From assembly GCF_001590905.1 (NCBI RefSeq), contig NZ_BCTT01000007.1:62001-126000 (forward strand): a stretch of 64,000 nucleotides of DNA, in the 5' to 3' direction. The notes under the pieces were generated by a model, which did no database searches, was not told the DNA's origin, and saw only the letters and a list, made by a program, of their open reading frames with translations. Each line of letters opens with the position of its first letter. The first letter of the stretch is position 1. Positions 1 through 64,000 of this stretch are shown one piece after another. The position numbers were made by a program, and so were the translations under genes. Source of the stretch: Serratia grimesii NBRC 13537. GTDB lineage: Bacteria; Pseudomonadota; Gammaproteobacteria; Enterobacterales; Enterobacteriaceae.

Positions 1-516
1 AGCCAGTTTATTGTCGAAGTCTTTGCCCGATTGGCAGAAGTTCTCGTAGGACGTATCCCCCAGCCCGAAGACCGCAAATGCAGTCTCGTTAAGCTTGGGC
101 GCTTTCTTTGAGAACAAGAATTTGTGCAGTGCCACCGCCTCTTCCGCTGGCTCGCCTTCGCCCTGCGTGGAGGCGACGATCACCAACAAACGTTCTTGAG
201 CAATCTGCTTGAATTTGTAGTCCCCGGCGTTCACCAGGGTGACACTCAATTTGGCAGCCAATAGATCGTCACGCAGCTGTTCTGCCAGACGGCGCGCATT
301 GCCGGTCTGTGACGCGGAAATCAGCGTGATACTGGCGGCGGCGGAAGCCACCGGCGCAATAGTTACGGCGCCAGGCTGTTGATTAACCATTCCCCAGAAA
401 TAACCTGACAGCCACGCCAGCTGCGTTGGTGAATATTCACCAATCGTCGCCTGCAGGCGCGCCAGCTGTTCGGGCGTCAGCGGGAGCAAAGATGTTGGAG
501 GAGCCTGAGTCGTCAT
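1..516 (-). CDS. cysJ: Sulfite reductase flavoprotein alpha subunit, N-terminal part (cut by window start)
   Basis: Only the first 172 codons are present; the gene runs out of the window at base 1. CysJ carries FAD and FMN and passes electrons from NADPH to the CysI hemoprotein, which reduces sulfite to sulfide in cytoplasmic cysteine synthesis. The visible part holds the N-terminal linker and the flavodoxin-like FMN domain, with the phosphate-binding motif SASQTGNA near residue 68, the STQGEGEP stretch and [11 protein letters not shown], all as in enterobacterial CysJ. The start is the ATG at 516, about 12 bases after an AGGAAA ribosome site. The downstream partners cysI and cysH would lie to the left of the window. 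Confidence 0.97.
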
Positions 517-953
517 TGCTGTACTTATTTCCTATACTTGGCACCTATCCAGCCAGGTGCTCGCCAGTGTCAGTCGCTGTCTTTTCGTTCAGTCTGCGGT
601 CCTGAAAAGATCAGGAGAGTTTGTAAGGTTACCCAGCAGATTAGCAACGATTAAATAAGGGATAGCAATAAATAATAACTAAAATGACTAAGCTGTTTTT
701 CTGGTAAGCCATAACGGTTAAAGCGTTAAAGAAGGATTTTTATCCATCTGAAAATAAAGCTCTTTTTTTGAAGATTATTGAATGAATCGCATTTACCACT
801 CATTACTCCAATCGATAGGTCGTACTCATACCAAACAAAAAAAGTGTTAACCCAACTTTTTCAACGGTACCTGTAGACTAAAGCGGTATAAATGGCAAGC
901 AAGCGCCGTTTCCGGTAAACTTCGGCGGTTTTTGAGTCAATGAGGCCGTAATA
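517..953. promoter_or_regulatory. cysJ/queD divergent intergenic region
   Basis: 437 bases separate the divergent cysJ and queD genes. The part near 630-720 is AT-rich and lies where the CysB-controlled cysJ promoter would be expected, but I cannot assign the CysB site or a convincing -35/-10 pair by eye. The cysJ leader contains a small inverted repeat (CACCTGGC/GCCAGGTG region, about 541-561). No open reading frame here looks like a gene. Confidence 0.4.
904..933 (+). terminator. Possible hairpin with T-run in the queD leader
   Basis: CGCCG (904-908) can pair with CGGCG (923-927), followed by GTTTTT just 20 bases before the queD start. The shape is that of a weak intrinsic terminator or attenuator. 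The stem is only five pairs with a 14-base loop, so it may be chance. Confidence 0.25.
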
Positions 954-1313
954 ATGGCAACCACGCTGTTTAAAGATTTTCAGTTTGAAGCCGCACACCG
1001 CTTGCCGAATGTCGCGGAGGGCCATAAATGCGGCCGTCTGCACGGGCATTCGTTTATGGTGCGTCTGGAAGTGACCGGTGAAGTGGATGCACACACCGGT
1101 TGGGTGATGGATTTCGCCGAGCTTAAAGCCGTGTTCTCCCCGATCTGGGAGCGCCTGGATCACAACTATCTCAATGATATTCCAGGATTGGAAAATCCCA
1201 CCAGCGAAGTTCTCGCCGCCTGGATTTGGCAGCAGCTCAAACCTCAGTTGCCGGAACTGACTGCGGTAATGGTGAAAGAAACCTGTACTGCGGGATGCGT
1301 GTATAAAGGTTAA
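954..1313 (+). CDS. queD: 6-carboxy-5,6,7,8-tetrahydropterin synthase
   Basis: This 119-residue protein catalyses the second step of 7-deazaguanine (queuosine precursor) synthesis, making 6-carboxytetrahydropterin from dihydroneopterin triphosphate in the cytoplasm. It matches E. coli QueD along its whole length. Zinc-ligand histidines are seen in FEAAHRLP and in HGHS (about residues 10-31), the catalytic cysteine in [11 protein letters not shown], and the C-terminal KETCTAGC segment is conserved. A TGAGG ribosome site lies nine bases before the ATG. Its product feeds QueE, encoded convergently about 135 bases away with an ERIC repeat between. Confidence 0.97.
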
Positions 1314-1315
1314 AG

Positions 1316-1437
1316 TACCCTTCATCTTTCAAGCTGCAGCGTTATTGGCTGCGTGCAGTCCCCCAAGTCACTTACCTTAGTAAGCTCCTGGGTTCTCGCA
1401 CTTGCCGCCAAGCTGCAGTTTGAAAGCTATTAGGTAT
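1316..1437. repeat. ERIC element (about 122 bp)
   Basis: The segment begins three bases after the queD stop and is an imperfect palindrome. Its ends (TACCCTTCATCTTTCAAGC and the inverted GCTGCAGTTTGAAAGC...GGTAT) and centre (CAAGTCACTTAC...GTAAGCTCCTGGG) match the ERIC consensus in reverse orientation. It fills the convergent queD/queE gap, where a transcribed ERIC would fold into a long hairpin at both 3' ends. Confidence 0.88.
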
Positions 1438-1448
1438 GACTCAAGACA

Positions 1449-2120
1449 CTAAGCGATATTCAGATATTTATGGGTCTGCATCGACAGGCGCCAGTTGCGC
1501 GCTATGCAGGTTTCAATGCACAGGCGAGTCGCCTCTTCCTTCTGACTTATCGGCTGTAACGCAATAATCCGCGGTTTCTCATCGTGCAGCGTTGCCAGCA
1601 GCGCATCCAGTGCTTCAATATCACGCTCGCGTCCAACCGGGTGCTTCACTTCATCTGCACGTTGCAAAGCCTGGCTCAACACCTTCATGCCACCGCGCAT
1701 ATTCACTTTGGGTGAAACCGTTACCCAGGTTTTCGCTGAACACTGAATCTCGTGAGTGCCGCTGGTTTCAATCTGGCAACCGTAGCCATTATCTTCCAGC
1801 AACTCTGTTAGTGGGGTCAGATCGTAAATGCAAGGCTCCCCGCCCGTTATCACCACGTGGCGAGCGGTATAACCTTGTTGACGAATGACTGCCAACAACT
1901 GCTCAGCGCTGGCGCTGCCCCAAGCATCACTCTCTTCGGTTTTCACCAGAATCCGTTGCATATCAACTTCCCGATTGGCTTCCTTTTCCCAGGTATGTTT
2001 GGTATCGCACCAGCTGCATCCCACCGGGCAGCCCTGCAGGCGGATAAAAATAGCCGGAACACCGGTGAAAAAGCCTTCGCCCTGCAAGGTTTGGAACATT
2101 TCATTAATCGGGTACTGCAT
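1449..2120 (-). CDS. queE: 7-carboxy-7-deazaguanine synthase (radical SAM)
   Basis: The 223-residue protein converts 6-carboxytetrahydropterin to 7-carboxy-7-deazaguanine using S-adenosylmethionine and a 4Fe-4S cluster. The cluster-binding cysteines are in CPVGCSWCDTKHTWEK (about residues 31-46), and the SAM-binding TGGEP motif follows near residue 118. Length and N-terminus (MQYPINEMFQTLQGEG) fit enterobacterial QueE. It works directly after QueD, although the two genes are convergent here and not in an operon. The C-terminal half is well conserved (QTHKYLNI). Confidence 0.97.
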   Translation of the reverse strand: MQYPINEMFQTLQGEGFFTGVPAIFIRLQGCPVGCSWCDTKHTWEKEANREVDMQRILVKTEESDAWGSASAEQLLAVIRQQGYTARHVVITGGEPCIYDLTPLTELLEDNGYGCQIETSGTHEIQCSAKTWVTVSPKVNMRGGMKVLSQALQRADEVKHPVGRERDIEALDALLATLHDEKPRIIALQPISQKEEATRLCIETCIARNWRLSMQTHKYLNIA

Positions 2121-2443
2121 CGGTTTCTCAATCTGGAAAGGTAAAAAGGGATTATCGCAGATTCCTGCCCGGCGACCAAACGGGCGAAATTGTATTAAAT
2201 TTTATCCTCCTCGCCCTAGCCAGCTTATCTGACCGGCTATCCACTTCATTTACTTCACTTACTCAGCAATCCTTTTGCGCTGACGGTGTAATCTGCTTCG
2301 CAAAAACAACATTTATTTAACGTATAAGATAAATATATTTGACATAAACCGCTCGCACGCAGATGTATATACAGGCAAGCACAAGTCGGACGCCAGTTCC
2401 GGCGGTTAATTCATCACAATCACATCTGCGTTTAGAGGGTGCC
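2121..2443. other. queE/MFS transporter divergent intergenic region
   Basis: 323 bases between divergent genes. The half next to the transporter is AT-rich and contains a TTGACA hexamer at 2339-2344 and the palindrome TGTATATACA at 2364-2373 (annotated separately). No small gene was seen. An upstream ATG at 2363 lies inside the palindrome and is unlikely to be a translation start. Confidence 0.5.
2339..2373 (+). promoter_or_regulatory. Candidate promoter and GntR/HutC-type palindrome before the MFS gene
   Basis: TTGACA (2339-2344) is followed after 17 bases by a weak -10 candidate GATGTA (2362-2367). The perfect palindrome TGTATATACA (2364-2373) overlaps that -10. Sites of the form TGTA-N-TACA are bound by GntR-family repressors including HutC, so repression from this site is an inference from position and sequence form. 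The -10 match is poor. Confidence 0.4.
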
Positions 2444-3790
2444 ATGGCTCATTCCACCGAGTTAAATATTCAGCAAGCCATCGACGACAGCAAATTCTCG
2501 CTGTTTCACTGGACCTTGATCATTTTGGGATTCCTGATCCTTGCCATTGATGGCTTTGACACTGCGGCAATGGGGTATATCGCCCCTTCAGTCGCCAAAG
2601 ACTGGGGCATTGTGAAACAGGATCTCGGCCCGGTGCTCAGCGCCGCACTGCTGGGTCTGTCCCTTGGCGCACTGGTCGCCGGCCCCATTTCCGATCGTAT
2701 TGGTCGCAAGAGAGTATTGGTGTTTTCATGCCTGTTTTTCGGTCTTTCGAGCCTGGCGACGGCCTATGCCGGTTCACTCAATAGCCTGACGCTATGGCGA
2801 TTTCTGACCGGTTTGGGGCTGGGGGCAGCTATGCCAAACGCCATCACACTGATTTCTGAATATGCACCACAGCGCTGCCGCTCATTAGCGATTAACACCA
2901 TGTACTGTGGTTTCCCGTTGGGTGCCGCAGGCGGCGGTGCGATTTCGTCGTGGCTTATCCCGGCCTACGGTTGGCATAGCGTGCTACTTCTGGGTGCGAT
3001 CGCGCCGTTGGTACTGACGGTGCTACTGATTCTGTTCCTGCCGGAATCGGTGAAATACATGGTCAATCGTGGCAAAGACACCATTAAAATCAAACGCATT
3101 GCCCAACGCTTTGTCAGCCAGGATCTCGACAAGGTGACACGCTTCTCTCTGTATGAGGAAAAACTGGCACAGTCAAAAACCAGTGTTGGCCTCTTGTTCA
3201 CCCGACCTTACCTGACTGGCACATTGATGCTGTGGCTGACTTACTTTATGGGCCTGGTGATCTATTACGTGTTGCTGAGTTGGATGCCTATCCTGATGCA
3301 GGGACTGGGCTATCAGTTGGAGCAGTCGGCGATCCTGACCTCGCTGTTCACCTTCGGCGGCACCCTTGGCATTCTGGTGGCCGGCTGGCTGATGGATCGC
3401 TGGAACGCCCATAAGGTGGTATCGAGCGGCTTTGTGATTACCGCACTGCTGATCGTGGCGATGGCCACCGAGGACAGCCATATCGTGCTGCTGGGCACCT
3501 TTATCTTCCTGATGGGGATTACCATGAACGGCGCGCAGTCCGGCTTGCAAACGCTGGCAGCCACTTTTTATCCGACCCACAGCCGCGCCACAGGCATTGC
3601 CTGGATGCAAGGGATTGGCCGCTTTGGCGGTGTAGCGGGTACCATGATGGGGGCGCAACTACTGGCCATGCAGTGGGAAGTACAGAGTATTTTGATGTTC
3701 CTGTGTGTACCTGCACTGATCGCGGCTATCGCCACAGTATTCAAAATGACCCGCCGGGCGGTGTTACAGCCTGCTGACAAACCCGCATAA
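2444..3790 (+). CDS. MFS transporter, aromatic acid:H+ symporter (AAHS/PcaK-like) family
   Basis: A 448-residue inner-membrane secondary transporter with about 12 hydrophobic segments. The early DGFDTAAMGYIAPS motif (near residue 40) is the hallmark of the AAHS family, which imports benzoate-like acids with protons, and GPISDRIGRKRV is the MFS loop 2-3 signature. I chose the ATG at 2444 because it has an AGAGGGT ribosome site and gives the usual family length; the in-frame ATG at 2363 would lie in a palindromic operator. The substrate is unknown. Its position beside hutUH and a hut-like palindrome upstream make an imidazole acid such as urocanate conceivable, but this is inference. Confidence 0.85.
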   Translation: MAHSTELNIQQAIDDSKFSLFHWTLIILGFLILAIDGFDTAAMGYIAPSVAKDWGIVKQDLGPVLSAALLGLSLGALVAGPISDRIGRKRVLVFSCLFFGLSSLATAYAGSLNSLTLWRFLTGLGLGAAMPNAITLISEYAPQRCRSLAINTMYCGFPLGAAGGGAISSWLIPAYGWHSVLLLGAIAPLVLTVLLILFLPESVKYMVNRGKDTIKIKRIAQRFVSQDLDKVTRFSLYEEKLAQSKTSVGLLFTRPYLTGTLMLWLTYFMGLVIYYVLLSWMPILMQGLGYQLEQSAILTSLFTFGGTLGILVAGWLMDRWNAHKVVSSGFVITALLIVAMATEDSHIVLLGTFIFLMGITMNGAQSGLQTLAATFYPTHSRATGIAWMQGIGRFGGVAGTMMGAQLLAMQWEVQSILMFLCVPALIAAIATVFKMTRRAVLQPADKPA

Positions 3791-3862
3791 AGGTTAACTA
3801 TTCGGGGCGCAGCATGCAGTGCCCCTACCAACAAACAACAGAGCACTATGTCAACGCTCTCG

Positions 3863-3888
3863 CGCCCGCCCTCTGGCGGGCGTTTTGC
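3863..3888 (+). terminator. Intrinsic terminator after the MFS gene
   Basis: A perfect 8-bp stem CGCCCGCC/GGCGGGCG with a CTCT loop is followed by TTTTGCTT. It ends the single-gene MFS transcript before the hut operon. Confidence 0.85.
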
Positions 3889-4114
3889 TTGCAGCGATAG
3901 GACTTTTTTATCACTCGCCCTAACTTGTAATAGGTATGTAAAATTATTGTGATTAGGCGCTCAAAATTGACCCATTTTTAATTCATTTTTGTTGAATAGC
4001 TCACTGTTCTTCCGCGCCTCACTAATGAGATTAACGTCAATAAAATCATTATCACATTGATTACAAACAAAAATAACTTTCTCTTATGCCATTTTCAGCA
4101 TTCACTGGTCGGTG

Positions 4115-4143
4115 TTGCATATGCTTGTACATACAAGTATATG
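4115..4143 (+). promoter_or_regulatory. hutU promoter with HutC-type operator
   Basis: TTGCAT (4115-4120) and TATATG (4138-4143) are spaced 17 bases apart. The inverted repeat CTTGTA-CA-TACAAG (4124-4137) fills the spacer, extended to ATGCTTGT...ACAAGTAT at 4121-4140. It closely resembles the HutC operator described for Klebsiella hut operons, where urocanate releases the repressor. A repressor bound here would block polymerase directly. hutC itself is not in the window. Confidence 0.75.
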
Positions 4144-4229
4144 TTAATAAAACCTACCCATTGTTATGGCGTGGTGATTTACCCGACCGCACCATGGGAT
4201 CTGCACCGATACTGTTTGAGGAAAATGCT

Positions 4230-5921
4230 GTGACTGCAAATAACAAAGTTCGCAATGTCGATGTACGCGCGCCACGCGGCACAAAATTAAATGCAAAAAG
4301 CTGGCTGACCGAAGCGCCGTTGCGCATGCTGATGAACAACCTCGATCCGGAAGTCGCGGAAAACCCACATGAGCTGGTGGTATACGGCGGCATTGGCCGC
4401 GCCGCGCGCGACTGGGACTGCTACGACAAAATTGTCGCGACCCTGAAAACCCTGGAAGATGACGAAACCCTGCTGGTCCAGTCAGGCAAGCCTGTCGGGG
4501 TCTTCAAAACTCACAGCAACGCACCACGCGTACTGATCGCCAACTCCAACCTGGTCCCACACTGGGCGACCTGGGAACATTTTAACGAACTGGATGCCAA
4601 GGGCCTGGCCATGTACGGCCAGATGACCGCAGGTAGCTGGATCTACATCGGCAGCCAAGGCATCGTCCAGGGTACTTACGAAACCTTCGTGGAAGCAGGT
4701 CGCCAGCATTATGACGGCAGCCTGCAAGGCCGCTGGGTGCTGACCGCCGGCTTGGGTGGCATGGGTGGCGCACAGCCGCTGGCTGCCACGCTGGCAGGCG
4801 CTTGCTCGCTGAACATTGAATGCCAGCAAAGCCGCATCGATTTCCGCCTGAAAACCCGCTATGTCGATGAGCAAGCTACAGATCTGGACGACGCACTGGC
4901 CCGCATCAAGAAATACACCGCCGAAGGCAAAGCCATCTCCATCGCTTTGTGCGGTAACGCAGCAGACATTCTACCGGAACTGGTTCGCCGCGGTGTACGC
5001 CCAGATATGGTCACCGACCAAACCAGCGCCCATGACCCACTGAACGGCTACCTGCCAAAAGGCTGGAGCTGGGAAGAATACCGCCAGCGCGCCCAAAGCG
5101 AGCCTGCGCAAGTGGTCACCGCCGCTAAGCAATCTATGGCTGAACACGTAGAAGCTATGCTGGCCTTCCAGAAAATGGGCGTGCCAACCTTCGACTACGG
5201 CAACAACATTCGCCAAATGGCGAAAGAAATGGGCGTCAACAACGCCTTTGATTTCCCAGGCTTCGTCCCTGCTTACATTCGCCCACTGTTCTGTCGCGGC
5301 ATTGGTCCATTCCGTTGGGCTGCGCTGTCTGGTGATCCACAGGACATCTACAAAACTGACGCGATGGTTAAAGAGCTGATCCCAGATGACGAGCACTTGC
5401 ACCGCTGGCTGGATATGGCGCGCGAGCGTATCAGCTTCCAGGGCCTGCCGGCACGTATTTGCTGGGTTGGTTTGGGCCAACGCGCCAAGCTGGGTTTGGC
5501 CTTCAACGAAATGGTACGCAGCGGCGAACTGTCAGCACCTATCGTGATTGGTCGTGACCATCTGGACTCTGGTTCAGTTGCCAGCCCGAACCGCGAAACA
5601 GAATCGATGAAAGATGGCTCAGATGCCGTATCTGACTGGCCACTACTCAACGCCCTGTTGAATACTGCCAGCGGCGCAACCTGGGTTTCTCTGCACCATG
5701 GCGGCGGCGTCGGCATGGGCTTCTCACAGCATTCCGGTATGGTTATCGTTTGTGATGGCACCGATGAAGCCGCCGAACGTATCGCCCGCGTATTGCATAA
5801 TGACCCGGCTACCGGCGTGATGCGCCATGCTGATGCCGGCTACGACATCGCCATTGAATGCGCCCGCGAGCAAGGTTTGAACCTGCCGATGGTGGCTGCG
5901 ACTCAAGGAGACAAAGCATGA
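4230..5921 (+). CDS. hutU: Urocanate hydratase (urocanase)
   Basis: The protein (563 residues from the GTG at 4230) hydrates urocanate to 4-imidazolone-5-propionate with tightly bound NAD+, the second step of histidine degradation. It matches HutU over its full length, including [11 protein letters not shown] near the N-terminus, the NAD-binding [12 protein letters not shown] segment, and the [10 protein letters not shown] region containing the conserved cysteine. The GTG start has GAGG about 9 bases upstream and gives the usual family length; longer in-frame starts at 4086 and 4197 would extend into or past the operator. The stop overlaps the hutH ATG by four bases, indicating translational coupling. 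Confidence 0.95.
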
Positions 5922-7453
5922 AAGCGCTGACTATCCGCCCTGGCCAACTGACACTGGCGCAACTACGTGAAATTTATCAACACCCGGTCACCCTGACTCT
6001 GGACGACAATGCCTACGCAGATATCCAGAAAAGCGTCGCCTGCGTTGAACGTATCGTTGAGGAAAACCGTACCACTTACGGTATTAACACCGGTTTCGGC
6101 CTGCTGGCGTCCACCCGTATCGCCCGTGAAGACCTGGAAGATTTGCAGCGCTCGATCGTGTTGTCACATGCCGCTGGCGTTGGTGCGCCAACCGACGACA
6201 ATCTGGTGCGCCTCATTATGGTGCTGAAAATCAATAGCCTGTCGCGCGGCTTCTCCGGCATCCGTCTGGAAGTCATTCAGGCGCTGATGGCACTGGTCAA
6301 CGCCGAAGTCTATCCACACATCCCACTCAAAGGTTCCGTGGGCGCCTCCGGCGACCTGGCACCGCTGGCGCACATGAGTCTGGTGCTGCTGGGTGAAGGC
6401 AAAGCCCGTTATCAGGGTGAATGGCTACCGGCTACTGAAGCGCTGGCCAAAGCGGGCCTGAAGCCACTGACGCTGGCGGCCAAAGAAGGTCTGGCGCTGC
6501 TGAACGGTACTCAGGTTTCCGCCGCCTTTGCTCTGCGCGGCCTGTTTGACGTGGAAGACTTGTACGCCGCAGCAACGGTCACCGGTAGCCTGACGGTGGA
6601 AGCCGCTCTGGGCTCACGCAGCCCGTTTGATGCGCGCATTCATGCCGTTCGCGGTCAACGTGGTCAGATCGACGCCGCCGCCGCTTACCGCCATCTGCTG
6701 GGCGAACGTAGCGAAGTATCTGATTCACACCGCAACTGTGAGAAAGTGCAGGATCCGTACTCCCTGCGCTGCCAACCTCAGGTGATGGGCGCCTGCCTGA
6801 CGCAAATTCGCCAGGCCGCCGAAGTACTGGAAATTGAAGCCAACGCAGTGTCCGACAACCCACTGGTATTTGCAGACCAGGGCGACGTGCTGTCCGGCGG
6901 TAACTTCCATGCCGAACCGGTCGCGATGGCCGCTGACAACCTGGCGCTGGCGTTTGCCGAAATCGGCTCGCTGTCTGAACGCCGCATCTCATTAATGATG
7001 GATAAACACATGTCACAACTGCCACCATTCCTGGTGGACAACGGCGGTGTGAACTCCGGCTTTATGATTGCTCAGGTGACCGCCGCGGCGCTGACCAGCG
7101 AAAACAAAGCGCTGGCGCATCCGGCAAGCGTCGACAGTATCCCGACGTCTGCCAACCAGGAAGATCATGTGTCCATGGCACCGGCTGCCGGTCGCCGCCT
7201 GTGGGAGATGGCAGATAACGTTCGCGGCATTCTGGCCGTCGAATGGCTGGCGGCTTGCCAGGGGCTGGATTTACGTAAAGGTCTAAAAACCACAGAAAGT
7301 CTGGAGCAGGCGCGCCACGTATTACGTGAGCAGGTCAGTTACTACGACAAGGATCGTTTCTTCGCCCCCGACATTGAAGCCGCCAGCCTGCTGTTGGCAG
7401 CCGGTCATCTGACCTCATTGATGCCTGCAGCACTGCTGCCTAGCCAGGCATAA
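5918..7453 (+). CDS. hutH: Histidine ammonia-lyase (histidase)
   Basis: A 511-residue enzyme that removes ammonia from L-histidine to give urocanate. The autocatalytic MIO cofactor forms from Ala143-Ser144-Gly145 in [15 protein letters not shown]. Other active-site features of the family are present: the tyrosine of [28 protein letters not shown] and [11 protein letters not shown]. The ATG at 5918 overlaps the hutU stop (ATGA), so the two enzymes are co-translated. It should be induced with hutU from the 4115-4143 promoter. The intact triad contrasts with the paralogue at 11876. Confidence 0.97.
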
Positions 7454-7462
7454 ATACCACCT

Positions 7463-7589
7463 TATACCCTAAATAATTGGGGTTGCATCGAGGCAGCAAG
7501 TTTGTAAGTCCTCAGGCGCATAGATAACTATGTGACTGAGGCCTACAAACGCAACCAACAAAGATGCAGCTTCATACATGAAGGGAATG
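7463..7589. repeat. ERIC element (about 127 bp) between hutH and hutT
   Basis: The repeat starts with TATACCCTAAATAATT, contains the core CTCAGGCGCATAGATAACTATGTGACTGAGG (7513 region; inner arms TCCTCAGGCGCATAG and CTATGTGACTGAGG) and ends in GAAGGGAATG, in the forward ERIC orientation and with the canonical length. Transcribed from the hut promoter, it would form a long hairpin between hutH and the permease gene and could affect how much message reaches the transporter genes. Confidence 0.88.
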
Positions 7590-7679
7590 CCACGCAGTTT
7601 GTTCTGTCCCTCCGGGTGCGTTCCACCCGGTGCGGATAGCGCGTGCCTGCTCTGCCGTAAAAACGTGACGGGAAGCAAC

Positions 7680-9071
7680 ATGCATAACGAAAAAACACAA
7701 CTCAGACGCGGACTAAACGCGCGACATATCCGCTTTATGGCGCTCGGCTCAGCCATCGGTACCGGTCTGTTCTACGGCTCTGCCGGAGCAATCCAACTGG
7801 CCGGTCCGGCAGTACTACTGGCCTATCTGGTAGGCGGTGCCGCCGTATTTATGGTGATGCGTGCACTGGGTGAAATGGCGGTGCATCAGCCGGTGTCCGG
7901 TTCCTTCGGCCACTACGCCAGTCACTACCTTGGCCCGTTGGCCGGTTTCCTCACCGGCTGGACCTATACCTTCGAAATGGTGATTGTTGCCCTGGCGGAC
8001 GTGACCGCCTTCGGCATCTATATGGGGCTGTGGTTCCCGGACGTCGCCCAATGGGTGTGGGTGCTCAGCATCATCATGTTTATCGGTGCGCTCAATCTGT
8101 GCAGCGTGAAAGTGTTCGGCGAAATGGAGTTCTGGCTGTCGCTGATCAAGGTGGCAGCCATTGTGGCGATGATCATCGGTGGCGCCGCAGTGATGTTGTT
8201 TGGTTTTGGCCAGACGCAGCACGCTACCGGCATCAGCAATCTGTGGGCACACGGCGGCTTTATGCCTAACGGCATCGGCGGCGTGGTCGCTTCATTGGCG
8301 GTCGTGATGTTCGCCTTTGGCGGCATCGAAATCATTGGTATCACGGCCAGCGAGGCAAAAGATCCTGCGAAAGTGTTACCAAAGGCCATTAATGCCGTGC
8401 CGATTCGTATTCTGCTGTTCTATGTACTGACGCTGCTGGTGTTGATGGCTATCTATCCGTGGAACAGCATCGGCCAAAACGGAAGCCCGTTTGTTGAGAT
8501 CTTCAGCAATCTGGGTATCAGCTCTGCCGCCAACGTCCTGAACGTGGTGGTGATCACCGCCGCCATCTCCGCCATTAACAGCGACATCTTCGGTGCAGGT
8601 CGCATGATGTACGGCATGGCGCAGGATGGCCAGGCGCCAAAAAGCTTCTCTAAACTGACGTCCAGTGGCGTGCCCTGGATGACGGTGTTGGTGATGTCAG
8701 TCGCCCTGCTGTTGGGTGTGGTACTCAACTATCTGATCCCAAAACAGGTCTTTATGATCATCGCCTCCATCGCGACCTTCGCCACTGTCTGGGTATGGTT
8801 GATGATCCTACTGTCTCAGATAGCCATGCGCCGCACGCTGTCACCGCAAGAGGTCAGTCAGCTGAGCTTCCCAGTGCCATGGTGGCCAGTCGCCCCCGCG
8901 CTGGCGACAATATTTATGCTGTTCGTCATCGGTCTGCTCGGCTACTTCGAAGACAGCCGCATCGCCCTGTACGTTGGGCTGGTGTGGGTGGCATTCCTTA
9001 CTTTGGCTTACTGGTTGTGGGTACGTAAAAAAGGCGGGGGTTCACCCGTCACGACCTCACCACAGTATTAA
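7680..9071 (+). CDS. hutT: Amino acid permease, APC family (HutT/ProY-like, probable histidine uptake)
   Basis: A 463-residue inner-membrane permease with about 12 transmembrane segments. The N-terminal [27 protein letters not shown] is typical of the amino acid transporter branch that includes HutT, ProY and HisP-like permeases. The ATG at 7680 has GGGAAG upstream; earlier in-frame starts fall in or next to the ERIC repeat. Following hutH, it most plausibly imports histidine, but closely related family members carry proline or aromatic amino acids, so the gene name is by context. A 7-bp inverted repeat (9078-9098) without a T-run follows it. Confidence 0.8.
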
Positions 9072-9077
9072 CCTCAT

Positions 9078-9098
9078 GAGCCCGCCGTTCCCGGGCTC
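9078..9098 (+). other. Small inverted repeat between hutT and hutX
   Basis: GAGCCCG (9078-9084) pairs with CGGGCTC (9092-9098), loop of seven bases, with no T-run after it. It could stabilise an upstream 3' end or set transcript ratios; it does not look like an efficient terminator. Confidence 0.5.
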
Positions 9099-9123
9099 TT
9101 CGTCATTAACGTGGAGTATCACC

Positions 9124-10089
9124 ATGCAAACACGACACAAATTATGGATACCACTCATTGCGCTCGGACTGATGACAGGCAGTCTGTCCGCGCGCGCAGC
9201 AGGCTGGTGCGAATCCGGCAAACCGATCAAGTTCGCCGGGTTGAACTGGGAAAGTGGCATGCTGCTGACTGACGTCATGCAATACGTGCTGCAAAAGGGC
9301 TACGACTGCAAAACCGACGCGCTGCCGGGCAATTCCATTACCATGGAACAGGCAGTCGGCACCAACGACATTCAGGTATTCGCCGAAGAGTGGATTGGCC
9401 GTAGCGAAGTCTGGAACAAAGCCGAGAAATCCGGCAAAGCGGTCAGCGTTGGCGCGCCGATTGTCGGGGCAGTCGAAGGTTGGTACGTGCCCCGCTATGT
9501 GATTGAAGGCGATGCCAAACGCAACTTGAAACCACTGGCACCCGATCTGAAAAGCATCCCGGATTTAGCCAAATATGTGCAGGTCTTCCGCGATCAAGAA
9601 GAACCAGACAAAGGCCGCTTTTACAACTGCCCGGCCGGTTGGACCTGTGAACTCGACAACACCGCGATCCTGAAGAAATTCAAACTGGATGATAAGTTTA
9701 CTAACTTCCGTCCTGGTACCGGCCCTGCCCTGGATACCGCAATTCTCTCCAGCTACCGCCGCGGCGAGCCGATTCTCTTCTATTACTGGTCGCCAACCCC
9801 AATCATGGGCCAACTCGATCTGGTGAAACTGGACGAACCCGGCGTCGATAAAAACATCCACATCAAAGTCGGTATTTCCAGCGTATTCAACCAGCAGGCA
9901 CCGGAACTGGTGCAGATGCTGTCAAAAGTGAACATACCGCTGGATCTGATTAACCAGAATCTGGCACGTATGAGCAAGGAACGCATCAGCTCGCAGAAGC
10001 TGGCACTGGAGTTCTTCAAACAGCACCCAGACATCTGGAAACAGTGGGTCAGCGAAGACGCAGCGAAAAAAATTCAGGCCTCTTTGTAA
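9124..10089 (+). CDS. hutX: ABC transporter substrate-binding protein (OpuAC/HutX-like)
   Basis: A 321-residue periplasmic binding protein with a clear signal peptide (residues 1-25, cleavage likely after SARA). It belongs to the glycine betaine/proline betaine binding family, with tryptophans suited to a ligand cage in GLNWESG, AEEWIGRSEVW, VEGWYVP and YYWSPTP. Members next to hut genes (HutX in rhizobia and pseudomonads) bind histidine as well as betaines. It is the first gene of a binding protein-permease-ATPase trio. The start is the ATG at 9124 after GTGGAG. Ligand assignment is by context only. Confidence 0.8.
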   Translation: MQTRHKLWIPLIALGLMTGSLSARAAGWCESGKPIKFAGLNWESGMLLTDVMQYVLQKGYDCKTDALPGNSITMEQAVGTNDIQVFAEEWIGRSEVWNKAEKSGKAVSVGAPIVGAVEGWYVPRYVIEGDAKRNLKPLAPDLKSIPDLAKYVQVFRDQEEPDKGRFYNCPAGWTCELDNTAILKKFKLDDKFTNFRPGTGPALDTAILSSYRRGEPILFYYWSPTPIMGQLDLVKLDEPGVDKNIHIKVGISSVFNQQAPELVQMLSKVNIPLDLINQNLARMSKERISSQKLALEFFKQHPDIWKQWVSEDAAKKIQASL

Positions 10090-10156
10090 TCGCTTTGGCA
10101 TTCAGTAAACACCAACCCGGAGCCTGTGCGCTTCGGGCCTGACAGGGGTAATATTT

Positions 10157-11002
10157 ATGTTCCCAGAACGTTTTACTTTCTCCATCGCCGATTGGATCAA
10201 TCGCTGGGTCGATGTCCTGGTCAACAACTATGGCGATATGTTCCGCAAGATTTCCGACACCCTGCTGTGGGCAGTGATCCACCTTGAGAGCCTGCTGCGC
10301 GCGACGCCATGGTGGCTGATGTTGGCCGTCGTTGGACTTTTGGCGTGGCATGCCACCCGCCGCTGGTTACCAACGGTGGTGATCGTGGGTTTGCTGCTGT
10401 TGGTCGGCACCGCAGGTATGTGGGATAAATTAATGCAAACCCTGGCGCTGGTGTTGGTTGCCACTCTGCTGGCGGTCATTATCGGTATTCCACTTGGTGT
10501 ACTGGCAGCACGTAACGATCGCGTACGAGCAGTGATGATGCCGCTGATGGATGTCATGCAAACCATGCCAAGCTTCGTGTATCTGATCCCCGTGCTGATG
10601 CTGTTCGGCCTTGGCAAAGTACCCGCTATCCTTGCAACGGTGATTTACGCCACACCACCGCTAATCCGCTTAACCGATTTGGGTATCCGTCAGGTGGACA
10701 AAGAAGTGATGGAATCCGTCACTGCCTTTGGCGCCAACCGTTGGCAGAAACTGTTCGGCGTGCAGTTACCGCTGGCGCTGCCAAGCATTATGGCCGGTAT
10801 TAACCAAACCACCATGATGTCACTGTCGATGGTGGTTGTGGCTTCGATGATCGGCGCACGTGGGCTGGGTGAAGACGTGCTGGTGGGCATTCAGACACTG
10901 AACGTCGGTCTGGGCCTGGAGGCAGGTCTGGCGATCGTTATTCTGGCCGTGGTCATTGACCGTATCACTCAGGCTTATGGCCGTTCCGCCGTTGCGAGGT
11001 AA
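10157..11002 (+). CDS. hutW: ABC transporter permease (ProW/HutW-like)
   Basis: A 281-residue inner-membrane permease with about six to seven hydrophobic segments. The cytoplasmic EAA-type loop that contacts the ATPase is TAFGANRWQKLFGVQLPLA (about residues 191-209), and the stretch from TLLAVIIGIPLGVLAARN to GARGLGEDVL is the conserved core of the betaine/histidine permease family. It lies 67 bases after the binding protein and five bases before the ATPase gene, so the three form one importer. The likely start is the ATG at 10157; the GGGG before it is a plausible ribosome site. Confidence 0.85.
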   Translation: MFPERFTFSIADWINRWVDVLVNNYGDMFRKISDTLLWAVIHLESLLRATPWWLMLAVVGLLAWHATRRWLPTVVIVGLLLLVGTAGMWDKLMQTLALVLVATLLAVIIGIPLGVLAARNDRVRAVMMPLMDVMQTMPSFVYLIPVLMLFGLGKVPAILATVIYATPPLIRLTDLGIRQVDKEVMESVTAFGANRWQKLFGVQLPLALPSIMAGINQTTMMSLSMVVVASMIGARGLGEDVLVGIQTLNVGLGLEAGLAIVILAVVIDRITQAYGRSAVAR

Positions 11003-11007
11003 CCCCG

Positions 11008-11865
11008 ATGAACAAAATCGAAATCAAAAACGTCTACAAGATCTTTGGCCACAAAACGGCGGCGGCGCTGGCCATGAGCCAGCAAGGTAATACCAAGCAG
11101 GAAGTCCAGGCAGCGACCGACTGCGTGATCGGCGTACACGATCTTTCGATGTCAATCGAGGCCGGTGAGATCTTCGTGATTATGGGCCTGTCAGGCTCGG
11201 GGAAATCCACGCTGGTACGCCACTTTAACCGCCTGATCGACCCCACCAGCGGTCAGATCCTGGTGGATGGCGAAGATATCTTGCGCTATGACGAAAAGCA
11301 GCTTGAGCACTTCCGCCGTCACAAGATCAGTATGGTATTCCAAAGCTTTGGCTTGCTGCCCCACAAAACCGTTTTGGACAACGTGGGCTATGGCTTGAAA
11401 GTGCGAGGTGAGGCAAAAGAGGTGTATCAGGAACGCGCACTGCACTGGATAAATACTGTTGGGTTAAAGGGTTACGAAAAATCATACCCGCATCAACTCT
11501 CTGGCGGTATGCGTCAGCGCGTCGGGCTAGCCCGCGCACTGGCTACCGATACCGATATCATTTTGCTGGACGAAGCCTTCAGTGCGCTCGATCCGTTAAT
11601 TCGTGCAGAGATGCAGGATCAACTGTTGGCGCTGCAAAAAGAGCTACACAAAACGTTGGTGTTCATCACGCACGATCTCGATGAGGCTGTACGTATCGGC
11701 AACCGGATCGCGATCTTGAAGGACGGGAAACTGATCCAGGTCGGCACACCACAGGACATTCTTAACAATCCGGCCGATGAATACGTTAACCGCTTCGTGC
11801 AGCGCCGCCTGGCATTGGATGAAAACGTGAAAAAACCGCGCCCGATGAGCGTCGCCCGTGCCTGA
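11008..11865 (+). CDS. hutV: ABC transporter ATP-binding protein (ProV/HutV-like)
   Basis: The 285-residue cytoplasmic ATPase energises the HutX-W importer. It has Walker A (GLSGSGKST near residue 64), the signature LSGGMRQRVGLARAL, Walker B (IILLDEAFSALD) and the switch histidine in FITHDLDEA. It is shorter than E. coli ProV (about 400 residues) because it lacks the C-terminal CBS pair used for osmotic sensing, which suits a catabolic rather than an osmoregulated importer. The stop lies ten bases before the next start, so co-translation with the lyase-like gene is likely. Confidence 0.88.
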   Translation: MNKIEIKNVYKIFGHKTAAALAMSQQGNTKQEVQAATDCVIGVHDLSMSIEAGEIFVIMGLSGSGKSTLVRHFNRLIDPTSGQILVDGEDILRYDEKQLEHFRRHKISMVFQSFGLLPHKTVLDNVGYGLKVRGEAKEVYQERALHWINTVGLKGYEKSYPHQLSGGMRQRVGLARALATDTDIILLDEAFSALDPLIRAEMQDQLLALQKELHKTLVFITHDLDEAVRIGNRIAILKDGKLIQVGTPQDILNNPADEYVNRFVQRRLALDENVKKPRPMSVARA

Positions 11866-11875
11866 GGAACTCACT

Positions 11876-13399
11876 ATGCATTATCCCTCTTCGGTTATCC
11901 TCGACAACCAGCCATTGCGTTGGCAAGACGTGGTGGCAGTCGCGCGCCATCACGCCCCTCTCAGTCTGTCTGACGCTGCCTGGGCGCGCATCGATAATGC
12001 ACAGGCCATCGTGCAGAAAATCGTTACCAGTGAGCAGCGCGCTTATGGCGTCAATACCGGTCTGGGTGCACTGTGCAATCAGGCGCTGCACGGCGAGCAG
12101 CTGGCACAACTGTCCCGCAACACGCTGATGAGTCACGCCTGCGGCGTAGGAGAACCACTGCGCGATGAACAGACTCGCGCCATCATCTGTTGCGCCATCG
12201 TCAACTACAGCCATGGCAAATCAGGTATTCGGCGTCCGGTAGTAGAAACCCTGTTGGCACTGCTTAACCGGGGGATTACCCCGCAGGTGCCGTCACAGGG
12301 TTCGGTCGGCTATCTGACCCATATGGCACATGTCGGCGTCGCGCTGCTCGGGTTGGGTGAAGTCAGCTACCGTGGCCAACTCGTCACGGCAACTCATGCG
12401 TTGGCGGAAGAAGGCATAGTGCCCCCGCAACTGGGTGCCAAAGATGGCCTGTGTCTGGTCAACGGCACCCCTTGCATGACCGGATTAAGCTGCCTGGCGT
12501 TGGCCGATGCCTGGCGGCTGGCCCGCTGGGCGGACGTACTTGGCGCCATGAGTTTCGAAGCTCTGGGTGGGCAGATCGCCGCCTTTGACTCAGAAATTTT
12601 AGCGCTTAAGCCCCACCCGGGGATGCAGCAGGTCGGCAGAAATCTGCGGACGCTATTAAACAGCAGTGAGATGATTGCCGCCAGTGAAGGCATTCGTACT
12701 CAGGATGCTCTGAGCATCCGTTCGATCCCACAGGTACATGGTGCCTGCCGTGATCAGATTGCTCATGCTGAACGACAGATTGAAACCGAACTGAACGGCG
12801 CTACCGACAATCCCCTACTGCTCGGCACGCCGGACAACTATCGCGTGATGTCACAAGCCAACCCGCACGGCGAGTCAGTGGCAATGGCCGCCGATCTGCT
12901 GGCGATCACCATCGCCGAACTCGGCGGTATCGCAGAACGGCGTATCGATCGACTCATTAACCCGCTGGTCAGCGGCTTGCCGGCATTTCTGGTCAGCGAA
13001 CCTGGGGTGAATTCCGGCATGATGATCGCTCAATATGTCGCAGCATCGCTGTGTGCGGAAAACCGTCAACTGGCGCAACCTTGCGTGGTCGATAACTATG
13101 TGACTTCGGCACTGCAGGAAGATCATCTCAGTCTGGGAACCGGGGCAGCATTGCGGTTGCATAAGTCGTTAGCCAACGTGAACCAGATCCTGGCGATTGA
13201 ATACCTGCTGGCGGCACAAGCCTTTGAATTCCTAAAGCAGTACCGTTTTGGTGAAGGCACGCACCGCGCCTGGCAACGTTTACGGCAGGTGGTGGCACCT
13301 TATCATCAGGACCGCTGGCTGGCGCCGGACATCGCCAGCAGCGCCGCGCTACTGCAGGACGAACAAGCGCTGCTGGAGATCGCCCCGACACTGTTGTAG
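11876..13399 (+). CDS. Histidase-like protein lacking the MIO-forming Ala-Ser-Gly triad
   Basis: This 507-residue protein belongs to the histidine/phenylalanine ammonia-lyase superfamily and aligns with HutH end to end. Where HutH reads [15 protein letters not shown], this one reads GSVG-YLTHMAHV (12299-12325): exactly the three residues that form the MIO cofactor are missing, with the frame intact. The active-site tyrosine loop (AYGVNTGLG), SHACGVG and NSGMMIAQ are kept, while [11 protein letters not shown] is altered to QDALSIRSIPQ. It therefore probably is not a standard ammonia-lyase; a ligand-binding, chaperone or different catalytic role is possible. The start at 11876 has GAGGAA upstream and follows hutV by ten bases, implying a role tied to the transporter or histidine use. 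Confidence 0.85.
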   Translation: MHYPSSVILDNQPLRWQDVVAVARHHAPLSLSDAAWARIDNAQAIVQKIVTSEQRAYGVNTGLGALCNQALHGEQLAQLSRNTLMSHACGVGEPLRDEQTRAIICCAIVNYSHGKSGIRRPVVETLLALLNRGITPQVPSQGSVGYLTHMAHVGVALLGLGEVSYRGQLVTATHALAEEGIVPPQLGAKDGLCLVNGTPCMTGLSCLALADAWRLARWADVLGAMSFEALGGQIAAFDSEILALKPHPGMQQVGRNLRTLLNSSEMIAASEGIRTQDALSIRSIPQVHGACRDQIAHAERQIETELNGATDNPLLLGTPDNYRVMSQANPHGESVAMAADLLAITIAELGGIAERRIDRLINPLVSGLPAFLVSEPGVNSGMMIAQYVAASLCAENRQLAQPCVVDNYVTSALQEDHLSLGTGAALRLHKSLANVNQILAIEYLLAAQAFEFLKQYRFGEGTHRAWQRLRQVVAPYHQDRWLAPDIASSAALLQDEQALLEIAPTLL

Positions 13400-13427
13400 T
13401 GAGCCAAATCAGCAGCGGCAACTCCTT

Positions 13428-13460
13428 CTCTCTCCCCTAATATCCCCAAAAGGGAGAGAG
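13428..13460 (+). terminator. Hairpin downstream of the hut block
   Basis: CTCTCTCCC (13428-13436) pairs with GGGAGAGAG (13452-13460) around a 15-base loop. No T-run follows, so it may be a weak terminator or mRNA-end stabiliser. It lies between the convergent histidase-like and aldehyde dehydrogenase genes. Confidence 0.45.
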
Positions 13461-13503
13461 GAAGAGCATTTCGTTCTGGTTGTGATTGTTCGCTTCGCAG
13501 CCA

Positions 13504-14922
13504 TTAGCCAATCATTACCGTCTTAGGTTCCAGATAAGCGCCGATGCCCCACTTGCCCATTTCACGTCCTAATCCAGAGTACTTGAAACCACCGAAAGGC
13601 GCTTTAGGTTCATGGGCCAAGGTATTCACCAGCACTCGCCCTGCGTCAATTTGCCGGGCAACGGCCAGACAACGTTGATGGTCTTGGCCGATAACCATCG
13701 CGCTAAGGCCGTAAGTCGTGTCATTGGCGATGGCAATCGCTTCCGCTTCATCCTCATAAGGCAAAATAGTCAGCACCGGGCCAAAAATTTCCTCGCGGGC
13801 GATACGCATCTGGTTATTAGCGTGGGTAAACAGCGTCGGTTTGACAAACCAGCCTCGGGTTAATCCCTCTGGCCGTCCCGGCCCCCCCGCCAACAAACGC
13901 GCGCCCTCCTCAAGCCCCTGGTGAATATACCCTTGTACTCTTTCCCACTGTTTGCGACTCACCATCGGGCCGATATCGGTGTCAACTTGACGAGGATCGC
14001 CGGACTTGATCTGCGCTATCGCTTCCACCGCCACCTGTTCAAACTCGGCCAAACGCTGGCGAGGAACCAAAATACGCGTGCCCGCAATACAGGCCTGTCC
14101 GCTGTTCATAAAACCGGCCTGTAAGATCATACCAATTGTCGCTGGGAAATCAGCATCGTCGAGTAACAGAGTTGGCGATTTCCCCCCCAACTCCAACGTA
14201 ACGCGCTTCATTGTTTCGGCACCGGATACCACAATGTGTTTCCCTACGCCCGTTGAACCGGTAAAGGAAATTTTTGCCACATCCGGATTCCGGGTCAGCT
14301 CCTCCCCCACAACATCACCGCGCCCATTGACGATATTAAATACGCCTGCCGGCAAACCGGCCTGGTGCAGCGCCTCTGTGATGATCTGTGTCTGCATGGC
14401 GCTCATTTCACTGGGCTTAACCACCGCAGTACAGCCGGCAGCCAACGCCGTCGCCAATTTATTGCAGATAAAACCCGCATCGCTATTCCAGGGGGTAATC
14501 AAGCCGGCCACTCCCACAGGCGTCATCCACACTTGCGCACTGCCCACCTGCTCCTCAAATTCAAAGGCGTCCAACGCCTCAATGGCCTGAGCGATCACGC
14601 TGGCCGGGTAAGTCGCCATCCAGCGAGAACGAACCGAAGGGGCACCGTATTCGGTCACAATCGCCGCCATCAGATCATCCTCACGCGCCAATACCGCCTG
14701 ATGCATACGCGTCAGCGCCGCCTTGCGTTCGGTTTTGGTGGTGCGCGCCCAAGCGGGGAATGCCGCTTTAGCCGCCGCAATTGCCAATCGGGTATCGGCT
14801 TCATCTCCTAAACGGACACGCCCAATCACCTGCTCAGTGCTGGGATTATGTAAATCAAACCATTCATCACCATGAGGCGTTACGAACTCACCATTGATAT
14901 AGATTTGTTCAATCTGTTGCAT
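13504..14922 (-). CDS. NAD(P)-dependent aldehyde dehydrogenase
   Basis: A 472-residue cytoplasmic oxidoreductase that oxidises an aldehyde to the acid. It has the family's NAD-binding and catalytic motifs: TPWNSDAGF, the general-base glutamate in ELGGKSPTL, the nucleophilic cysteine in NSGQACIAGTR, and EEIFGPVL near the C-terminus. The ATG at 14922 is preceded by GGAGAGAG; the longer in-frame start adds only five residues. It is divergent from a LysR-type gene 110 bases away, the usual arrangement for a regulator and its target. The substrate is unknown; no link to histidine breakdown is evident beyond position. Confidence 0.9.
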   Translation of the reverse strand: MQQIEQIYINGEFVTPHGDEWFDLHNPSTEQVIGRVRLGDEADTRLAIAAAKAAFPAWARTTKTERKAALTRMHQAVLAREDDLMAAIVTEYGAPSVRSRWMATYPASVIAQAIEALDAFEFEEQVGSAQVWMTPVGVAGLITPWNSDAGFICNKLATALAAGCTAVVKPSEMSAMQTQIITEALHQAGLPAGVFNIVNGRGDVVGEELTRNPDVAKISFTGSTGVGKHIVVSGAETMKRVTLELGGKSPTLLLDDADFPATIGMILQAGFMNSGQACIAGTRILVPRQRLAEFEQVAVEAIAQIKSGDPRQVDTDIGPMVSRKQWERVQGYIHQGLEEGARLLAGGPGRPEGLTRGWFVKPTLFTHANNQMRIAREEIFGPVLTILPYEDEAEAIAIANDTTYGLSAMVIGQDHQRCLAVARQIDAGRVLVNTLAHEPKAPFGGFKYSGLGREMGKWGIGAYLEPKTVMIG

Positions 14923-15032
14923 TTTCTCTCTCCACATACATTGTATCTTGATAAAAAGGAGTATAGAGAGCCTTTATCGTGCCGATAAGTAGGCTTATCA
15001 TGCATGACTTATGCTGAAAATCAGGATAATCA

Positions 15033-15944
15033 ATGTACCGTAACGGCATCACCGAACTCGAAGTGGTTTTGGCCGTGGCCCGCCACCGTAGCTTTCGCGC
15101 AGCAGCCCAAGAATTGGGCATGTCCACCAGCGCAGTCAGTAGCGCCGTCGCCGGGTTGGAAACGAGACTGCAAGCGCGGCTATTCAACCGTTCCACCCGT
15201 AGCGTAGCGCTGAGCGACGCTGGTCAACGTTTTGTCGAACGCATCACACCCGCTCTGGCAGAAATCCAGCGCGCCAGTGAAGAGGCCGGCAGCGAGCCGG
15301 ATATGCCCAGCGGCAGATTGCGTATCAATGCCCCACCTGAAGCCGCGCTGATCCTGTTAGAGCCCCTGCTGCTGGAATATATGCGACGCTATCCGCAGGT
15401 GGGTGTGGACATCGTTACCGAGCCGCGCATGGTGGATATTGTGGCTGATGGCTTCGACGCCGGTATTCGGCTGGCGGAATCCGTACCACAGGATATGATC
15501 GCCGTTCCCCTCACACAGGATATTCGCATGCTGATTGTCGCCAGCCCCGGCTATCTGGCACACCACGGTGCGCCACATCAGCCGGAGGATCTGCTGCAAC
15601 ACCAAAGCATCGGTATGAGAATGTCACACGGTGGTGTTTACCATTGGGAGTTGGAGAAGGACGGGCAGAAATTGCAGGTGAATATGCCAGTGCGTATCTC
15701 ACTCAGTGAAAGCCGCGCTATCCGGCAGGCAGCGTTGGGTGGCGTTGGACTCGCTTTCATTGCCGAGTGGTTGATCCGTGATGAACTAGCTCAAGGATTG
15801 CTGATCCCACTGCTGGAACCTTGGTGCCAACCCTTTGGCGGATTAAGGCTTTATTATTCCGGGCGGCGCTATTTACCTGCCAGATTACGCGCACTGATCG
15901 ACCTGATCCATGAACAGCGCGATAACGGCCAGAGGATCGGGTAA
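15033..15944 (+). CDS. LysR-family transcriptional regulator
   Basis: A 303-residue regulator with an N-terminal winged helix-turn-helix (about residues 5-64; RSFRAAAQELGMSTSAVSSAVAGLE) and a C-terminal effector-binding domain of the periplasmic-binding-protein fold. LysR proteins usually control a divergent neighbour, here the aldehyde dehydrogenase gene whose start is 110 bases away. The effector is unknown. The start codon at 15033 has only a weak GGAT ribosome site. The gene is followed by about 85 bases before the eno terminator. Confidence 0.92.
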   Translation: MYRNGITELEVVLAVARHRSFRAAAQELGMSTSAVSSAVAGLETRLQARLFNRSTRSVALSDAGQRFVERITPALAEIQRASEEAGSEPDMPSGRLRINAPPEAALILLEPLLLEYMRRYPQVGVDIVTEPRMVDIVADGFDAGIRLAESVPQDMIAVPLTQDIRMLIVASPGYLAHHGAPHQPEDLLQHQSIGMRMSHGGVYHWELEKDGQKLQVNMPVRISLSESRAIRQAALGGVGLAFIAEWLIRDELAQGLLIPLLEPWCQPFGGLRLYYSGRRYLPARLRALIDLIHEQRDNGQRIG

Positions 15945-16028
15945 TGGCAGTCAAGTAACCAGAAGATATCGCGCAATTAATAACTCACTATAACTTCCTG
16001 GAATCATAAAACAGTGAATAAATCCTAT

Positions 16029-16057
16029 AAAAAAACCCGCCGAAGCGGGTTTTTATT
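16029..16057. terminator. Bidirectional intrinsic terminator between lysR and eno
   Basis: ACCCGC/GCGGGT with a CGAA loop is flanked by A-run and T-run arms (AAAAA...TTTTT), so it can end transcription from both the lysR and the eno side. It sits about 20 bases after the eno stop. Confidence 0.92.
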
Positions 16058-16078
16058 TAGCAACGAACCAAGCCGTTA

Positions 16079-17443
<1,365 letters not shown>

Positions 17444-17455
17444 CTACCAAATATT

Positions 17456-19460
<2,005 letters not shown>

Positions 19461-20255
19461 TTAGTTTTCCTGGCGTTTGACCTGCTGCCACGCCTCTTCC
19501 ATCTGCTCCAGTGTGGCTTCACCCATCTGTAAGCCACGCTGTTTAACGATCTCTTCTACCTGGCGGAAACGGCGTTCAAACTTGCGATTAGCCGCCTGCA
19601 GCGCGTTTTCAGCTTTGTGGCCAAGGTGGCGCGATAAATTCACCGTGGCGAATAACAGGTCGCCGATTTCTTCTTCCAGTTTCTGTTCATCGACCACCGC
19701 CTGCTTGGCTTCATGCATCACTTCGTCGATCTCTTCGTACACTTTGTCCAACACCGGACCAATCGTATGCCAGTCGAAACCAACCGCGGCGCAGCGCTTT
19801 TGAATTTTATGCGCCTTCATCAACGCAGGCAGCGCCTGCGGAATATCATCCAGCGCCGAATGCAGTTCTTTCTCTGCACGTTCTCCGGCCTTCAGCAGCT
19901 CCCAGCGCGCCGCAACGGCTTCACTGTCCGCTGCATCGGCTTCACCAAAGATATGCGGGTGACGACGTTCCAGCTTGTCGCTGATGGCGTTGCATACCTC
20001 ATCGAAGTCAAACAACCCCTGCTCCTGGCCCATTTGAGCGTAAAACACCACCTGAAATAGCAGGTCGCCCAGTTCGTCACGCAGATCGCTATAGTCCTGA
20101 CGCTCAATAGCATCCAGCACCTCATAGGTTTCTTCCAGCGTGTAAGGGGCAATCGTGGCGAAGGTTTGCTTGCGATCCCACGGGCAACCGGCCTGCGGAT
20201 CGCGCAGCGTTTTCATGATGTTCAGCAAGCGTTGCAGCGGAGAAGATTGGGTCAT
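19461..20255 (-). CDS. mazG: Nucleoside triphosphate pyrophosphohydrolase
   Basis: A 264-residue cytoplasmic enzyme that hydrolyses (d)NTPs to NMPs and pyrophosphate; in E. coli it influences ppGpp levels and cell survival under starvation. Two tandem MazG domains are visible: EETYEVLDAIE with ELGDLLFQVVF in the first, and EEIDEVMHEAK with EEIGDLLFATVN in the second, each supplying Mg-binding acidic residues. The ATG at 20255 gives the family N-terminus (MTQSSPLQRLLNIMKTLRDP). It follows relA by 60 bases. The mazEF toxin-antitoxin pair found between relA and mazG in E. coli is absent. Confidence 0.96.
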   Translation of the reverse strand: MTQSSPLQRLLNIMKTLRDPQAGCPWDRKQTFATIAPYTLEETYEVLDAIERQDYSDLRDELGDLLFQVVFYAQMGQEQGLFDFDEVCNAISDKLERRHPHIFGEADAADSEAVAARWELLKAGERAEKELHSALDDIPQALPALMKAHKIQKRCAAVGFDWHTIGPVLDKVYEEIDEVMHEAKQAVVDEQKLEEEIGDLLFATVNLSRHLGHKAENALQAANRKFERRFRQVEEIVKQRGLQMGEATLEQMEEAWQQVKRQEN

Positions 20256-20315
20256 GACGAAGTCTCTGAAACGAGCGAGGCCCAATATATGGGCCCCGCG
20301 ATAAAAAATGTAAGG

Positions 20316-22547
20316 TTAGCTGCCGTGCAGGCGTTTGGCGTCTATCACATCCGGCAGTTGATTGAGCTTGGCCAATACCCGGCCCAGCACCTGCTGGTTG
20401 TAGATTTCAATATCCATATCTATGGTCGCCAACTGCTTTTTGGTGTCGCTCCTGCTGGCCACGCCCAGCACGTTGACCTTTTCGTTGGCCAAAATGGTGG
20501 TGATGTCTCGCAGCAGGCCGCTGCGATCGTTGGCCATCACGCGGACGACCAAAGAATACCCACTGGAGTAGCTTTCGCCCCACACCGCATCCACGATACG
20601 TTCCGGCGCGTGCGACTGCAGATCCACCAGTTGATCGCAGTCAGCCCTGTGGATGGAGATACCGCGCCCCTGGGTGATAAAGCCGACAATATCGTCGCCC
20701 GGGATCGGCTGGCAGCAGCGGGCAATGTGGTGCATCAGGTTGCCTACCCCTTCCACCACCACCCGGCCGTTGTCCTTGCTGCGAGTTGCCGGCGGCGCCT
20801 TGTGCTGCACCAATTGGCGCAACGCTTCGCGATCCTGTTCCTCGGCACTCGGTTTGTTGAACTTGCCTTGCAGGAAGTTCACCATTTGATTCAGGCGGAT
20901 ATCCCCGCCGCCAATCGCCGCCAGGATTTCATCCAGTGAATTCATGTTGTAACGCGGAATCAGCAGCTTCTCAGCCTCTTTCAGGCTGATGCCAAGGTGC
21001 TCCAGCTCGCTGTCCAGCATCTGACGACCGGCCAAAATATTCTTGTCGCGATCCTGTTTGCGGAACCAGTTGTGGATCTTGGAGCGTCCGCGGCTGGTAG
21101 TGACGTAACCCAGGTTAGGGTTCAGCCAGTCACGGCTTGGGTTCGGCTGCTTCTGAGTGATGATTTCAATCTGATCACCCATCCGTAACTGGTAGGTGAA
21201 CGGCACGATACGGCCGCCTATTTTGGCACCGATACAACGGTGGCCGACATCGCTGTGAATATGGTAAGCAAAATCGAGCGGTGTGGAACCGGCCGGCAGA
21301 TCCACGACATCGCCTTTCGGGGTAAACACATAAACCCGATCGTCGAACACCTGGCTGCGCACTTCGTCGAGCATCTCGCCGGAGTCCGCCATCTCTTCCT
21401 GCCAGGCGATCAGTTTCCGCAACCAGGCGATGCGCTCCTCATAGCCGGAACGTACCGTCGCTACCGCACCCTCTTTGTATTTCCAGTGCGCGGCTACGCC
21501 CAGTTCAGCGTCTTCATGCATCTGGCGGGTACGGATCTGGATCTCCAGCGTCTTGCCGCGTGGCCCCAGAACCACGGTGTGGATCGATTGATAACCGTTG
21601 GGTTTCGGGTTAGCGACATAGTCATCGAACTCATCCGGCAGATGACGGAAATGAGTATGTACAATCCCCAGCGCCGCATAACAGTCCTGTAAGCGTTCGA
21701 CCACCACGCGTACCGCGCGGACATCAAACAACTCGTCAAACGCCAACGCCTTCTTCTGCATTTTGCGCCAGATGCTGTAAATATGTTTTGGTCGACCGTA
21801 AATGTCCGCCTTAACACCTTCGTCGCCCATTGCACTGCGCAGCGAAGCAACAAAGTCATCAATAAACTGTTCGCGATCGATACGCCGTTCATGCAGCAGC
21901 TTGGCGATGCGTTTGTATTCGTCCGGGTGCAGGTAGCGGAAGCAAAAATCTTCCAGCTCCCATTTCAGTTGCCCGATACCGAGTCGATTGGCCAGCGGCG
22001 CGTAGATGTTCGAACATTCTTTGGCTGCCAGCACCCGTTCGTCTTCCGGCGCGTCTTTCACTTCTCGCAGGTGAGCGATACGCTCCGCCAGCTTGATCAC
22101 CACGCAGCGGAAATCCTCCACCATTGCCAACAACATGCGACGCACATTATCGACCTGTTCGGAGGCCATAGAGTCGTTTTGGGTGGCTTTCAGTTGACGA
22201 ATGGCATCCATATCACGAACGCCATGTACCAGATAGGTAATGCCCTTGCCGAATTCTTCGGTCAGGGTATCTTCTTGTACGATGCCGGCATCCACCAACG
22301 GGAACAGCAGCGCGGCGCGCATGCTGTCATTGTCCATGCTCAGGGTCGAAAGAATTTCGACCATTTCCAACCCACGCCACAGTAACAACGACGCGTTAGG
22401 ATGGTTTTGGGTTTGCTGCTCACAGTAGCGCCAGGTTGCGGCTAATCGCTCACATGACTGCGGGTTAGGTAGCCCCAAGCTGGCAATCCACTCATCGAGA
22501 GCAAATTCACCAGCCGTGTTCAGATGTGCACTTCTTACCGCAACCAT
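20316..22547 (-). CDS. relA: (p)ppGpp synthetase, stringent response
   Basis: The 743-residue ribosome-associated enzyme makes (p)ppGpp from ATP and GTP/GDP when uncharged tRNA enters the A site. The order is: an N-terminal pseudo-hydrolase domain without the HD pair, the synthetase domain (DVRAVRVVVERLQDCYAAL, PNGYQSIHTVV), the TGS domain (VYVFTPKGDVVDLPAGST), zinc-finger-like and C-terminal ACT domains (MANDRSGLLRDITTILANE). Length matches E. coli RelA (744). Directly upstream, only nine bases before its start, is the stop codon of a decayed rlmD, the gene that precedes relA in E. coli. Confidence 0.98.
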   Translation of the reverse strand: MVAVRSAHLNTAGEFALDEWIASLGLPNPQSCERLAATWRYCEQQTQNHPNASLLLWRGLEMVEILSTLSMDNDSMRAALLFPLVDAGIVQEDTLTEEFGKGITYLVHGVRDMDAIRQLKATQNDSMASEQVDNVRRMLLAMVEDFRCVVIKLAERIAHLREVKDAPEDERVLAAKECSNIYAPLANRLGIGQLKWELEDFCFRYLHPDEYKRIAKLLHERRIDREQFIDDFVASLRSAMGDEGVKADIYGRPKHIYSIWRKMQKKALAFDELFDVRAVRVVVERLQDCYAALGIVHTHFRHLPDEFDDYVANPKPNGYQSIHTVVLGPRGKTLEIQIRTRQMHEDAELGVAAHWKYKEGAVATVRSGYEERIAWLRKLIAWQEEMADSGEMLDEVRSQVFDDRVYVFTPKGDVVDLPAGSTPLDFAYHIHSDVGHRCIGAKIGGRIVPFTYQLRMGDQIEIITQKQPNPSRDWLNPNLGYVTTSRGRSKIHNWFRKQDRDKNILAGRQMLDSELEHLGISLKEAEKLLIPRYNMNSLDEILAAIGGGDIRLNQMVNFLQGKFNKPSAEEQDREALRQLVQHKAPPATRSKDNGRVVVEGVGNLMHHIARCCQPIPGDDIVGFITQGRGISIHRADCDQLVDLQSHAPERIVDAVWGESYSSGYSLVVRVMANDRSGLLRDITTILANEKVNVLGVASRSDTKKQLATIDMDIEIYNQQVLGRVLAKLNQLPDVIDAKRLHGS

Positions 22548-22556
22548 AACCTCTCC

Positions 22557-23140
22557 CTACTTTGCAGCGACCTCTGGCGCACGACCGTTAATAAACAGCG
22601 CCATTGACTCAAGATGCCCCGTCTGTGGAAATAGATCCAACATCCACACACGCGCAAGACGATAACCGACGCCCAGTAAGGTTACAGAAAACGTAAACCA
22701 CCCGCTGGCGCCAGTTTTACAATATGTGACATCATGCCGGCCGCGCCCGCATGGGCAAGGTCCAGCATCACCTTATCAAATCCTTGTGCTGCTCAAGGTT
22801 GCTGCTCAATGTCTTCGTCCCCATTATCGAGGAAGAAGCAGGCATTTCTCAGCCTTTTCTTATGTGCATTATATTGCCCATTCGCTACCAGTGTGGCAAC
22901 ACCTTCTATGCCCACCACGGCGGCGCATCGCGCCAACGGCAGGATAAAATTGCCATGCAGCAGAACAGATCCAATAACCGATCATTGGGTTGAATCTTGA
23001 GCCATTCAAGGGCCCGCACCACCCTTTACCGATTTACCCTGGCATTTTCCTGAATAAAGTCACGCAGACAGAAGTCTAAGCGTAGCCCGTCGACCCGATA
23101 ATACGGCACTTCTCTGTACAGTTTTTCGAGCCGGTAGCTA
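22557..23140 (-). pseudogene. rlmD: Decayed rlmD (23S rRNA m5U1939 methyltransferase) remnant
   Basis: Reading the minus strand in three frames recovers the C-terminal part of RlmD in order: EKLYREVPYYRVDGLRLDF, LRDFIQENARVNR, then [52 protein letters not shown] and [17 protein letters not shown], ending at the stop at 22557-22559. Lesions: a TAA after ENARVNR, a one-base loss after LDLFCCM, a TGA after DIEQQP, and a deletion right after the catalytic cysteine motif (VYVFCN), which removes about ten codons and shifts the frame. About 260 N-terminal residues, including the TRAM and iron-sulfur parts, are gone. RlmD sits between relA and barA in E. coli, so the position agrees. Confidence 0.92.
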
Positions 23141-23223
23141 AATAAATTGCACCATATTTGTCGATTGAGTGCCGGTTCATTTAAAGTAGGGTGTGTTCGG
23201 CAATTCTCCCACATTGGACTCCC

Positions 23224-25944
23224 ATGACCAAATACAGCCTGCGGGCGCGCATGATGATCCTAATTCTGGCCCCAACGCTGTTGATTGGTCTGTTGCTCAG
23301 CACCTTCTTCGTAGTACATCGCTACAATGAATTGCAAGAACAGCTGGTTGACGCCGGTGCCAGTATTATCGAACCGTTGGCAGTGGCCAGCGAGTACGGC
23401 ATGACGTTCCGCAGCCGTGAGTCGGTCAGGCAGTTAGTCAGCCTGTTACACCGTCGGCATTCAGATATTGTGCGTTCAATTACCGTGTTCGACGCGCAGA
23501 ATAATCTGTTCGTCACTTCTAATTACCATCACAACGTTGCCCAATTGCAGTTGCCGAAAGGGATGCCCATCCCCACCGATCTGATGTTAACGCGTCGAGG
23601 CGACTCACTGATCCTACGCACCCCGATCCTGGCGGAGAGCCAGTATCCGGATCAAACAGCCAATAACGATCCTCAACAGGACAACCGTCTGGGCTATGTC
23701 GCGATCGAACTGGATCTGCAATCAGTCCGACTGCAGCAATACAAAGAGGTGTTTGTCTCTACCCTGTTGCTGCTGTTGTGTATGTGCATCGCTATCCTGT
23801 TCGCTTACCGCTTGATGCGCGACGTCACCGGCCCGATCCGTAATATGGTCAATACCGTAGACCGCATTCGCCGTGGACAGCTCGACAGCCGCGTCGAAGG
23901 CTTTATGCTCGGCGAACTGCATATGCTAAAGAACGGCATCAACTCAATGGCAATGTCGCTCACTGCGTATCATGAGGAGATGCAACAGAACATCGATCAG
24001 GCTACCTCCGACCTGCGCGAGACGCTGGAGCAAATGGAGATCCAAAACGTTGAACTGGATCTGGCGAAGAAACGCGCGCAGGAAGCGGCGCGTATCAAAT
24101 CCGAATTCCTGGCCAACATGTCGCACGAGCTCCGCACCCCACTCAACGGTGTGATCGGCTTTACCCGCCAGATGCTGAAAACCGAAATGAGCGTCACGCA
24201 GACCGACTATCTGCAAACCATTGAACGCTCGGCCAATAACTTACTGACCATCATCAACGACGTTCTGGACTTCTCCAAACTGGAAGCCGGCAAGTTAGTG
24301 CTTGAACATATTCCGTTCTCACTACGTGAAACCCTGGACGAAGTGATTGTGTTGCTGGCGCCTAGCGCTCATGAGAAAGGACTGGAACTGACGCTGGACG
24401 TACACAACGACGTGCCAGAGCAAGTGATCGGCGATTCGTTACGTTTGCAGCAAATCATTACCAACCTGCTCGGCAACGCGATCAAATTTACCGAAACGGG
24501 CAACATTGATATCCGCGTCGAGCTGCGAGGCCAGCAAGATCGCCAGATCGAACTGGAAGTACAAATCCATGACACCGGTATTGGTATATCCGAACGGCAA
24601 CAGTCGCAATTGTTCCAGGCGTTCCGACAAGCCGATGCCAGCATTTCACGCCGCCACGGCGGTACCGGCCTGGGGTTGGTGATTACCCAGAAACTGGTAA
24701 AAGAAATGGGTGGCGATATTTGCTTCCACAGCCAACTGAATCGCGGATCGACCTTCTGGTTCCACATCACACTCGATCTGCACGAGGGCATGCTGTCGCT
24801 ATCGGCAAATTTGCCGGACCTGCAAGGCAAAACGCTGGGATATATCGAAGCCAATCCGATGGCAGCTCAGGCAACGCTTAACATGCTGAGTGCCACCAAC
24901 CTGGTGATCACCCACTCGCCAACGCTCGCCCAATTGCCGAAGAAAAATTACGATTTCCTGCTGGTGGGGGTACCGATCCCTTTCCGCGACAATATGGCAC
25001 AACACGAAAGCAAACTGCTGGCAGCACTGCAGATCGCCAATCGTGTGATTCTGGCACTGCCTTGCCAGTCGCAGATCAACGCAGAACAGCTTAAACAGCA
25101 AGGCGCTGCCGGCTGCCTGATCAAACCCATCACCAGCAACCGTCTGTTCCCGCTGCTGCGTATGGAAACCCCGCTGCGCCTGGCTGTCCTGCCAGAACGC
25201 AAACGCCTGCCACTCACAGTGATGGCCGTTGACGACAATCCGGCCAACCTGAAGTTGATCGGCACACTGCTGGCTGAGCAGGTGGAAAAGACGCTATTGT
25301 GTGAAAGCGGAGAAGAAGCGTTAGTGTTGGCACGCGACAACGTGCTGGATTTGATCCTGATGGATATTCAGATGCCAAATATCGACGGTATCCGCACCAG
25401 CGAACTGATCCGCCAATTACCACACCACAATTCAACCCCCATCGTCGCCGTCACCGCCCATGCAGTCAGCGGTGAACGCGAGCATCTGCTGCAGGCCGGG
25501 ATGGATGACTATCTGGCCAAGCCAATTGACGAAGCTATGCTCACGCGCGTGTTGGCGCGCTACCACAGTGATGAGCAGGTCCCGTCGACATCAACCCATG
25601 AATCCTTACAGTCACTCGACTGGCCACTGGCACTACGTCAGGCAGCAAACAAGCCTGATCTGGCGCACGACCTACTCCAGATGCTGCTCGACTTCCTGCC
25701 TCAAGTCAGTGGACGGGTACAAGCCCTGCTGGACGGCGCGGCAGACGACAGCATTCTCGATTTGATCCACAAGCTGCACGGCAGTTGCAGTTACAGCGGC
25801 GTGCCACGTCTGAAACAGCTGTGTTTCTATCTCGAACAACAGCTACGCTTGGGCGTCAGCAATGACGACCTGGAACCGGAATGGTTGGAACTGCTCGATG
25901 AGATTGAGCTGGTTAGCCAGGCTGCACGTACTCATCTGGCTTGA
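23224..25944 (+). CDS. barA: Hybrid sensor histidine kinase BarA
   Basis: A 906-residue inner-membrane tripartite sensor that phosphorylates UvrY and so controls the Csr small RNAs. Domains in order: TM1 (about 9-31), a periplasmic region, TM2 (about 177-197), HAMP, HisKA with the phospho-histidine in [10 protein letters not shown], HATPase ([18 protein letters not shown]), a receiver with the phospho-aspartate in LILMDIQMP, and a C-terminal HPt domain with the histidine in [11 protein letters not shown]. The ATG at 23224 gives the family start [13 protein letters not shown]. It is divergent from the rlmD remnant, so its promoter lies in the roughly 80 bases upstream. Confidence 0.97.
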
Positions 25945-25962
25945 TACTGCGCACAAGACATA

Positions 25963-25990
25963 AAAAAGGCACGCCATAGCGTGCCTTTTT
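25963..25990. terminator. Bidirectional terminator between barA and degP
   Basis: A perfect 12-bp stem (AAAAAGGCACGC/GCGTGCCTTTTT) with a CATA loop serves the convergent barA and degP transcripts. Confidence 0.95.
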
Positions 25991-26009
25991 AGTAAGAACA
26001 GATAAGCAA

Positions 26010-27452
26010 TTACTGCATCAGCAGATACAACGTGGTATCACCGCGCAGGATGTTCAGTGCCAGCACCGAAGGTTTACTGTCGAGGATCTTACGCAATTCG
26101 CCCAGGTTTTGAATGGGCTGCTGATTAACCCCGAGGATAAAGTCGCCTTTTTTCAAGCCGATGCGCGCTGCGGCGCTGCCAGCTTTAACGTTATCCACTT
26201 TCACACCTTTCTGGCTACCGGTTTGACCATTACTCAACTCGGCACCTTCAATACCGGTGTAGATGTTGCCGGACTCAACCTGTGTTTGGGTGCTTTGTTC
26301 CAGCGTGACGTCCACGGTAATAGGCTTGCCGTCGCGAATGATACCCAGCGACATTTTGCTGCCAACCGGCAGTGTCCCGATTTCCGCGCGGAATGACGCG
26401 AAGCTGGAGATGGCTTTGCCGTTCATGGTAACAATCACGTCACCGGCCTTAATGCCCGCCTTGGCAGCAGAAGACTTCGGCATGACCTGGCTGACAAATG
26501 CCCCGCGCTGCGCGTCGACTTTCATCGCTTTCGCCAGTTCAGAGTTCAGCTCGGTACCCATAATGCCCAACTCACCGCGTTTCACCTGACCATACTCAAC
26601 CATTTGCGCGGTCAGGTTTTTCACCATGTTGCTTGGGATCGCGAAACCAATACCAATGTTGCCACCATCTGGCGCCAGAATCGCGGTGTTAATGCCGATC
26701 AATTCACCGTTCAAATTAACCAGTGCGCCACCGGAGTTACCGCGGTTAATTGCCGCATCGGTCTGGATAAAGTTCTCGTAGTTCTCAATATTCAATCCGC
26801 TGCGGCCCAGGGCAGAAACGATACCAGAAGTGGCTGTTTCGCCAAGCCCATACGGGTTACCGATCGCGACGGTATAATCACCCACGCGCAGTTGGTCCGA
26901 GTCGGCCATTTTAATCGCCGTCAGGTTTTTAAAGTCTTTCAGCTGGATCAACGCAATATCAGAACGTGGATCTTTGCCGATCACCTTGGCGTCAAACTTA
27001 CGGCCGTCGCTCAGTTGGACCTGAATTTTGTTGGCGTTGTCCACCACGTGGTTGTTGGTCACCACGTAGCCTTTAGTGGCGTCAATTACCACCCCGGCAC
27101 CCAGCGCCTGGAATTTTTGCTGAGTACCTTGACCAGGAGCCCCCTGCTCACCACCAGCACCACCACCCTGACACATCGGTGAGCCCTGGAACGGTGAACC
27201 ATCCTGGCAGAACGGTGAATCTTCACCAAAGAACTGCTGGAACTGTTGCGGCATCTTCGGTGTATTAACTGTGGTACTGCCTTCAACGTTAATGCTCACC
27301 ACGGAAGGCATCACTTTCTCCAACATCGGTGCCAAACTTGGCAGTTGCTGGGTACTGGAAGACGCGGTTTCTGCAGCGCTGGCCGTCACCGGGCCCATCG
27401 CCATACCAATGCTAAATGCCAGCGCGCTCAGGACTAATGCGGTTTTTTTCAT
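26010..27452 (-). CDS. degP: Periplasmic serine protease/chaperone DegP (HtrA)
   Basis: A 480-residue periplasmic protease that degrades or refolds misfolded envelope proteins. It has a signal peptide (residues 1-26, ending TASA-AE), a trypsin-like domain with catalytic His135 (TNNHVV), Asp165 (RSDIAL) and Ser240 (RGNSGGA), and two C-terminal PDZ domains. The LA loop contains the cysteine pair (PFCQDGSP and SPMCQGG) seen in enterobacterial DegP, distinguishing it from DegQ. A sigma-E promoter lies 53-80 bases upstream, consistent with envelope-stress induction. It lies downstream of dgt, as in E. coli. Confidence 0.97.
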   Translation of the reverse strand: MKKTALVLSALAFSIGMAMGPVTASAAETASSSTQQLPSLAPMLEKVMPSVVSINVEGSTTVNTPKMPQQFQQFFGEDSPFCQDGSPFQGSPMCQGGGAGGEQGAPGQGTQQKFQALGAGVVIDATKGYVVTNNHVVDNANKIQVQLSDGRKFDAKVIGKDPRSDIALIQLKDFKNLTAIKMADSDQLRVGDYTVAIGNPYGLGETATSGIVSALGRSGLNIENYENFIQTDAAINRGNSGGALVNLNGELIGINTAILAPDGGNIGIGFAIPSNMVKNLTAQMVEYGQVKRGELGIMGTELNSELAKAMKVDAQRGAFVSQVMPKSSAAKAGIKAGDVIVTMNGKAISSFASFRAEIGTLPVGSKMSLGIIRDGKPITVDVTLEQSTQTQVESGNIYTGIEGAELSNGQTGSQKGVKVDNVKAGSAAARIGLKKGDFILGVNQQPIQNLGELRKILDSKPSVLALNILRGDTTLYLLMQ

Positions 27453-27504
27453 CTGTGTGTCTCTTATAAAGTCGTTCAGAAAGTATTAGGGTCTTTGTGC
27501 ATAG

Positions 27505-27532
27505 TCAGAACATATTAATAACCCGAAGTTCC
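27505..27532 (-). promoter_or_regulatory. Sigma-E promoter of degP
   Basis: On the minus strand GGAACTT (27526-27532) and TCTGA (27505-27509) are separated by 16 bases, the sigma-E consensus, at the same place as in E. coli degP. A single CpxR-like half site GTAAA lies upstream at 27574-27578, but I do not see a clear second half. Confidence 0.88.
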
Positions 27533-27643
27533 GGCGCAGATTATTGGTAATAGTAAACAAATATTGTCCGTCTTTACAAAACTAGAAATATGCACCGCAC
27601 TGCGAACGAAAATGCTTAAAATAACATTTATTAGCTCAAAGAA

Positions 27644-29161
27644 TTATTCCGCAGCCATTAATCGGCGGTATTCATCATAAGCATAAAGATCGGTCATACC
27701 GCTGATATAATCCTGTAGCAAACGGGCACGGAAATAATATTCACGGATCGCCAATTGCTCGGGCGACAGGTGCTGCAATCCTTCAACCGCTTCGACATAT
27801 GCCAGCCGGTGTTTAGTAGAAAGTTTATGGAACAGACGTGTTTCGATCGGGTAAGCACGATGACTGTCTTCCTGTACCAGACGGGTAAAATCTGCCAACG
27901 GCATGGCCAGTAATGGGCTATAGATATCCAGTAAGCCGCTGATTACACGGTAGCCCTGCAACTCAAGCTGCTCAACTTCCGGATGATTGAAGACATGTTT
28001 AAACGCGACATTCTTGAATATTTTCAGCAGTTGGTACGCTGGGCTAAAGTCTTCCAGCAATGCCTGATTAAAGTTGCCTTGATACACCGCATCTAGGTTA
28101 TCAATAAAGCGCTGCGCCGCGTGTGGGACTAAACGCGCCACAGTGAACACGCGCAGATACATGAAGAATTGATCTTCAGCACTACGCCGCGTGCCACCGC
28201 GATCACTCTTGCGAAAAGCGCTGGCCACAGTTTTATCAAACATATCGCCCGGCGATACTTCACCCCATTCCTGAGTTAAATGCTGGTAAAGCTGTTCGAC
28301 AGTGAAAATGTTTTTTTCCACTGCGTCTTCCAGGTCGGCGATACAATAAGAAATATCGTCTGCGGCTTCCATAATATAAGTCAATGGGAACCGGTCAAAC
28401 TCCCCCATATTTAGCTCACGCCGTAACCGATCAACAAAGGCTTCCTCTGCCAGATAAAAACCTGGCTTTTTCATCAGGTAGTCGTGACTGGCAGGAATGT
28501 CAGTTGCCCAATAGGCCGGACGGGTGTATTTCAGGATACATCCCACCTGCGCATACGTCAGATTCAGCTTCAACAGGGTATACACCAACCGGATCGCTTG
28601 GGCATTACCCTCGAAATGGCTAAGATCGTGGCGGATGCGGCTACGCAGGCGGTTAAGATCGCTCTCACCTTCATGCAGACGCAATACGCTGACCTGGCAG
28701 CGATCGTTACTGGCAGGTTCGCTGCCGCAACTGGCGGGATCAAGCCGTTGCGAGAACCAGTCATTAATTGCCGATTCGCCAAAATGACCGAAAGGCGGGT
28801 TGCCTATGTCGTGCATCAGGCAGGCCATTTCTACAATACTTTCAAAGGGGTCGAGCAGTTTTGTCAGGCCAAGTGCATCGATCCGCCCATCCTGCTTGAA
28901 GCGATTGAGGATCTCTTTGGCAATATGCCGCCCGACTTGTTGCACCTCCATCGAGTGTGTCAGACGGCTACGTACCGCTGCATTGCGCTCGAGGGGAAAC
29001 ACCTGGGTTTTTTGCTGCAGGCGGCGGATGGCGGCTGAATTGACAATGCGCCCGCGATCGCTCTCGAACTGCCGGACAATGTCGTATTCTTCTTCGGCTT
29101 CAATTGGCTTGCTGAATGGCCGCTGGAAGCTGATTTTCTGCTTAAAGTCGATCCCGGACAT
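27644..29161 (-). CDS. dgt: Deoxyguanosinetriphosphate triphosphohydrolase
   Basis: A 505-residue cytoplasmic HD-domain enzyme that cleaves dGTP to deoxyguanosine and triphosphate. The HD metal ligands are visible in [13 protein letters not shown] and [16 protein letters not shown] 29161 is chosen because it has GGAG seven bases upstream and gives exactly the E. coli length; the longer frame would add 19 non-conserved residues. It is divergent from mtnN and lies before degP on the same strand, the same neighbourhood as in E. coli. Confidence 0.97.
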
Positions 29162-29289
29162 CTGTTTCTCCGCCGTTGCGCCTACCTCCGTGATAACAAT
29201 TCCCGGCGGCATATGCAACGGATTATCTCTCTATGAGAGCCATGATAGACTATGGCGCAATTCCCACACCCAATCAGCGAGTCTTATTT

Positions 29290-29991
29290 ATGAAAGTAGG
29301 CATCATCGGCGCAATGGAACAGGAAGTCACCCTGCTGCGCGATCAAATTGAAAACCGTCAGACCATTCAACGCGCGGGTTGTGAAATCTATACCGGCCAG
29401 ATCGGCGGCGTTGACGTGGCACTGTTAAAGTCTGGCATTGGCAAAGTCTCTGCGGCGATGGGTACCACCCTGCTGCTGGAACACTGCAAACCGGACTTGG
29501 TGATTAATACCGGTTCTGCCGGTGGCTTGGCCAGCACGCTCAAGGTCGGTGATATCGTGGTTTCCGAAGAAGTGCGTTATCACGACGCGGACGTGACCGC
29601 CTTTGGTTACGAATCGGGCCAAATGGCCGGCTGCCCAGCTGCCTTTGTGGCAGACGACGCGCTGATTGCACTGGCGGAAAGCTGCATCAAACAACTCGAC
29701 CTGAACGCGGTACGCGGCCTGATCTGCAGCGGCGACGCTTTCATCAACGGCGCTGAGCCGCTGGCACGCATTCGCGCCACGTTCCCGAACGTTGCTGCCG
29801 TGGAAATGGAAGCCGCTGCCGTCGGCCATGTTTGCCACTTATTCGGCACACCTTTTGTGGTCGTACGCGCGATCTCTGACGTTGCTGACAGTGAATCGCA
29901 CATGAGCTTTGACGAGTTTCTTTCCGTCGCCGCCAAGCAATCTACACTGATGGTTAACACCATGCTGCAAACCTTGGCTAAGCGCGGTTGA
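29290..29991 (+). CDS. mtnN: 5'-methylthioadenosine/S-adenosylhomocysteine nucleosidase
   Basis: A 233-residue cytoplasmic enzyme that cleaves adenine from methylthioadenosine and S-adenosylhomocysteine, feeding methionine salvage and the autoinducer-2 route. Family features are the N-terminal [20 protein letters not shown], the GSAGGL motif, and [11 protein letters not shown] with the substrate-binding glutamates. The ATG at 29290 reproduces the family N-terminus. It is the first gene of mtnN-btuF-yadS, with one base between its stop and the btuF start codon. Confidence 0.97.
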
Positions 29992-29992
29992 T

Positions 29993-30799
29993 GTGACGCA
30001 ACGCTTTTCAGTTCTGCTGTGGCTGCTGGCATTATGGATGGCGCTGCCTGCCGGCGCCGCCCAACGAGTGATCAGCCTGGCACCCAATACAACCGAACTG
30101 GCCTATGCCGCTGGCATGGGGGATACCTTGCTGGCGGTAAGCGCTTATTCCGACTACCCGCCTGCGGCCAAGAAGCTAGAACAAGTTGCCTCATGGCAAG
30201 GTATCAACCTGGAACGGGTGCTGGCACTGAAGCCGGACCTGATTCTGGCGTGGCGCGGCGGCAATCCGCAGCGAGTACTGGATCAGCTCGCCGCGTTCGG
30301 CATCCCGATCTTTTATGCGGATGCCACCACGATTGATGATATAGCCCAATCCCTGGACAAGCTGGCGCAATACAGCCCGCATCCTGAGCAAGCTCATCAG
30401 GCCGCAGACGCTATCCGTAAGCAAATTGCTGCGCTGAAAGCAAAATATCCACACAATCAGTCACGGCGAGTCCTGCTGCAATTCGGCACCCAACCGCTAT
30501 TCACCAGTTCCGGTGCCACGTTACAGAGTCAGGTATTGTCGCTGTGCGGTGCAGAAAACATCTTTGCAGATAGCCGTATGCCGTGGCCGCAGATCAGTCG
30601 TGAACAAGTGCTGGCTCGCCAGCCCCAGGCAATCGTCATCACGGGTGACCAAAAAGAGATAGCCAGCGTGAAAGCTTTCTGGGCGCCGCAATTGCAAGTA
30701 CCGGTGATTGCGCTGAATGGTGACTGGTTTAACCGTCCTGGGCCACGCATCATGCTGGCAGCCCAGCAATTATGTCATCAATTGGCGGAGCTTCATTAA
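29993..30799 (+). CDS. btuF: Vitamin B12 ABC transporter, periplasmic binding protein
   Basis: A 268-residue periplasmic protein that binds cobalamin and delivers it to BtuCD. It starts at a GTG with a signal peptide (about residues 1-22, LPAGAA-Q), followed by [17 protein letters not shown], the classic start of the TroA/BtuF fold. Its start lies one base after the mtnN stop and its stop overlaps the yadS ATG (TAATG), so the three genes are translationally coupled. BtuC and BtuD are not in the window. Confidence 0.95.
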
Positions 30800-31413
30800 T
30801 GCTGGTGTTCTGGCTGGATATTCTCGGCACCGCGGTTTTCGCCATTTCTGGTGTATTACTGGCTGGCAAATTACGTATGGACCCGTTCGGTGTGCTCGTC
30901 CTGGGCGTAGTTACTGCGGTCGGTGGCGGCACCATCCGTGATATGGCATTGGCCAACGGCCCAGTCTTTTGGGTTAAGGATCCAACCGATCTAGTGGTAG
31001 CAATGATCACCTGTGTACTGACACTGCTGCTGGTGCGTCAGCCGCGCCGCTTACCCAAATGGATCCTGCCGGTGCTGGACGCAGTTGGACTGGCAGTATT
31101 TGTCGGCATTGGGGTAAATAAAGCCTTCGCCGCCGATGCCAGTCCATTGGTGGCAATTTGTATGGGTGTAATTACTGGAGTTGGCGGCGGTATTATCCGT
31201 GACGTACTGGCCCGGGAAATCCCGATGATTCTGCGAACCGAAATTTATGCTACCGCCTGTATTATCGGTGGCATTGTCCATGCTACCGCCTATGCGACGT
31301 TCGGTATGCCCTTACAACAGGCGATGATGCTCGGAATGGGCATTACACTGGCAATCCGGCTCGCAGCGATCCGCTGGCACCTCAAACTCCCTGCTTTTAT
31401 CCTCGAACGATAA
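30799..31413 (+). CDS. yadS: UPF0126/TRIC-type inner membrane protein YadS
   Basis: A 204-residue protein with about seven hydrophobic segments and an internal repeat: GVVTAVGGGTIRDM in the first half and GVITGVGGGIIRDVL in the second. The family shares the fold of trimeric intracellular cation channels, and a glycine or ion transport role has been proposed for members; function here is not established. The ATG at 30799 overlaps the btuF stop and matches the E. coli YadS N-terminus. A strong hairpin follows the stop. Confidence 0.93.
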   Translation: MLVFWLDILGTAVFAISGVLLAGKLRMDPFGVLVLGVVTAVGGGTIRDMALANGPVFWVKDPTDLVVAMITCVLTLLLVRQPRRLPKWILPVLDAVGLAVFVGIGVNKAFAADASPLVAICMGVITGVGGGIIRDVLAREIPMILRTEIYATACIIGGIVHATAYATFGMPLQQAMMLGMGITLAIRLAAIRWHLKLPAFILER

Positions 31414-31416
31414 CCC

Positions 31417-31445
31417 GCTTCCGCCCGAATCGGGCGGAAGCTTAG
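31417..31445 (+). terminator. Terminator after mtnN-btuF-yadS
   Basis: An 11-bp perfect stem GCTTCCGCCCG/CGGGCGGAAGC with an AAT loop starts three bases after the yadS stop. The following T-run is weak (TTAGTAT). Confidence 0.75.
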
Positions 31446-31624
31446 TATATCGGCACATCCAAAAACAGAATATTAGACCAATTAATAGCCAAATGTTATT
31501 ATCAACCCCTTAAAAAATGCTGGAAAACAATGTAATAAACTTTTTAACCCCGAGTTAATTATTCCCCAGCCTTGTTAAAACTTATTAACTTTTTGCCGAT
31601 AAGCCATTATGTGATTGCTTACGG

Positions 31625-31888
31625 ATGGCTATTCCCAAAATTATGAAAAATATTCTCTTTTTATTCAGTGTGCTGCTGTGCAGCCCTTTCGTTTACGCTG
31701 GCAGTACGAGCGGACAAATTGGCATTAGCCTGACCATCGCCCCAATCTGCAGCGTGGATACAGGTGGCACAACGCCACAGGTAAAATGCGGTAATACGGC
31801 CAACACCCAGCCTAAAGTCACCCGCAGCCCGTTAGTCACAGAGGGCGAAAATGATGCTTACCGAGAACTGGTCACAGTGGAATGGTAA
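31625..31888 (+). CDS. Small secreted protein of unknown function, fimbrial-subunit-like start
   Basis: An 87-residue ORF (69 after likely signal removal). An N-terminal hydrophobic signal (ILFLFSVLLCSPFVYA) is followed by GQIGISLTIAPICSV and a second cysteine in VKCGNT, a pattern seen at the start of disulfide-bonded pilin-like beta-sandwich domains, but the protein is far too short for a full subunit. An in-frame ATG at 31643 would trim six residues; neither start has a good ribosome site. The surrounding 200 bases are AT-rich. It has its own terminator. I do not recognise it; function unknown. Confidence 0.6.
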   Translation: MAIPKIMKNILFLFSVLLCSPFVYAGSTSGQIGISLTIAPICSVDTGGTTPQVKCGNTANTQPKVTRSPLVTEGENDAYRELVTVEW

Positions 31889-31893
31889 CCATA

Positions 31894-31930
31894 AAAAAAC
31901 CCGCGAACCGGTGAGGTTGGCGGGTTTTAT
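31894..31930. terminator. Bidirectional terminator between the small ORF and erpA
   Basis: AAAACCCGC (31896-31904) pairs with GCGGGTTTT (31920-31928), with an inner AACC/GGTT stem. Its arms give T-runs on both strands, ending the small ORF and erpA transcripts. Confidence 0.9.
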
Positions 31931-31946
31931 ACGGTGACAGGCAGGA

Positions 31947-32291
31947 TCACACGCTGAACGAGGATCCACAACCGCAGGTGGTTTTGGCATTCGGGTTAGT
32001 CACCACGAAGCGCGAGCCTTCCAGCCCTTCGGTATAATCAACTGAACCACCGACCAGATATTGCAGGCTCATCGGATCAACAACCAGCGCAACACCCTGT
32101 TTCTCGATGGTCATATCACCGTCATTGACCTTATCGTCAAAAGTGAAGCCGTACTGGAATCCGCTGCAACCGCCACCGGTAATGTAAACCCGTAACTTCA
32201 GATTCGGGTTTTCTTCGTCAGCAATCAGGACTTTAACCTTACTTGCTGCTGCCTCGGTAAATTGCAGGGGCAGTGCTGTTTCATCACTCAT
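31947..32291 (-). CDS. erpA: A-type iron-sulfur cluster insertion protein ErpA
   Basis: A 114-residue cytoplasmic carrier that delivers 4Fe-4S clusters to apo-proteins such as IspG/IspH, which makes it essential for aerobic isoprenoid synthesis in E. coli. The three cluster-binding cysteines are in [10 protein letters not shown] and [10 protein letters not shown]. The ATG at 32291, after a GGGAG site, gives exactly the E. coli length. It follows clcA on the same strand after 89 bases, which probably contain its own promoter. Confidence 0.97.
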
Positions 32292-32380
32292 ACTCTTTAC
32301 TCCCAACATTGTTCTGCATCAGGTCGCTACAATGGCGGCCGGATTAATGTTAATGATTATCCAATACCTGAGTGTTGCGT

Positions 32381-33820
32381 TCAAGTATTCACCGCATTTG
32401 TTGTATTTTCTTTACCTGTTTTATCTGCCGCCTCACTGGCCTGCTGCGCTTCCTGACGCTGTAGCGTACGGGCCAATATGGAGGAATACAACGGCTTACC
32501 CCCAAGGAACTGTGCCACCAGCGTAGCACCAAGGCAGGTAATAATCATGGGCAGTATGAGCTGATAGTTGTCGGTCATTTCCAACACCAACACGATACCG
32601 GTCAGAGGTGCACGTACTGTCGCAGCAAACAAAGCCCCCATTCCGGCAATCGCGAATGTGCCAGCCTCGATACCATACTGTGGGAACAAGTGAGCACCGG
32701 CCAAGCCAAAAGCCGTACCAAACAATGTTCCCAGTGCCAGCATCGGTGCAAAAATCCCTCCCGGTGCGCCGGAACCGAAACACAGCAACGTGGTGATCAC
32801 CCGTGTAATGAAAATAAACATCAGCATGCCAACGCTGTAGTTACCTGCCGCTGCGATCGGGATCAGACCAAAACCGCCACCGGCAGCTTCCGGTTGGATC
32901 AACCCCAGAATACCGCAGATACCGCCGAGCAATCCCCCCATCAGCAGAACCTTACGCATTTTACCGCCGTGCAGACGAGCAAACATGTCCTGTGTGCGGA
33001 AAATCAGCGCGTTGAACATCACGCCAACCGCGCCGAATATTGCCCCCAGCACCAGATACAACCAAAGGGTATTAATCGGCGCAGAAGAAAGCTTGCCCAC
33101 CGCAATAACCGATCCCTCACCGTTGAACAACTGAAACACCACGCTCGACATAATAACGCCGATAAACACCGCTTTAATTGAGATCAGGTTATAGCGGAAC
33201 TGCGGGCGCATCTCTTCGATGATGAATAAAATACCGGCCAGCGGCGCATTGAAAGCAGCAGAAAGACCGGCAGCTGCACCGGTAGCCAGCAACGAATGAC
33301 GCGCCTCTGCGCCGCGCATGCGGAAAATATCCAGCACCATGCGCCCAACGTTGCCCCCCATCTGTACCGTTGGCCCTTCACGGCCTAGCACCATGCCCGC
33401 TCCCAGCGTCCCCATGCCGCCAATAAATTTCACCGGGATCACTCGCCACCAGCGCACCGGCCGCAGTTCTTCCAATGCACCTTCAATTTCCGGAATACCC
33501 GATCCCCCTGCTTCAGGGGCAAAGCGGCGAACCAGATAATAGCCGAGCACTGCCAGTGCAGCAGAAAGAACAAAAGCCAGCGGCCAAACCAGAATCCAGT
33601 AATCCGCGACCTGTGCCAGCGCAGAAAAGCGCTGCTGCTGCACCCAATCCACCGCTTTATCAAATGCCACGCCAAGCAAACCGGCCAGAGTCCCCACCAC
33701 TGCAGCCATGAACAGGATCGCCACGGGCGTTTTATCACGACGCATAAACTGACGAACCATGTCACTACGCTTCAGTCGTGGAGCGCGCGCGAGCGGTGAT
33801 TGTTGCTGTAATTCAGTCAT
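32381..33820 (-). CDS. clcA: H+/Cl- exchange transporter ClcA
   Basis: A 479-residue inner-membrane antiporter that exchanges two chloride ions for one proton and helps survival of extreme acid. The chloride-selectivity motifs [19 protein letters not shown] (carrying the gating glutamate) and [11 protein letters not shown] are present, with many hydrophobic helices as expected for the ClC fold. No CBS domains follow, as in the E. coli protein. It is divergent from hemL and lies before erpA. Confidence 0.97.
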
Positions 33821-33998
33821 AATGGGTTATTCATTAATGGAATTAAATGTAATACAAATAGGCCAGCTGATTATTCTAGCGCACCCACTGACCAACCGCC
33901 CCTCTAAATAGGTATCTGACTGTGATCGTTTCATATCAGCGAACACTTCACTAGAATAGCGCGGTCAAATCATTCAAAGAGAATCCAGGAGCCGATTT

Positions 33999-35288
33999 AT
34001 GAGCTTACACAACAAGTCCGAAAATCTGTATGCCCAGGCACAACAGGTAATCCCAGGCGGGGTTAACTCTCCGGTGCGTGCATTCAGCGGCGTTGGTGGT
34101 GTGCCACTGTTTATCGAGCGTGCAGACGGGGCTTACCTGTTCGACGTCGACGGCAAAGCCTATATCGACTACGTCGGTTCCTGGGGCCCGATGGTACTGG
34201 GGCACAACCACCCGGCGATCCGCAACGCAGTGATCGAAGCGGCACAGCGCGGCCTGAGTTTTGGCGCGCCTACCGAGATGGAAGTCAAAATGGCCGAGCT
34301 GGTCACCGAACTGGTGCCGACCATGGATATGGTGCGGATGGTGAACTCAGGCACCGAAGCTACCATGAGCGCAATCCGCTTGGCGCGTGGCTATACCAAT
34401 CGCGATAAGATCATCAAATTTGAAGGCTGCTACCACGGTCACGCCGACTGCCTGCTGGTAAAAGCCGGCTCCGGCGCGCTGACGCTGGGCCAACCAAACT
34501 CACCGGGCGTACCGGCCGACTTTGCCAAACACACCCTGACCTGCACCTTTAACGATCTGGATTCGGTCCGTGCCGCATTTGAGCAGTACCCTTCCGAGAT
34601 CGCCTGTATCATCGTAGAGCCGGTCGCCGGCAACATGAACTGTGTGCCACCTTTGCCGGAATTCCTGCCAGGCTTGCGCGAACTGTGTGACAAGTACGGT
34701 GCCCTGCTGATTATCGACGAAGTCATGACCGGCTTCCGCGTGGCGCTGGCAGGGGCACAGTCTTATTACGATGTAGAGCCTGATCTTACCTGCCTGGGTA
34801 AAATCATCGGTGGTGGCATGCCCGTTGGCGCGTTCGGCGGCCGTCGTGAAGTGATGGCAGCGCTGGCACCCACCGGTCCGGTCTATCAGGCAGGCACGCT
34901 GTCCGGTAACCCGATTGCGATGGCGGCAGGTTTTGCCTGCCTGACCGAAGTTTCGCAGGTTGGTGTCCACCAGACGCTGACAGAACTAACAGATATGCTG
35001 GCGGATGGCCTGCTGCATGCGGCTAAAGAAGAAAACATCCCGCTGGTGGTGAACCACGTTGGTGGCATGTTCGGCCTGTTCTTTACCGATGCACCGTCTG
35101 TCACCTGCTATCAGGATGTGATGCAATGCGATGTTGAGCGCTTCAAGCGTTTCTTCCATCTGATGCTGGATGAAGGGGTTTATCTGGCGCCTTCGGCCTT
35201 CGAGGCCGGCTTTATGTCCGTTGCGCACAGCAAAGAAGATATCCAACGCACCATCGACGCTGCACGCCGCAGCTTCGCCAAGCTGTAA
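33999..35288 (+). CDS. hemL: Glutamate-1-semialdehyde 2,1-aminomutase
   Basis: A 429-residue PLP enzyme that converts glutamate-1-semialdehyde to 5-aminolevulinate, the first tetrapyrrole precursor. The PLP-binding lysine lies in [16 protein letters not shown], and [10 protein letters not shown] carries the aspartate that holds the pyridine nitrogen. Length matches E. coli (426) closely. CAGGAG lies shortly before the ATG. A single-gene transcript is likely, as a strong terminator follows. Confidence 0.98.
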
Positions 35289-35302
35289 ACGTTGGTTATC
35301 CA

Positions 35303-35334
35303 ATAAAAACGGGCGCTAAGCGCCCGTTTTTATT
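35303..35334. terminator. Bidirectional terminator between hemL and ampE
   Basis: AAAACGGGCGC pairs with GCGCCCGTTTT around a TAA loop (one base-pair offset at the tip), with A- and T-runs on both sides; it lies between convergent genes. Confidence 0.93.
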
Positions 35335-35359
35335 TCTATTGGCATAACAAAACACAGTC

Positions 35360-36213
35360 TTAGAGCAAGGTGCCGTAGATCGTCAATACCGCCACCACCA
35401 CCACAATGATCATGGTCACCTTACGCGCCAACGTTACCGCCGCACGTGGAGTCTGCACCGGATCCATATGGGGGTCACGCGCCAGTGAGAACTGTGCCAA
35501 TCGCGTCAGCACCTGATACTGCGAAGAATGAAGATCGCCCAGCGACGCAAACCAGGCTGGCAGCGCTTTTTCACCATGTCCAAACAGCGCGTAAGCCACA
35601 CCGGCCAGACGCACCGGGATCCAATCCAGCCAGTTCAATAGATGATCGATACCCGACTGTGAACGTTCCAGTGGGGTATTATGGCGCGCCAACCAGGTCT
35701 GGTAAGCACGCAGAAATGAGTAGCCCGCCAGCGCAATCGGCCCGTAAGGCCCGCAGACCACGAACCAGAACAGCGGCGCCAGATAATAGCGGAAGTTAAT
35801 CCACAGCAGCGCATTTTGCAGTTCACGCAAGCGCAGTTCTTCACTGCAATCCACTGGCAGCCCATGGATTAGCGCCAGCTCTTCCGCCATCTGATCACTG
35901 GCATGTACATCCCCCTGACGTGCTGCTTTCAGATAGGCACGGTAGTGTTTGCGCTTAATGCCCGCGCCCACACACAGCAAATCAATAATAATCCACAGCA
36001 ACAGCGTCACTACGCCGAAAAACAGCCCTTGAGCCAGCCACAGAATGCCCCCTACCACGACCATCCAGGCAAGAGTCATCAGTAACGTTTGTGCTAGCGA
36101 AAACCGATGTAACCGATGAAACACCACCTCCAGGCGGTGATCCAACTGCCAATGCTCCCCTAACTTGAACAAACGTTCCCACGCCAGAACCAGTAACAGC
36201 GTAAACAGCGTCA

Positions 36214-36214
<1 letters not shown>
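35360..36214 (-). CDS. ampE: Inner membrane protein AmpE
   Basis: A 284-residue membrane protein with about four hydrophobic segments, of the AmpE/CobD-like family; it was described as a putative beta-lactam signalling factor in the ampDE operon. The N-terminus [22 protein letters not shown] matches E. coli AmpE. Its ATG overlaps the stop of an upstream frame (TAATG) that is the end of a degraded ampD, showing that the original ampDE operon was here. How ampE is now transcribed is unclear. Confidence 0.95.
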
Positions 36215-37355
<1,141 letters not shown>

Positions 37356-37361
37356 TGCCTC

Positions 37362-37387
37362 CGCCTTCCCGTTGCGACGGGGAGGCG
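37362..37387 (+). terminator. Hairpin after nadC
   Basis: CGCCTTCCCGT pairs with ACGGGGAGGCG (one G-T pair) around a TGCG loop, seven bases after the nadC stop. There is no T-run, so termination may be partial or Rho-assisted. Confidence 0.55.
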
Positions 37388-37547
37388 TTGCCCCGCCAAC
37401 ATTGCGACGTGCACCCCAACGTTGTTACCCCTGCTGCAAACACAACACGTTACGCTGGATGCACGCCGTAAAACGCTCTTAAGCCCCTCGAAGCCCCTAT
37501 CCCAAGTGGTTACCCTGCCTTCCACATTCATTGGGAGGCAACAACAG

Positions 37548-37997
37548 ATGGAAACACAACGCGGTTTTACTTTAATCGAACTGATGGTCGTGATCGCCAT
37601 TATTGCGATCCTTAGCGCCATCGGCATTCCTGCCTATCAGCGGTATATCCAAAAAGCAGCGATGACCGACATGCTGCAAACCATGACACCGTATAAAATG
37701 GCCGTTGAATTATGTGTGCTCGACAATGGCGTACCCACCGCGTGTAACGCTGGCAGCCAAGGCATCCCTACGAGCGGGACATCACGTTATGTCAGCGCAG
37801 TTCAGGTCAGCCAAGGTGTGATATCGCTGACCGGTACTCAAACGCTACAGGGACTGACAGTGGCATTGACCCCAACTCAAAATACCCAAGGTCTGACCCG
37901 CTGGACCCGCCAGTGCACCAGTGACAACACCAATCTGCAAGAGACCTGTCAAGAAGTCTTCCGTTTTGAAACAACCAACACGACGCCAACACCATGA
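37548..37997 (+). CDS. ppdD: Type IV prepilin PpdD (major pilin)
   Basis: A 149-residue type IV pilin. The short leader METQRG is followed by FTLIELMVVIAIIAILSAIG, the prepilin peptidase site and hydrophobic helix with Glu5. Two cysteine pairs (CVLDNGVPTAC; CTSDNTNLQETC) suit surface disulfides. The ATG at 37548 has GGGAGG upstream; longer in-frame starts have no leader logic. The stop overlaps the hofB ATG (ATGA). With hofB and hofC it forms the pilus assembly operon; the prepilin peptidase is not here. Confidence 0.95.
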   Translation: METQRGFTLIELMVVIAIIAILSAIGIPAYQRYIQKAAMTDMLQTMTPYKMAVELCVLDNGVPTACNAGSQGIPTSGTSRYVSAVQVSQGVISLTGTQTLQGLTVALTPTQNTQGLTRWTRQCTSDNTNLQETCQEVFRFETTNTTPTP

Positions 37998-39442
37998 GTG
38001 TGACGATCAGCGATGAAATCCATGCACTGTGTCGACGCTATCAGGCGCTGGCACTCAGTGAAGATGAGTGCTGCCTGAACGTCGCCCTGGCTGAAGAAGC
38101 GCCTCAGGCACTGCTATCAGCTCTGCGTTTCGCTACCGGTAAACGCATTCATCTGGAACAGTGGCCAACTGCCCGGCTGGAGCTGGAACTGAACCGCCAT
38201 CAAATACAGGGCAACCATCTCCAGCAAACCCTTCAGGAACCAGAACCCGATGCGCCCTCACTAAATGACGAAAGTGACACACCCGTCGTGCAGTTCATTA
38301 ATCAGACCTTGCGCATCGCTATTCAGCGGCGTGCCTCGGATATTCATGTCGAACCTTACCAGCAGACGCTGCGTATCCGGCTACGCATCGACGGCGTACT
38401 GCAAGCCATAGCTTCACCACCTTTTGCGCTTGCCGCACGCCTTACCGCCCGGCTGAAGATCATGGGGCAACTGGACATTGCTGAACGCCGCCTACCGCAA
38501 GATGGCCAGCTCAGCGTGCAGTTGGATAACGCGACATACTCAATGCGTATCGCCACCTTACCCACGCTGCATGGTGAAAAAGTCGTACTGCGGATCCTAC
38601 ACACGGAGCGTCAGGAACTGCCGCTGGAACGGCTGGGTATGGATCAGACTGCGCTGGCACAGTTTGCCGCTGCGCTATCCTGCCCTCAGGGCATGATCCT
38701 GGTCACCGGCCCGACGGGTAGCGGTAAAACCGTTACTCTCTATAGTGGCCTCCGCCAGTTGAATGACGCACAGAGCAATTTATGCAGTGTTGAGGATCCT
38801 ATTGAGATCCCACTGTTTGGCGTCAACCAAACGCAGATTAACGCCAAAACCGATCTGGATTTCTCCCGCGTTTTGCGCGCCTTACTGCGGCAAGATCCGG
38901 ATATCATCATGATCGGTGAGATCCGCGATCGAGAAACCGCAGAAATCGCGGTTAAAGCTGCGCAAACCGGTCACCTGGTGCTTTCCACATTGCACACCAA
39001 TTCCACCAGCGAAACGCTGACGCGCCTGACCCATATGGGTATTCCCGGATATCTGATTGCCGCCAGCCTGAAATTGGTGATTGCCCAACGATTGGTGCGC
39101 AAACTTTGCCTTCACTGCCGCTATCAAAAAACCGAGGCGGTACGCTTTCCCACTGCGATTTGGCCTCTTCCTTTACAACCCTGGCACGCCGATGGCTGTG
39201 AGCACTGTTTCAGCGGTTACTATGGCCGTATCGGGGTCTATGAGTTGTTGACTATCACACCAGAGGTGCAGACCGGTCTATTGCAAGGTGAATCCCCTGA
39301 CCAGTTAGCCGAAATTGCCCGTCAGCAGGGGCAGGCAACATTGATACAAGCCGGGTTAACGTTGGTTTCGCAAGGTGTTACCTCGCTGGAAGAGGTGTAT
39401 CGCATTGTCGGCATCATTGCCGATACTGGAGAGGCTCCGTGA
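37994..39442 (+). CDS. hofB: Type IV pilus/type II secretion assembly ATPase HofB (PilB/GspE family)
   Basis: A 482-residue cytoplasmic hexameric ATPase that powers pilin polymerisation. It has Walker A (GPTGSGKT near residue 238), the Asp box (CSVEDPIEIP), Walker B (IIMIGEIRDRETAEIA) and the His box (GHLVLSTLHTN). A four-cysteine zinc motif (CLHC...CEHC) follows near residue 370-400, as in PilB-type extension ATPases. It overlaps ppdD and hofC by four bases at each end. An intact ATPase, unlike a degraded one, suggests the pilus can be assembled if a peptidase is supplied from elsewhere. Confidence 0.95.
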   Translation: MSVTISDEIHALCRRYQALALSEDECCLNVALAEEAPQALLSALRFATGKRIHLEQWPTARLELELNRHQIQGNHLQQTLQEPEPDAPSLNDESDTPVVQFINQTLRIAIQRRASDIHVEPYQQTLRIRLRIDGVLQAIASPPFALAARLTARLKIMGQLDIAERRLPQDGQLSVQLDNATYSMRIATLPTLHGEKVVLRILHTERQELPLERLGMDQTALAQFAAALSCPQGMILVTGPTGSGKTVTLYSGLRQLNDAQSNLCSVEDPIEIPLFGVNQTQINAKTDLDFSRVLRALLRQDPDIIMIGEIRDRETAEIAVKAAQTGHLVLSTLHTNSTSETLTRLTHMGIPGYLIAASLKLVIAQRLVRKLCLHCRYQKTEAVRFPTAIWPLPLQPWHADGCEHCFSGYYGRIGVYELLTITPEVQTGLLQGESPDQLAEIARQQGQATLIQAGLTLVSQGVTSLEEVYRIVGIIADTGEAP

Positions 39443-40638
39443 AAACCTTACGCCTTTTCCTCTGGCAGGCGATTGATTCCCAAGGCCAAATGATCCATGG
39501 GGAGTTGATTAGTCCCGAAAAGAACAAGGTCAGCCTATGGCTTATCGAACAGGGGCTGCAGCCCTACCAAATTAACAGCGGTAAGCGCATTACCTCCAGC
39601 CAGTGGCGCGGAGAACCTTTGATCCAATTCACCCGCCAGCTTGCCACCTTGCTACAGGCCGGGCTACCGCTGGTTAGCGGATTACAACTTCTGGCGGCAG
39701 AGCACTCCTCCCCCGCTTGGCGCTGTTTGTTACGCGAGCTCAGCGATCTGGTGCGGCAAGGCCAGCCGTTTTCTGAAGCCATCGCCGGACAAACTGCCAT
39801 ATTCCCTTTGATCTACCGCGAGTTGATCGCCATTGGGGAACTAACCGGCCACCTGGATGAATGCTGTCTACAATTGGCTCAACAACAGGAAGCCCATCAA
39901 AAGCTGCAGAAGAAAGTGGTTAAGGCACTGCGGTATCCCTTGTTTATCTGTGCAGTGGCGCTGTTGGTAAGCATTCTGATGCTGGTCATGGTGTTGCCGG
40001 AGTTTGCCGGTATATACCAGTCATTCAATGCGCCACTGCCGTGGTTTACTCAAGGGCTGCTGAATCTTTCAGCCCTGTTGATCCAGAGCGGCCCTTGGCT
40101 AGCCGTCATACTGTTTTGTTCGATATTGGCTTATTTTCGTCGCCTGCACCCACAACCACACTGGCGCAGGCGTGAACAAGCAGCACTGCTACGCCTGCCG
40201 TTGATTGCCCCTTTGATCAAAGGCGGTTGCCTAAGCCAAATATTCCGTATTCTGGCAATGACCCAGCAAGCCGGGTTAACACTAATCGAAGGGTTGAACG
40301 CAGCCGCACTGTCGGTAGATAACCTGTTTTACCGTCAGGCGATTGAGGCGGTGCAGAAACAGATTGCACAGGGGCACACTTTTCACAGTGCGTTGAAGCA
40401 ACAAGCGCTGTTCCCTTCGTTATGTCAGCAATTGGTACGAGTAGGCGAAGAATCAGGGGCGTTAGATACGCTACTGGGCAAACTTGCGCTGTGGCATGAG
40501 CAGCAAACCTTTGAACTGGCCGACACATTGGCACAAACGCTGGAACCCATATTGATGTTGGTGGTCGGTGGGATCGTCGGCACGCTGGTAATCGCGATGT
40601 ACCTGCCGATTTTTCAGTTAGGGAATGTGTTGGGGTGA
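39439..40638 (+). CDS. hofC: Type IV pilus/type II secretion platform protein HofC (PilC/GspF family)
   Basis: A 399-residue polytopic inner-membrane protein that forms the base on which the pilus is built. Two repeated T2SSF domains are visible (FTRQLATLLQAGLPLVSGL...; FRILAMTQQAGLTLIEGL...), with three hydrophobic segments near residues 170, 215 and 370. It starts with GTG at 39439, overlapping the hofB stop, after GAGG. The convergent guaC gene ends 68 bases away, with only a TGGGCG/CGCCCA inverted repeat (40654-40678) between. Confidence 0.94.
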   Translation: MKTLRLFLWQAIDSQGQMIHGELISPEKNKVSLWLIEQGLQPYQINSGKRITSSQWRGEPLIQFTRQLATLLQAGLPLVSGLQLLAAEHSSPAWRCLLRELSDLVRQGQPFSEAIAGQTAIFPLIYRELIAIGELTGHLDECCLQLAQQQEAHQKLQKKVVKALRYPLFICAVALLVSILMLVMVLPEFAGIYQSFNAPLPWFTQGLLNLSALLIQSGPWLAVILFCSILAYFRRLHPQPHWRRREQAALLRLPLIAPLIKGGCLSQIFRILAMTQQAGLTLIEGLNAAALSVDNLFYRQAIEAVQKQIAQGHTFHSALKQQALFPSLCQQLVRVGEESGALDTLLGKLALWHEQQTFELADTLAQTLEPILMLVVGGIVGTLVIAMYLPIFQLGNVLG

Positions 40639-40706
40639 ACCCGGAGACCAACATGGGCGCAGCACTGAACTACGCCCACCATTTGACTACGTGCAAGCAA
40701 GGCAGA

Positions 40707-41750
40707 TTACTTGCTGCCGAATACGCGGTTTTCCTGCTCCGCTACGCGGATGAAGGTGGTACGTTTGGTCAGCTCCTTCAGACGTTCTGCACCGACATAA
40801 GTGCAAGCAGAACGCAGGCCACCCAGGATGTCACGAACGGTAAATTCAACCTCACCACGTAAAGGCAGCTTAACGGTTTTTCCTTCAGCTGCTCGGTACT
40901 CAGCAACGCCACCAACGTGGCGTTTCATGGCAGACTCGGAGCTCATGCCGTAGAACAGCATGAATTTCTCACCGTTTTCTTCCACCACGGTCCCTTCGCA
41001 CTCGTCATGACCTGCCAACATGCCACCCAACATGACAAAGTCCGCACCGCCACCGAAGGCTTTCGCAACATCACCCGGTACTGAACAACCGCCGTCGCTG
41101 ACAATCTGACCACCAAGGCCATGTGCCGCATCTGCACACTCGATCACTGCAGACAACTGCGGATAACCAACGCCAGTTTTCACTCGGGTGGTGCAAACCG
41201 AGCCAGGGCCAATACCGACTTTAACGATATCAGCACCAGACAGAATCAGTTCTTCAACCATTTCGCCAGTGACGACATTACCGGCGCAAATAACATGGTT
41301 TGGACAGGCTTCACGCGCTTTCTGCAAGAAGGCGACAAAATGTTCTGAGTAACCATTAGCCACATCGATACAGATAAACTTCAGCCCCGGCGACAAGGCC
41401 AAAATCTGCTGCATCTTCACAAAATCAGCGTCGGAGGTACCGGTTGAAACCATAACGTGGCGCAGCACTGAGGCTGGGACGCGTTGCACGAATGCGGCCC
41501 ATTGCTCAACGGTGTAGTGTTTGTGTACAGCAGTGAGAACGTCGAAGGAAGCCAGGGCCTCTGCCATGCTGAAGGTGCCGACTGAATCCATGTTGGCGGC
41601 AATAATCGGCACACCGGACCAGCTCAAGCCAGAATGTTTGAAGGTAAACTGACGTTCCAGCTCAACCTCAGAACGACTTTTCAGCGTAGAACGTTTAGGG
41701 CGGATCAGCACATCTTTAAAGCCTAACTTCAAATCTTCTTCAATACGCAT
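40707..41750 (-). CDS. guaC: GMP reductase
   Basis: A 347-residue enzyme that reduces GMP to IMP with NADPH, letting guanine nucleotides be reused for adenine. It resembles IMP dehydrogenase but lacks CBS domains. The catalytic cysteine lies in [17 protein letters not shown] and the substrate loop in YGMSSESAM. The N-terminus [21 protein letters not shown] matches E. coli GuaC. An internally deleted ERIC lies 50 bases upstream. Confidence 0.97.
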
Positions 41751-42129
41751 GACTAATGATTTCCTGGTTTATGGCGACGGATCGCAGAGAGTATTCGAAC
41801 CTATACCCTATAAATTTGAAGTGGCAGCCAACAACGCTGTAACTTGAAGAATGGCGGGTATAGATTAATGCCAGTTCCAGTGACGCTATCATACGCGCTA
41901 ATAATCGCCGGACAAGACTGCGAATTCTCGATTATTTACGCTACAATCCGACAAATTTACCTGCACAACCGCAGTGTGAGCTCCCGCTCATTTTCCTTTC
42001 TGGCTCCGTTTTTTTATCAGCGTACAACGCAAGCGACCGGACAAGCACCACCTGCTGACTTGCACTTCTGCGCGATCGCTTTATGATTCGTCTATTATTT
42101 TTTTATGAATACCAGGTGCATTTCCTACC
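41751..42129. other. guaC/coaE divergent intergenic region
   Basis: 379 bases between divergent genes. It contains the short ERIC at 41802-41862. The remainder towards coaE is unremarkable and AT-rich near 42085-42110 (TTATTTTTTTATGAATACC), where a coaE promoter is likely. No gene was seen. Confidence 0.5.
41802..41862. repeat. Internally deleted ERIC (61 bp)
   Basis: It has perfect TATACCC/GGGTATA ends. The left arm (TATACCCTATAAATTTGAAG) and right arm (GCTGTAACTTGAAGAATGGC) match the two termini of ERIC, but the central core with the CCTGGGG/CCCCAGT arms is missing, leaving a short MITE-like palindrome. Confidence 0.8.
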
Positions 42130-42744
42130 ATGGCCTACATTGTTGCGTTGACAGGGGGTATCGGCAGCGGTAAATCAACCGTAGCGGATACCTTTGCACG
42201 CCATGGCGTGACGGTGGTCGACGCTGACGTCATTGCCCGGCAAGTTGTTGAGCCTGGCACCCCGGCTCTGGCGGCCATCGCCGAACGTTTTGGTAATGAA
42301 ATGTTGCAGCCTGACGGCACACTTAACCGTGCTGCGCTGCGTCAGCGTATCTTCAGTAACCCTGATGAAAAGCGCTGGCTGAACCAACTGCTGCATCCGC
42401 TGATTCATCAGGAAACCCAACGCCAACTGGCGCAAGTCACTAGTCCCTATGCACTTTGGGTCGTGCCACTGCTGGTGGAAAATAACCTGCAGGCGCGTGC
42501 TGACCGCGTGTTAGTGGTCGACGTTGACAGCGAAACTCAGTTGGCCAGAACCATTGCCCGCGACGGTATCAGCCGTCAGCAGGCACAGAACATACTGTCC
42601 GCACAGGTCACGCGTGAACAGCGTCTGGCCGTTGCTGATGACATAATTGATAATAGCGGCGCTGCTCAGGGGATAGAGCCATTAGTTGCCGCACTGCATC
42701 GCCGTTACCTTGAGCTGGCGGCATCAGCGACCCGACAGGATTAA
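42130..42744 (+). CDS. coaE: Dephospho-CoA kinase
   Basis: A 204-residue enzyme that phosphorylates the ribose 3'-hydroxyl of dephospho-CoA, the last step of coenzyme A synthesis. The P-loop [11 protein letters not shown] is at residues 9-19, the [13 protein letters not shown] segment binds substrate, and the lid ([13 protein letters not shown]) follows. Length matches E. coli (206). It is followed by zapD after five bases and by yacG, the conserved coaE-zapD-yacG order. Confidence 0.97.
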
Positions 42745-42749
42745 ACTGA

Positions 42750-43502
42750 ATGAGTGATGTTTCCCCAAGCGTTCTTTTTGAACACCCGTTGAATGAAAAA
42801 ATGCGCACCTGGTTGCGTATGGAGTTTTTACTGCAACAATTGCACGGTCAGCGCGCATTGAGTGAAACAGCCATCGCCCTGACGTTCTTCCGTACCATTG
42901 CCGATCTGCTGGACGTGCTGGAACGCGGCGAAGTGCGCACTGAGTTACTGAAAGAACTGGAACGTCAGCAGCAAAAACTGCTGGCATGGGCCGATGTACC
43001 TGGCGTCGATATGTCGCTGGTAGAGCAGTTGCGCAACCAGTTAAAGCAATGTGCTGCGGCTCTGATGTCCGCCCCACGCCTCGGTCAATCGCTACGTGAA
43101 GACCGGCTGATTAGCCTGGTGCGTCAACGCCTGAGTATCCCTGGCGGTTGTTGCAGTTTTGACTTACCAACACTGCACATGTGGATGCATGCACCTCAAC
43201 AGGAACGGAATGACGACGTCAGCCAGTGGCTGCAAACGCTGGAACCGCTGAACCAAGCACTGACCATGGTGCTGGATCTTATCCGTCAGTCAGGGCCATT
43301 TCGCAATCAAATCAGTTTGAATGGCTTCTTCCAGGATAACGCTGAAGGTGCCGATCTGTTGCGCTTGCGCATCAACCTGGCTCACCAGCTTTACCCACAG
43401 ATTTCCGGCCATAAGACTCGCTATGCGATCCGCTTCTTGCCGCTGGACAGTGAGTTTGGCGTAGTACCGGAACGCTTAACCTTTGAGTTGGCCTGTTGTT
43501 AA
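42750..43502 (+). CDS. zapD: Cell division protein ZapD
   Basis: A 250-residue cytoplasmic protein that crosslinks FtsZ filaments through the FtsZ C-terminal tail and stabilises the Z-ring. It aligns with E. coli ZapD (YacF) along its length; [20 protein letters not shown] at the N-terminus and [10 protein letters not shown] near the end are conserved. No catalytic motif is expected. It is coupled to coaE and precedes yacG by about 50 bases. Confidence 0.95.
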
Positions 43503-43553
43503 TCCAAAGCAATAAAGACCTTTCACACGTTGAAAGGGTGTAAGGAACCGAAT

Positions 43554-43745
43554 ATGACGACCGTAGTGAAATGCCCAACCTGTGGCAAAGGCGTGGTATG
43601 GGGTGAAGTCAGCCCCTTCCGCCCATTTTGCAGCAAACGCTGTCAGCTAATTGATCTGGGCGAATGGGCTGATGAAGAGAAACGTATTCCCAGCAGCAGT
43701 GATCTGTCAGAAAGCGAAGACTGGAGCGAGGCAGACGATCGCTGA
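43554..43745 (+). CDS. yacG: DNA gyrase inhibitor YacG
   Basis: A 63-residue zinc-binding protein that in E. coli binds GyrB and blocks gyrase. The four zinc cysteines are in CPTCGKG and [14 protein letters not shown], and the tail is acidic ([11 protein letters not shown]). The ATG at 43554 has AAGGAA upstream; a start at 43530 would add eight residues without a better site. It is the last gene of the coaE-zapD-yacG set and is followed by a perfect hairpin. Confidence 0.95.
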
Positions 43746-43756
43746 TCGTGCTGCTT

Positions 43757-43782
43757 ACCGGCCTGGTATTTACCAGGCCGGT
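43757..43782. terminator. Perfect 12-bp hairpin between yacG and mutT
   Basis: ACCGGCCTGGTA and TACCAGGCCGGT pair around a two-base TT loop. The genes converge, so it likely serves both; T-runs are weak on both strands (CGCTTT on the plus side). Confidence 0.75.
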
Positions 43783-43786
43783 CGCT

Positions 43787-44191
43787 TTACTGCGCGGCGT
43801 TAGCCTGCGCCACCAACAGTTTAATAATGCTGACATTGGCCTCTGGGAACTCATCTTCCCGTAAATCCGCCTGCTTCACCCAACGCATTGGCTGTCCTTC
43901 ACGGCCAAACGGCTCGCCCGTCCAGCCCTCCACCAAATAAAAATTCAACGTCACGATACGATCGCTAAAGTGGTGCTCAAGTACTTCCAGCAGCTCTGCA
44001 CGCTCGGTCTCAATACCCGTTTCCTCCAGCAGTTCACGGTTAAGCGCCTGTTCTGCCGTCTCACCCTGCTCAATCTTACCGCCTGGAAACTCCCAAAAAC
44101 CGGCCATATGTGAATCGGCCGCTCGCCGGGTAATAAAGATTTCCTGCTGGGCGTTACGAATGATGCCGACAGCAATGTTCAGGTGTTTCAT
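43787..44191 (-). CDS. mutT: 8-oxo-dGTP diphosphatase MutT
   Basis: A 134-residue Nudix hydrolase that removes 8-oxo-dGTP from the nucleotide pool and prevents A:T to C:G mutations. The Nudix box reads GGKIEQGETAEQALNRELLE followed by ETGI, with all required glutamates. The ATG at 44191 has CAGGAG upstream and gives the family start MKHLNIAVGII. It follows secA on the same strand but is separated from it by a strong terminator, so it probably has its own promoter. Confidence 0.97.
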   Translation of the reverse strand: MKHLNIAVGIIRNAQQEIFITRRAADSHMAGFWEFPGGKIEQGETAEQALNRELLEETGIETERAELLEVLEHHFSDRIVTLNFYLVEGWTGEPFGREGQPMRWVKQADLREDEFPEANVSIIKLLVAQANAAQ

Positions 44192-44232
44192 CGCATTCTC
44201 CTGATTGATTCGTCGGGGCACGCAGTTCGCCC

Positions 44233-44266
44233 CAAAAAAACAGGGGTTCAGCATGCTGAACCCCTG
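44233..44266 (-). terminator. Intrinsic terminator after secA
   Basis: A perfect 26-base palindrome (CAGGGGTTCAGCA/TGCTGAACCCCTG, 44241-44266) is followed on the minus strand by seven T's. Confidence 0.95.
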
Positions 44267-44293
44267 GGCTTTATTGGTTATACACTGCCGGGC

Positions 44294-47005
44294 TTACTTC
44301 TGCAGACGGCCGTGACACTGCTTGTATTTTTTACCGGAACCGCAAGGGCAAGGATCGTTACGGCCAACTTTGCGTTCTGCGCTCGCCGGAGCATCAGGAT
44401 CTTCGGTAACAAGCGCGTTTTCTTCGTAGTGGCTCAACTGTTGCTGTTTCGCCAGGCGCTCAGCTTCTTCGCGGCGTTGCTGTTCCAGTGCTTCAACCTC
44501 TTCCGGCATCCGCACCTGCACTTTGCTCAGCACGCTGATCACTTCATGTTTCAGTGATTCAAGCATGGTCGCAAACATGTTGAAAGACTCACGTTTGTAT
44601 TCCTGCTTAGGATCTTTTTGCGCATAACCACGCAGGTGGATACCTTGACGCAAGTAGTCCATGGCCGCAAGATGCTCTTTCCACAGTGAATCCAGCGTCT
44701 GCAGCATCACGCCTTTTTCAAAGTTGCGCATCATCTCGGCGCCAACAACTTCTTCTTTACGTTTGTACTCTTCTTTAGCTGTTTCCAGAATACGCTCACG
44801 CAGCGTTTCTTCGTGCAATTCTGGTTCTTTGTCCAACCATTCAGCAATTGGCATATCCAGATCGAAGTCGTTCTTCAGGCGCTCAGTCAGCCCCTGAATA
44901 TCCCACTCTTCTTCCAGAGACTCCGGTTGAATGTAGGCATCGATAGTGGTTTTGAATACGTCTTCACGGATGCTGCTGATGGTTTCGCTAACGTCAGACA
45001 CGTCCAGCAGCTCGTTACGCTGGCTGTAGATAGCACGCCGCTGATCGTTGGCTACATCATCGTATTCCAGCAACTGTTTACGGATATCAAAGTTACGGCT
45101 TTCCACTTTACGCTGTGCGTTGGCAATGGCTTTGGTGACCCATGGGTGCTCAATGGCCTCACCTTCTTTCATACCCAGTTTACGCATCATGCTGGAAACG
45201 CGATCAGAGGCGAAAATACGCATCAGGGCATCCTCCATCGACAGGTAGAAGCGGGATGAACCGGCATCACCCTGACGACCAGAACGACCGCGCAGCTGGT
45301 TATCGATACGGCGAGATTCATGACGCTCAGTACCAATAATGTGCAGGCCACCTGCGGCTAACACTGCGTCATGGCGAATTTTCCAGGCATCTTTAATTGC
45401 AGCAATCTGTTCTTCAGTTGGATCTTCCAACTGAGCAATCTCTGCCTGCCAGCTGCCACCCAATACGATATCGGTACCACGGCCCGCCATGTTGGTGGCA
45501 ATAGTAACCGCAGAGGTCTGACCGGCTTGCGCAACAATATCCGCTTCCATGGCGTGGAACTTGGCGTTCAATACCTTATGGGCAATGCCAGCCTTCTCGA
45601 GCTCACGCGAAACAACTTCAGATTTCTCGATTGAGATCGTCCCAACCAGCACGGGTTGGCCGTTGGCGGTGCGTTCACGAATATCTTCGATGATAGCGCC
45701 AATCTTCTCCTGTTCAGTCATGTAGACCAGATCAGGCATATCTTTACGCAGCATTGGGCGGTTAGTTGGCACCACAATGGTGTCCAGCTTGTAGATAGAG
45801 CTGAATTCAAACGCTTCGGTATCCGCAGTACCGGTCATCCCCGCCAACTTCTCGTACAAACGGAAGTAGTTCTGGAAGGTGATCGATGCCAGCGTTTGGT
45901 TCTCGTTCTGGATTTCCACGCCTTCTTTGGCTTCTACTGCCTGATGCAGACCATCAGACCAGCGACGACCATGCATGGTACGGCCGGTGTGTTCGTCAAC
46001 GATGATAACTTCACCGTCTTTGACGATGTAGTCAACGTCACGGGTGAACAGTACGTGGGCACGCAACGCCGCAGTTACGTGGTGCATCAGCATGATATTG
46101 GTCGGTGAGTACAGTGACTCCCCTTCCTCCATGATGCCGGCGTCCATCAGCATTTCTTCGATCAAGATCAGACCGCGTTCGGTCAGGTGTACCTGACGCG
46201 CTTTCTCGTCAACCGAGAAGTGGCCTTCACCCTGGAAAGTATCTGAGTCTTCTTTTTCCTGACGAATCAGTTTAGGAATCAGTTTGTTAACCTTGATATA
46301 CATCTCAGAGCTGTCTTCAGCCGGGCCCGAGATAATCAAAGGAGTACGCGCTTCATCGATCAGAATGGAGTCAACCTCATCCACCAACGCATAGTGCAAC
46401 TTGCGCTGAACGCGTTCTTCGGGACTGAATGCCATGTTGTCGCGCAGGTAGTCAAAACCGTATTCGTTATTGGTACCGTAGGTAATGTCTGCGGCATAGG
46501 CTTCACGCTTAGCCGGTGCAGGCATACCTGGCAGGTTAATACCGATGCTCAGACCGAGGAACTCGAACAGTGGACGGTTGTTTTCGGCGTCACGCTGTGC
46601 CAGATAGTCGTTCACGGTAACCACGTGCACACCGCGGCCGCTCAAGGCGTTCAGGTAAGCCGGCAAGGTTGCGGTCAGGGTTTTACCTTCACCAGTACGC
46701 ATCTCTGCAATACAGCGATCATTCAGAACCATACCGCCCAACAGCTGCACGTCAAAGTGACGCATGCCGAATACGCGCTTACTTGCCTCACGCACCACGG
46801 CGAAGGCTTCCGGCAGCAGGTTTTCCAGCACTTCGCCCTTTTCCAGGCGCGCGCGGAACTCATTGGTCTTGGCTTTCAGTTCGTCATCGGACAGCTTTTC
46901 CATGTCCGGTTCCATCTGATTGATCAGCTCAACCGATTTGCGCATGCGGCGCAGCGTACGATCGTTACGGCTACCAAAAACTTTGGTCAATAATTTCACT
47001 AACAT
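44294..47005 (-). CDS. secA: Protein translocase motor ATPase SecA
   Basis: A 903-residue ATPase that drives preproteins through SecYEG. Features in order: NBD1 with Walker A ([11 protein letters not shown] near residue 102) and Walker B ([11 protein letters not shown]), the preprotein crosslinking domain, NBD2 ([17 protein letters not shown]), helical scaffold and wing domains, and a C-terminal zinc/SecB-binding motif ([17 protein letters not shown]). The ATG at 47005 gives the E. coli-like start [20 protein letters not shown]. Its translation is expected to be controlled by arrest of SecM, encoded 87 bases upstream on the same message. Confidence 0.98.
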
Positions 47006-47092
47006 GATGTTTGATATCTCTGTCATGACAGCCAATACAGGCCGTCAACTTGCTGTTATTTTTAGGTTTTTTTGTCGCCCGATGGGCAAAAA

Positions 47093-47626
47093 TCAGCTTA
47101 CGATAGTTGGCCCGGCGCGGATGCCCTGCACCTGTGCGAGCCACAACCCAGTCTGATGCTGTGCAAAGGCAGGCAGTACGGCATGGTGGGTATCACGAAT
47201 GATGGTCGGCGGCTTCGGCTCATGCGTCAGCAGCGCGTTAAGAGTTGAAAGTAGCGCCAGTTGCGCCACCTGCAATGGGGGTTCAGCCACTTCCGCTTCG
47301 TTTTCCTGCACTCGCGCATAGACTGCCTGCGGTGCAAGAGCAAAAGAAAGGTGACGAATGACGGTGCGAAGCGCATGCTGGTGCCAGTAATCGACACTGA
47401 AGGTCGGGCGGCGATGCGCTTCCTGCAACAACGCCAGGCTATTAAAGGCGTTACTGGCGGAATTTTGCCGGTTCAGGCTAGAGGAAGTGCTCGGCAGAGC
47501 GGCTTGATCAGGGCTGCCTACCAGATTTGAAGGTACGCCAAGCGTGGCCGCAACCATCCCTAACAGGAGATGGGGCCAGAAATAACGTCTGCCAAATTGT
47601 CGCCAACGATTTAGAATACCGATCAC
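47093..47626 (-). CDS. secM: SecM translation-arrest secretion monitor
   Basis: A 177-residue secreted sensor whose ribosome stalling near its end opens the secA ribosome site when export is slow. The N-terminus ([20 protein letters not shown]) and the [20 protein letters not shown] block match E. coli SecM. The arrest segment is [17 protein letters not shown]: the GIRAGP core and the tryptophan are kept, but the upstream phenylalanine is histidine and the residue after tryptophan is leucine instead of isoleucine. Four residues follow the arrest proline. The gene is divergent from a DUF721 gene. Confidence 0.95.
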
Positions 47627-47652
47627 GAGTTTATTATCCGCCGGAGCCCATT

Positions 47653-48177
47653 ATGCGCGATAGCCGTCCACAATTATTAGATTCCCTGTTCGACGACGCG
47701 TCTGCAGAAGACAAAGGGCCGCTGCATAACGTCCAGCAACGCGCAGTGGCGCTGCTTAAGCTTAACCGTGCAGTGAAAGGCCTATTGCCGGTTCAACTGC
47801 ATCCTTGGTGCCGCGTCGCGAATTTCCGACAGGGTATTTTAGTGCTAGAAACGGCAAATGCCAGCTGGATGATGCGCCTACGCTACGAACAACCGGCTTT
47901 ATTATCTGCACTACGAGCGCAAATTCTACCATCATTGTCGTCGATCGACATCAGGATTAATCCGGCCTTGATGGCAAAAGGGAGCAACCTTGTGCAGAAC
48001 ACCGCAAAAACGGCAGGAAATACGCAGCCGAGCGCACCGATGCGTCATCTGAGCCAGGAAAGTGCTGAAGAATTAAGGGGATTGGCGAGCAGAAGCCCAG
48101 AAAAACTGCGCAAGATATTGGAACGACTGGCGTCGCTGGCCGGAGAGAGTGCCAACGCTACCAGTCGTGATAAGTAA
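47653..48177 (+). CDS. DUF721 (DciA-like) domain protein
   Basis: A 174-residue cytoplasmic protein with an N-terminal DUF721 domain (about residues 15-95: LKLNRAVKGLLPVQLHPWCRVANF...LVLETANASWMMRLRYEQPALLSALR) and a basic, low-complexity C-terminal part. In many bacteria DUF721 proteins (DciA) help load the DnaB helicase; most enterobacteria use DnaC instead, so its role here is uncertain. The ATG at 47653 follows CCGGAG. It lies divergent from secM with 26 bases between starts, and an ERIC separates it from convergent lpxC. Confidence 0.85.
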   Translation: MRDSRPQLLDSLFDDASAEDKGPLHNVQQRAVALLKLNRAVKGLLPVQLHPWCRVANFRQGILVLETANASWMMRLRYEQPALLSALRAQILPSLSSIDIRINPALMAKGSNLVQNTAKTAGNTQPSAPMRHLSQESAEELRGLASRSPEKLRKILERLASLAGESANATSRDK

Positions 48178-48184
48178 TCAGCGG

Positions 48185-48315
48185 TATTTACCCTTCATAC
48201 CTCCGGCCGTATCTTTTTGTTAACGTGCTACACTCACCCCAATCACTGACTTCTGTAAGTTCTTGGGGATTTACTGCGTTGCCGTCAAGACACGACCCGA
48301 ATTAATCGAGTATGG
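48185..48315. repeat. Diverged ERIC-like element between the DUF721 gene and lpxC
   Basis: The core CTCACCCCAATCACTGACTT...GTAAGTTCTTGGGGATT followed by GTTGCCGTC and a right end CCCGAATTAATCGAGTAT match the reverse-orientation ERIC consensus with many substitutions. It fills the convergent gap, ending three bases before the lpxC stop. Confidence 0.75.
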
Positions 48316-48317
48316 GC

Positions 48318-49298
<981 letters not shown>

Positions 49299-49338
49299 TT
49301 AGCACAAAGAGCGGAGATTCCAAATTCTCAGGATATTC

Positions 49339-50493
49339 TTAGTCTGCCTGCTTACGCAGGAAAGCAGGAATATCAAGATAGTCGGGCTCTTTATTAGGCT
49401 GCGCAGTCGGATCGTTAACTACCTTAGCGGCAGGTTTCACTTCCTGCGGCAACGGCGACATGCCGTGCTGCTGGTAGCGATGATCCATCACTGGCTGGCT
49501 AGCCTGTTTGTTGGTCACCAGCGTGATTTCTGGACGTTTGTCCATGCCGATACCGGTCGCAACCACGGTCACACGCAGTTCGTCGTTCATTTCCGGATCC
49601 AGCGAGGTACCGATAACCACGGTGGCATTGTCGGAAGCGAAAGCACGAATGGTGTTACCCACGGTTTCGAACTCATCCAGACGCAGGTCAAAACCAGCGG
49701 TGATGTTGACCAACACGCCGCGAGCGCCGGACAGGTCGATGTCTTCCAGCAGTGGGCTGGAGATCGCCATTTCCGCAGCTTCTTCAGCACGGTCTTCACC
49801 ACAGGCCACGCCAGAACCCATCATCGCGTAGCCCATTTCGGACATCACGGTGCGCACGTCGGCGAAGTCGACGTTCATCAGGCCCGGACGGGTGATCAGT
49901 TCGGCAATACCCTGCACCGCACCTTTCAGTACGTCGTTAGCCGCGCCGAACGCGTCCAACAGAGAAATGCCACGGCCCAGAACTTTCAACAACTTGTCGT
50001 TCGGGATAGTGATCAGTGAGTCCACATGTTTGGACAATTCTGCGATACCCTGCTCAGCGAACGCCATGCGTTTCTTGCCTTCAAAATTGAAAGGCTTAGT
50101 CACCACGGCCACTGTCAGAATACCCAAGTCTTTAGCAACTTCAGCGACAACTGGCGCTGCACCGGTACCGGTACCGCCACCCATGCCGGCTGCAATGAAG
50201 ACCATGTCTGCACCATCGAGTGCGGCGCGCAGGGCTTCACGGTCTTCTTCCGCTGAATTGCGACCCACTTCAGGGTTCGCGCCTGCACCCAGACCTTTGG
50301 TAATACCACTACCGATCTGGATGGTTTGGCCAACTGCCGTTTTACGAAGCGCCTGAGCGTCTGTATTAACGGCAAAGAATTCAACACCTTCGATGCGCTC
50401 GCGCACCATGTGTTCAACGGCGTTGCCACCGCCACCGCCGACGCCGATGACTTTAATCACCGCGTCATTGGTTAGTTCCATTGGTTCAAACAT
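49339..50493 (-). CDS. ftsZ: Cell division GTPase FtsZ
   Basis: A 384-residue tubulin homologue that polymerises into the Z-ring. The tubulin signature [11 protein letters not shown], the T7 loop catalytic residues ([11 protein letters not shown]) and the conserved C-terminal tail [12 protein letters not shown], which binds FtsA, ZipA and ZapD, are present. The variable linker (about 318-365) is Gln/Pro-rich. It lies 74 bases after ftsA and before lpxC, the usual dcw order. ZapD, one of its partners, is encoded at 42750. Confidence 0.98.
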
Positions 50494-50567
50494 AGTTTCT
50501 CTCCGTTTTGTGCCTGTCGCTGCGAGATCATAAAAAGATTACTCAGCATGATCTCTTTGTTGAAACA

Positions 50568-51824
50568 TTAAAACTCTTTTCTCAGCCAGCTATTGATACG
50601 TTTAAACCAATTGCCCACTGAGGCGCGTTTTTCTACTTCTGCCTCACCACTCAGGTGAGACTCTTTTCCATAATGCAGCAGACCTACCGCCGTAGAGTAG
50701 TAAGGCTCCTGCGCATAATCCGTCAGACCCGTGATGTTCAAGGGTTGGCCGATGCGTACCTGAGTGTGGAACACCCGTTGCGCACAAGCTGCCAGGCCAT
50801 CAATCTGGGCGGCGCCACCGGTCAGCACAATACCTGCTGCCAAATGATGCTTCACCCCTTGCTGACGCAGTTGCTCCTGCAATTGCAAAATTTCATCGTT
50901 AACCAGATTCAACAGTTCGGTGTAGCGTGGCTCAATAACTTCAGCCAGTGTCTGTCTTTGCAGACTACGAGGAGGACGCCCCCCAACGCTTGGCACCTCT
51001 ACACTTTCATCCTTGCTAACAATCGACCCAAGCGCACAGCCGTGTCGAACTTTGATCGCTTCCGCATCTGTCGGCGGTGTGCCGAAGGCGTAAGCGATAT
51101 CGCTGGTGACCACGTTCCCGGCATAAGGGATCACTTTGGTGTGGCGCAGCGCACCGCCGGTGTACACCGCCATATCCATGGTGCCGCCGCCGATATCCAC
51201 CACACAAACGCCGAGTTCGCGCTCATCTTCGGTCAGGACCGCATAACTGGCGGCCAGACCGGCGAAAATAAGTTGGTCCACTTTCAGACCGCAACGTTCT
51301 ACTGCTTTAACAATGTTCTTCGCCATGTCGTTATGACAGGTGATCAGATGCACCTTGGCTTGCATACGCACGCCGGACAACCCAACCGGGTTTTTGATGC
51401 CTTCCTGATAATCGATGGCGTATTCCTGAGGGATGACATGCAAGATGCGGTGTTCGTCGCGTACGCGTACCGATTTAGCGGTATGCACCACGTTTTCGAC
51501 ATCTTCCTGTGTCACTTCCTCTTCGGAAATAGGAACCATCCCTATTTCGTTCTGGCAACTGATGTGTTTACCCGATAATGCGAGGTAAACCGAAGAAATC
51601 TGACAATCAGCCATCAGTTCGGCCTGATCGATAGCGCGCTGTACGCACTTCACTACCGACTCAAGGTCGTTAACGCCACCCTTATCCATACCGCGAGACG
51701 GGCAACTGCCCACCCCGATAATGTTGACCATGCCATCGGGCAGAACTTCCCCTACTAATGCGGAGACTTTTGCAGTACCGATCTCCAGTCCAACTACCAG
51801 TTTTCTGTCCGTCGACTTGATCAT
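50568..51824 (-). CDS. ftsA: Cell division actin homologue FtsA
   Basis: A 418-residue actin-family ATPase that tethers FtsZ to the membrane and recruits later division proteins. Nucleotide-binding motifs [27 protein letters not shown] and [13 protein letters not shown] are seen, and the C-terminal amphipathic helix ([15 protein letters not shown]) is the membrane anchor. Its ATG overlaps the ftsQ stop by four bases. Confidence 0.98.
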
Positions 51825-52672
51825 TGTTGTTTTGCCTGTGCCTGATTCTGTTGCTGATTACTGTTTTGCTGATCGCCTGCTGCCTGCGGGTCGATAAACA
51901 CTGGGGCCCAACCTACCGATGCACCGGACTCATAGCGTAAGTCGACATAGCTGACTCGCTTACTCTGAGCCTGCCCCTGCTGCTGCAATACCGGATAAAG
52001 CTCGATAAAGCGCTGCAGGCGTCCAGTACGATCGTCGCGTCCCAGCTCCAGCCGAACATCATTATCCAAAGCCAGCTGCCAGGAATGGCGGGCACTCATG
52101 GCCGCCATTTTCAGCGTATATTTGCTGGCCGCTAACATGCTGCTCATGGCCCGATAACCTTCAAGAACATCCTGTTCGCTCCCTTCCGGGCCATAGAGCA
52201 ACGGCAATTTCTGTTTGCCAATTCGTTCTGCAGGCACGCTGAAGGACTTGCCTTCTGCGTCCACCATGTGCAAATCATTCCAGCGTGCTACCGGGACATA
52301 TTCCACCAGGTGGATCTTCAGCTCATCCGGCCATTGCTTACGCACGCTGGCCTGCTTGATCCACGGCAGGCGTTCAATCTGCTGCTGGATGATATCCACA
52401 TCCTGCGTCATGAAAGTACCCGGCGATCCCAACGCCAAGATTGCCTGGCGAATATCGTCGTTGGTGGTGTAGTGACGTTCACCGGTTACCACCAGTCGTG
52501 ACAGCGGCAGGCGGCTGGCGTCTTTCATCCAGCCAATAACCGCCCAGCCACTCCACAGGACCGTTCCCAACACCATCAGCAGGAAAACCATTCCTGCCAA
52601 CTGGGTTCCATTGCTGCGGCGCGGGTTATTATCCACCTCGCGTTCACGCGCATTCAGGGCAGCTTGCGACAT
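51821..52672 (-). CDS. ftsQ: Cell division protein FtsQ
   Basis: A 283-residue bitopic inner-membrane protein that links early and late divisome parts and binds FtsBL. A short cytoplasmic tail is followed by a transmembrane helix (about 25-47), a POTRA domain ([21 protein letters not shown]...) and the FtsQ beta domain. The C-terminus is unusually Gln/Asn-rich ([16 protein letters not shown]). It overlaps ftsA by four bases and begins one base after the ddlB stop. Confidence 0.97.
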
Positions 52673-52673
52673 A

Positions 52674-53594
52674 TCAGTCGGCCAACTCCAAAATTCTCGC
52701 TACCAGCTGCGAGAAGCTTAAACCAGACTGGCGCGCTGCCATCGGCACCAGGCTATGACTGGTCATGCCCGGCGAGGTATTCACCTCAAGCAGATAGAAG
52801 CTGCCATCGCTATCCTGCATCACATCCACGCGGCCCCAGCCGCTGCAGTCCAGCCCACGGTAGGCGCGTAACGCCAGGGCAGCCATTTCGGCTTCCTGCT
52901 GCGCACCCAGGCCACTCGGACAAAAATACTGGGTATCGTCCGAAATGTACTTGGCCTGATAGTCATAAAACACGCCGGCCGGTTGAATACGAATTGATGG
53001 CAATACCTGATCGCCCAACATCGCAACCGTGTATTCCGGACCGCTCAGCCACTTTTCGACCAGCACGTCGTCGTCATGGCGGAAACCTTCTTCCAACGCC
53101 GCTTCGAGTGCGTCACGCTCAGTGACTTTGCTCATGCCGACGCTGGAACCTTCACGGCTCGGCTTGACGATTAACGGCAGGCCCAGAGCTTCGACACGAG
53201 CAATCAGCGCCGCCTTCTCTGCACCGGCATACTGCTTGCGGTTCAGCGCTACATAAGGTGCTACCGGCAAGCCCATCGACTGCCACACCATTTTGGTGCG
53301 CCATTTGTCCATGGTCAGCGCCGACGCCATCACGCCACTTCCGGTATAAGGCAACTCAAGGAACTCCAGCATCCCTTGCAGAGTGCCGTCTTCACCACCG
53401 CGGCCATGCAGCGCGATAAATACTTTGGTAAACCCGTGTTCTTTCAGTTGAGTCACCGGGAAGTCACGGATATCAATGCCGTGGGCATCGATACCGGCTT
53501 CACGCAGCCCGGCCAGCACAGCGGCGCCGGATTGCAATGACACTTCACGTTCAGCAGAGGTGCCACCCAGCAGTACGGCAACTTTATCGGCCAT
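52674..53594 (-). CDS. ddlB: D-alanine--D-alanine ligase B
   Basis: A 306-residue ATP-grasp enzyme that makes the D-Ala-D-Ala dipeptide used by MurF. It contains the N-terminal [14 protein letters not shown] substrate loop, ATP-binding [17 protein letters not shown] and metal-binding [14 protein letters not shown]. It overlaps the end of murC by 11 bases, so the two are translationally coupled. A second ligase (ddlA) would lie elsewhere. Confidence 0.97.
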
Positions 53595-55062
53595 GGTGTT
53601 CCTCCTCTTTTTTCTGTGGCTGCAGCTTCAGCTCAGCCAGTTTTCGGGCAACTTTACCCACGTTGCCGGCACCTTGTACCAACACCAGGTCATCTGCTTG
53701 CAGCAACTGCGCCAAGGTTTCCGGCACGGTGTCAGGATCGGAAACCAGAATCGGATCCAGCTTGCCGCGGCTGCGGATAGTTCGGCACAGCGAGCGACTG
53801 TCCGCCCCTGGGATCGCCGTTTCACCCGCCGAATACACGTCCAGCATCAGCAGCACGTCCACCTGCGACAGCACGTTGGCGAAGTCGTCATACAGATCGC
53901 GCGTACGGGTGTAACGGTGCGGCTGGAAGATCATCACCAGACGCTTGTCCGGCCAACCGGCACGCGCCGCTTTCAGCGTTGCGTCAACCTCGGTTGGGTG
54001 GTGACCATAGTCGTCCACCAGCATCGCGCTGCCTGTTTTGCCGTTGACCGGCGCCAGCGGGAATTCACCGAGGAAATCAAAGCGGCGACCGGTACCCTGG
54101 AAGCCTGCCAGCGCACGCAGGATATCTGCGTCGTCGATGCCTTCCTCTGTTGCCACTGCCACTGCCGCCGCGGCGTTCAACGCGTTGTGACGGCCCGGCG
54201 CGTTCAAGGTGACCGTCATTAACGGTTTGTCCTGACGGCTCAGCGTAAAGTGGCCCTGCGGCCCAACCTGGCGATAGCTCTCGATGCGTACGTCGGCATC
54301 GTCACTGAAACCGTAGGTGGTGATATGGCGGCCCACGCGTGGCAGCAGTTCGCGCACCACCGGGTCATCAACACACATCACCGCACGGCCGTAGAACGGC
54401 AGGTTGTGCAAAAAGTTAATAAACGTCTGCTTCAGATTTTCGAAGTCGCCCTGGTAGGTCTCCATATGGTCGGCTTCGATATTGGTGACAATCGCCACCA
54501 TCGGCTGCAAATGCAGGAACGACGCATCGCTCTCATCCGCTTCCGCAATCAGGTAACGGCTGGAGCCCAGACGCGCATGGGTACCCGCCGCTTTCACCAG
54601 CCCGCCGTTGACAAAGGTCGGGTCCAGGCCGGCTTCGGCATAAATGCTCGAGACCATCGCGGTCGTCGTAGTCTTGCCGTGCGTACCGGCAACGGCGATA
54701 CCGTGGCGGAATCGCATCAGTTCGGCCAGCATCTCTGCACGACGGATCACCGGGATACGCGCCTCACGGGCGGCGACAAGCTCCGGGTTGTCGGCGGAAA
54801 TGGCGGTAGAAACCACCACTACGCTGGCATCCAGCACGTTTTCCGGGCGGTGATGGAAGTAAATCGTCGCCCCGAGCGCGCTCAACTGTTGGGTTACCGG
54901 ATTCGGTGCCAGATCGGAACCGCTGATTTGATAACCTTCGTTAGCCAACACTTCGGCGATACCACCCATGCCGGCGCCACCGATGCCGACAAAGTGAATG
55001 TGCCGGACGCGTCGCATCTCGGGCACGATAGTACGTAGTTTCGCCAGTTGCTGTGTATTCAT
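53584..55062 (-). CDS. murC: UDP-N-acetylmuramate--L-alanine ligase
   Basis: A 492-residue cytoplasmic Mur ligase that adds L-alanine to UDP-MurNAc. Motifs are [16 protein letters not shown] (UDP-binding), the P-loop [11 protein letters not shown] near residue 127, and [10 protein letters not shown]. It overlaps ddlB and follows murG after an 84-base gap that contains an imperfect 21-base direct repeat. Confidence 0.98.
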
Positions 55063-55078
55063 CAGTCTCTCTAATCCG

Positions 55079-55140
55079 GGTCTGGCGTGCCAGGCCCCTC
55101 TCTAACATTCTTTAATTCAGGCCCGGCGTACCGAACCCCT
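55079..55140. repeat. Imperfect direct repeat in the murG-murC spacer
   Basis: GGTCTGGCGTGCCAGGCCCC (55079-55098) and GGCCCGGCGTACCGAACCCC (55120-55139) agree at about 14 of 20 positions. This is the only sizeable gap within the otherwise overlapping murE-to-ftsA run. Function is unknown and it may be chance. Confidence 0.35.
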
Positions 55141-55147
55141 GCATATA

Positions 55148-56212
55148 TTATTTGGCGACCCGCACCAACTCTGCCGCCACACGTTCTGTGGCATCAGGGA
55201 TAGCAACTGCGCGCGCCTTTTCGGCCATTGCAAGCAACGTCGGACGATCCCAGCTTGCCAGCAGTTCCGCGACGACATCGGCGTTAAACTGCGGTTGTTC
55301 GATAATCTTCGCCGCACCGGCTTCTTCCAGCGGACGAGCATTCCAATACTGTTGACGGTCTTTGTGCTGGAATGGCACAAATATCGCCGGGAGACCTGCT
55401 GCTGCGATCTCGCTGACGGTCAGCGCACCGGAACGGCACACCACCACATCAGCCCAGGCGTAGGCGGCAGCCATGTCATCAATAAACTCGGTCACCTTGT
55501 GCTGTGTCTGCCCTACCCTCTCGTAGTCGTGCAACACGTTTTCCAGCGCACCTTTACCTACCTGATGCCAGAGCGTTATTTTATCGCCCAATCTCGCCGC
55601 GACTTCAGGAACTGTCTGATTCAGCACCCGCGCCCCCTGACTTCCGCCAATCACCAGCACGCGGATCGGCCCTTCACGACCCATCAAGCGTTCTGCCGGC
55701 AGCGGTAACGCCAGTACGTCGGTACGAACCGGGTTACCCACCACCTCGGCGTTCGGGAACGCACCAGGGAATGCCTGCAGCACGGTTTTGGCAATACGCG
55801 CCAGCCAGCGGTTGGTCAGCCCGGCAATACCGTTTTGCTCGTGCAATACCACCGGGACACCGCACAGCCATGCCGCCAAACCGCCAGGACCGGAAACATA
55901 ACCGCCCATGCCCAGCACCACGTCCGGCTGGTAGTTGCGCATTATCGCCTTCGCCTGGCGTACCGCGTGCCAGATCCGTAGCGGTGCGCTCAACTGGGCC
56001 TTCAGCCCTTTGCCGCGCAGGCCGGAAATACGGATGAAATCAATCTCGATCCCGTGCTTTGGCACCAGATCGGCTTCCATTCGGTCTGCGGTTCCGAGCC
56101 AGCGCACCTGCCAGCCCTGCGCCATCAGATGATGTGCGACCGCCAGTCCCGGGAACACGTGTCCGCCGGTACCGCCTGCCATCACCATTAAACGCTTAGG
56201 TTTCCCGCTCAT
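55148..56212 (-). CDS. murG: UDP-N-acetylglucosamine--lipid I N-acetylglucosaminyl transferase
   Basis: A 354-residue GT28-family enzyme on the inner face of the membrane that converts lipid I to lipid II. The glycine-rich [14 protein letters not shown] loop, [13 protein letters not shown] and the C-terminal donor-binding [20 protein letters not shown] are present. It starts three bases after the ftsW stop. Confidence 0.98.
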
Positions 56213-56215
56213 CCC

Positions 56216-57418
56216 TTACCTCTTCACAAACGCCTGGGCTTTAGCCAGACGCGTTTCATAATCAATACGCAATAACAGCACGATCGCCGTCGACATAATC
56301 AGCAGGCTCGAGCCGCCGTAGCTTATCAATGGCAGTGTCAGACCTTTGGTCGGTAACATACCTGCGGCGGCGCCGACGTTAACCAGCGCCTGGAAGCTAA
56401 ACCACACGCCAATTGAGCAGGCCAAAAAGCCGGAAAAACGTTGATCAAGCTCCAGCGCACGGCGGCCAATCGACATAGCACGAAAAGCGACGCAGAATAC
56501 CATTAACAATGCAAAAACCACACCGATATAGCCCAGTTCTTCGCCTAAAATCGAGAAGATAAAGTCGGTGTGCGCTTCAGGCAAATACTCAAGTTTTTGG
56601 ACCGAGTTACCGAGTCCCTGCCCCCAGAACTCACCGCGGCCAAAGGCCATCAGCGACTGGGTCAACTGGTAACCGCTGCCGAACGGATCGGCCCATGGAT
56701 TCCAGAACGACGTCACACGACGCATACGGTAAGGTTCTGCAATAATCAGCAGCACCACCGCAAAAGCTCCGGAACCGATGATCGCCAGGAACTGCCACAT
56801 TTTGGCGCCAGCCAGGAACAGCATCGCCAACGTAGTGATAAACAGCACCACCACAGTACCGAGGTCCGGCTGTGCCAACAGCAACACTGCCAACACGACC
56901 ATGACGCCCATCGGTTTGCAGAAACCCCAGAAGTTGCTGCGCACCTCTTCAACCTTACGGACCAGATAGCTCGCCAGGTAGCAGAACAGCGACAGCTTGG
57001 ACAACTCCGCTGGCTGAATACGCAACGGCCCCAGCGCGATCCAGCGCGATGCCCCGTTTACCGAACTACCCACCACCAATACGATCAACAGCATCACAAT
57101 CGACATCAGCAACATGACATTGCTGTAGCGCTGCCAGACTTCCATCGGAATACGCAACGTCACCATCGACAGGCCGAACGCCAACCCGAGGTATAACGCA
57201 TCACGCTTGGCGAACAAGAAAGGATCGTCCGCCAAACGCTGGCCGATCGGCATCGATGCCGACGTCACCATCACAAAACCGATAATGGCCAACCCAAAGG
57301 TCAGCCACAGTAGAGTGCGATCGTACAACACCATATTGACCGAGTCGTTATCACGCGATCCCGCGACCCAGTTTTTAAAGAGTTCGGTCAGCCCGAAGTT
57401 CGGCAAGCGTAGTCTCAT
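56216..57418 (-). CDS. ftsW: Division-specific peptidoglycan glycosyltransferase FtsW
   Basis: A 400-residue SEDS-family protein with about ten transmembrane helices that polymerises septal glycan together with FtsI. Conserved SEDS motifs include the periplasmic [29 protein letters not shown] region (catalytic aspartate in its last part) and [14 protein letters not shown]. It overlaps murD by four bases, and its partner ftsI lies in the same transcript. Confidence 0.98.
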
Positions 57419-58734
57419 CCGCCGAGCTCCTGTGCCAAGCGGGCAAACTCGTCGCCACGCACTTCAAAATTACGGAACTGATCAAGGCTGGCGCACGCCG
57501 GTGACAACAGCACCATGTCGCCAGATTGCACCCGGCCGGCAATCGCCTGCATCGCCTGCTCCATAGTATCGGTCAACGTTGCGACCTCCGGTCGCAGCTG
57601 CGCTAACTGCTCACCATCACGACCAAAGCAGTACAGACGGACATTATCGCCTTGCAGGTAACGCGCCAACGGGGAGAAGTCGGCAGATTTGCCATCACCA
57701 CCCAGCAACAGATGAAGAGTCCCCTCCACCTGCAAACCATTCAGCGCCGCTTCGGTGCTGCCAACGTTGGTAGCTTTAGAATCATTTATCCAGCGTACGC
57801 CGTTATGTTCCCATGCCAGCTGGAAGCGATGTGCCAACCCGGTAAAGGTCGTTAACGCTTTAAGGCTGGACGCGCGTGGAATCTTCACTGCATCAGCCAA
57901 TGCCAACGCAGCAAGCGCATTGGTATAGTTGTGACGGCCGGTCAGCTTCATCTCACGGGTGTTTAAGATTTTCTCACCGCGAACCCGCAGCCAGGTCTCG
58001 CCCTGCTGACGGTTCAGGTGATAATCACCCACATCCGCGCCAAAGCTAACGCAGCGCTCATCGGCGCCACGGACAGGCATGGTCAGCGCATCGTCCGCGT
58101 TTACCACACAGACTTCAGCATTTTCATAGACTCGCAGTTTGGCGGCACGGTACTGCTGTAGGCCAAACGGGTAGCGATCCATATGATCTTCGGTGACATT
58201 CAAAATGGTCGCTGCTGCCGCATGCAAGCTAGACGTGGTTTCCAGTTGGAAGCTAGACAGCTCCAGCACGTACAATTGGCACTCTTGGCGCAACAGGCTC
58301 AGTGCAGGCAGGCCGATATTGCCGCCGACGCCCACCGCCCAACCGGCTGCTTTTGCCATCTCACCCACCAGAGTAGTGACCGTGCTTTTGCCGTTGGAAC
58401 CAGTGATGGCCACGATCGGTGCCTGGGCTTCGCGGCAAAACAGTTCAACATCGCCAACGACTTCCACGCCAGCGTCCGCTGCGGCGCTCAACGCTGGGGT
58501 AGCCAACGCCATACCCGGGCTGGCGACGATCAAATCCGCCGCCAACAGCCAGTCCTGATTCAGATCGCCCAGATGACGCTCTACGCTGTCGGGCAGCTTG
58601 TCCAGCCCTGGCGGTGAGACGCGGGTATCCATAACGCGTGGCGTCACGCCCCGCGCCATAAAGAAATCAACACAGGACAGGCCGGTGAGGCCCAACCCAA
58701 TGATGACGACTTTTTTACCCTGATAGTCTGCCAT
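57415..58734 (-). CDS. murD: UDP-N-acetylmuramoyl-L-alanine--D-glutamate ligase
   Basis: A 439-residue Mur ligase that adds D-glutamate. Motifs are [17 protein letters not shown] (UDP-sugar site), the P-loop [13 protein letters not shown] near residue 112, and [15 protein letters not shown]. The length fits E. coli MurD (438). It overlaps ftsW and begins two bases after the mraY stop. Confidence 0.98.
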
Positions 58735-58736
58735 GA

Positions 58737-59819
58737 TTACCGCACCTTCAGCGTCGCCAGGCCAATCAGCACCAGCATCAGCGAAATAATCCAGAAGCGC
58801 ACGATCACGCGCGGCTCTGGCCAGCCCTTCAATTCATAGTGGTGGTGAATCGGTGCCATGCGGAAGATACGTTGTCCACGCAGCTTGAACGATCCCACCT
58901 GCAAAATGACCGACAGCGTTTCAACCACAAACACGCCGCCCATGATCAGTAACAGGAACTCCTGACGCAGCAGCACCGCAATGGTGCCCAACGCGCCGCC
59001 CAATGCCAGCGAACCAACATCGCCCATGAAAACTTGAGCCGGGTAGGTGTTGAACCACAGGAAGCCCAGACCGGCACCAACAATGGCGGTACACACAATC
59101 ACCAGCTCACCGGCATGACGCAGATACGGGATGTGCAGGTAGTTGGCGAAGTTCATGTTACCGGTAGCCCAAGCCACCAGCGCAAAACCCGCGGCCACGA
59201 ATACCGTTGGCATAATCGCCAGGCCATCCAGCCCGTCGGTCAAGTTGACCGCGTTGCTGGTACCCACAATCACAAAGTACGCCAGCAACACGTATAACAG
59301 ACCCAGCTGCGGCATGATGTCCTTAAAGAACGGCACAACCAGCTCGGTGGCTGGCGTGTCTTTTCCTACGGCATACATGGCGAAAGCAACCACCAGGGCA
59401 ATCACCGATTGCCAGAAGTATTTCCAACGAGCAATCAGCCCTTTGGTGTCTTTGCGTACCACCTTGCGATAGTCATCAACGAAACCGACGATGCCATAGC
59501 CCACCAGGACGAACAGCACGCACCACACGTAAGGGTTTGACGGATAGGCCCACATCAACACAGAAACGGTGATAGAGGTCAGGATCATGATGCCGCCCAT
59601 GGTCGGCGTACCACGCTTGCTGAAATGCGACTCTGGGCCATCGTTACGCACGACCTGCCCAAAGGACATTTCCTGCAGGCGTTTAATCACCCGCGGTCCC
59701 ATCCACAGAGAGAGGAACAGCGCGGTCAGCAGGCTGACAATGGCTCGGAACGTCAGGTAGGAAAAGACGTTAAAGCCGGAATAATATTTGACCAAATGCT
59801 CGGCCAGCCAAACTAACAT
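58737..59819 (-). CDS. mraY: Phospho-N-acetylmuramoyl-pentapeptide transferase
   Basis: A 360-residue integral enzyme with about ten transmembrane helices that transfers phospho-MurNAc-pentapeptide to undecaprenyl phosphate, making lipid I. The catalytic acidic motifs [18 protein letters not shown] and [12 protein letters not shown], and the [11 protein letters not shown] histidine segment, are intact. It overlaps the murF stop by seven bases. Confidence 0.98.
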
Positions 59820-61174
59820 GGTGCTTTCTCCTGTAACGCGCGTACTACCTGCTCCATTGCGGCACTACGTGAACCCTTGATTAACACGGTAATTACCGCA
59901 TGTTCTGACAGTAATTCCGCCACGCGCGCGATCACTGCTGCCTTATCCTGAAAATGTTCGCCGTTACCGGAGGCTTCAATCAGCGCCTGGCTTAACAGAC
60001 CCACACCGAGCACTTTATCGACTCCCGCCATCCGAGCGGCTTCACCCACCTGACGGTGACATTCTTCGGCTTCCGCCCCTAACTCTGCCATGTCGCCCAC
60101 TACCATCACGCGATAGCCCGGCATTTCGGCCAGTACCTGTGCAGCGGCGGTCATTGAACCGACGTTGGCGTTATAGCTGTCATCCAGCAGCAGCTGATGG
60201 TCAGAAAGCGCGATCGGGAACAAACGCCCCGGTACTGCCTGTAAATTTGTCAACCCTTGACGCACCGCCTCAAGCGATGCACCTGCCGACATGGCGAGTG
60301 CCGCAGCGGCCAATGCGTTGGCCACGTTATGACGGCCCGGCAACGGCAGCGCGATCGGCGCGGTACCGAATGGGCTGTGCAGCGTAAACTGCGTTCCCTT
60401 GCCATTGACCTGCACATTGCTGGCGAAGAAATCAACACCTTCCGCCGCCTGAGGTGAGAAACGCCAGACAGTTTTGCCGTCCAGCATGCTCTGCCAGTGC
60501 GGCCAGTCGTTATTGTCGGCGTTGATGATCGCCACACCGTCAGCCGGCAAACCGGCAAAAATTTCGCCTTTCGCCTGGGCAACACCGGCCAGCGAGCCAA
60601 AGCCTTCCAGGTGAGCGGCCGCCAGGTTATTCACCAGCGCGGTCTGCGGACGGGTTAATGCAGTGGTGTAAGCAATCTCGCCAATATGGTTCGCGCCCAG
60701 CTCAATCACGGCGAAGTCATGCTGCGGCTGCAAACGCAACAGCGTTAGTGGCACACCAATGTCATTGTTGAAATTGCCGGCGGTATACAGCACTTCACCG
60801 CACTCACGCAGAATGGCCGCAGCCATTTCTTTCACCGATGTCTTGCCCGAGGAACCAGTTAACGCCACAACGCGGGTAGGTACCTGCTGGCGCACCCAGG
60901 CAGCGAGCTGCCCCAAGGCCAAGCGGGTGTCTTTCACCACCAGTTGTGGAACATCCACCAATAAGCGCTTACTTACCAGCAAAGCCCCAGCACCTGCGGC
61001 TACAGCATCAACAGCAAAATCGTGAGCGTCGAAACGCTCACCTTTCAATGCCACAAACAAGCAACCCGCGGTCACCTGACGGGTATCTGTCGTCACCTCA
61101 ACGATTTGGCAATCGGCGCCGATCAACTCAGCGTCCAATACATCGGCCAGTGCCCGAAGGGAGACAGGAATCAT
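59813..61174 (-). CDS. murF: UDP-MurNAc-tripeptide--D-Ala-D-Ala ligase
   Basis: A 453-residue Mur ligase that adds the D-Ala-D-Ala dipeptide, completing the UDP-MurNAc-pentapeptide. The P-loop reads [11 protein letters not shown] (near residue 106), with [10 protein letters not shown] and [11 protein letters not shown] downstream. It overlaps murE by four bases and mraY by seven, so its dosage is tied to both. Confidence 0.98.
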
Positions 61175-62658
61175 GCCAGTACCCCCAGCAGACGCGCGAC
61201 GGTGGTACGATCGGAGTAATCCAGGCGGCGATTCCCAACCAGTTGGTAGTCCTCGTGCCCTTTACCCGCCACCAGTACTACGTCTTGTTCTTTAGCTTGC
61301 ATAATGGCGCTGGTAACAGCTTCCGCGCGGCCATGGATTACCAAGGCGCGCCCAGCGTCCAGCAGGCCAGTCAGGATATCGGTAATGATCGCTTGAGGTT
61401 CTTCGGTACGCGGATTGTCGTCAGTCACTACAACGCGATCGGCAAACTGCTCAGCAATACCGCCCATCAGCGGACGTTTGCCTTTATCACGATCGCCACC
61501 GCAACCGAATACACACCACAATTGCCCTACACAGTGCAGCCGTGCAGCTTCCAGCGCTTTTTCCAGCGCGTCTGGGGTGTGGGCATAATCGACCACAACT
61601 GTCGGTTTACCCGGTGCGTTAAACACTTCCATACGGCCACATACCGGTTGCAGTTGGTGGCCGGTTGCTACCAATTTGTCCAGCGGATAGCCCAGCGACA
61701 ACAGGGTTGCCAGTGCCAGCAATAGGTTACTGACGTTGAAAGCACCCATCAGGCGGCTTTCAATCTGACCATCACCCCAGCTTGAGCTGAAGTGGATAGT
61801 GGCACCGTTGTCGTGATAATTGACGGAGGTAGTTTTCAGCCAACGGCCGTGACAGCCTGGCTGTAAGTTATCCTGCATGGTAACGGCGACCGCATCCGGC
61901 AACTTACTCAGCCAGCGCTGACCGACTTCGTCATCCGCATTGATAATCGCCTGGCCCACTTCGTGACCGGCGAACAACGACCACTTGGCCGCTTCGTAAT
62001 TGGCCATGTCGCCGTGGTAATCCAGGTGGTCACGGCTCAGATTGGTAAACACCGCAGCAGCAAATGGCAGCGCCGCCACACGGTTTTGCACCAAACCGTG
62101 AGAAGAAACTTCCATCGCGGCAAACGTAGCACCACGCTCAACCAGTTCGTTCAGTACATGCTGAACGTCCACAGCAGAACCGGTCGTGTTCTCCGTTGGG
62201 CATACTTGACCCAACAGACCGTTACCGACAGTGCCCATCACTGCGCTGGTTTCACCCAGCAGTTGGCCCCACTGCGCCAACAGTTGGGCCGTCGTGGTCT
62301 TGCCGTTGGTACCGGTGACACCGACCAGGCGCAGACGCTCTGCCGGTTCATGATAAAAACGGCCAGCCAGCGCGGACAGGCGCTGATTAAGTTGGCTCAG
62401 ATAAATCACCGGAACGCCATGCATTTCCGTGATAGCGCCGTCTTCGGCCTGTCCTTCAGCTTCGGCAATCACAGCGGCAACACCCTGCGCGATAGCCTGC
62501 GGAATATAGCGGCGTCCATCCGTCTGATGGCCGACAACGGCGACAAACAGATCCCCGGCAGCCGCAATACGGCTGTCTAATGTCATTTCCCGCAGCGCGC
62601 GCCCGGGTGCCGTTGGCACCCACGGAGCGAGTAAGTCGCGCAAATTACGATCGGCCAC
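61171..62658 (-). CDS. murE: UDP-MurNAc-L-Ala-D-Glu--meso-diaminopimelate ligase
   Basis: A 495-residue Mur ligase that adds the third stem-peptide residue. The P-loop [12 protein letters not shown] (near residue 115) and the DNPR motif (DDNPRTEEP), which marks specificity for meso-diaminopimelate rather than lysine, are present. The start is a GTG at 62658, after AGGGTTCAGG, giving [13 protein letters not shown]. It overlaps the end of ftsI by 14 bases. Confidence 0.98.
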
Positions 62659-64000
62659 CTGAACCCTCTTTTCTGTTGATTACAAAATCGCTTTTCTCAC
62701 CGGTGGGCAACGCATCCGGCTCAACGTTCATGGTACGCAATACGCCGCCCATGATGGCGCCAAACACCGGTGCAGAAATCGCACCACCGTAGTATTTCCC
62801 ACCCTGCGGGTCGTTGATCACCACCACCAGAGCGAAACGGGGATTACTGGCTGGCGCAACGCCAGCGGTATAAGCGATGTATCTGTTGACGTATTTGCCA
62901 TCCGGCCCCACCTTTTTGGCAGTACCGGTTTTGATAGCAATGCGGTAACCCTTGATCGCGGCCTTCACCCCACCGCCGCCGGGTAAGGCAACGCTTTCCA
63001 TCATATGCACGACAGTGCGCACCAGAGGTTCAGGGAAGACACGCTCACCGGCAACCGGTGGGTCAACTTTGGTAATCGACAGCGGGCGATAAACACCCAG
63101 ACTGCCGATCGTGGCGTAGACTCGCGCTAACTGTAACGGGGTTACCATTAGCCCATAGCCGAAAGAGAAGGTGGCCCTCTCTATGTCAGACCACCGTTGT
63201 TTTTTTGGGTATATGCCACTGCTTTCTCCGACCAGCCCCAAATTGGTCGCTTTTCCCAATCCAAAACGAGAGTAAGTATCTACTAACGCTGAGGACGGCA
63301 TCGATAACGCCAGCCGTGAAACGCCGACGTTACTCGACTTCTGCAAGATCCCGGTCAAAGAGAGTTCCGCGTAACGCGCAACGTCTCTGATTTCCTTGCC
63401 GTTGATACGGTAAGGGACGGTATTGAGCACACTGTTTTCTTTCACAATGCCGTGCTGCAATGCCGTCATAACCACCATAGGTTTCACGGTGGAGCCGGGT
63501 TCAAAAATATCGGTGATAGCACGGTTACGCATGGTTTCTTTCGGCGTACCGGCCATATTGTTCGGGTTGTAAGACGGGCTGTTAGCCATCGCCAACACTT
63601 CGCCGGTGTTCACATCCACCAGTACCGCGGTACCAGATTCAGCCTTGTTGAACGCCACAGCGTTGTTCAGTTCACGGTAAACCAGCGCTTGCAGGCGTTC
63701 ATCGACGCTCAGGACCAGGTTATGCGCGGCCTGGCTGTCGACAGAGGAGATATCCTCGATCACCCTGCCAAAGCGGTCTTTACGCACAGTCCTTTCGCCC
63801 GGTTGCCCGGTCAGCCAGCGATCGAAGCTCTTCTCAACGCCTTCAATCCCCTGCCCGTCAATGTTGGTTACGCCGATAATATGCGAAGTCACCTGACCGG
63901 AAGGATAGTAGCGTCGGGATTCCTGACGCAGATAAATCCCCGGCAGTTTCAGCTTGTGAATGTAATCGCCGATCGCCGGGTTCACCTGACGCGCCAGATA
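62645..64000 (-). CDS. ftsI: Peptidoglycan D,D-transpeptidase FtsI (PBP3), C-terminal part (cut by window end)
   Basis: 451 codons are visible; the N-terminal cytoplasmic tail, transmembrane helix and first part of the periplasmic domain lie beyond base 64000. FtsI crosslinks septal peptidoglycan with FtsW. The transpeptidase motifs are intact: the nucleophile serine in [18 protein letters not shown], and KTGTAKK. The C-terminal end ([10 protein letters not shown]) resembles the tail processed by Prc in E. coli. It overlaps murE by 14 bases. Confidence 0.97.

Follow-up and report, generated by a model that had tools for sequence, protein, structure and literature searches.

A histidase paralogue without the MIO-forming triad in a Serratia grimesii hut locus: a candidate MIO-free lyase with hercynine as its possible substrate

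The locus and its second histidase-like gene

The window considered here, the whole 64,000-nucleotide stretch of Serratia grimesii NBRC 13537 DNA that was analysed, carries a forward-strand run of genes in which histidine utilisation (hut) functions are followed by a betaine-type importer. The run starts with hutU (4194..5921, its start codon chosen within the open reading frame 4086-5921), which encodes a true urocanase that scores 1029.2 bits against TIGR01228 and 700.4 against the thiourocanate hydratase model NF058530, under the latter's cut-off of 930. This is followed by hutH (5918..7453), which specifies a canonical histidase with the motif GSVGASGD (TIGR01225, 744.4 bits), and by an amino-acid permease gene (7683..9071; PF00324, 388.1 bits) that lies between hutH and the importer. 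The importer itself consists of an OpuAC-type, HutX-like periplasmic binding protein (9124..10089; PF04069, 183.8 bits), a HutW-like ABC permease of the betaine/choline type (10157..11002; PF00528, with 299.5 bits to a choline-permease model, under the 363 cut-off) and a HutV-like ATPase of the betaine/proline/choline type (11008..11865; TIGR01186, 361.6 bits, over the 326.6 cut-off). The first-pass annotation had spoken of a histidine/betaine-type importer, and an importer it is, although HutXWV/OpuAC betaine-type is the better name. By sequence the binding protein is a member of the betaine family, its top relative among solved structures being 7yle (105.2 bits), and it shares the invariant tryptophans discussed below.

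At the head of the run, upstream of hutU, lies CTTGTACATACAAG (4124..4137, forward strand), a HutC-operator-like palindrome with one mismatch to the operator consensus. Within the window there are four matches with no more than three mismatches where 1.26 are expected, and as 6 of 100 shuffles reach the same count the site is weak on its own. The hutF, hutI, hutG and hutC genes of this genome are located on another contig. Outside the window the genome also has a third PF00221 paralogue, which is ergothionase-like and MIO-less and lies near a hydratase gene whose product scores 1014.5 bits against the thiourocanate hydratase model (cut-off 930).

The gene of interest, a HutH paralogue referred to here as YLTH (11876..13399, forward strand), begins ten nucleotides after the ATPase stop codon (11863-11865), just as had been described, with a putative Shine-Dalgarno sequence, GAGGAA (11864..11869), overlapping both that stop and the spacer. 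Its reading frame extends from the ATG at 11876 to the stop at 13397-13399 with no internal stop, giving 507 codons and a protein of 507 aa. In a BLASTP alignment with HutH (5918-7453) 194 of 477 positions are identical (41%, E 1e-109) and there are seven gap positions, three of which make up the gap at the ASG triad, and both proteins cover positions 1-466 of the 466 in the PF00221 profile, with 636.5 bits for HutH and 545.9 bits for YLTH. The earlier description of an intact homologue of 507 codons, which outside the gap aligns with HutH without loss of register, holds.

What, then, has been lost? The ASG triad of the ammonia-lyase family is the precursor of MIO, and at the site where HutH has GSVGASGD the YLTH protein reads GSVG-Y-LTHM (12299..12325, codons 142-150, in frame), with a tyrosine replacing the MIO-forming ASG(D), such that no MIO can form. 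The reported loss is thus confirmed, but the claim that precisely ASG had been removed stands only for the serine, since MAFFT aligns the tyrosine on Ala142 and deletes Ser143-Gly144-Asp145 while phmmer aligns it on the MIO residue itself. The exact extent of the lost triad is alignment-dependent; the serine is gone, and no ASG is found there under either aligner. The score of the protein against TIGR01225 (hutH), at 544.4, is barely above the cut-off of 539.15, which makes its automatic naming as HutH unsafe. An AlphaFold2 model (pLDDT 90.3, pTM 0.92) gives a TM of 0.91 both to HAL (1b8f) and to ergothionase (6s7j), and predicts that the fold is intact.

Conservation, spread and neighbourhoods of the YLTH clade

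The altered motif is far from being a peculiarity of one strain. Among the matches listed, the best 120 of 7567 homologues under the E limit, GSVGYLTHMAH is present in 120 of 120; these proteins are 76-99% identical to the window protein and, where named, come nearly all from Serratia and Pseudomonas. The closest named homologue among the matches listed is that of Serratia proteamaculans (94%), and the labels carried by the named ones are histidine ammonia-lyase, HutH or HAL/PAL/TAL ammonia-lyase. Within the genus the gene is found in 10 of 30 genomes, its own included (E <= 1e-180), and the order hutU, hutH, permease, OpuAC, OpuAB, OpuAA, YLTH recurs in all nine neighbourhoods (L172-L180). 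Comparison of the window gene with nine same-genus copies gave pairwise dN/dS values of 0.050-0.072, far under 1 and higher than those of its neighbours (0.008-0.046 for hutH), several of the dS values in this comparison being above 1 and near saturation. Such values show purifying selection on the YLTH gene, which is a sign of constraint and no proof of catalysis.

Two simpler explanations had been named at first pass, namely that an ASG equivalent had been placed elsewhere or that the gap was confined to a decaying copy in this strain. A search of the motif region of YLTH members found no displaced ASG, and a frameshift or strain-specific decay is ruled out by the intact reading frame, the motif in all 120 listed matches and the low dN/dS. 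The gap, proposed earlier as something that might be conserved under purifying selection, is present in all 107 clade sequences described below.

Searches of plasmids and of species genomes brought in clade members from Erwinia, Rhizobium, Sinorhizobium/Ensifer, Aureimonas, Thalassospira, Labrys and Kaistia, as well as from Pleomorphomonas, Burkholderia, Paraburkholderia, Caballeronia, Trinickia and gammaproteobacterial metagenome bins, and the clade spans the alpha-, beta- and gamma-proteobacteria. The species-genome scan confirmed at least 587 stretches as relatives, and 80 loci were kept and read; the tyrosine-and-gap motif is found in 80 of these 80 and also in the six plasmid loci that were fetched. 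An alignment of 172 distinct PF00221 sequences, a set gathered in part with a YLTH-bearing pattern and whose counts are hence not population frequencies, contains 107 with the tyrosine and gap (GSVGYLSH 53, GSVGYLTH 48, GSAGYLTH 5, GSVGYIVH 1), 53 with ASG, 11 with a one-residue deletion that removes the serine (AGD 4, AAD 3, EGD 2, CAD 2) and one with GYLGP. In a maximum-likelihood tree of 76 of the 172, thinned at 80% identity and 400 aa and without 6s7j, the 32 YLTH rows form a single group with support of 100/100; long branches make it uncertain how the remaining MIO-less groups are arranged. The initial suggestion of a repurposed protein is therefore well supported, the gap being fixed in a monophyletic and conserved clade. 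The family is nonetheless patchy, as (i) the window was the sole match in a pattern scan of 274 genomes sampled evenly over the class, and (ii) a scan at the level of the order gave 3 of 197, the window counted.

An ABC ATPase gene lies directly upstream of YLTH on the same strand, with its match ending -60 to 400 nt before YLTH, at 96 of 105 distinct loci besides the window, and most YLTH loci are compact importer-YLTH units. The 105 loci come from 107 rows, with L139/L183 and L140/L184 each counted once; matches below 44% identity to the window protein (HutH, ergothionase-like proteins and L141) are left out of the neighbourhood counts, and Burkholderia and Paraburkholderia are strongly represented in the sample. 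The importers at the 96 loci are of the polar-amino-acid (PAAT) type in 77 cases and of the OpuAC (HutXWV) type in 19, and the joining of two importer types to the same gene points to a shared imported substrate. Of the nine loci without an importer directly upstream, Aureimonas (L011) and L184 have YLTH surrounded by hut genes, and the stretches of the other seven (L075-L077, L079, L084, which is a 5.5-kb contig, L088 and L183) show neither a recognised importer nor any hut gene; an importer is therefore not obligatory.

Upstream of the importer the HutC-operator-like palindrome TTGTN4ACAA, a looser pattern picked after inspection of palindromes and then set against shuffles and gene interiors, occurs at 51 of 96 loci as compared with 0.2 expected from simple shuffles and with 0 of 96 inside genes. 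All of these sites belong to PAAT loci (51 of 77, against 0 of 19 for OpuAC); at the OpuAC loci the importer genes may be internal to a longer run of genes. The exact form, TGTANNTACA, was found at 9 of the 96.

With regard to other hut genes, the stretches of 86 loci (L007-L092) hold a HutC-type regulator in 69 cases, hutF in 21, hutU in 18, hutI in 12, hutG in 11 and canonical hutH in 3, such that the link to urocanase, with hutU in just 18 of 86, rests on a minority of loci. Six Caballeronia loci and that of Burkholderia sp. Leaf177 have, in this order, the importer, YLTH, hutU, hutD, hutI, hutF and hutG, and Aureimonas has, again in order, hutF, YLTH, hutI, hutG, hutU and hutD, in both cases with no canonical hutH in the stretch. 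YLTH can thus take the place of hutH among hut genes. The hydratases near YLTH were true urocanases in four of the four cases tested (window, L070, L011 and L184), with 945-1029 bits to TIGR01228 and scores under the cut-off of the thiourocanate hydratase model, whereas the partner of one EGD-type gene and that of one CAD-type gene proved to be thiourocanate hydratases. In the cases tested the type of lyase tracks the type of hydratase, which suggests that the product of YLTH is urocanate itself.

Does YLTH then simply replace HutH? A HutH-like PF00221 protein (>600 bits) is also present in 17 of 17 YLTH genomes queried and in 9 of 9 recognised in a phylum sample (77 PF00221 rows, from which two HutH-level rows and four fragments were left out), 26 genomes altogether. 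YLTH is not a HutH substitute. This bears on the idea that YLTH is a histidase deaminating unmodified L-histidine without MIO, in favour of which are the hutH place held at some loci and the retention of the imidazole and carboxylate residues; with a HutH-like protein in all 26 genomes, and with ammonia being a poor leaving group in the absence of MIO, such an activity is very improbable. It also fits poorly with Pseudomonas fluorescens SBW25, whose hutH1 is not required on histidine according to the review PMC8871633.

Active-site pattern and candidate substrates

In the numbering of P. putida HAL, and over the 107 YLTH-clade sequences, H83, N195, Q277, R283, M382 and E414 are each kept as in histidases in 107 of 107, and Y53 in 106, the remaining one being an alignment gap. 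By contrast, A142 has become tyrosine, with loss of S143, G144 and D145, and Y280 has become leucine in all 107, while F329 is replaced by alanine (87) or proline (20). The leucine at 280 is shared with 10 of the 11 one-residue-deletion paralogues and with 0 of 53 ASG enzymes, and the single GYLGP protein (L141) has tyrosine there. Y280, F329 and D145 are, according to PDB titles, mutated positions of P. putida HAL. R283 holds the carboxylate and H83, M382 and E414 the imidazole of the substrate, N195 being counted with this set; Y53, Q277 and E414 are catalytic in HAL, and some of the kept residues move the beta-proton. On these roles the kept residues would lie on the carboxylate and imidazole side, and the changed ones would surround the amine and the cofactor, a pattern that points to a substrate which is probably still an imidazole amino acid but whose amine is no longer primary. 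With Tyr280 gone and only a small side chain at 329, the pocket would be wider around the amine.

Some form of MIO-free, urocanate-forming lyase is, on this sequence evidence, probable. For the window gene the most likely substrate of such a histidase-fold lyase is hercynine (Nalpha-trimethylhistidine, histidine betaine), an assignment that we hold tentatively, at slightly less than even chances, and the extension to the whole clade as a hercynine trimethylamine lyase, which would open a route for histidine betaine that joins hut at urocanate, is offered with a little more reserve. What is inferred for YLTH is that it is an active enzyme which uses hercynine, expels trimethylamine and yields urocanate. 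In such a route the betaine-type ABC importer would take up hercynine, and the YLTH enzyme would bind the imidazole and the carboxylate of hercynine in the way HutH binds those of histidine, prior to removal of the beta-proton and departure of trimethylamine to leave urocanate. The urocanate would pass to HutU next door and then to HutI, HutF and HutG encoded elsewhere in the genome, and would also relieve HutC. Fundamental to this proposal is that a quaternary nitrogen, having no lone pair, cannot attack MIO, which would make MIO useless and leave no reason to keep it.

The same residue and operon evidence also serves for an MIO-free lyase that makes urocanate from another amine-modified histidine, such as Nalpha-methyl- or Nalpha,Nalpha-dimethylhistidine or an opine, e.g. 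histopine. The PAAT binding proteins (78, including one beside L141) differ from HisJ at Trp52 in 76 of 78 and at Asp69 in 78 of 78, and keep Arg77 and Asp161 in 78 of 78; Asp161 of HisJ binds the free amine. The PAAT binding protein of L008 has octopine- and nopaline-binding proteins as its top-scoring solved structures (203 and 188 bits), which with the retention of Asp161 means that other N-substituted histidines fit too, and solA, an N-methyl-amino-acid-oxidase-like gene, directly follows YLTH in three loci (L008, L090 and L150). The OpuAC-type binding proteins, on the other hand, share eight tryptophans, among them W42, W90, W120 and W222, that do not vary in any of 20 proteins compared, which would suit quaternary ammonium ligands. 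Secondary and tertiary amines are also poor leaving groups in the absence of MIO, and we know of no enzyme that turns Nalpha-methyl, dimethyl or opine histidines into urocanate without it; these substrates are accordingly possible but unlikely. The importer pocket was considered as proof of a quaternary ligand and is not decisive, since the OpuAC tryptophans are invariant but the PAAT proteins keep Asp161 and gain Asp69/Trp52, changes that allow either interpretation.

Of the three roles suggested at first pass, an enzyme with another mechanism fits best, given the residues, the hutH place and the precedent of ergothionase; the other two, sensing and partnership with HutH, have less in their favour. 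A non-catalytic protein, whether sensing histidine or urocanate or partnering HutH, the importer or HutC, would agree with the loss of MIO and with the co-occurrence of a HutH-like protein in 17 of 17 and 9 of 9 genomes, the one positive sign for a sensor or partner and one that the enzyme reading predicts too. A pseudoenzyme should, however, drift at Y53 (one gap aside), Q277 and E414, which are kept, although Y280 and F329 are changed in addition to the triad. Moreover, YLTH holds the hutH place in the seven Caballeronia-type loci and in Aureimonas (the five genomes queried have HutH elsewhere), it is often accompanied by its own importer and a HutC-type gene, and ergothionase, the one characterised HAL-fold protein without MIO that is known to us, is an enzyme. 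A non-catalytic role is for these reasons doubtful, and an MIO-free lyase acting on hercynine is the reading preferred.

Relation to known systems

One hutH copy of SBW25 is said to be nonfunctional. The review PMC8871633 describes a five-gene insertion in SBW25 that adds hutTu, hutXWV and hutH1, a hutH1 that is dispensable for growth on histidine, a hutTu-hutXWV-hutH1 module in P. aeruginosa as well, and a share for HutXWV in histidine uptake, the last being a point against the hercynine reading. Loci L132-L134 and L137, from genomes of the same class as the window and taken as Pseudomonas by identity, have hutU, a codB-like permease, an OpuAC importer and YLTH, and so match the gene set of that module with YLTH in the hutH1 place, and an OpuAC-type importer directly followed by a HutH paralogue is seen both in these four (4/4) and in the same-genus loci (9/9, L172-L180). 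The equivalence of YLTH and hutH1 is one of gene order only, and the portion of PMC8871633 available describes hutH1 as a histidase gene with no mention of MIO loss or another substrate.

A second connection is less accommodating. A deletion named 'hutG (PA5093)' is reported in PMC12772324 (2025) to impair growth on both histidine and urocanate. PA5093 may be the YLTH gene; should that be so, this defect does not fit a hercynine enzyme, and mislabelling, polarity or a regulatory role would be needed to account for it.

The HAL fold, the loss of MIO in ergothionase and the dispensability of hutH1 are already known. Titles and abstract openings in the open-licence literature yielded no report of an MIO-less hutH1 or of hercynine breakdown, nor of a conserved MIO-less family corresponding to the YLTH clade, with its residue pattern, importer linkage and link to true urocanase. 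If the present reading is true, YLTH would add to ergothionase another MIO-free lyase chemistry within the HAL fold, the second of its kind, which the label HutH conceals in many proteobacterial genomes. Annotation pipelines should not name these proteins histidase. As betaine lyases they would give a function to the unexplained duplicate hutH1, a ligand to the betaine-type hut importers and a degradation route to hercynine, which is a fungal and actinobacterial product. They would also allow the purpose of MIO to be tested cleanly, with the imidazole/carboxylate site unchanged and the cofactor dropped once the amine is itself a leaving group.

How does YLTH compare with its structural relatives? 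It shares with the HutH type of HAL (1b8f) the full-length PF00221 fold (TM 0.91) and Y53, H83, N195, Q277, R283, M382 and E414, and differs in having no ASG or MIO, in the changes of Y280 to L and F329 to A/P, and in forming a separate clade (100/100). The fumarase/aspartase superfamily is more distant, at 7% identity and with a different active site. A direct precedent is ergothionase, which expels trimethylamine from ergothioneine and of which 6s7j, from T. denticola, has EGD at the MIO site and leucine at the place of 280 in alignments. That ergothionase lacks MIO is stated in PMC13405746 (2026). With 6s7j YLTH has in common the HAL fold without MIO, its MIO residues replaced, the leucine at 280 and a TM of 0.91, and could on that account be an ergothionase or an ergothioneine-sulfonate lyase acting on a thiolated or oxidised betaine. 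Against this, identity to 6s7j is 28%, a tyrosine and a three-residue gap stand in place of EGD, and the NKD segment common to 6s7j and L003 is absent. N195 and M382, which in the EGD and CAD types are serine and glycine, are also retained in YLTH. In the tree, which does not include 6s7j, YLTH does not group with the ergothionase-like paralogue; where tested it is accompanied by urocanase and not, as one EGD-type and one CAD-type gene are, by thiourocanate hydratase, and its own genome already has an ergothionase-like gene. An activity of that kind is improbable, and the YLTH clade, judged by its residues and neighbours, appears to be distinct from ergothionase.

Annotation and genomic setting of the MIO-less histidase paralogue

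The protein encoded at 11876-13399 of the window, a member of the YLTH clade of histidase (HutH) paralogues in which Tyr and a three-residue gap stand at the site of the MIO-forming ASG triad, reaches 544.4 bits with the hutH equivalog model, where the cut-off is 539.15. It lies 5 bits over this threshold and therefore passes as HutH despite the absence of the triad. At the head of the run of genes that extends from hutU to the YLTH gene stands a HutC-operator-like palindrome, CTTGTACATACAAG, located 5' of hutU at window positions 4124-4137.

Across the fetched loci the gene 3' of YLTH is often one for a HutC-type regulator (L009, L013 and similar loci) or, in two loci (L086 and L091), hutD, instead of further catabolic genes. 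In three loci, L008, L090 and L150, the YLTH gene is directly followed by that of a solA-like FAD amine oxidase, which in L008 occupies 8511-9665 and is annotated as N-methyl-L-tryptophan oxidase. Neither an importer nor a hut gene was recognised in the stretches fetched around YLTH in L075-L077, L079, L084, L088 and L183; in L075, L076 and L079 the flanking ORFs appear housekeeping-like when their N-termini are judged by eye.

Other histidase paralogues with an altered MIO site

A distinct HutH-like protein, that of locus L141 (6458-8032, minus strand), reads GSVGYLGPEGH and has the same three-residue gap as YLTH, yet it retains Tyr280 and Phe329 (P. putida numbering). Its gene sits directly 3' of a polar-amino-acid-type ABC importer.

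Further MIO-less paralogues, with one residue deleted at ASG, occur within the same phylum (L153-L159 and L161-L163). The site variants among such one-residue-deletion proteins are AGD, AAD, EGD and CAD, and in L162 the CAD-type gene has a thiourocanate hydratase gene (1054.7 bits) some 4 kb away.

An ergothionase-like paralogue in the same genome

The third PF00221 paralogue of the S. grimesii genome (L160, G000:C10:153500-171500; cluster features at 4924-6582 and 7975-9621 within L160), has GSVG-EGD at its MIO site. It adjoins genes encoding a thiourocanate hydratase (NF058530, score over cut-off), a transporter of the MFS type and a protein resembling S-Me-THD. Judged by eye its N-terminus is hydrophobic and signal-like, and the lyase is possibly exported. 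With 267 bits against 6s7j, the MIO-free ergothionase of T. denticola, the paralogue is ergothionase-like, and these genes represent a candidate ergothioneine degradation cluster.
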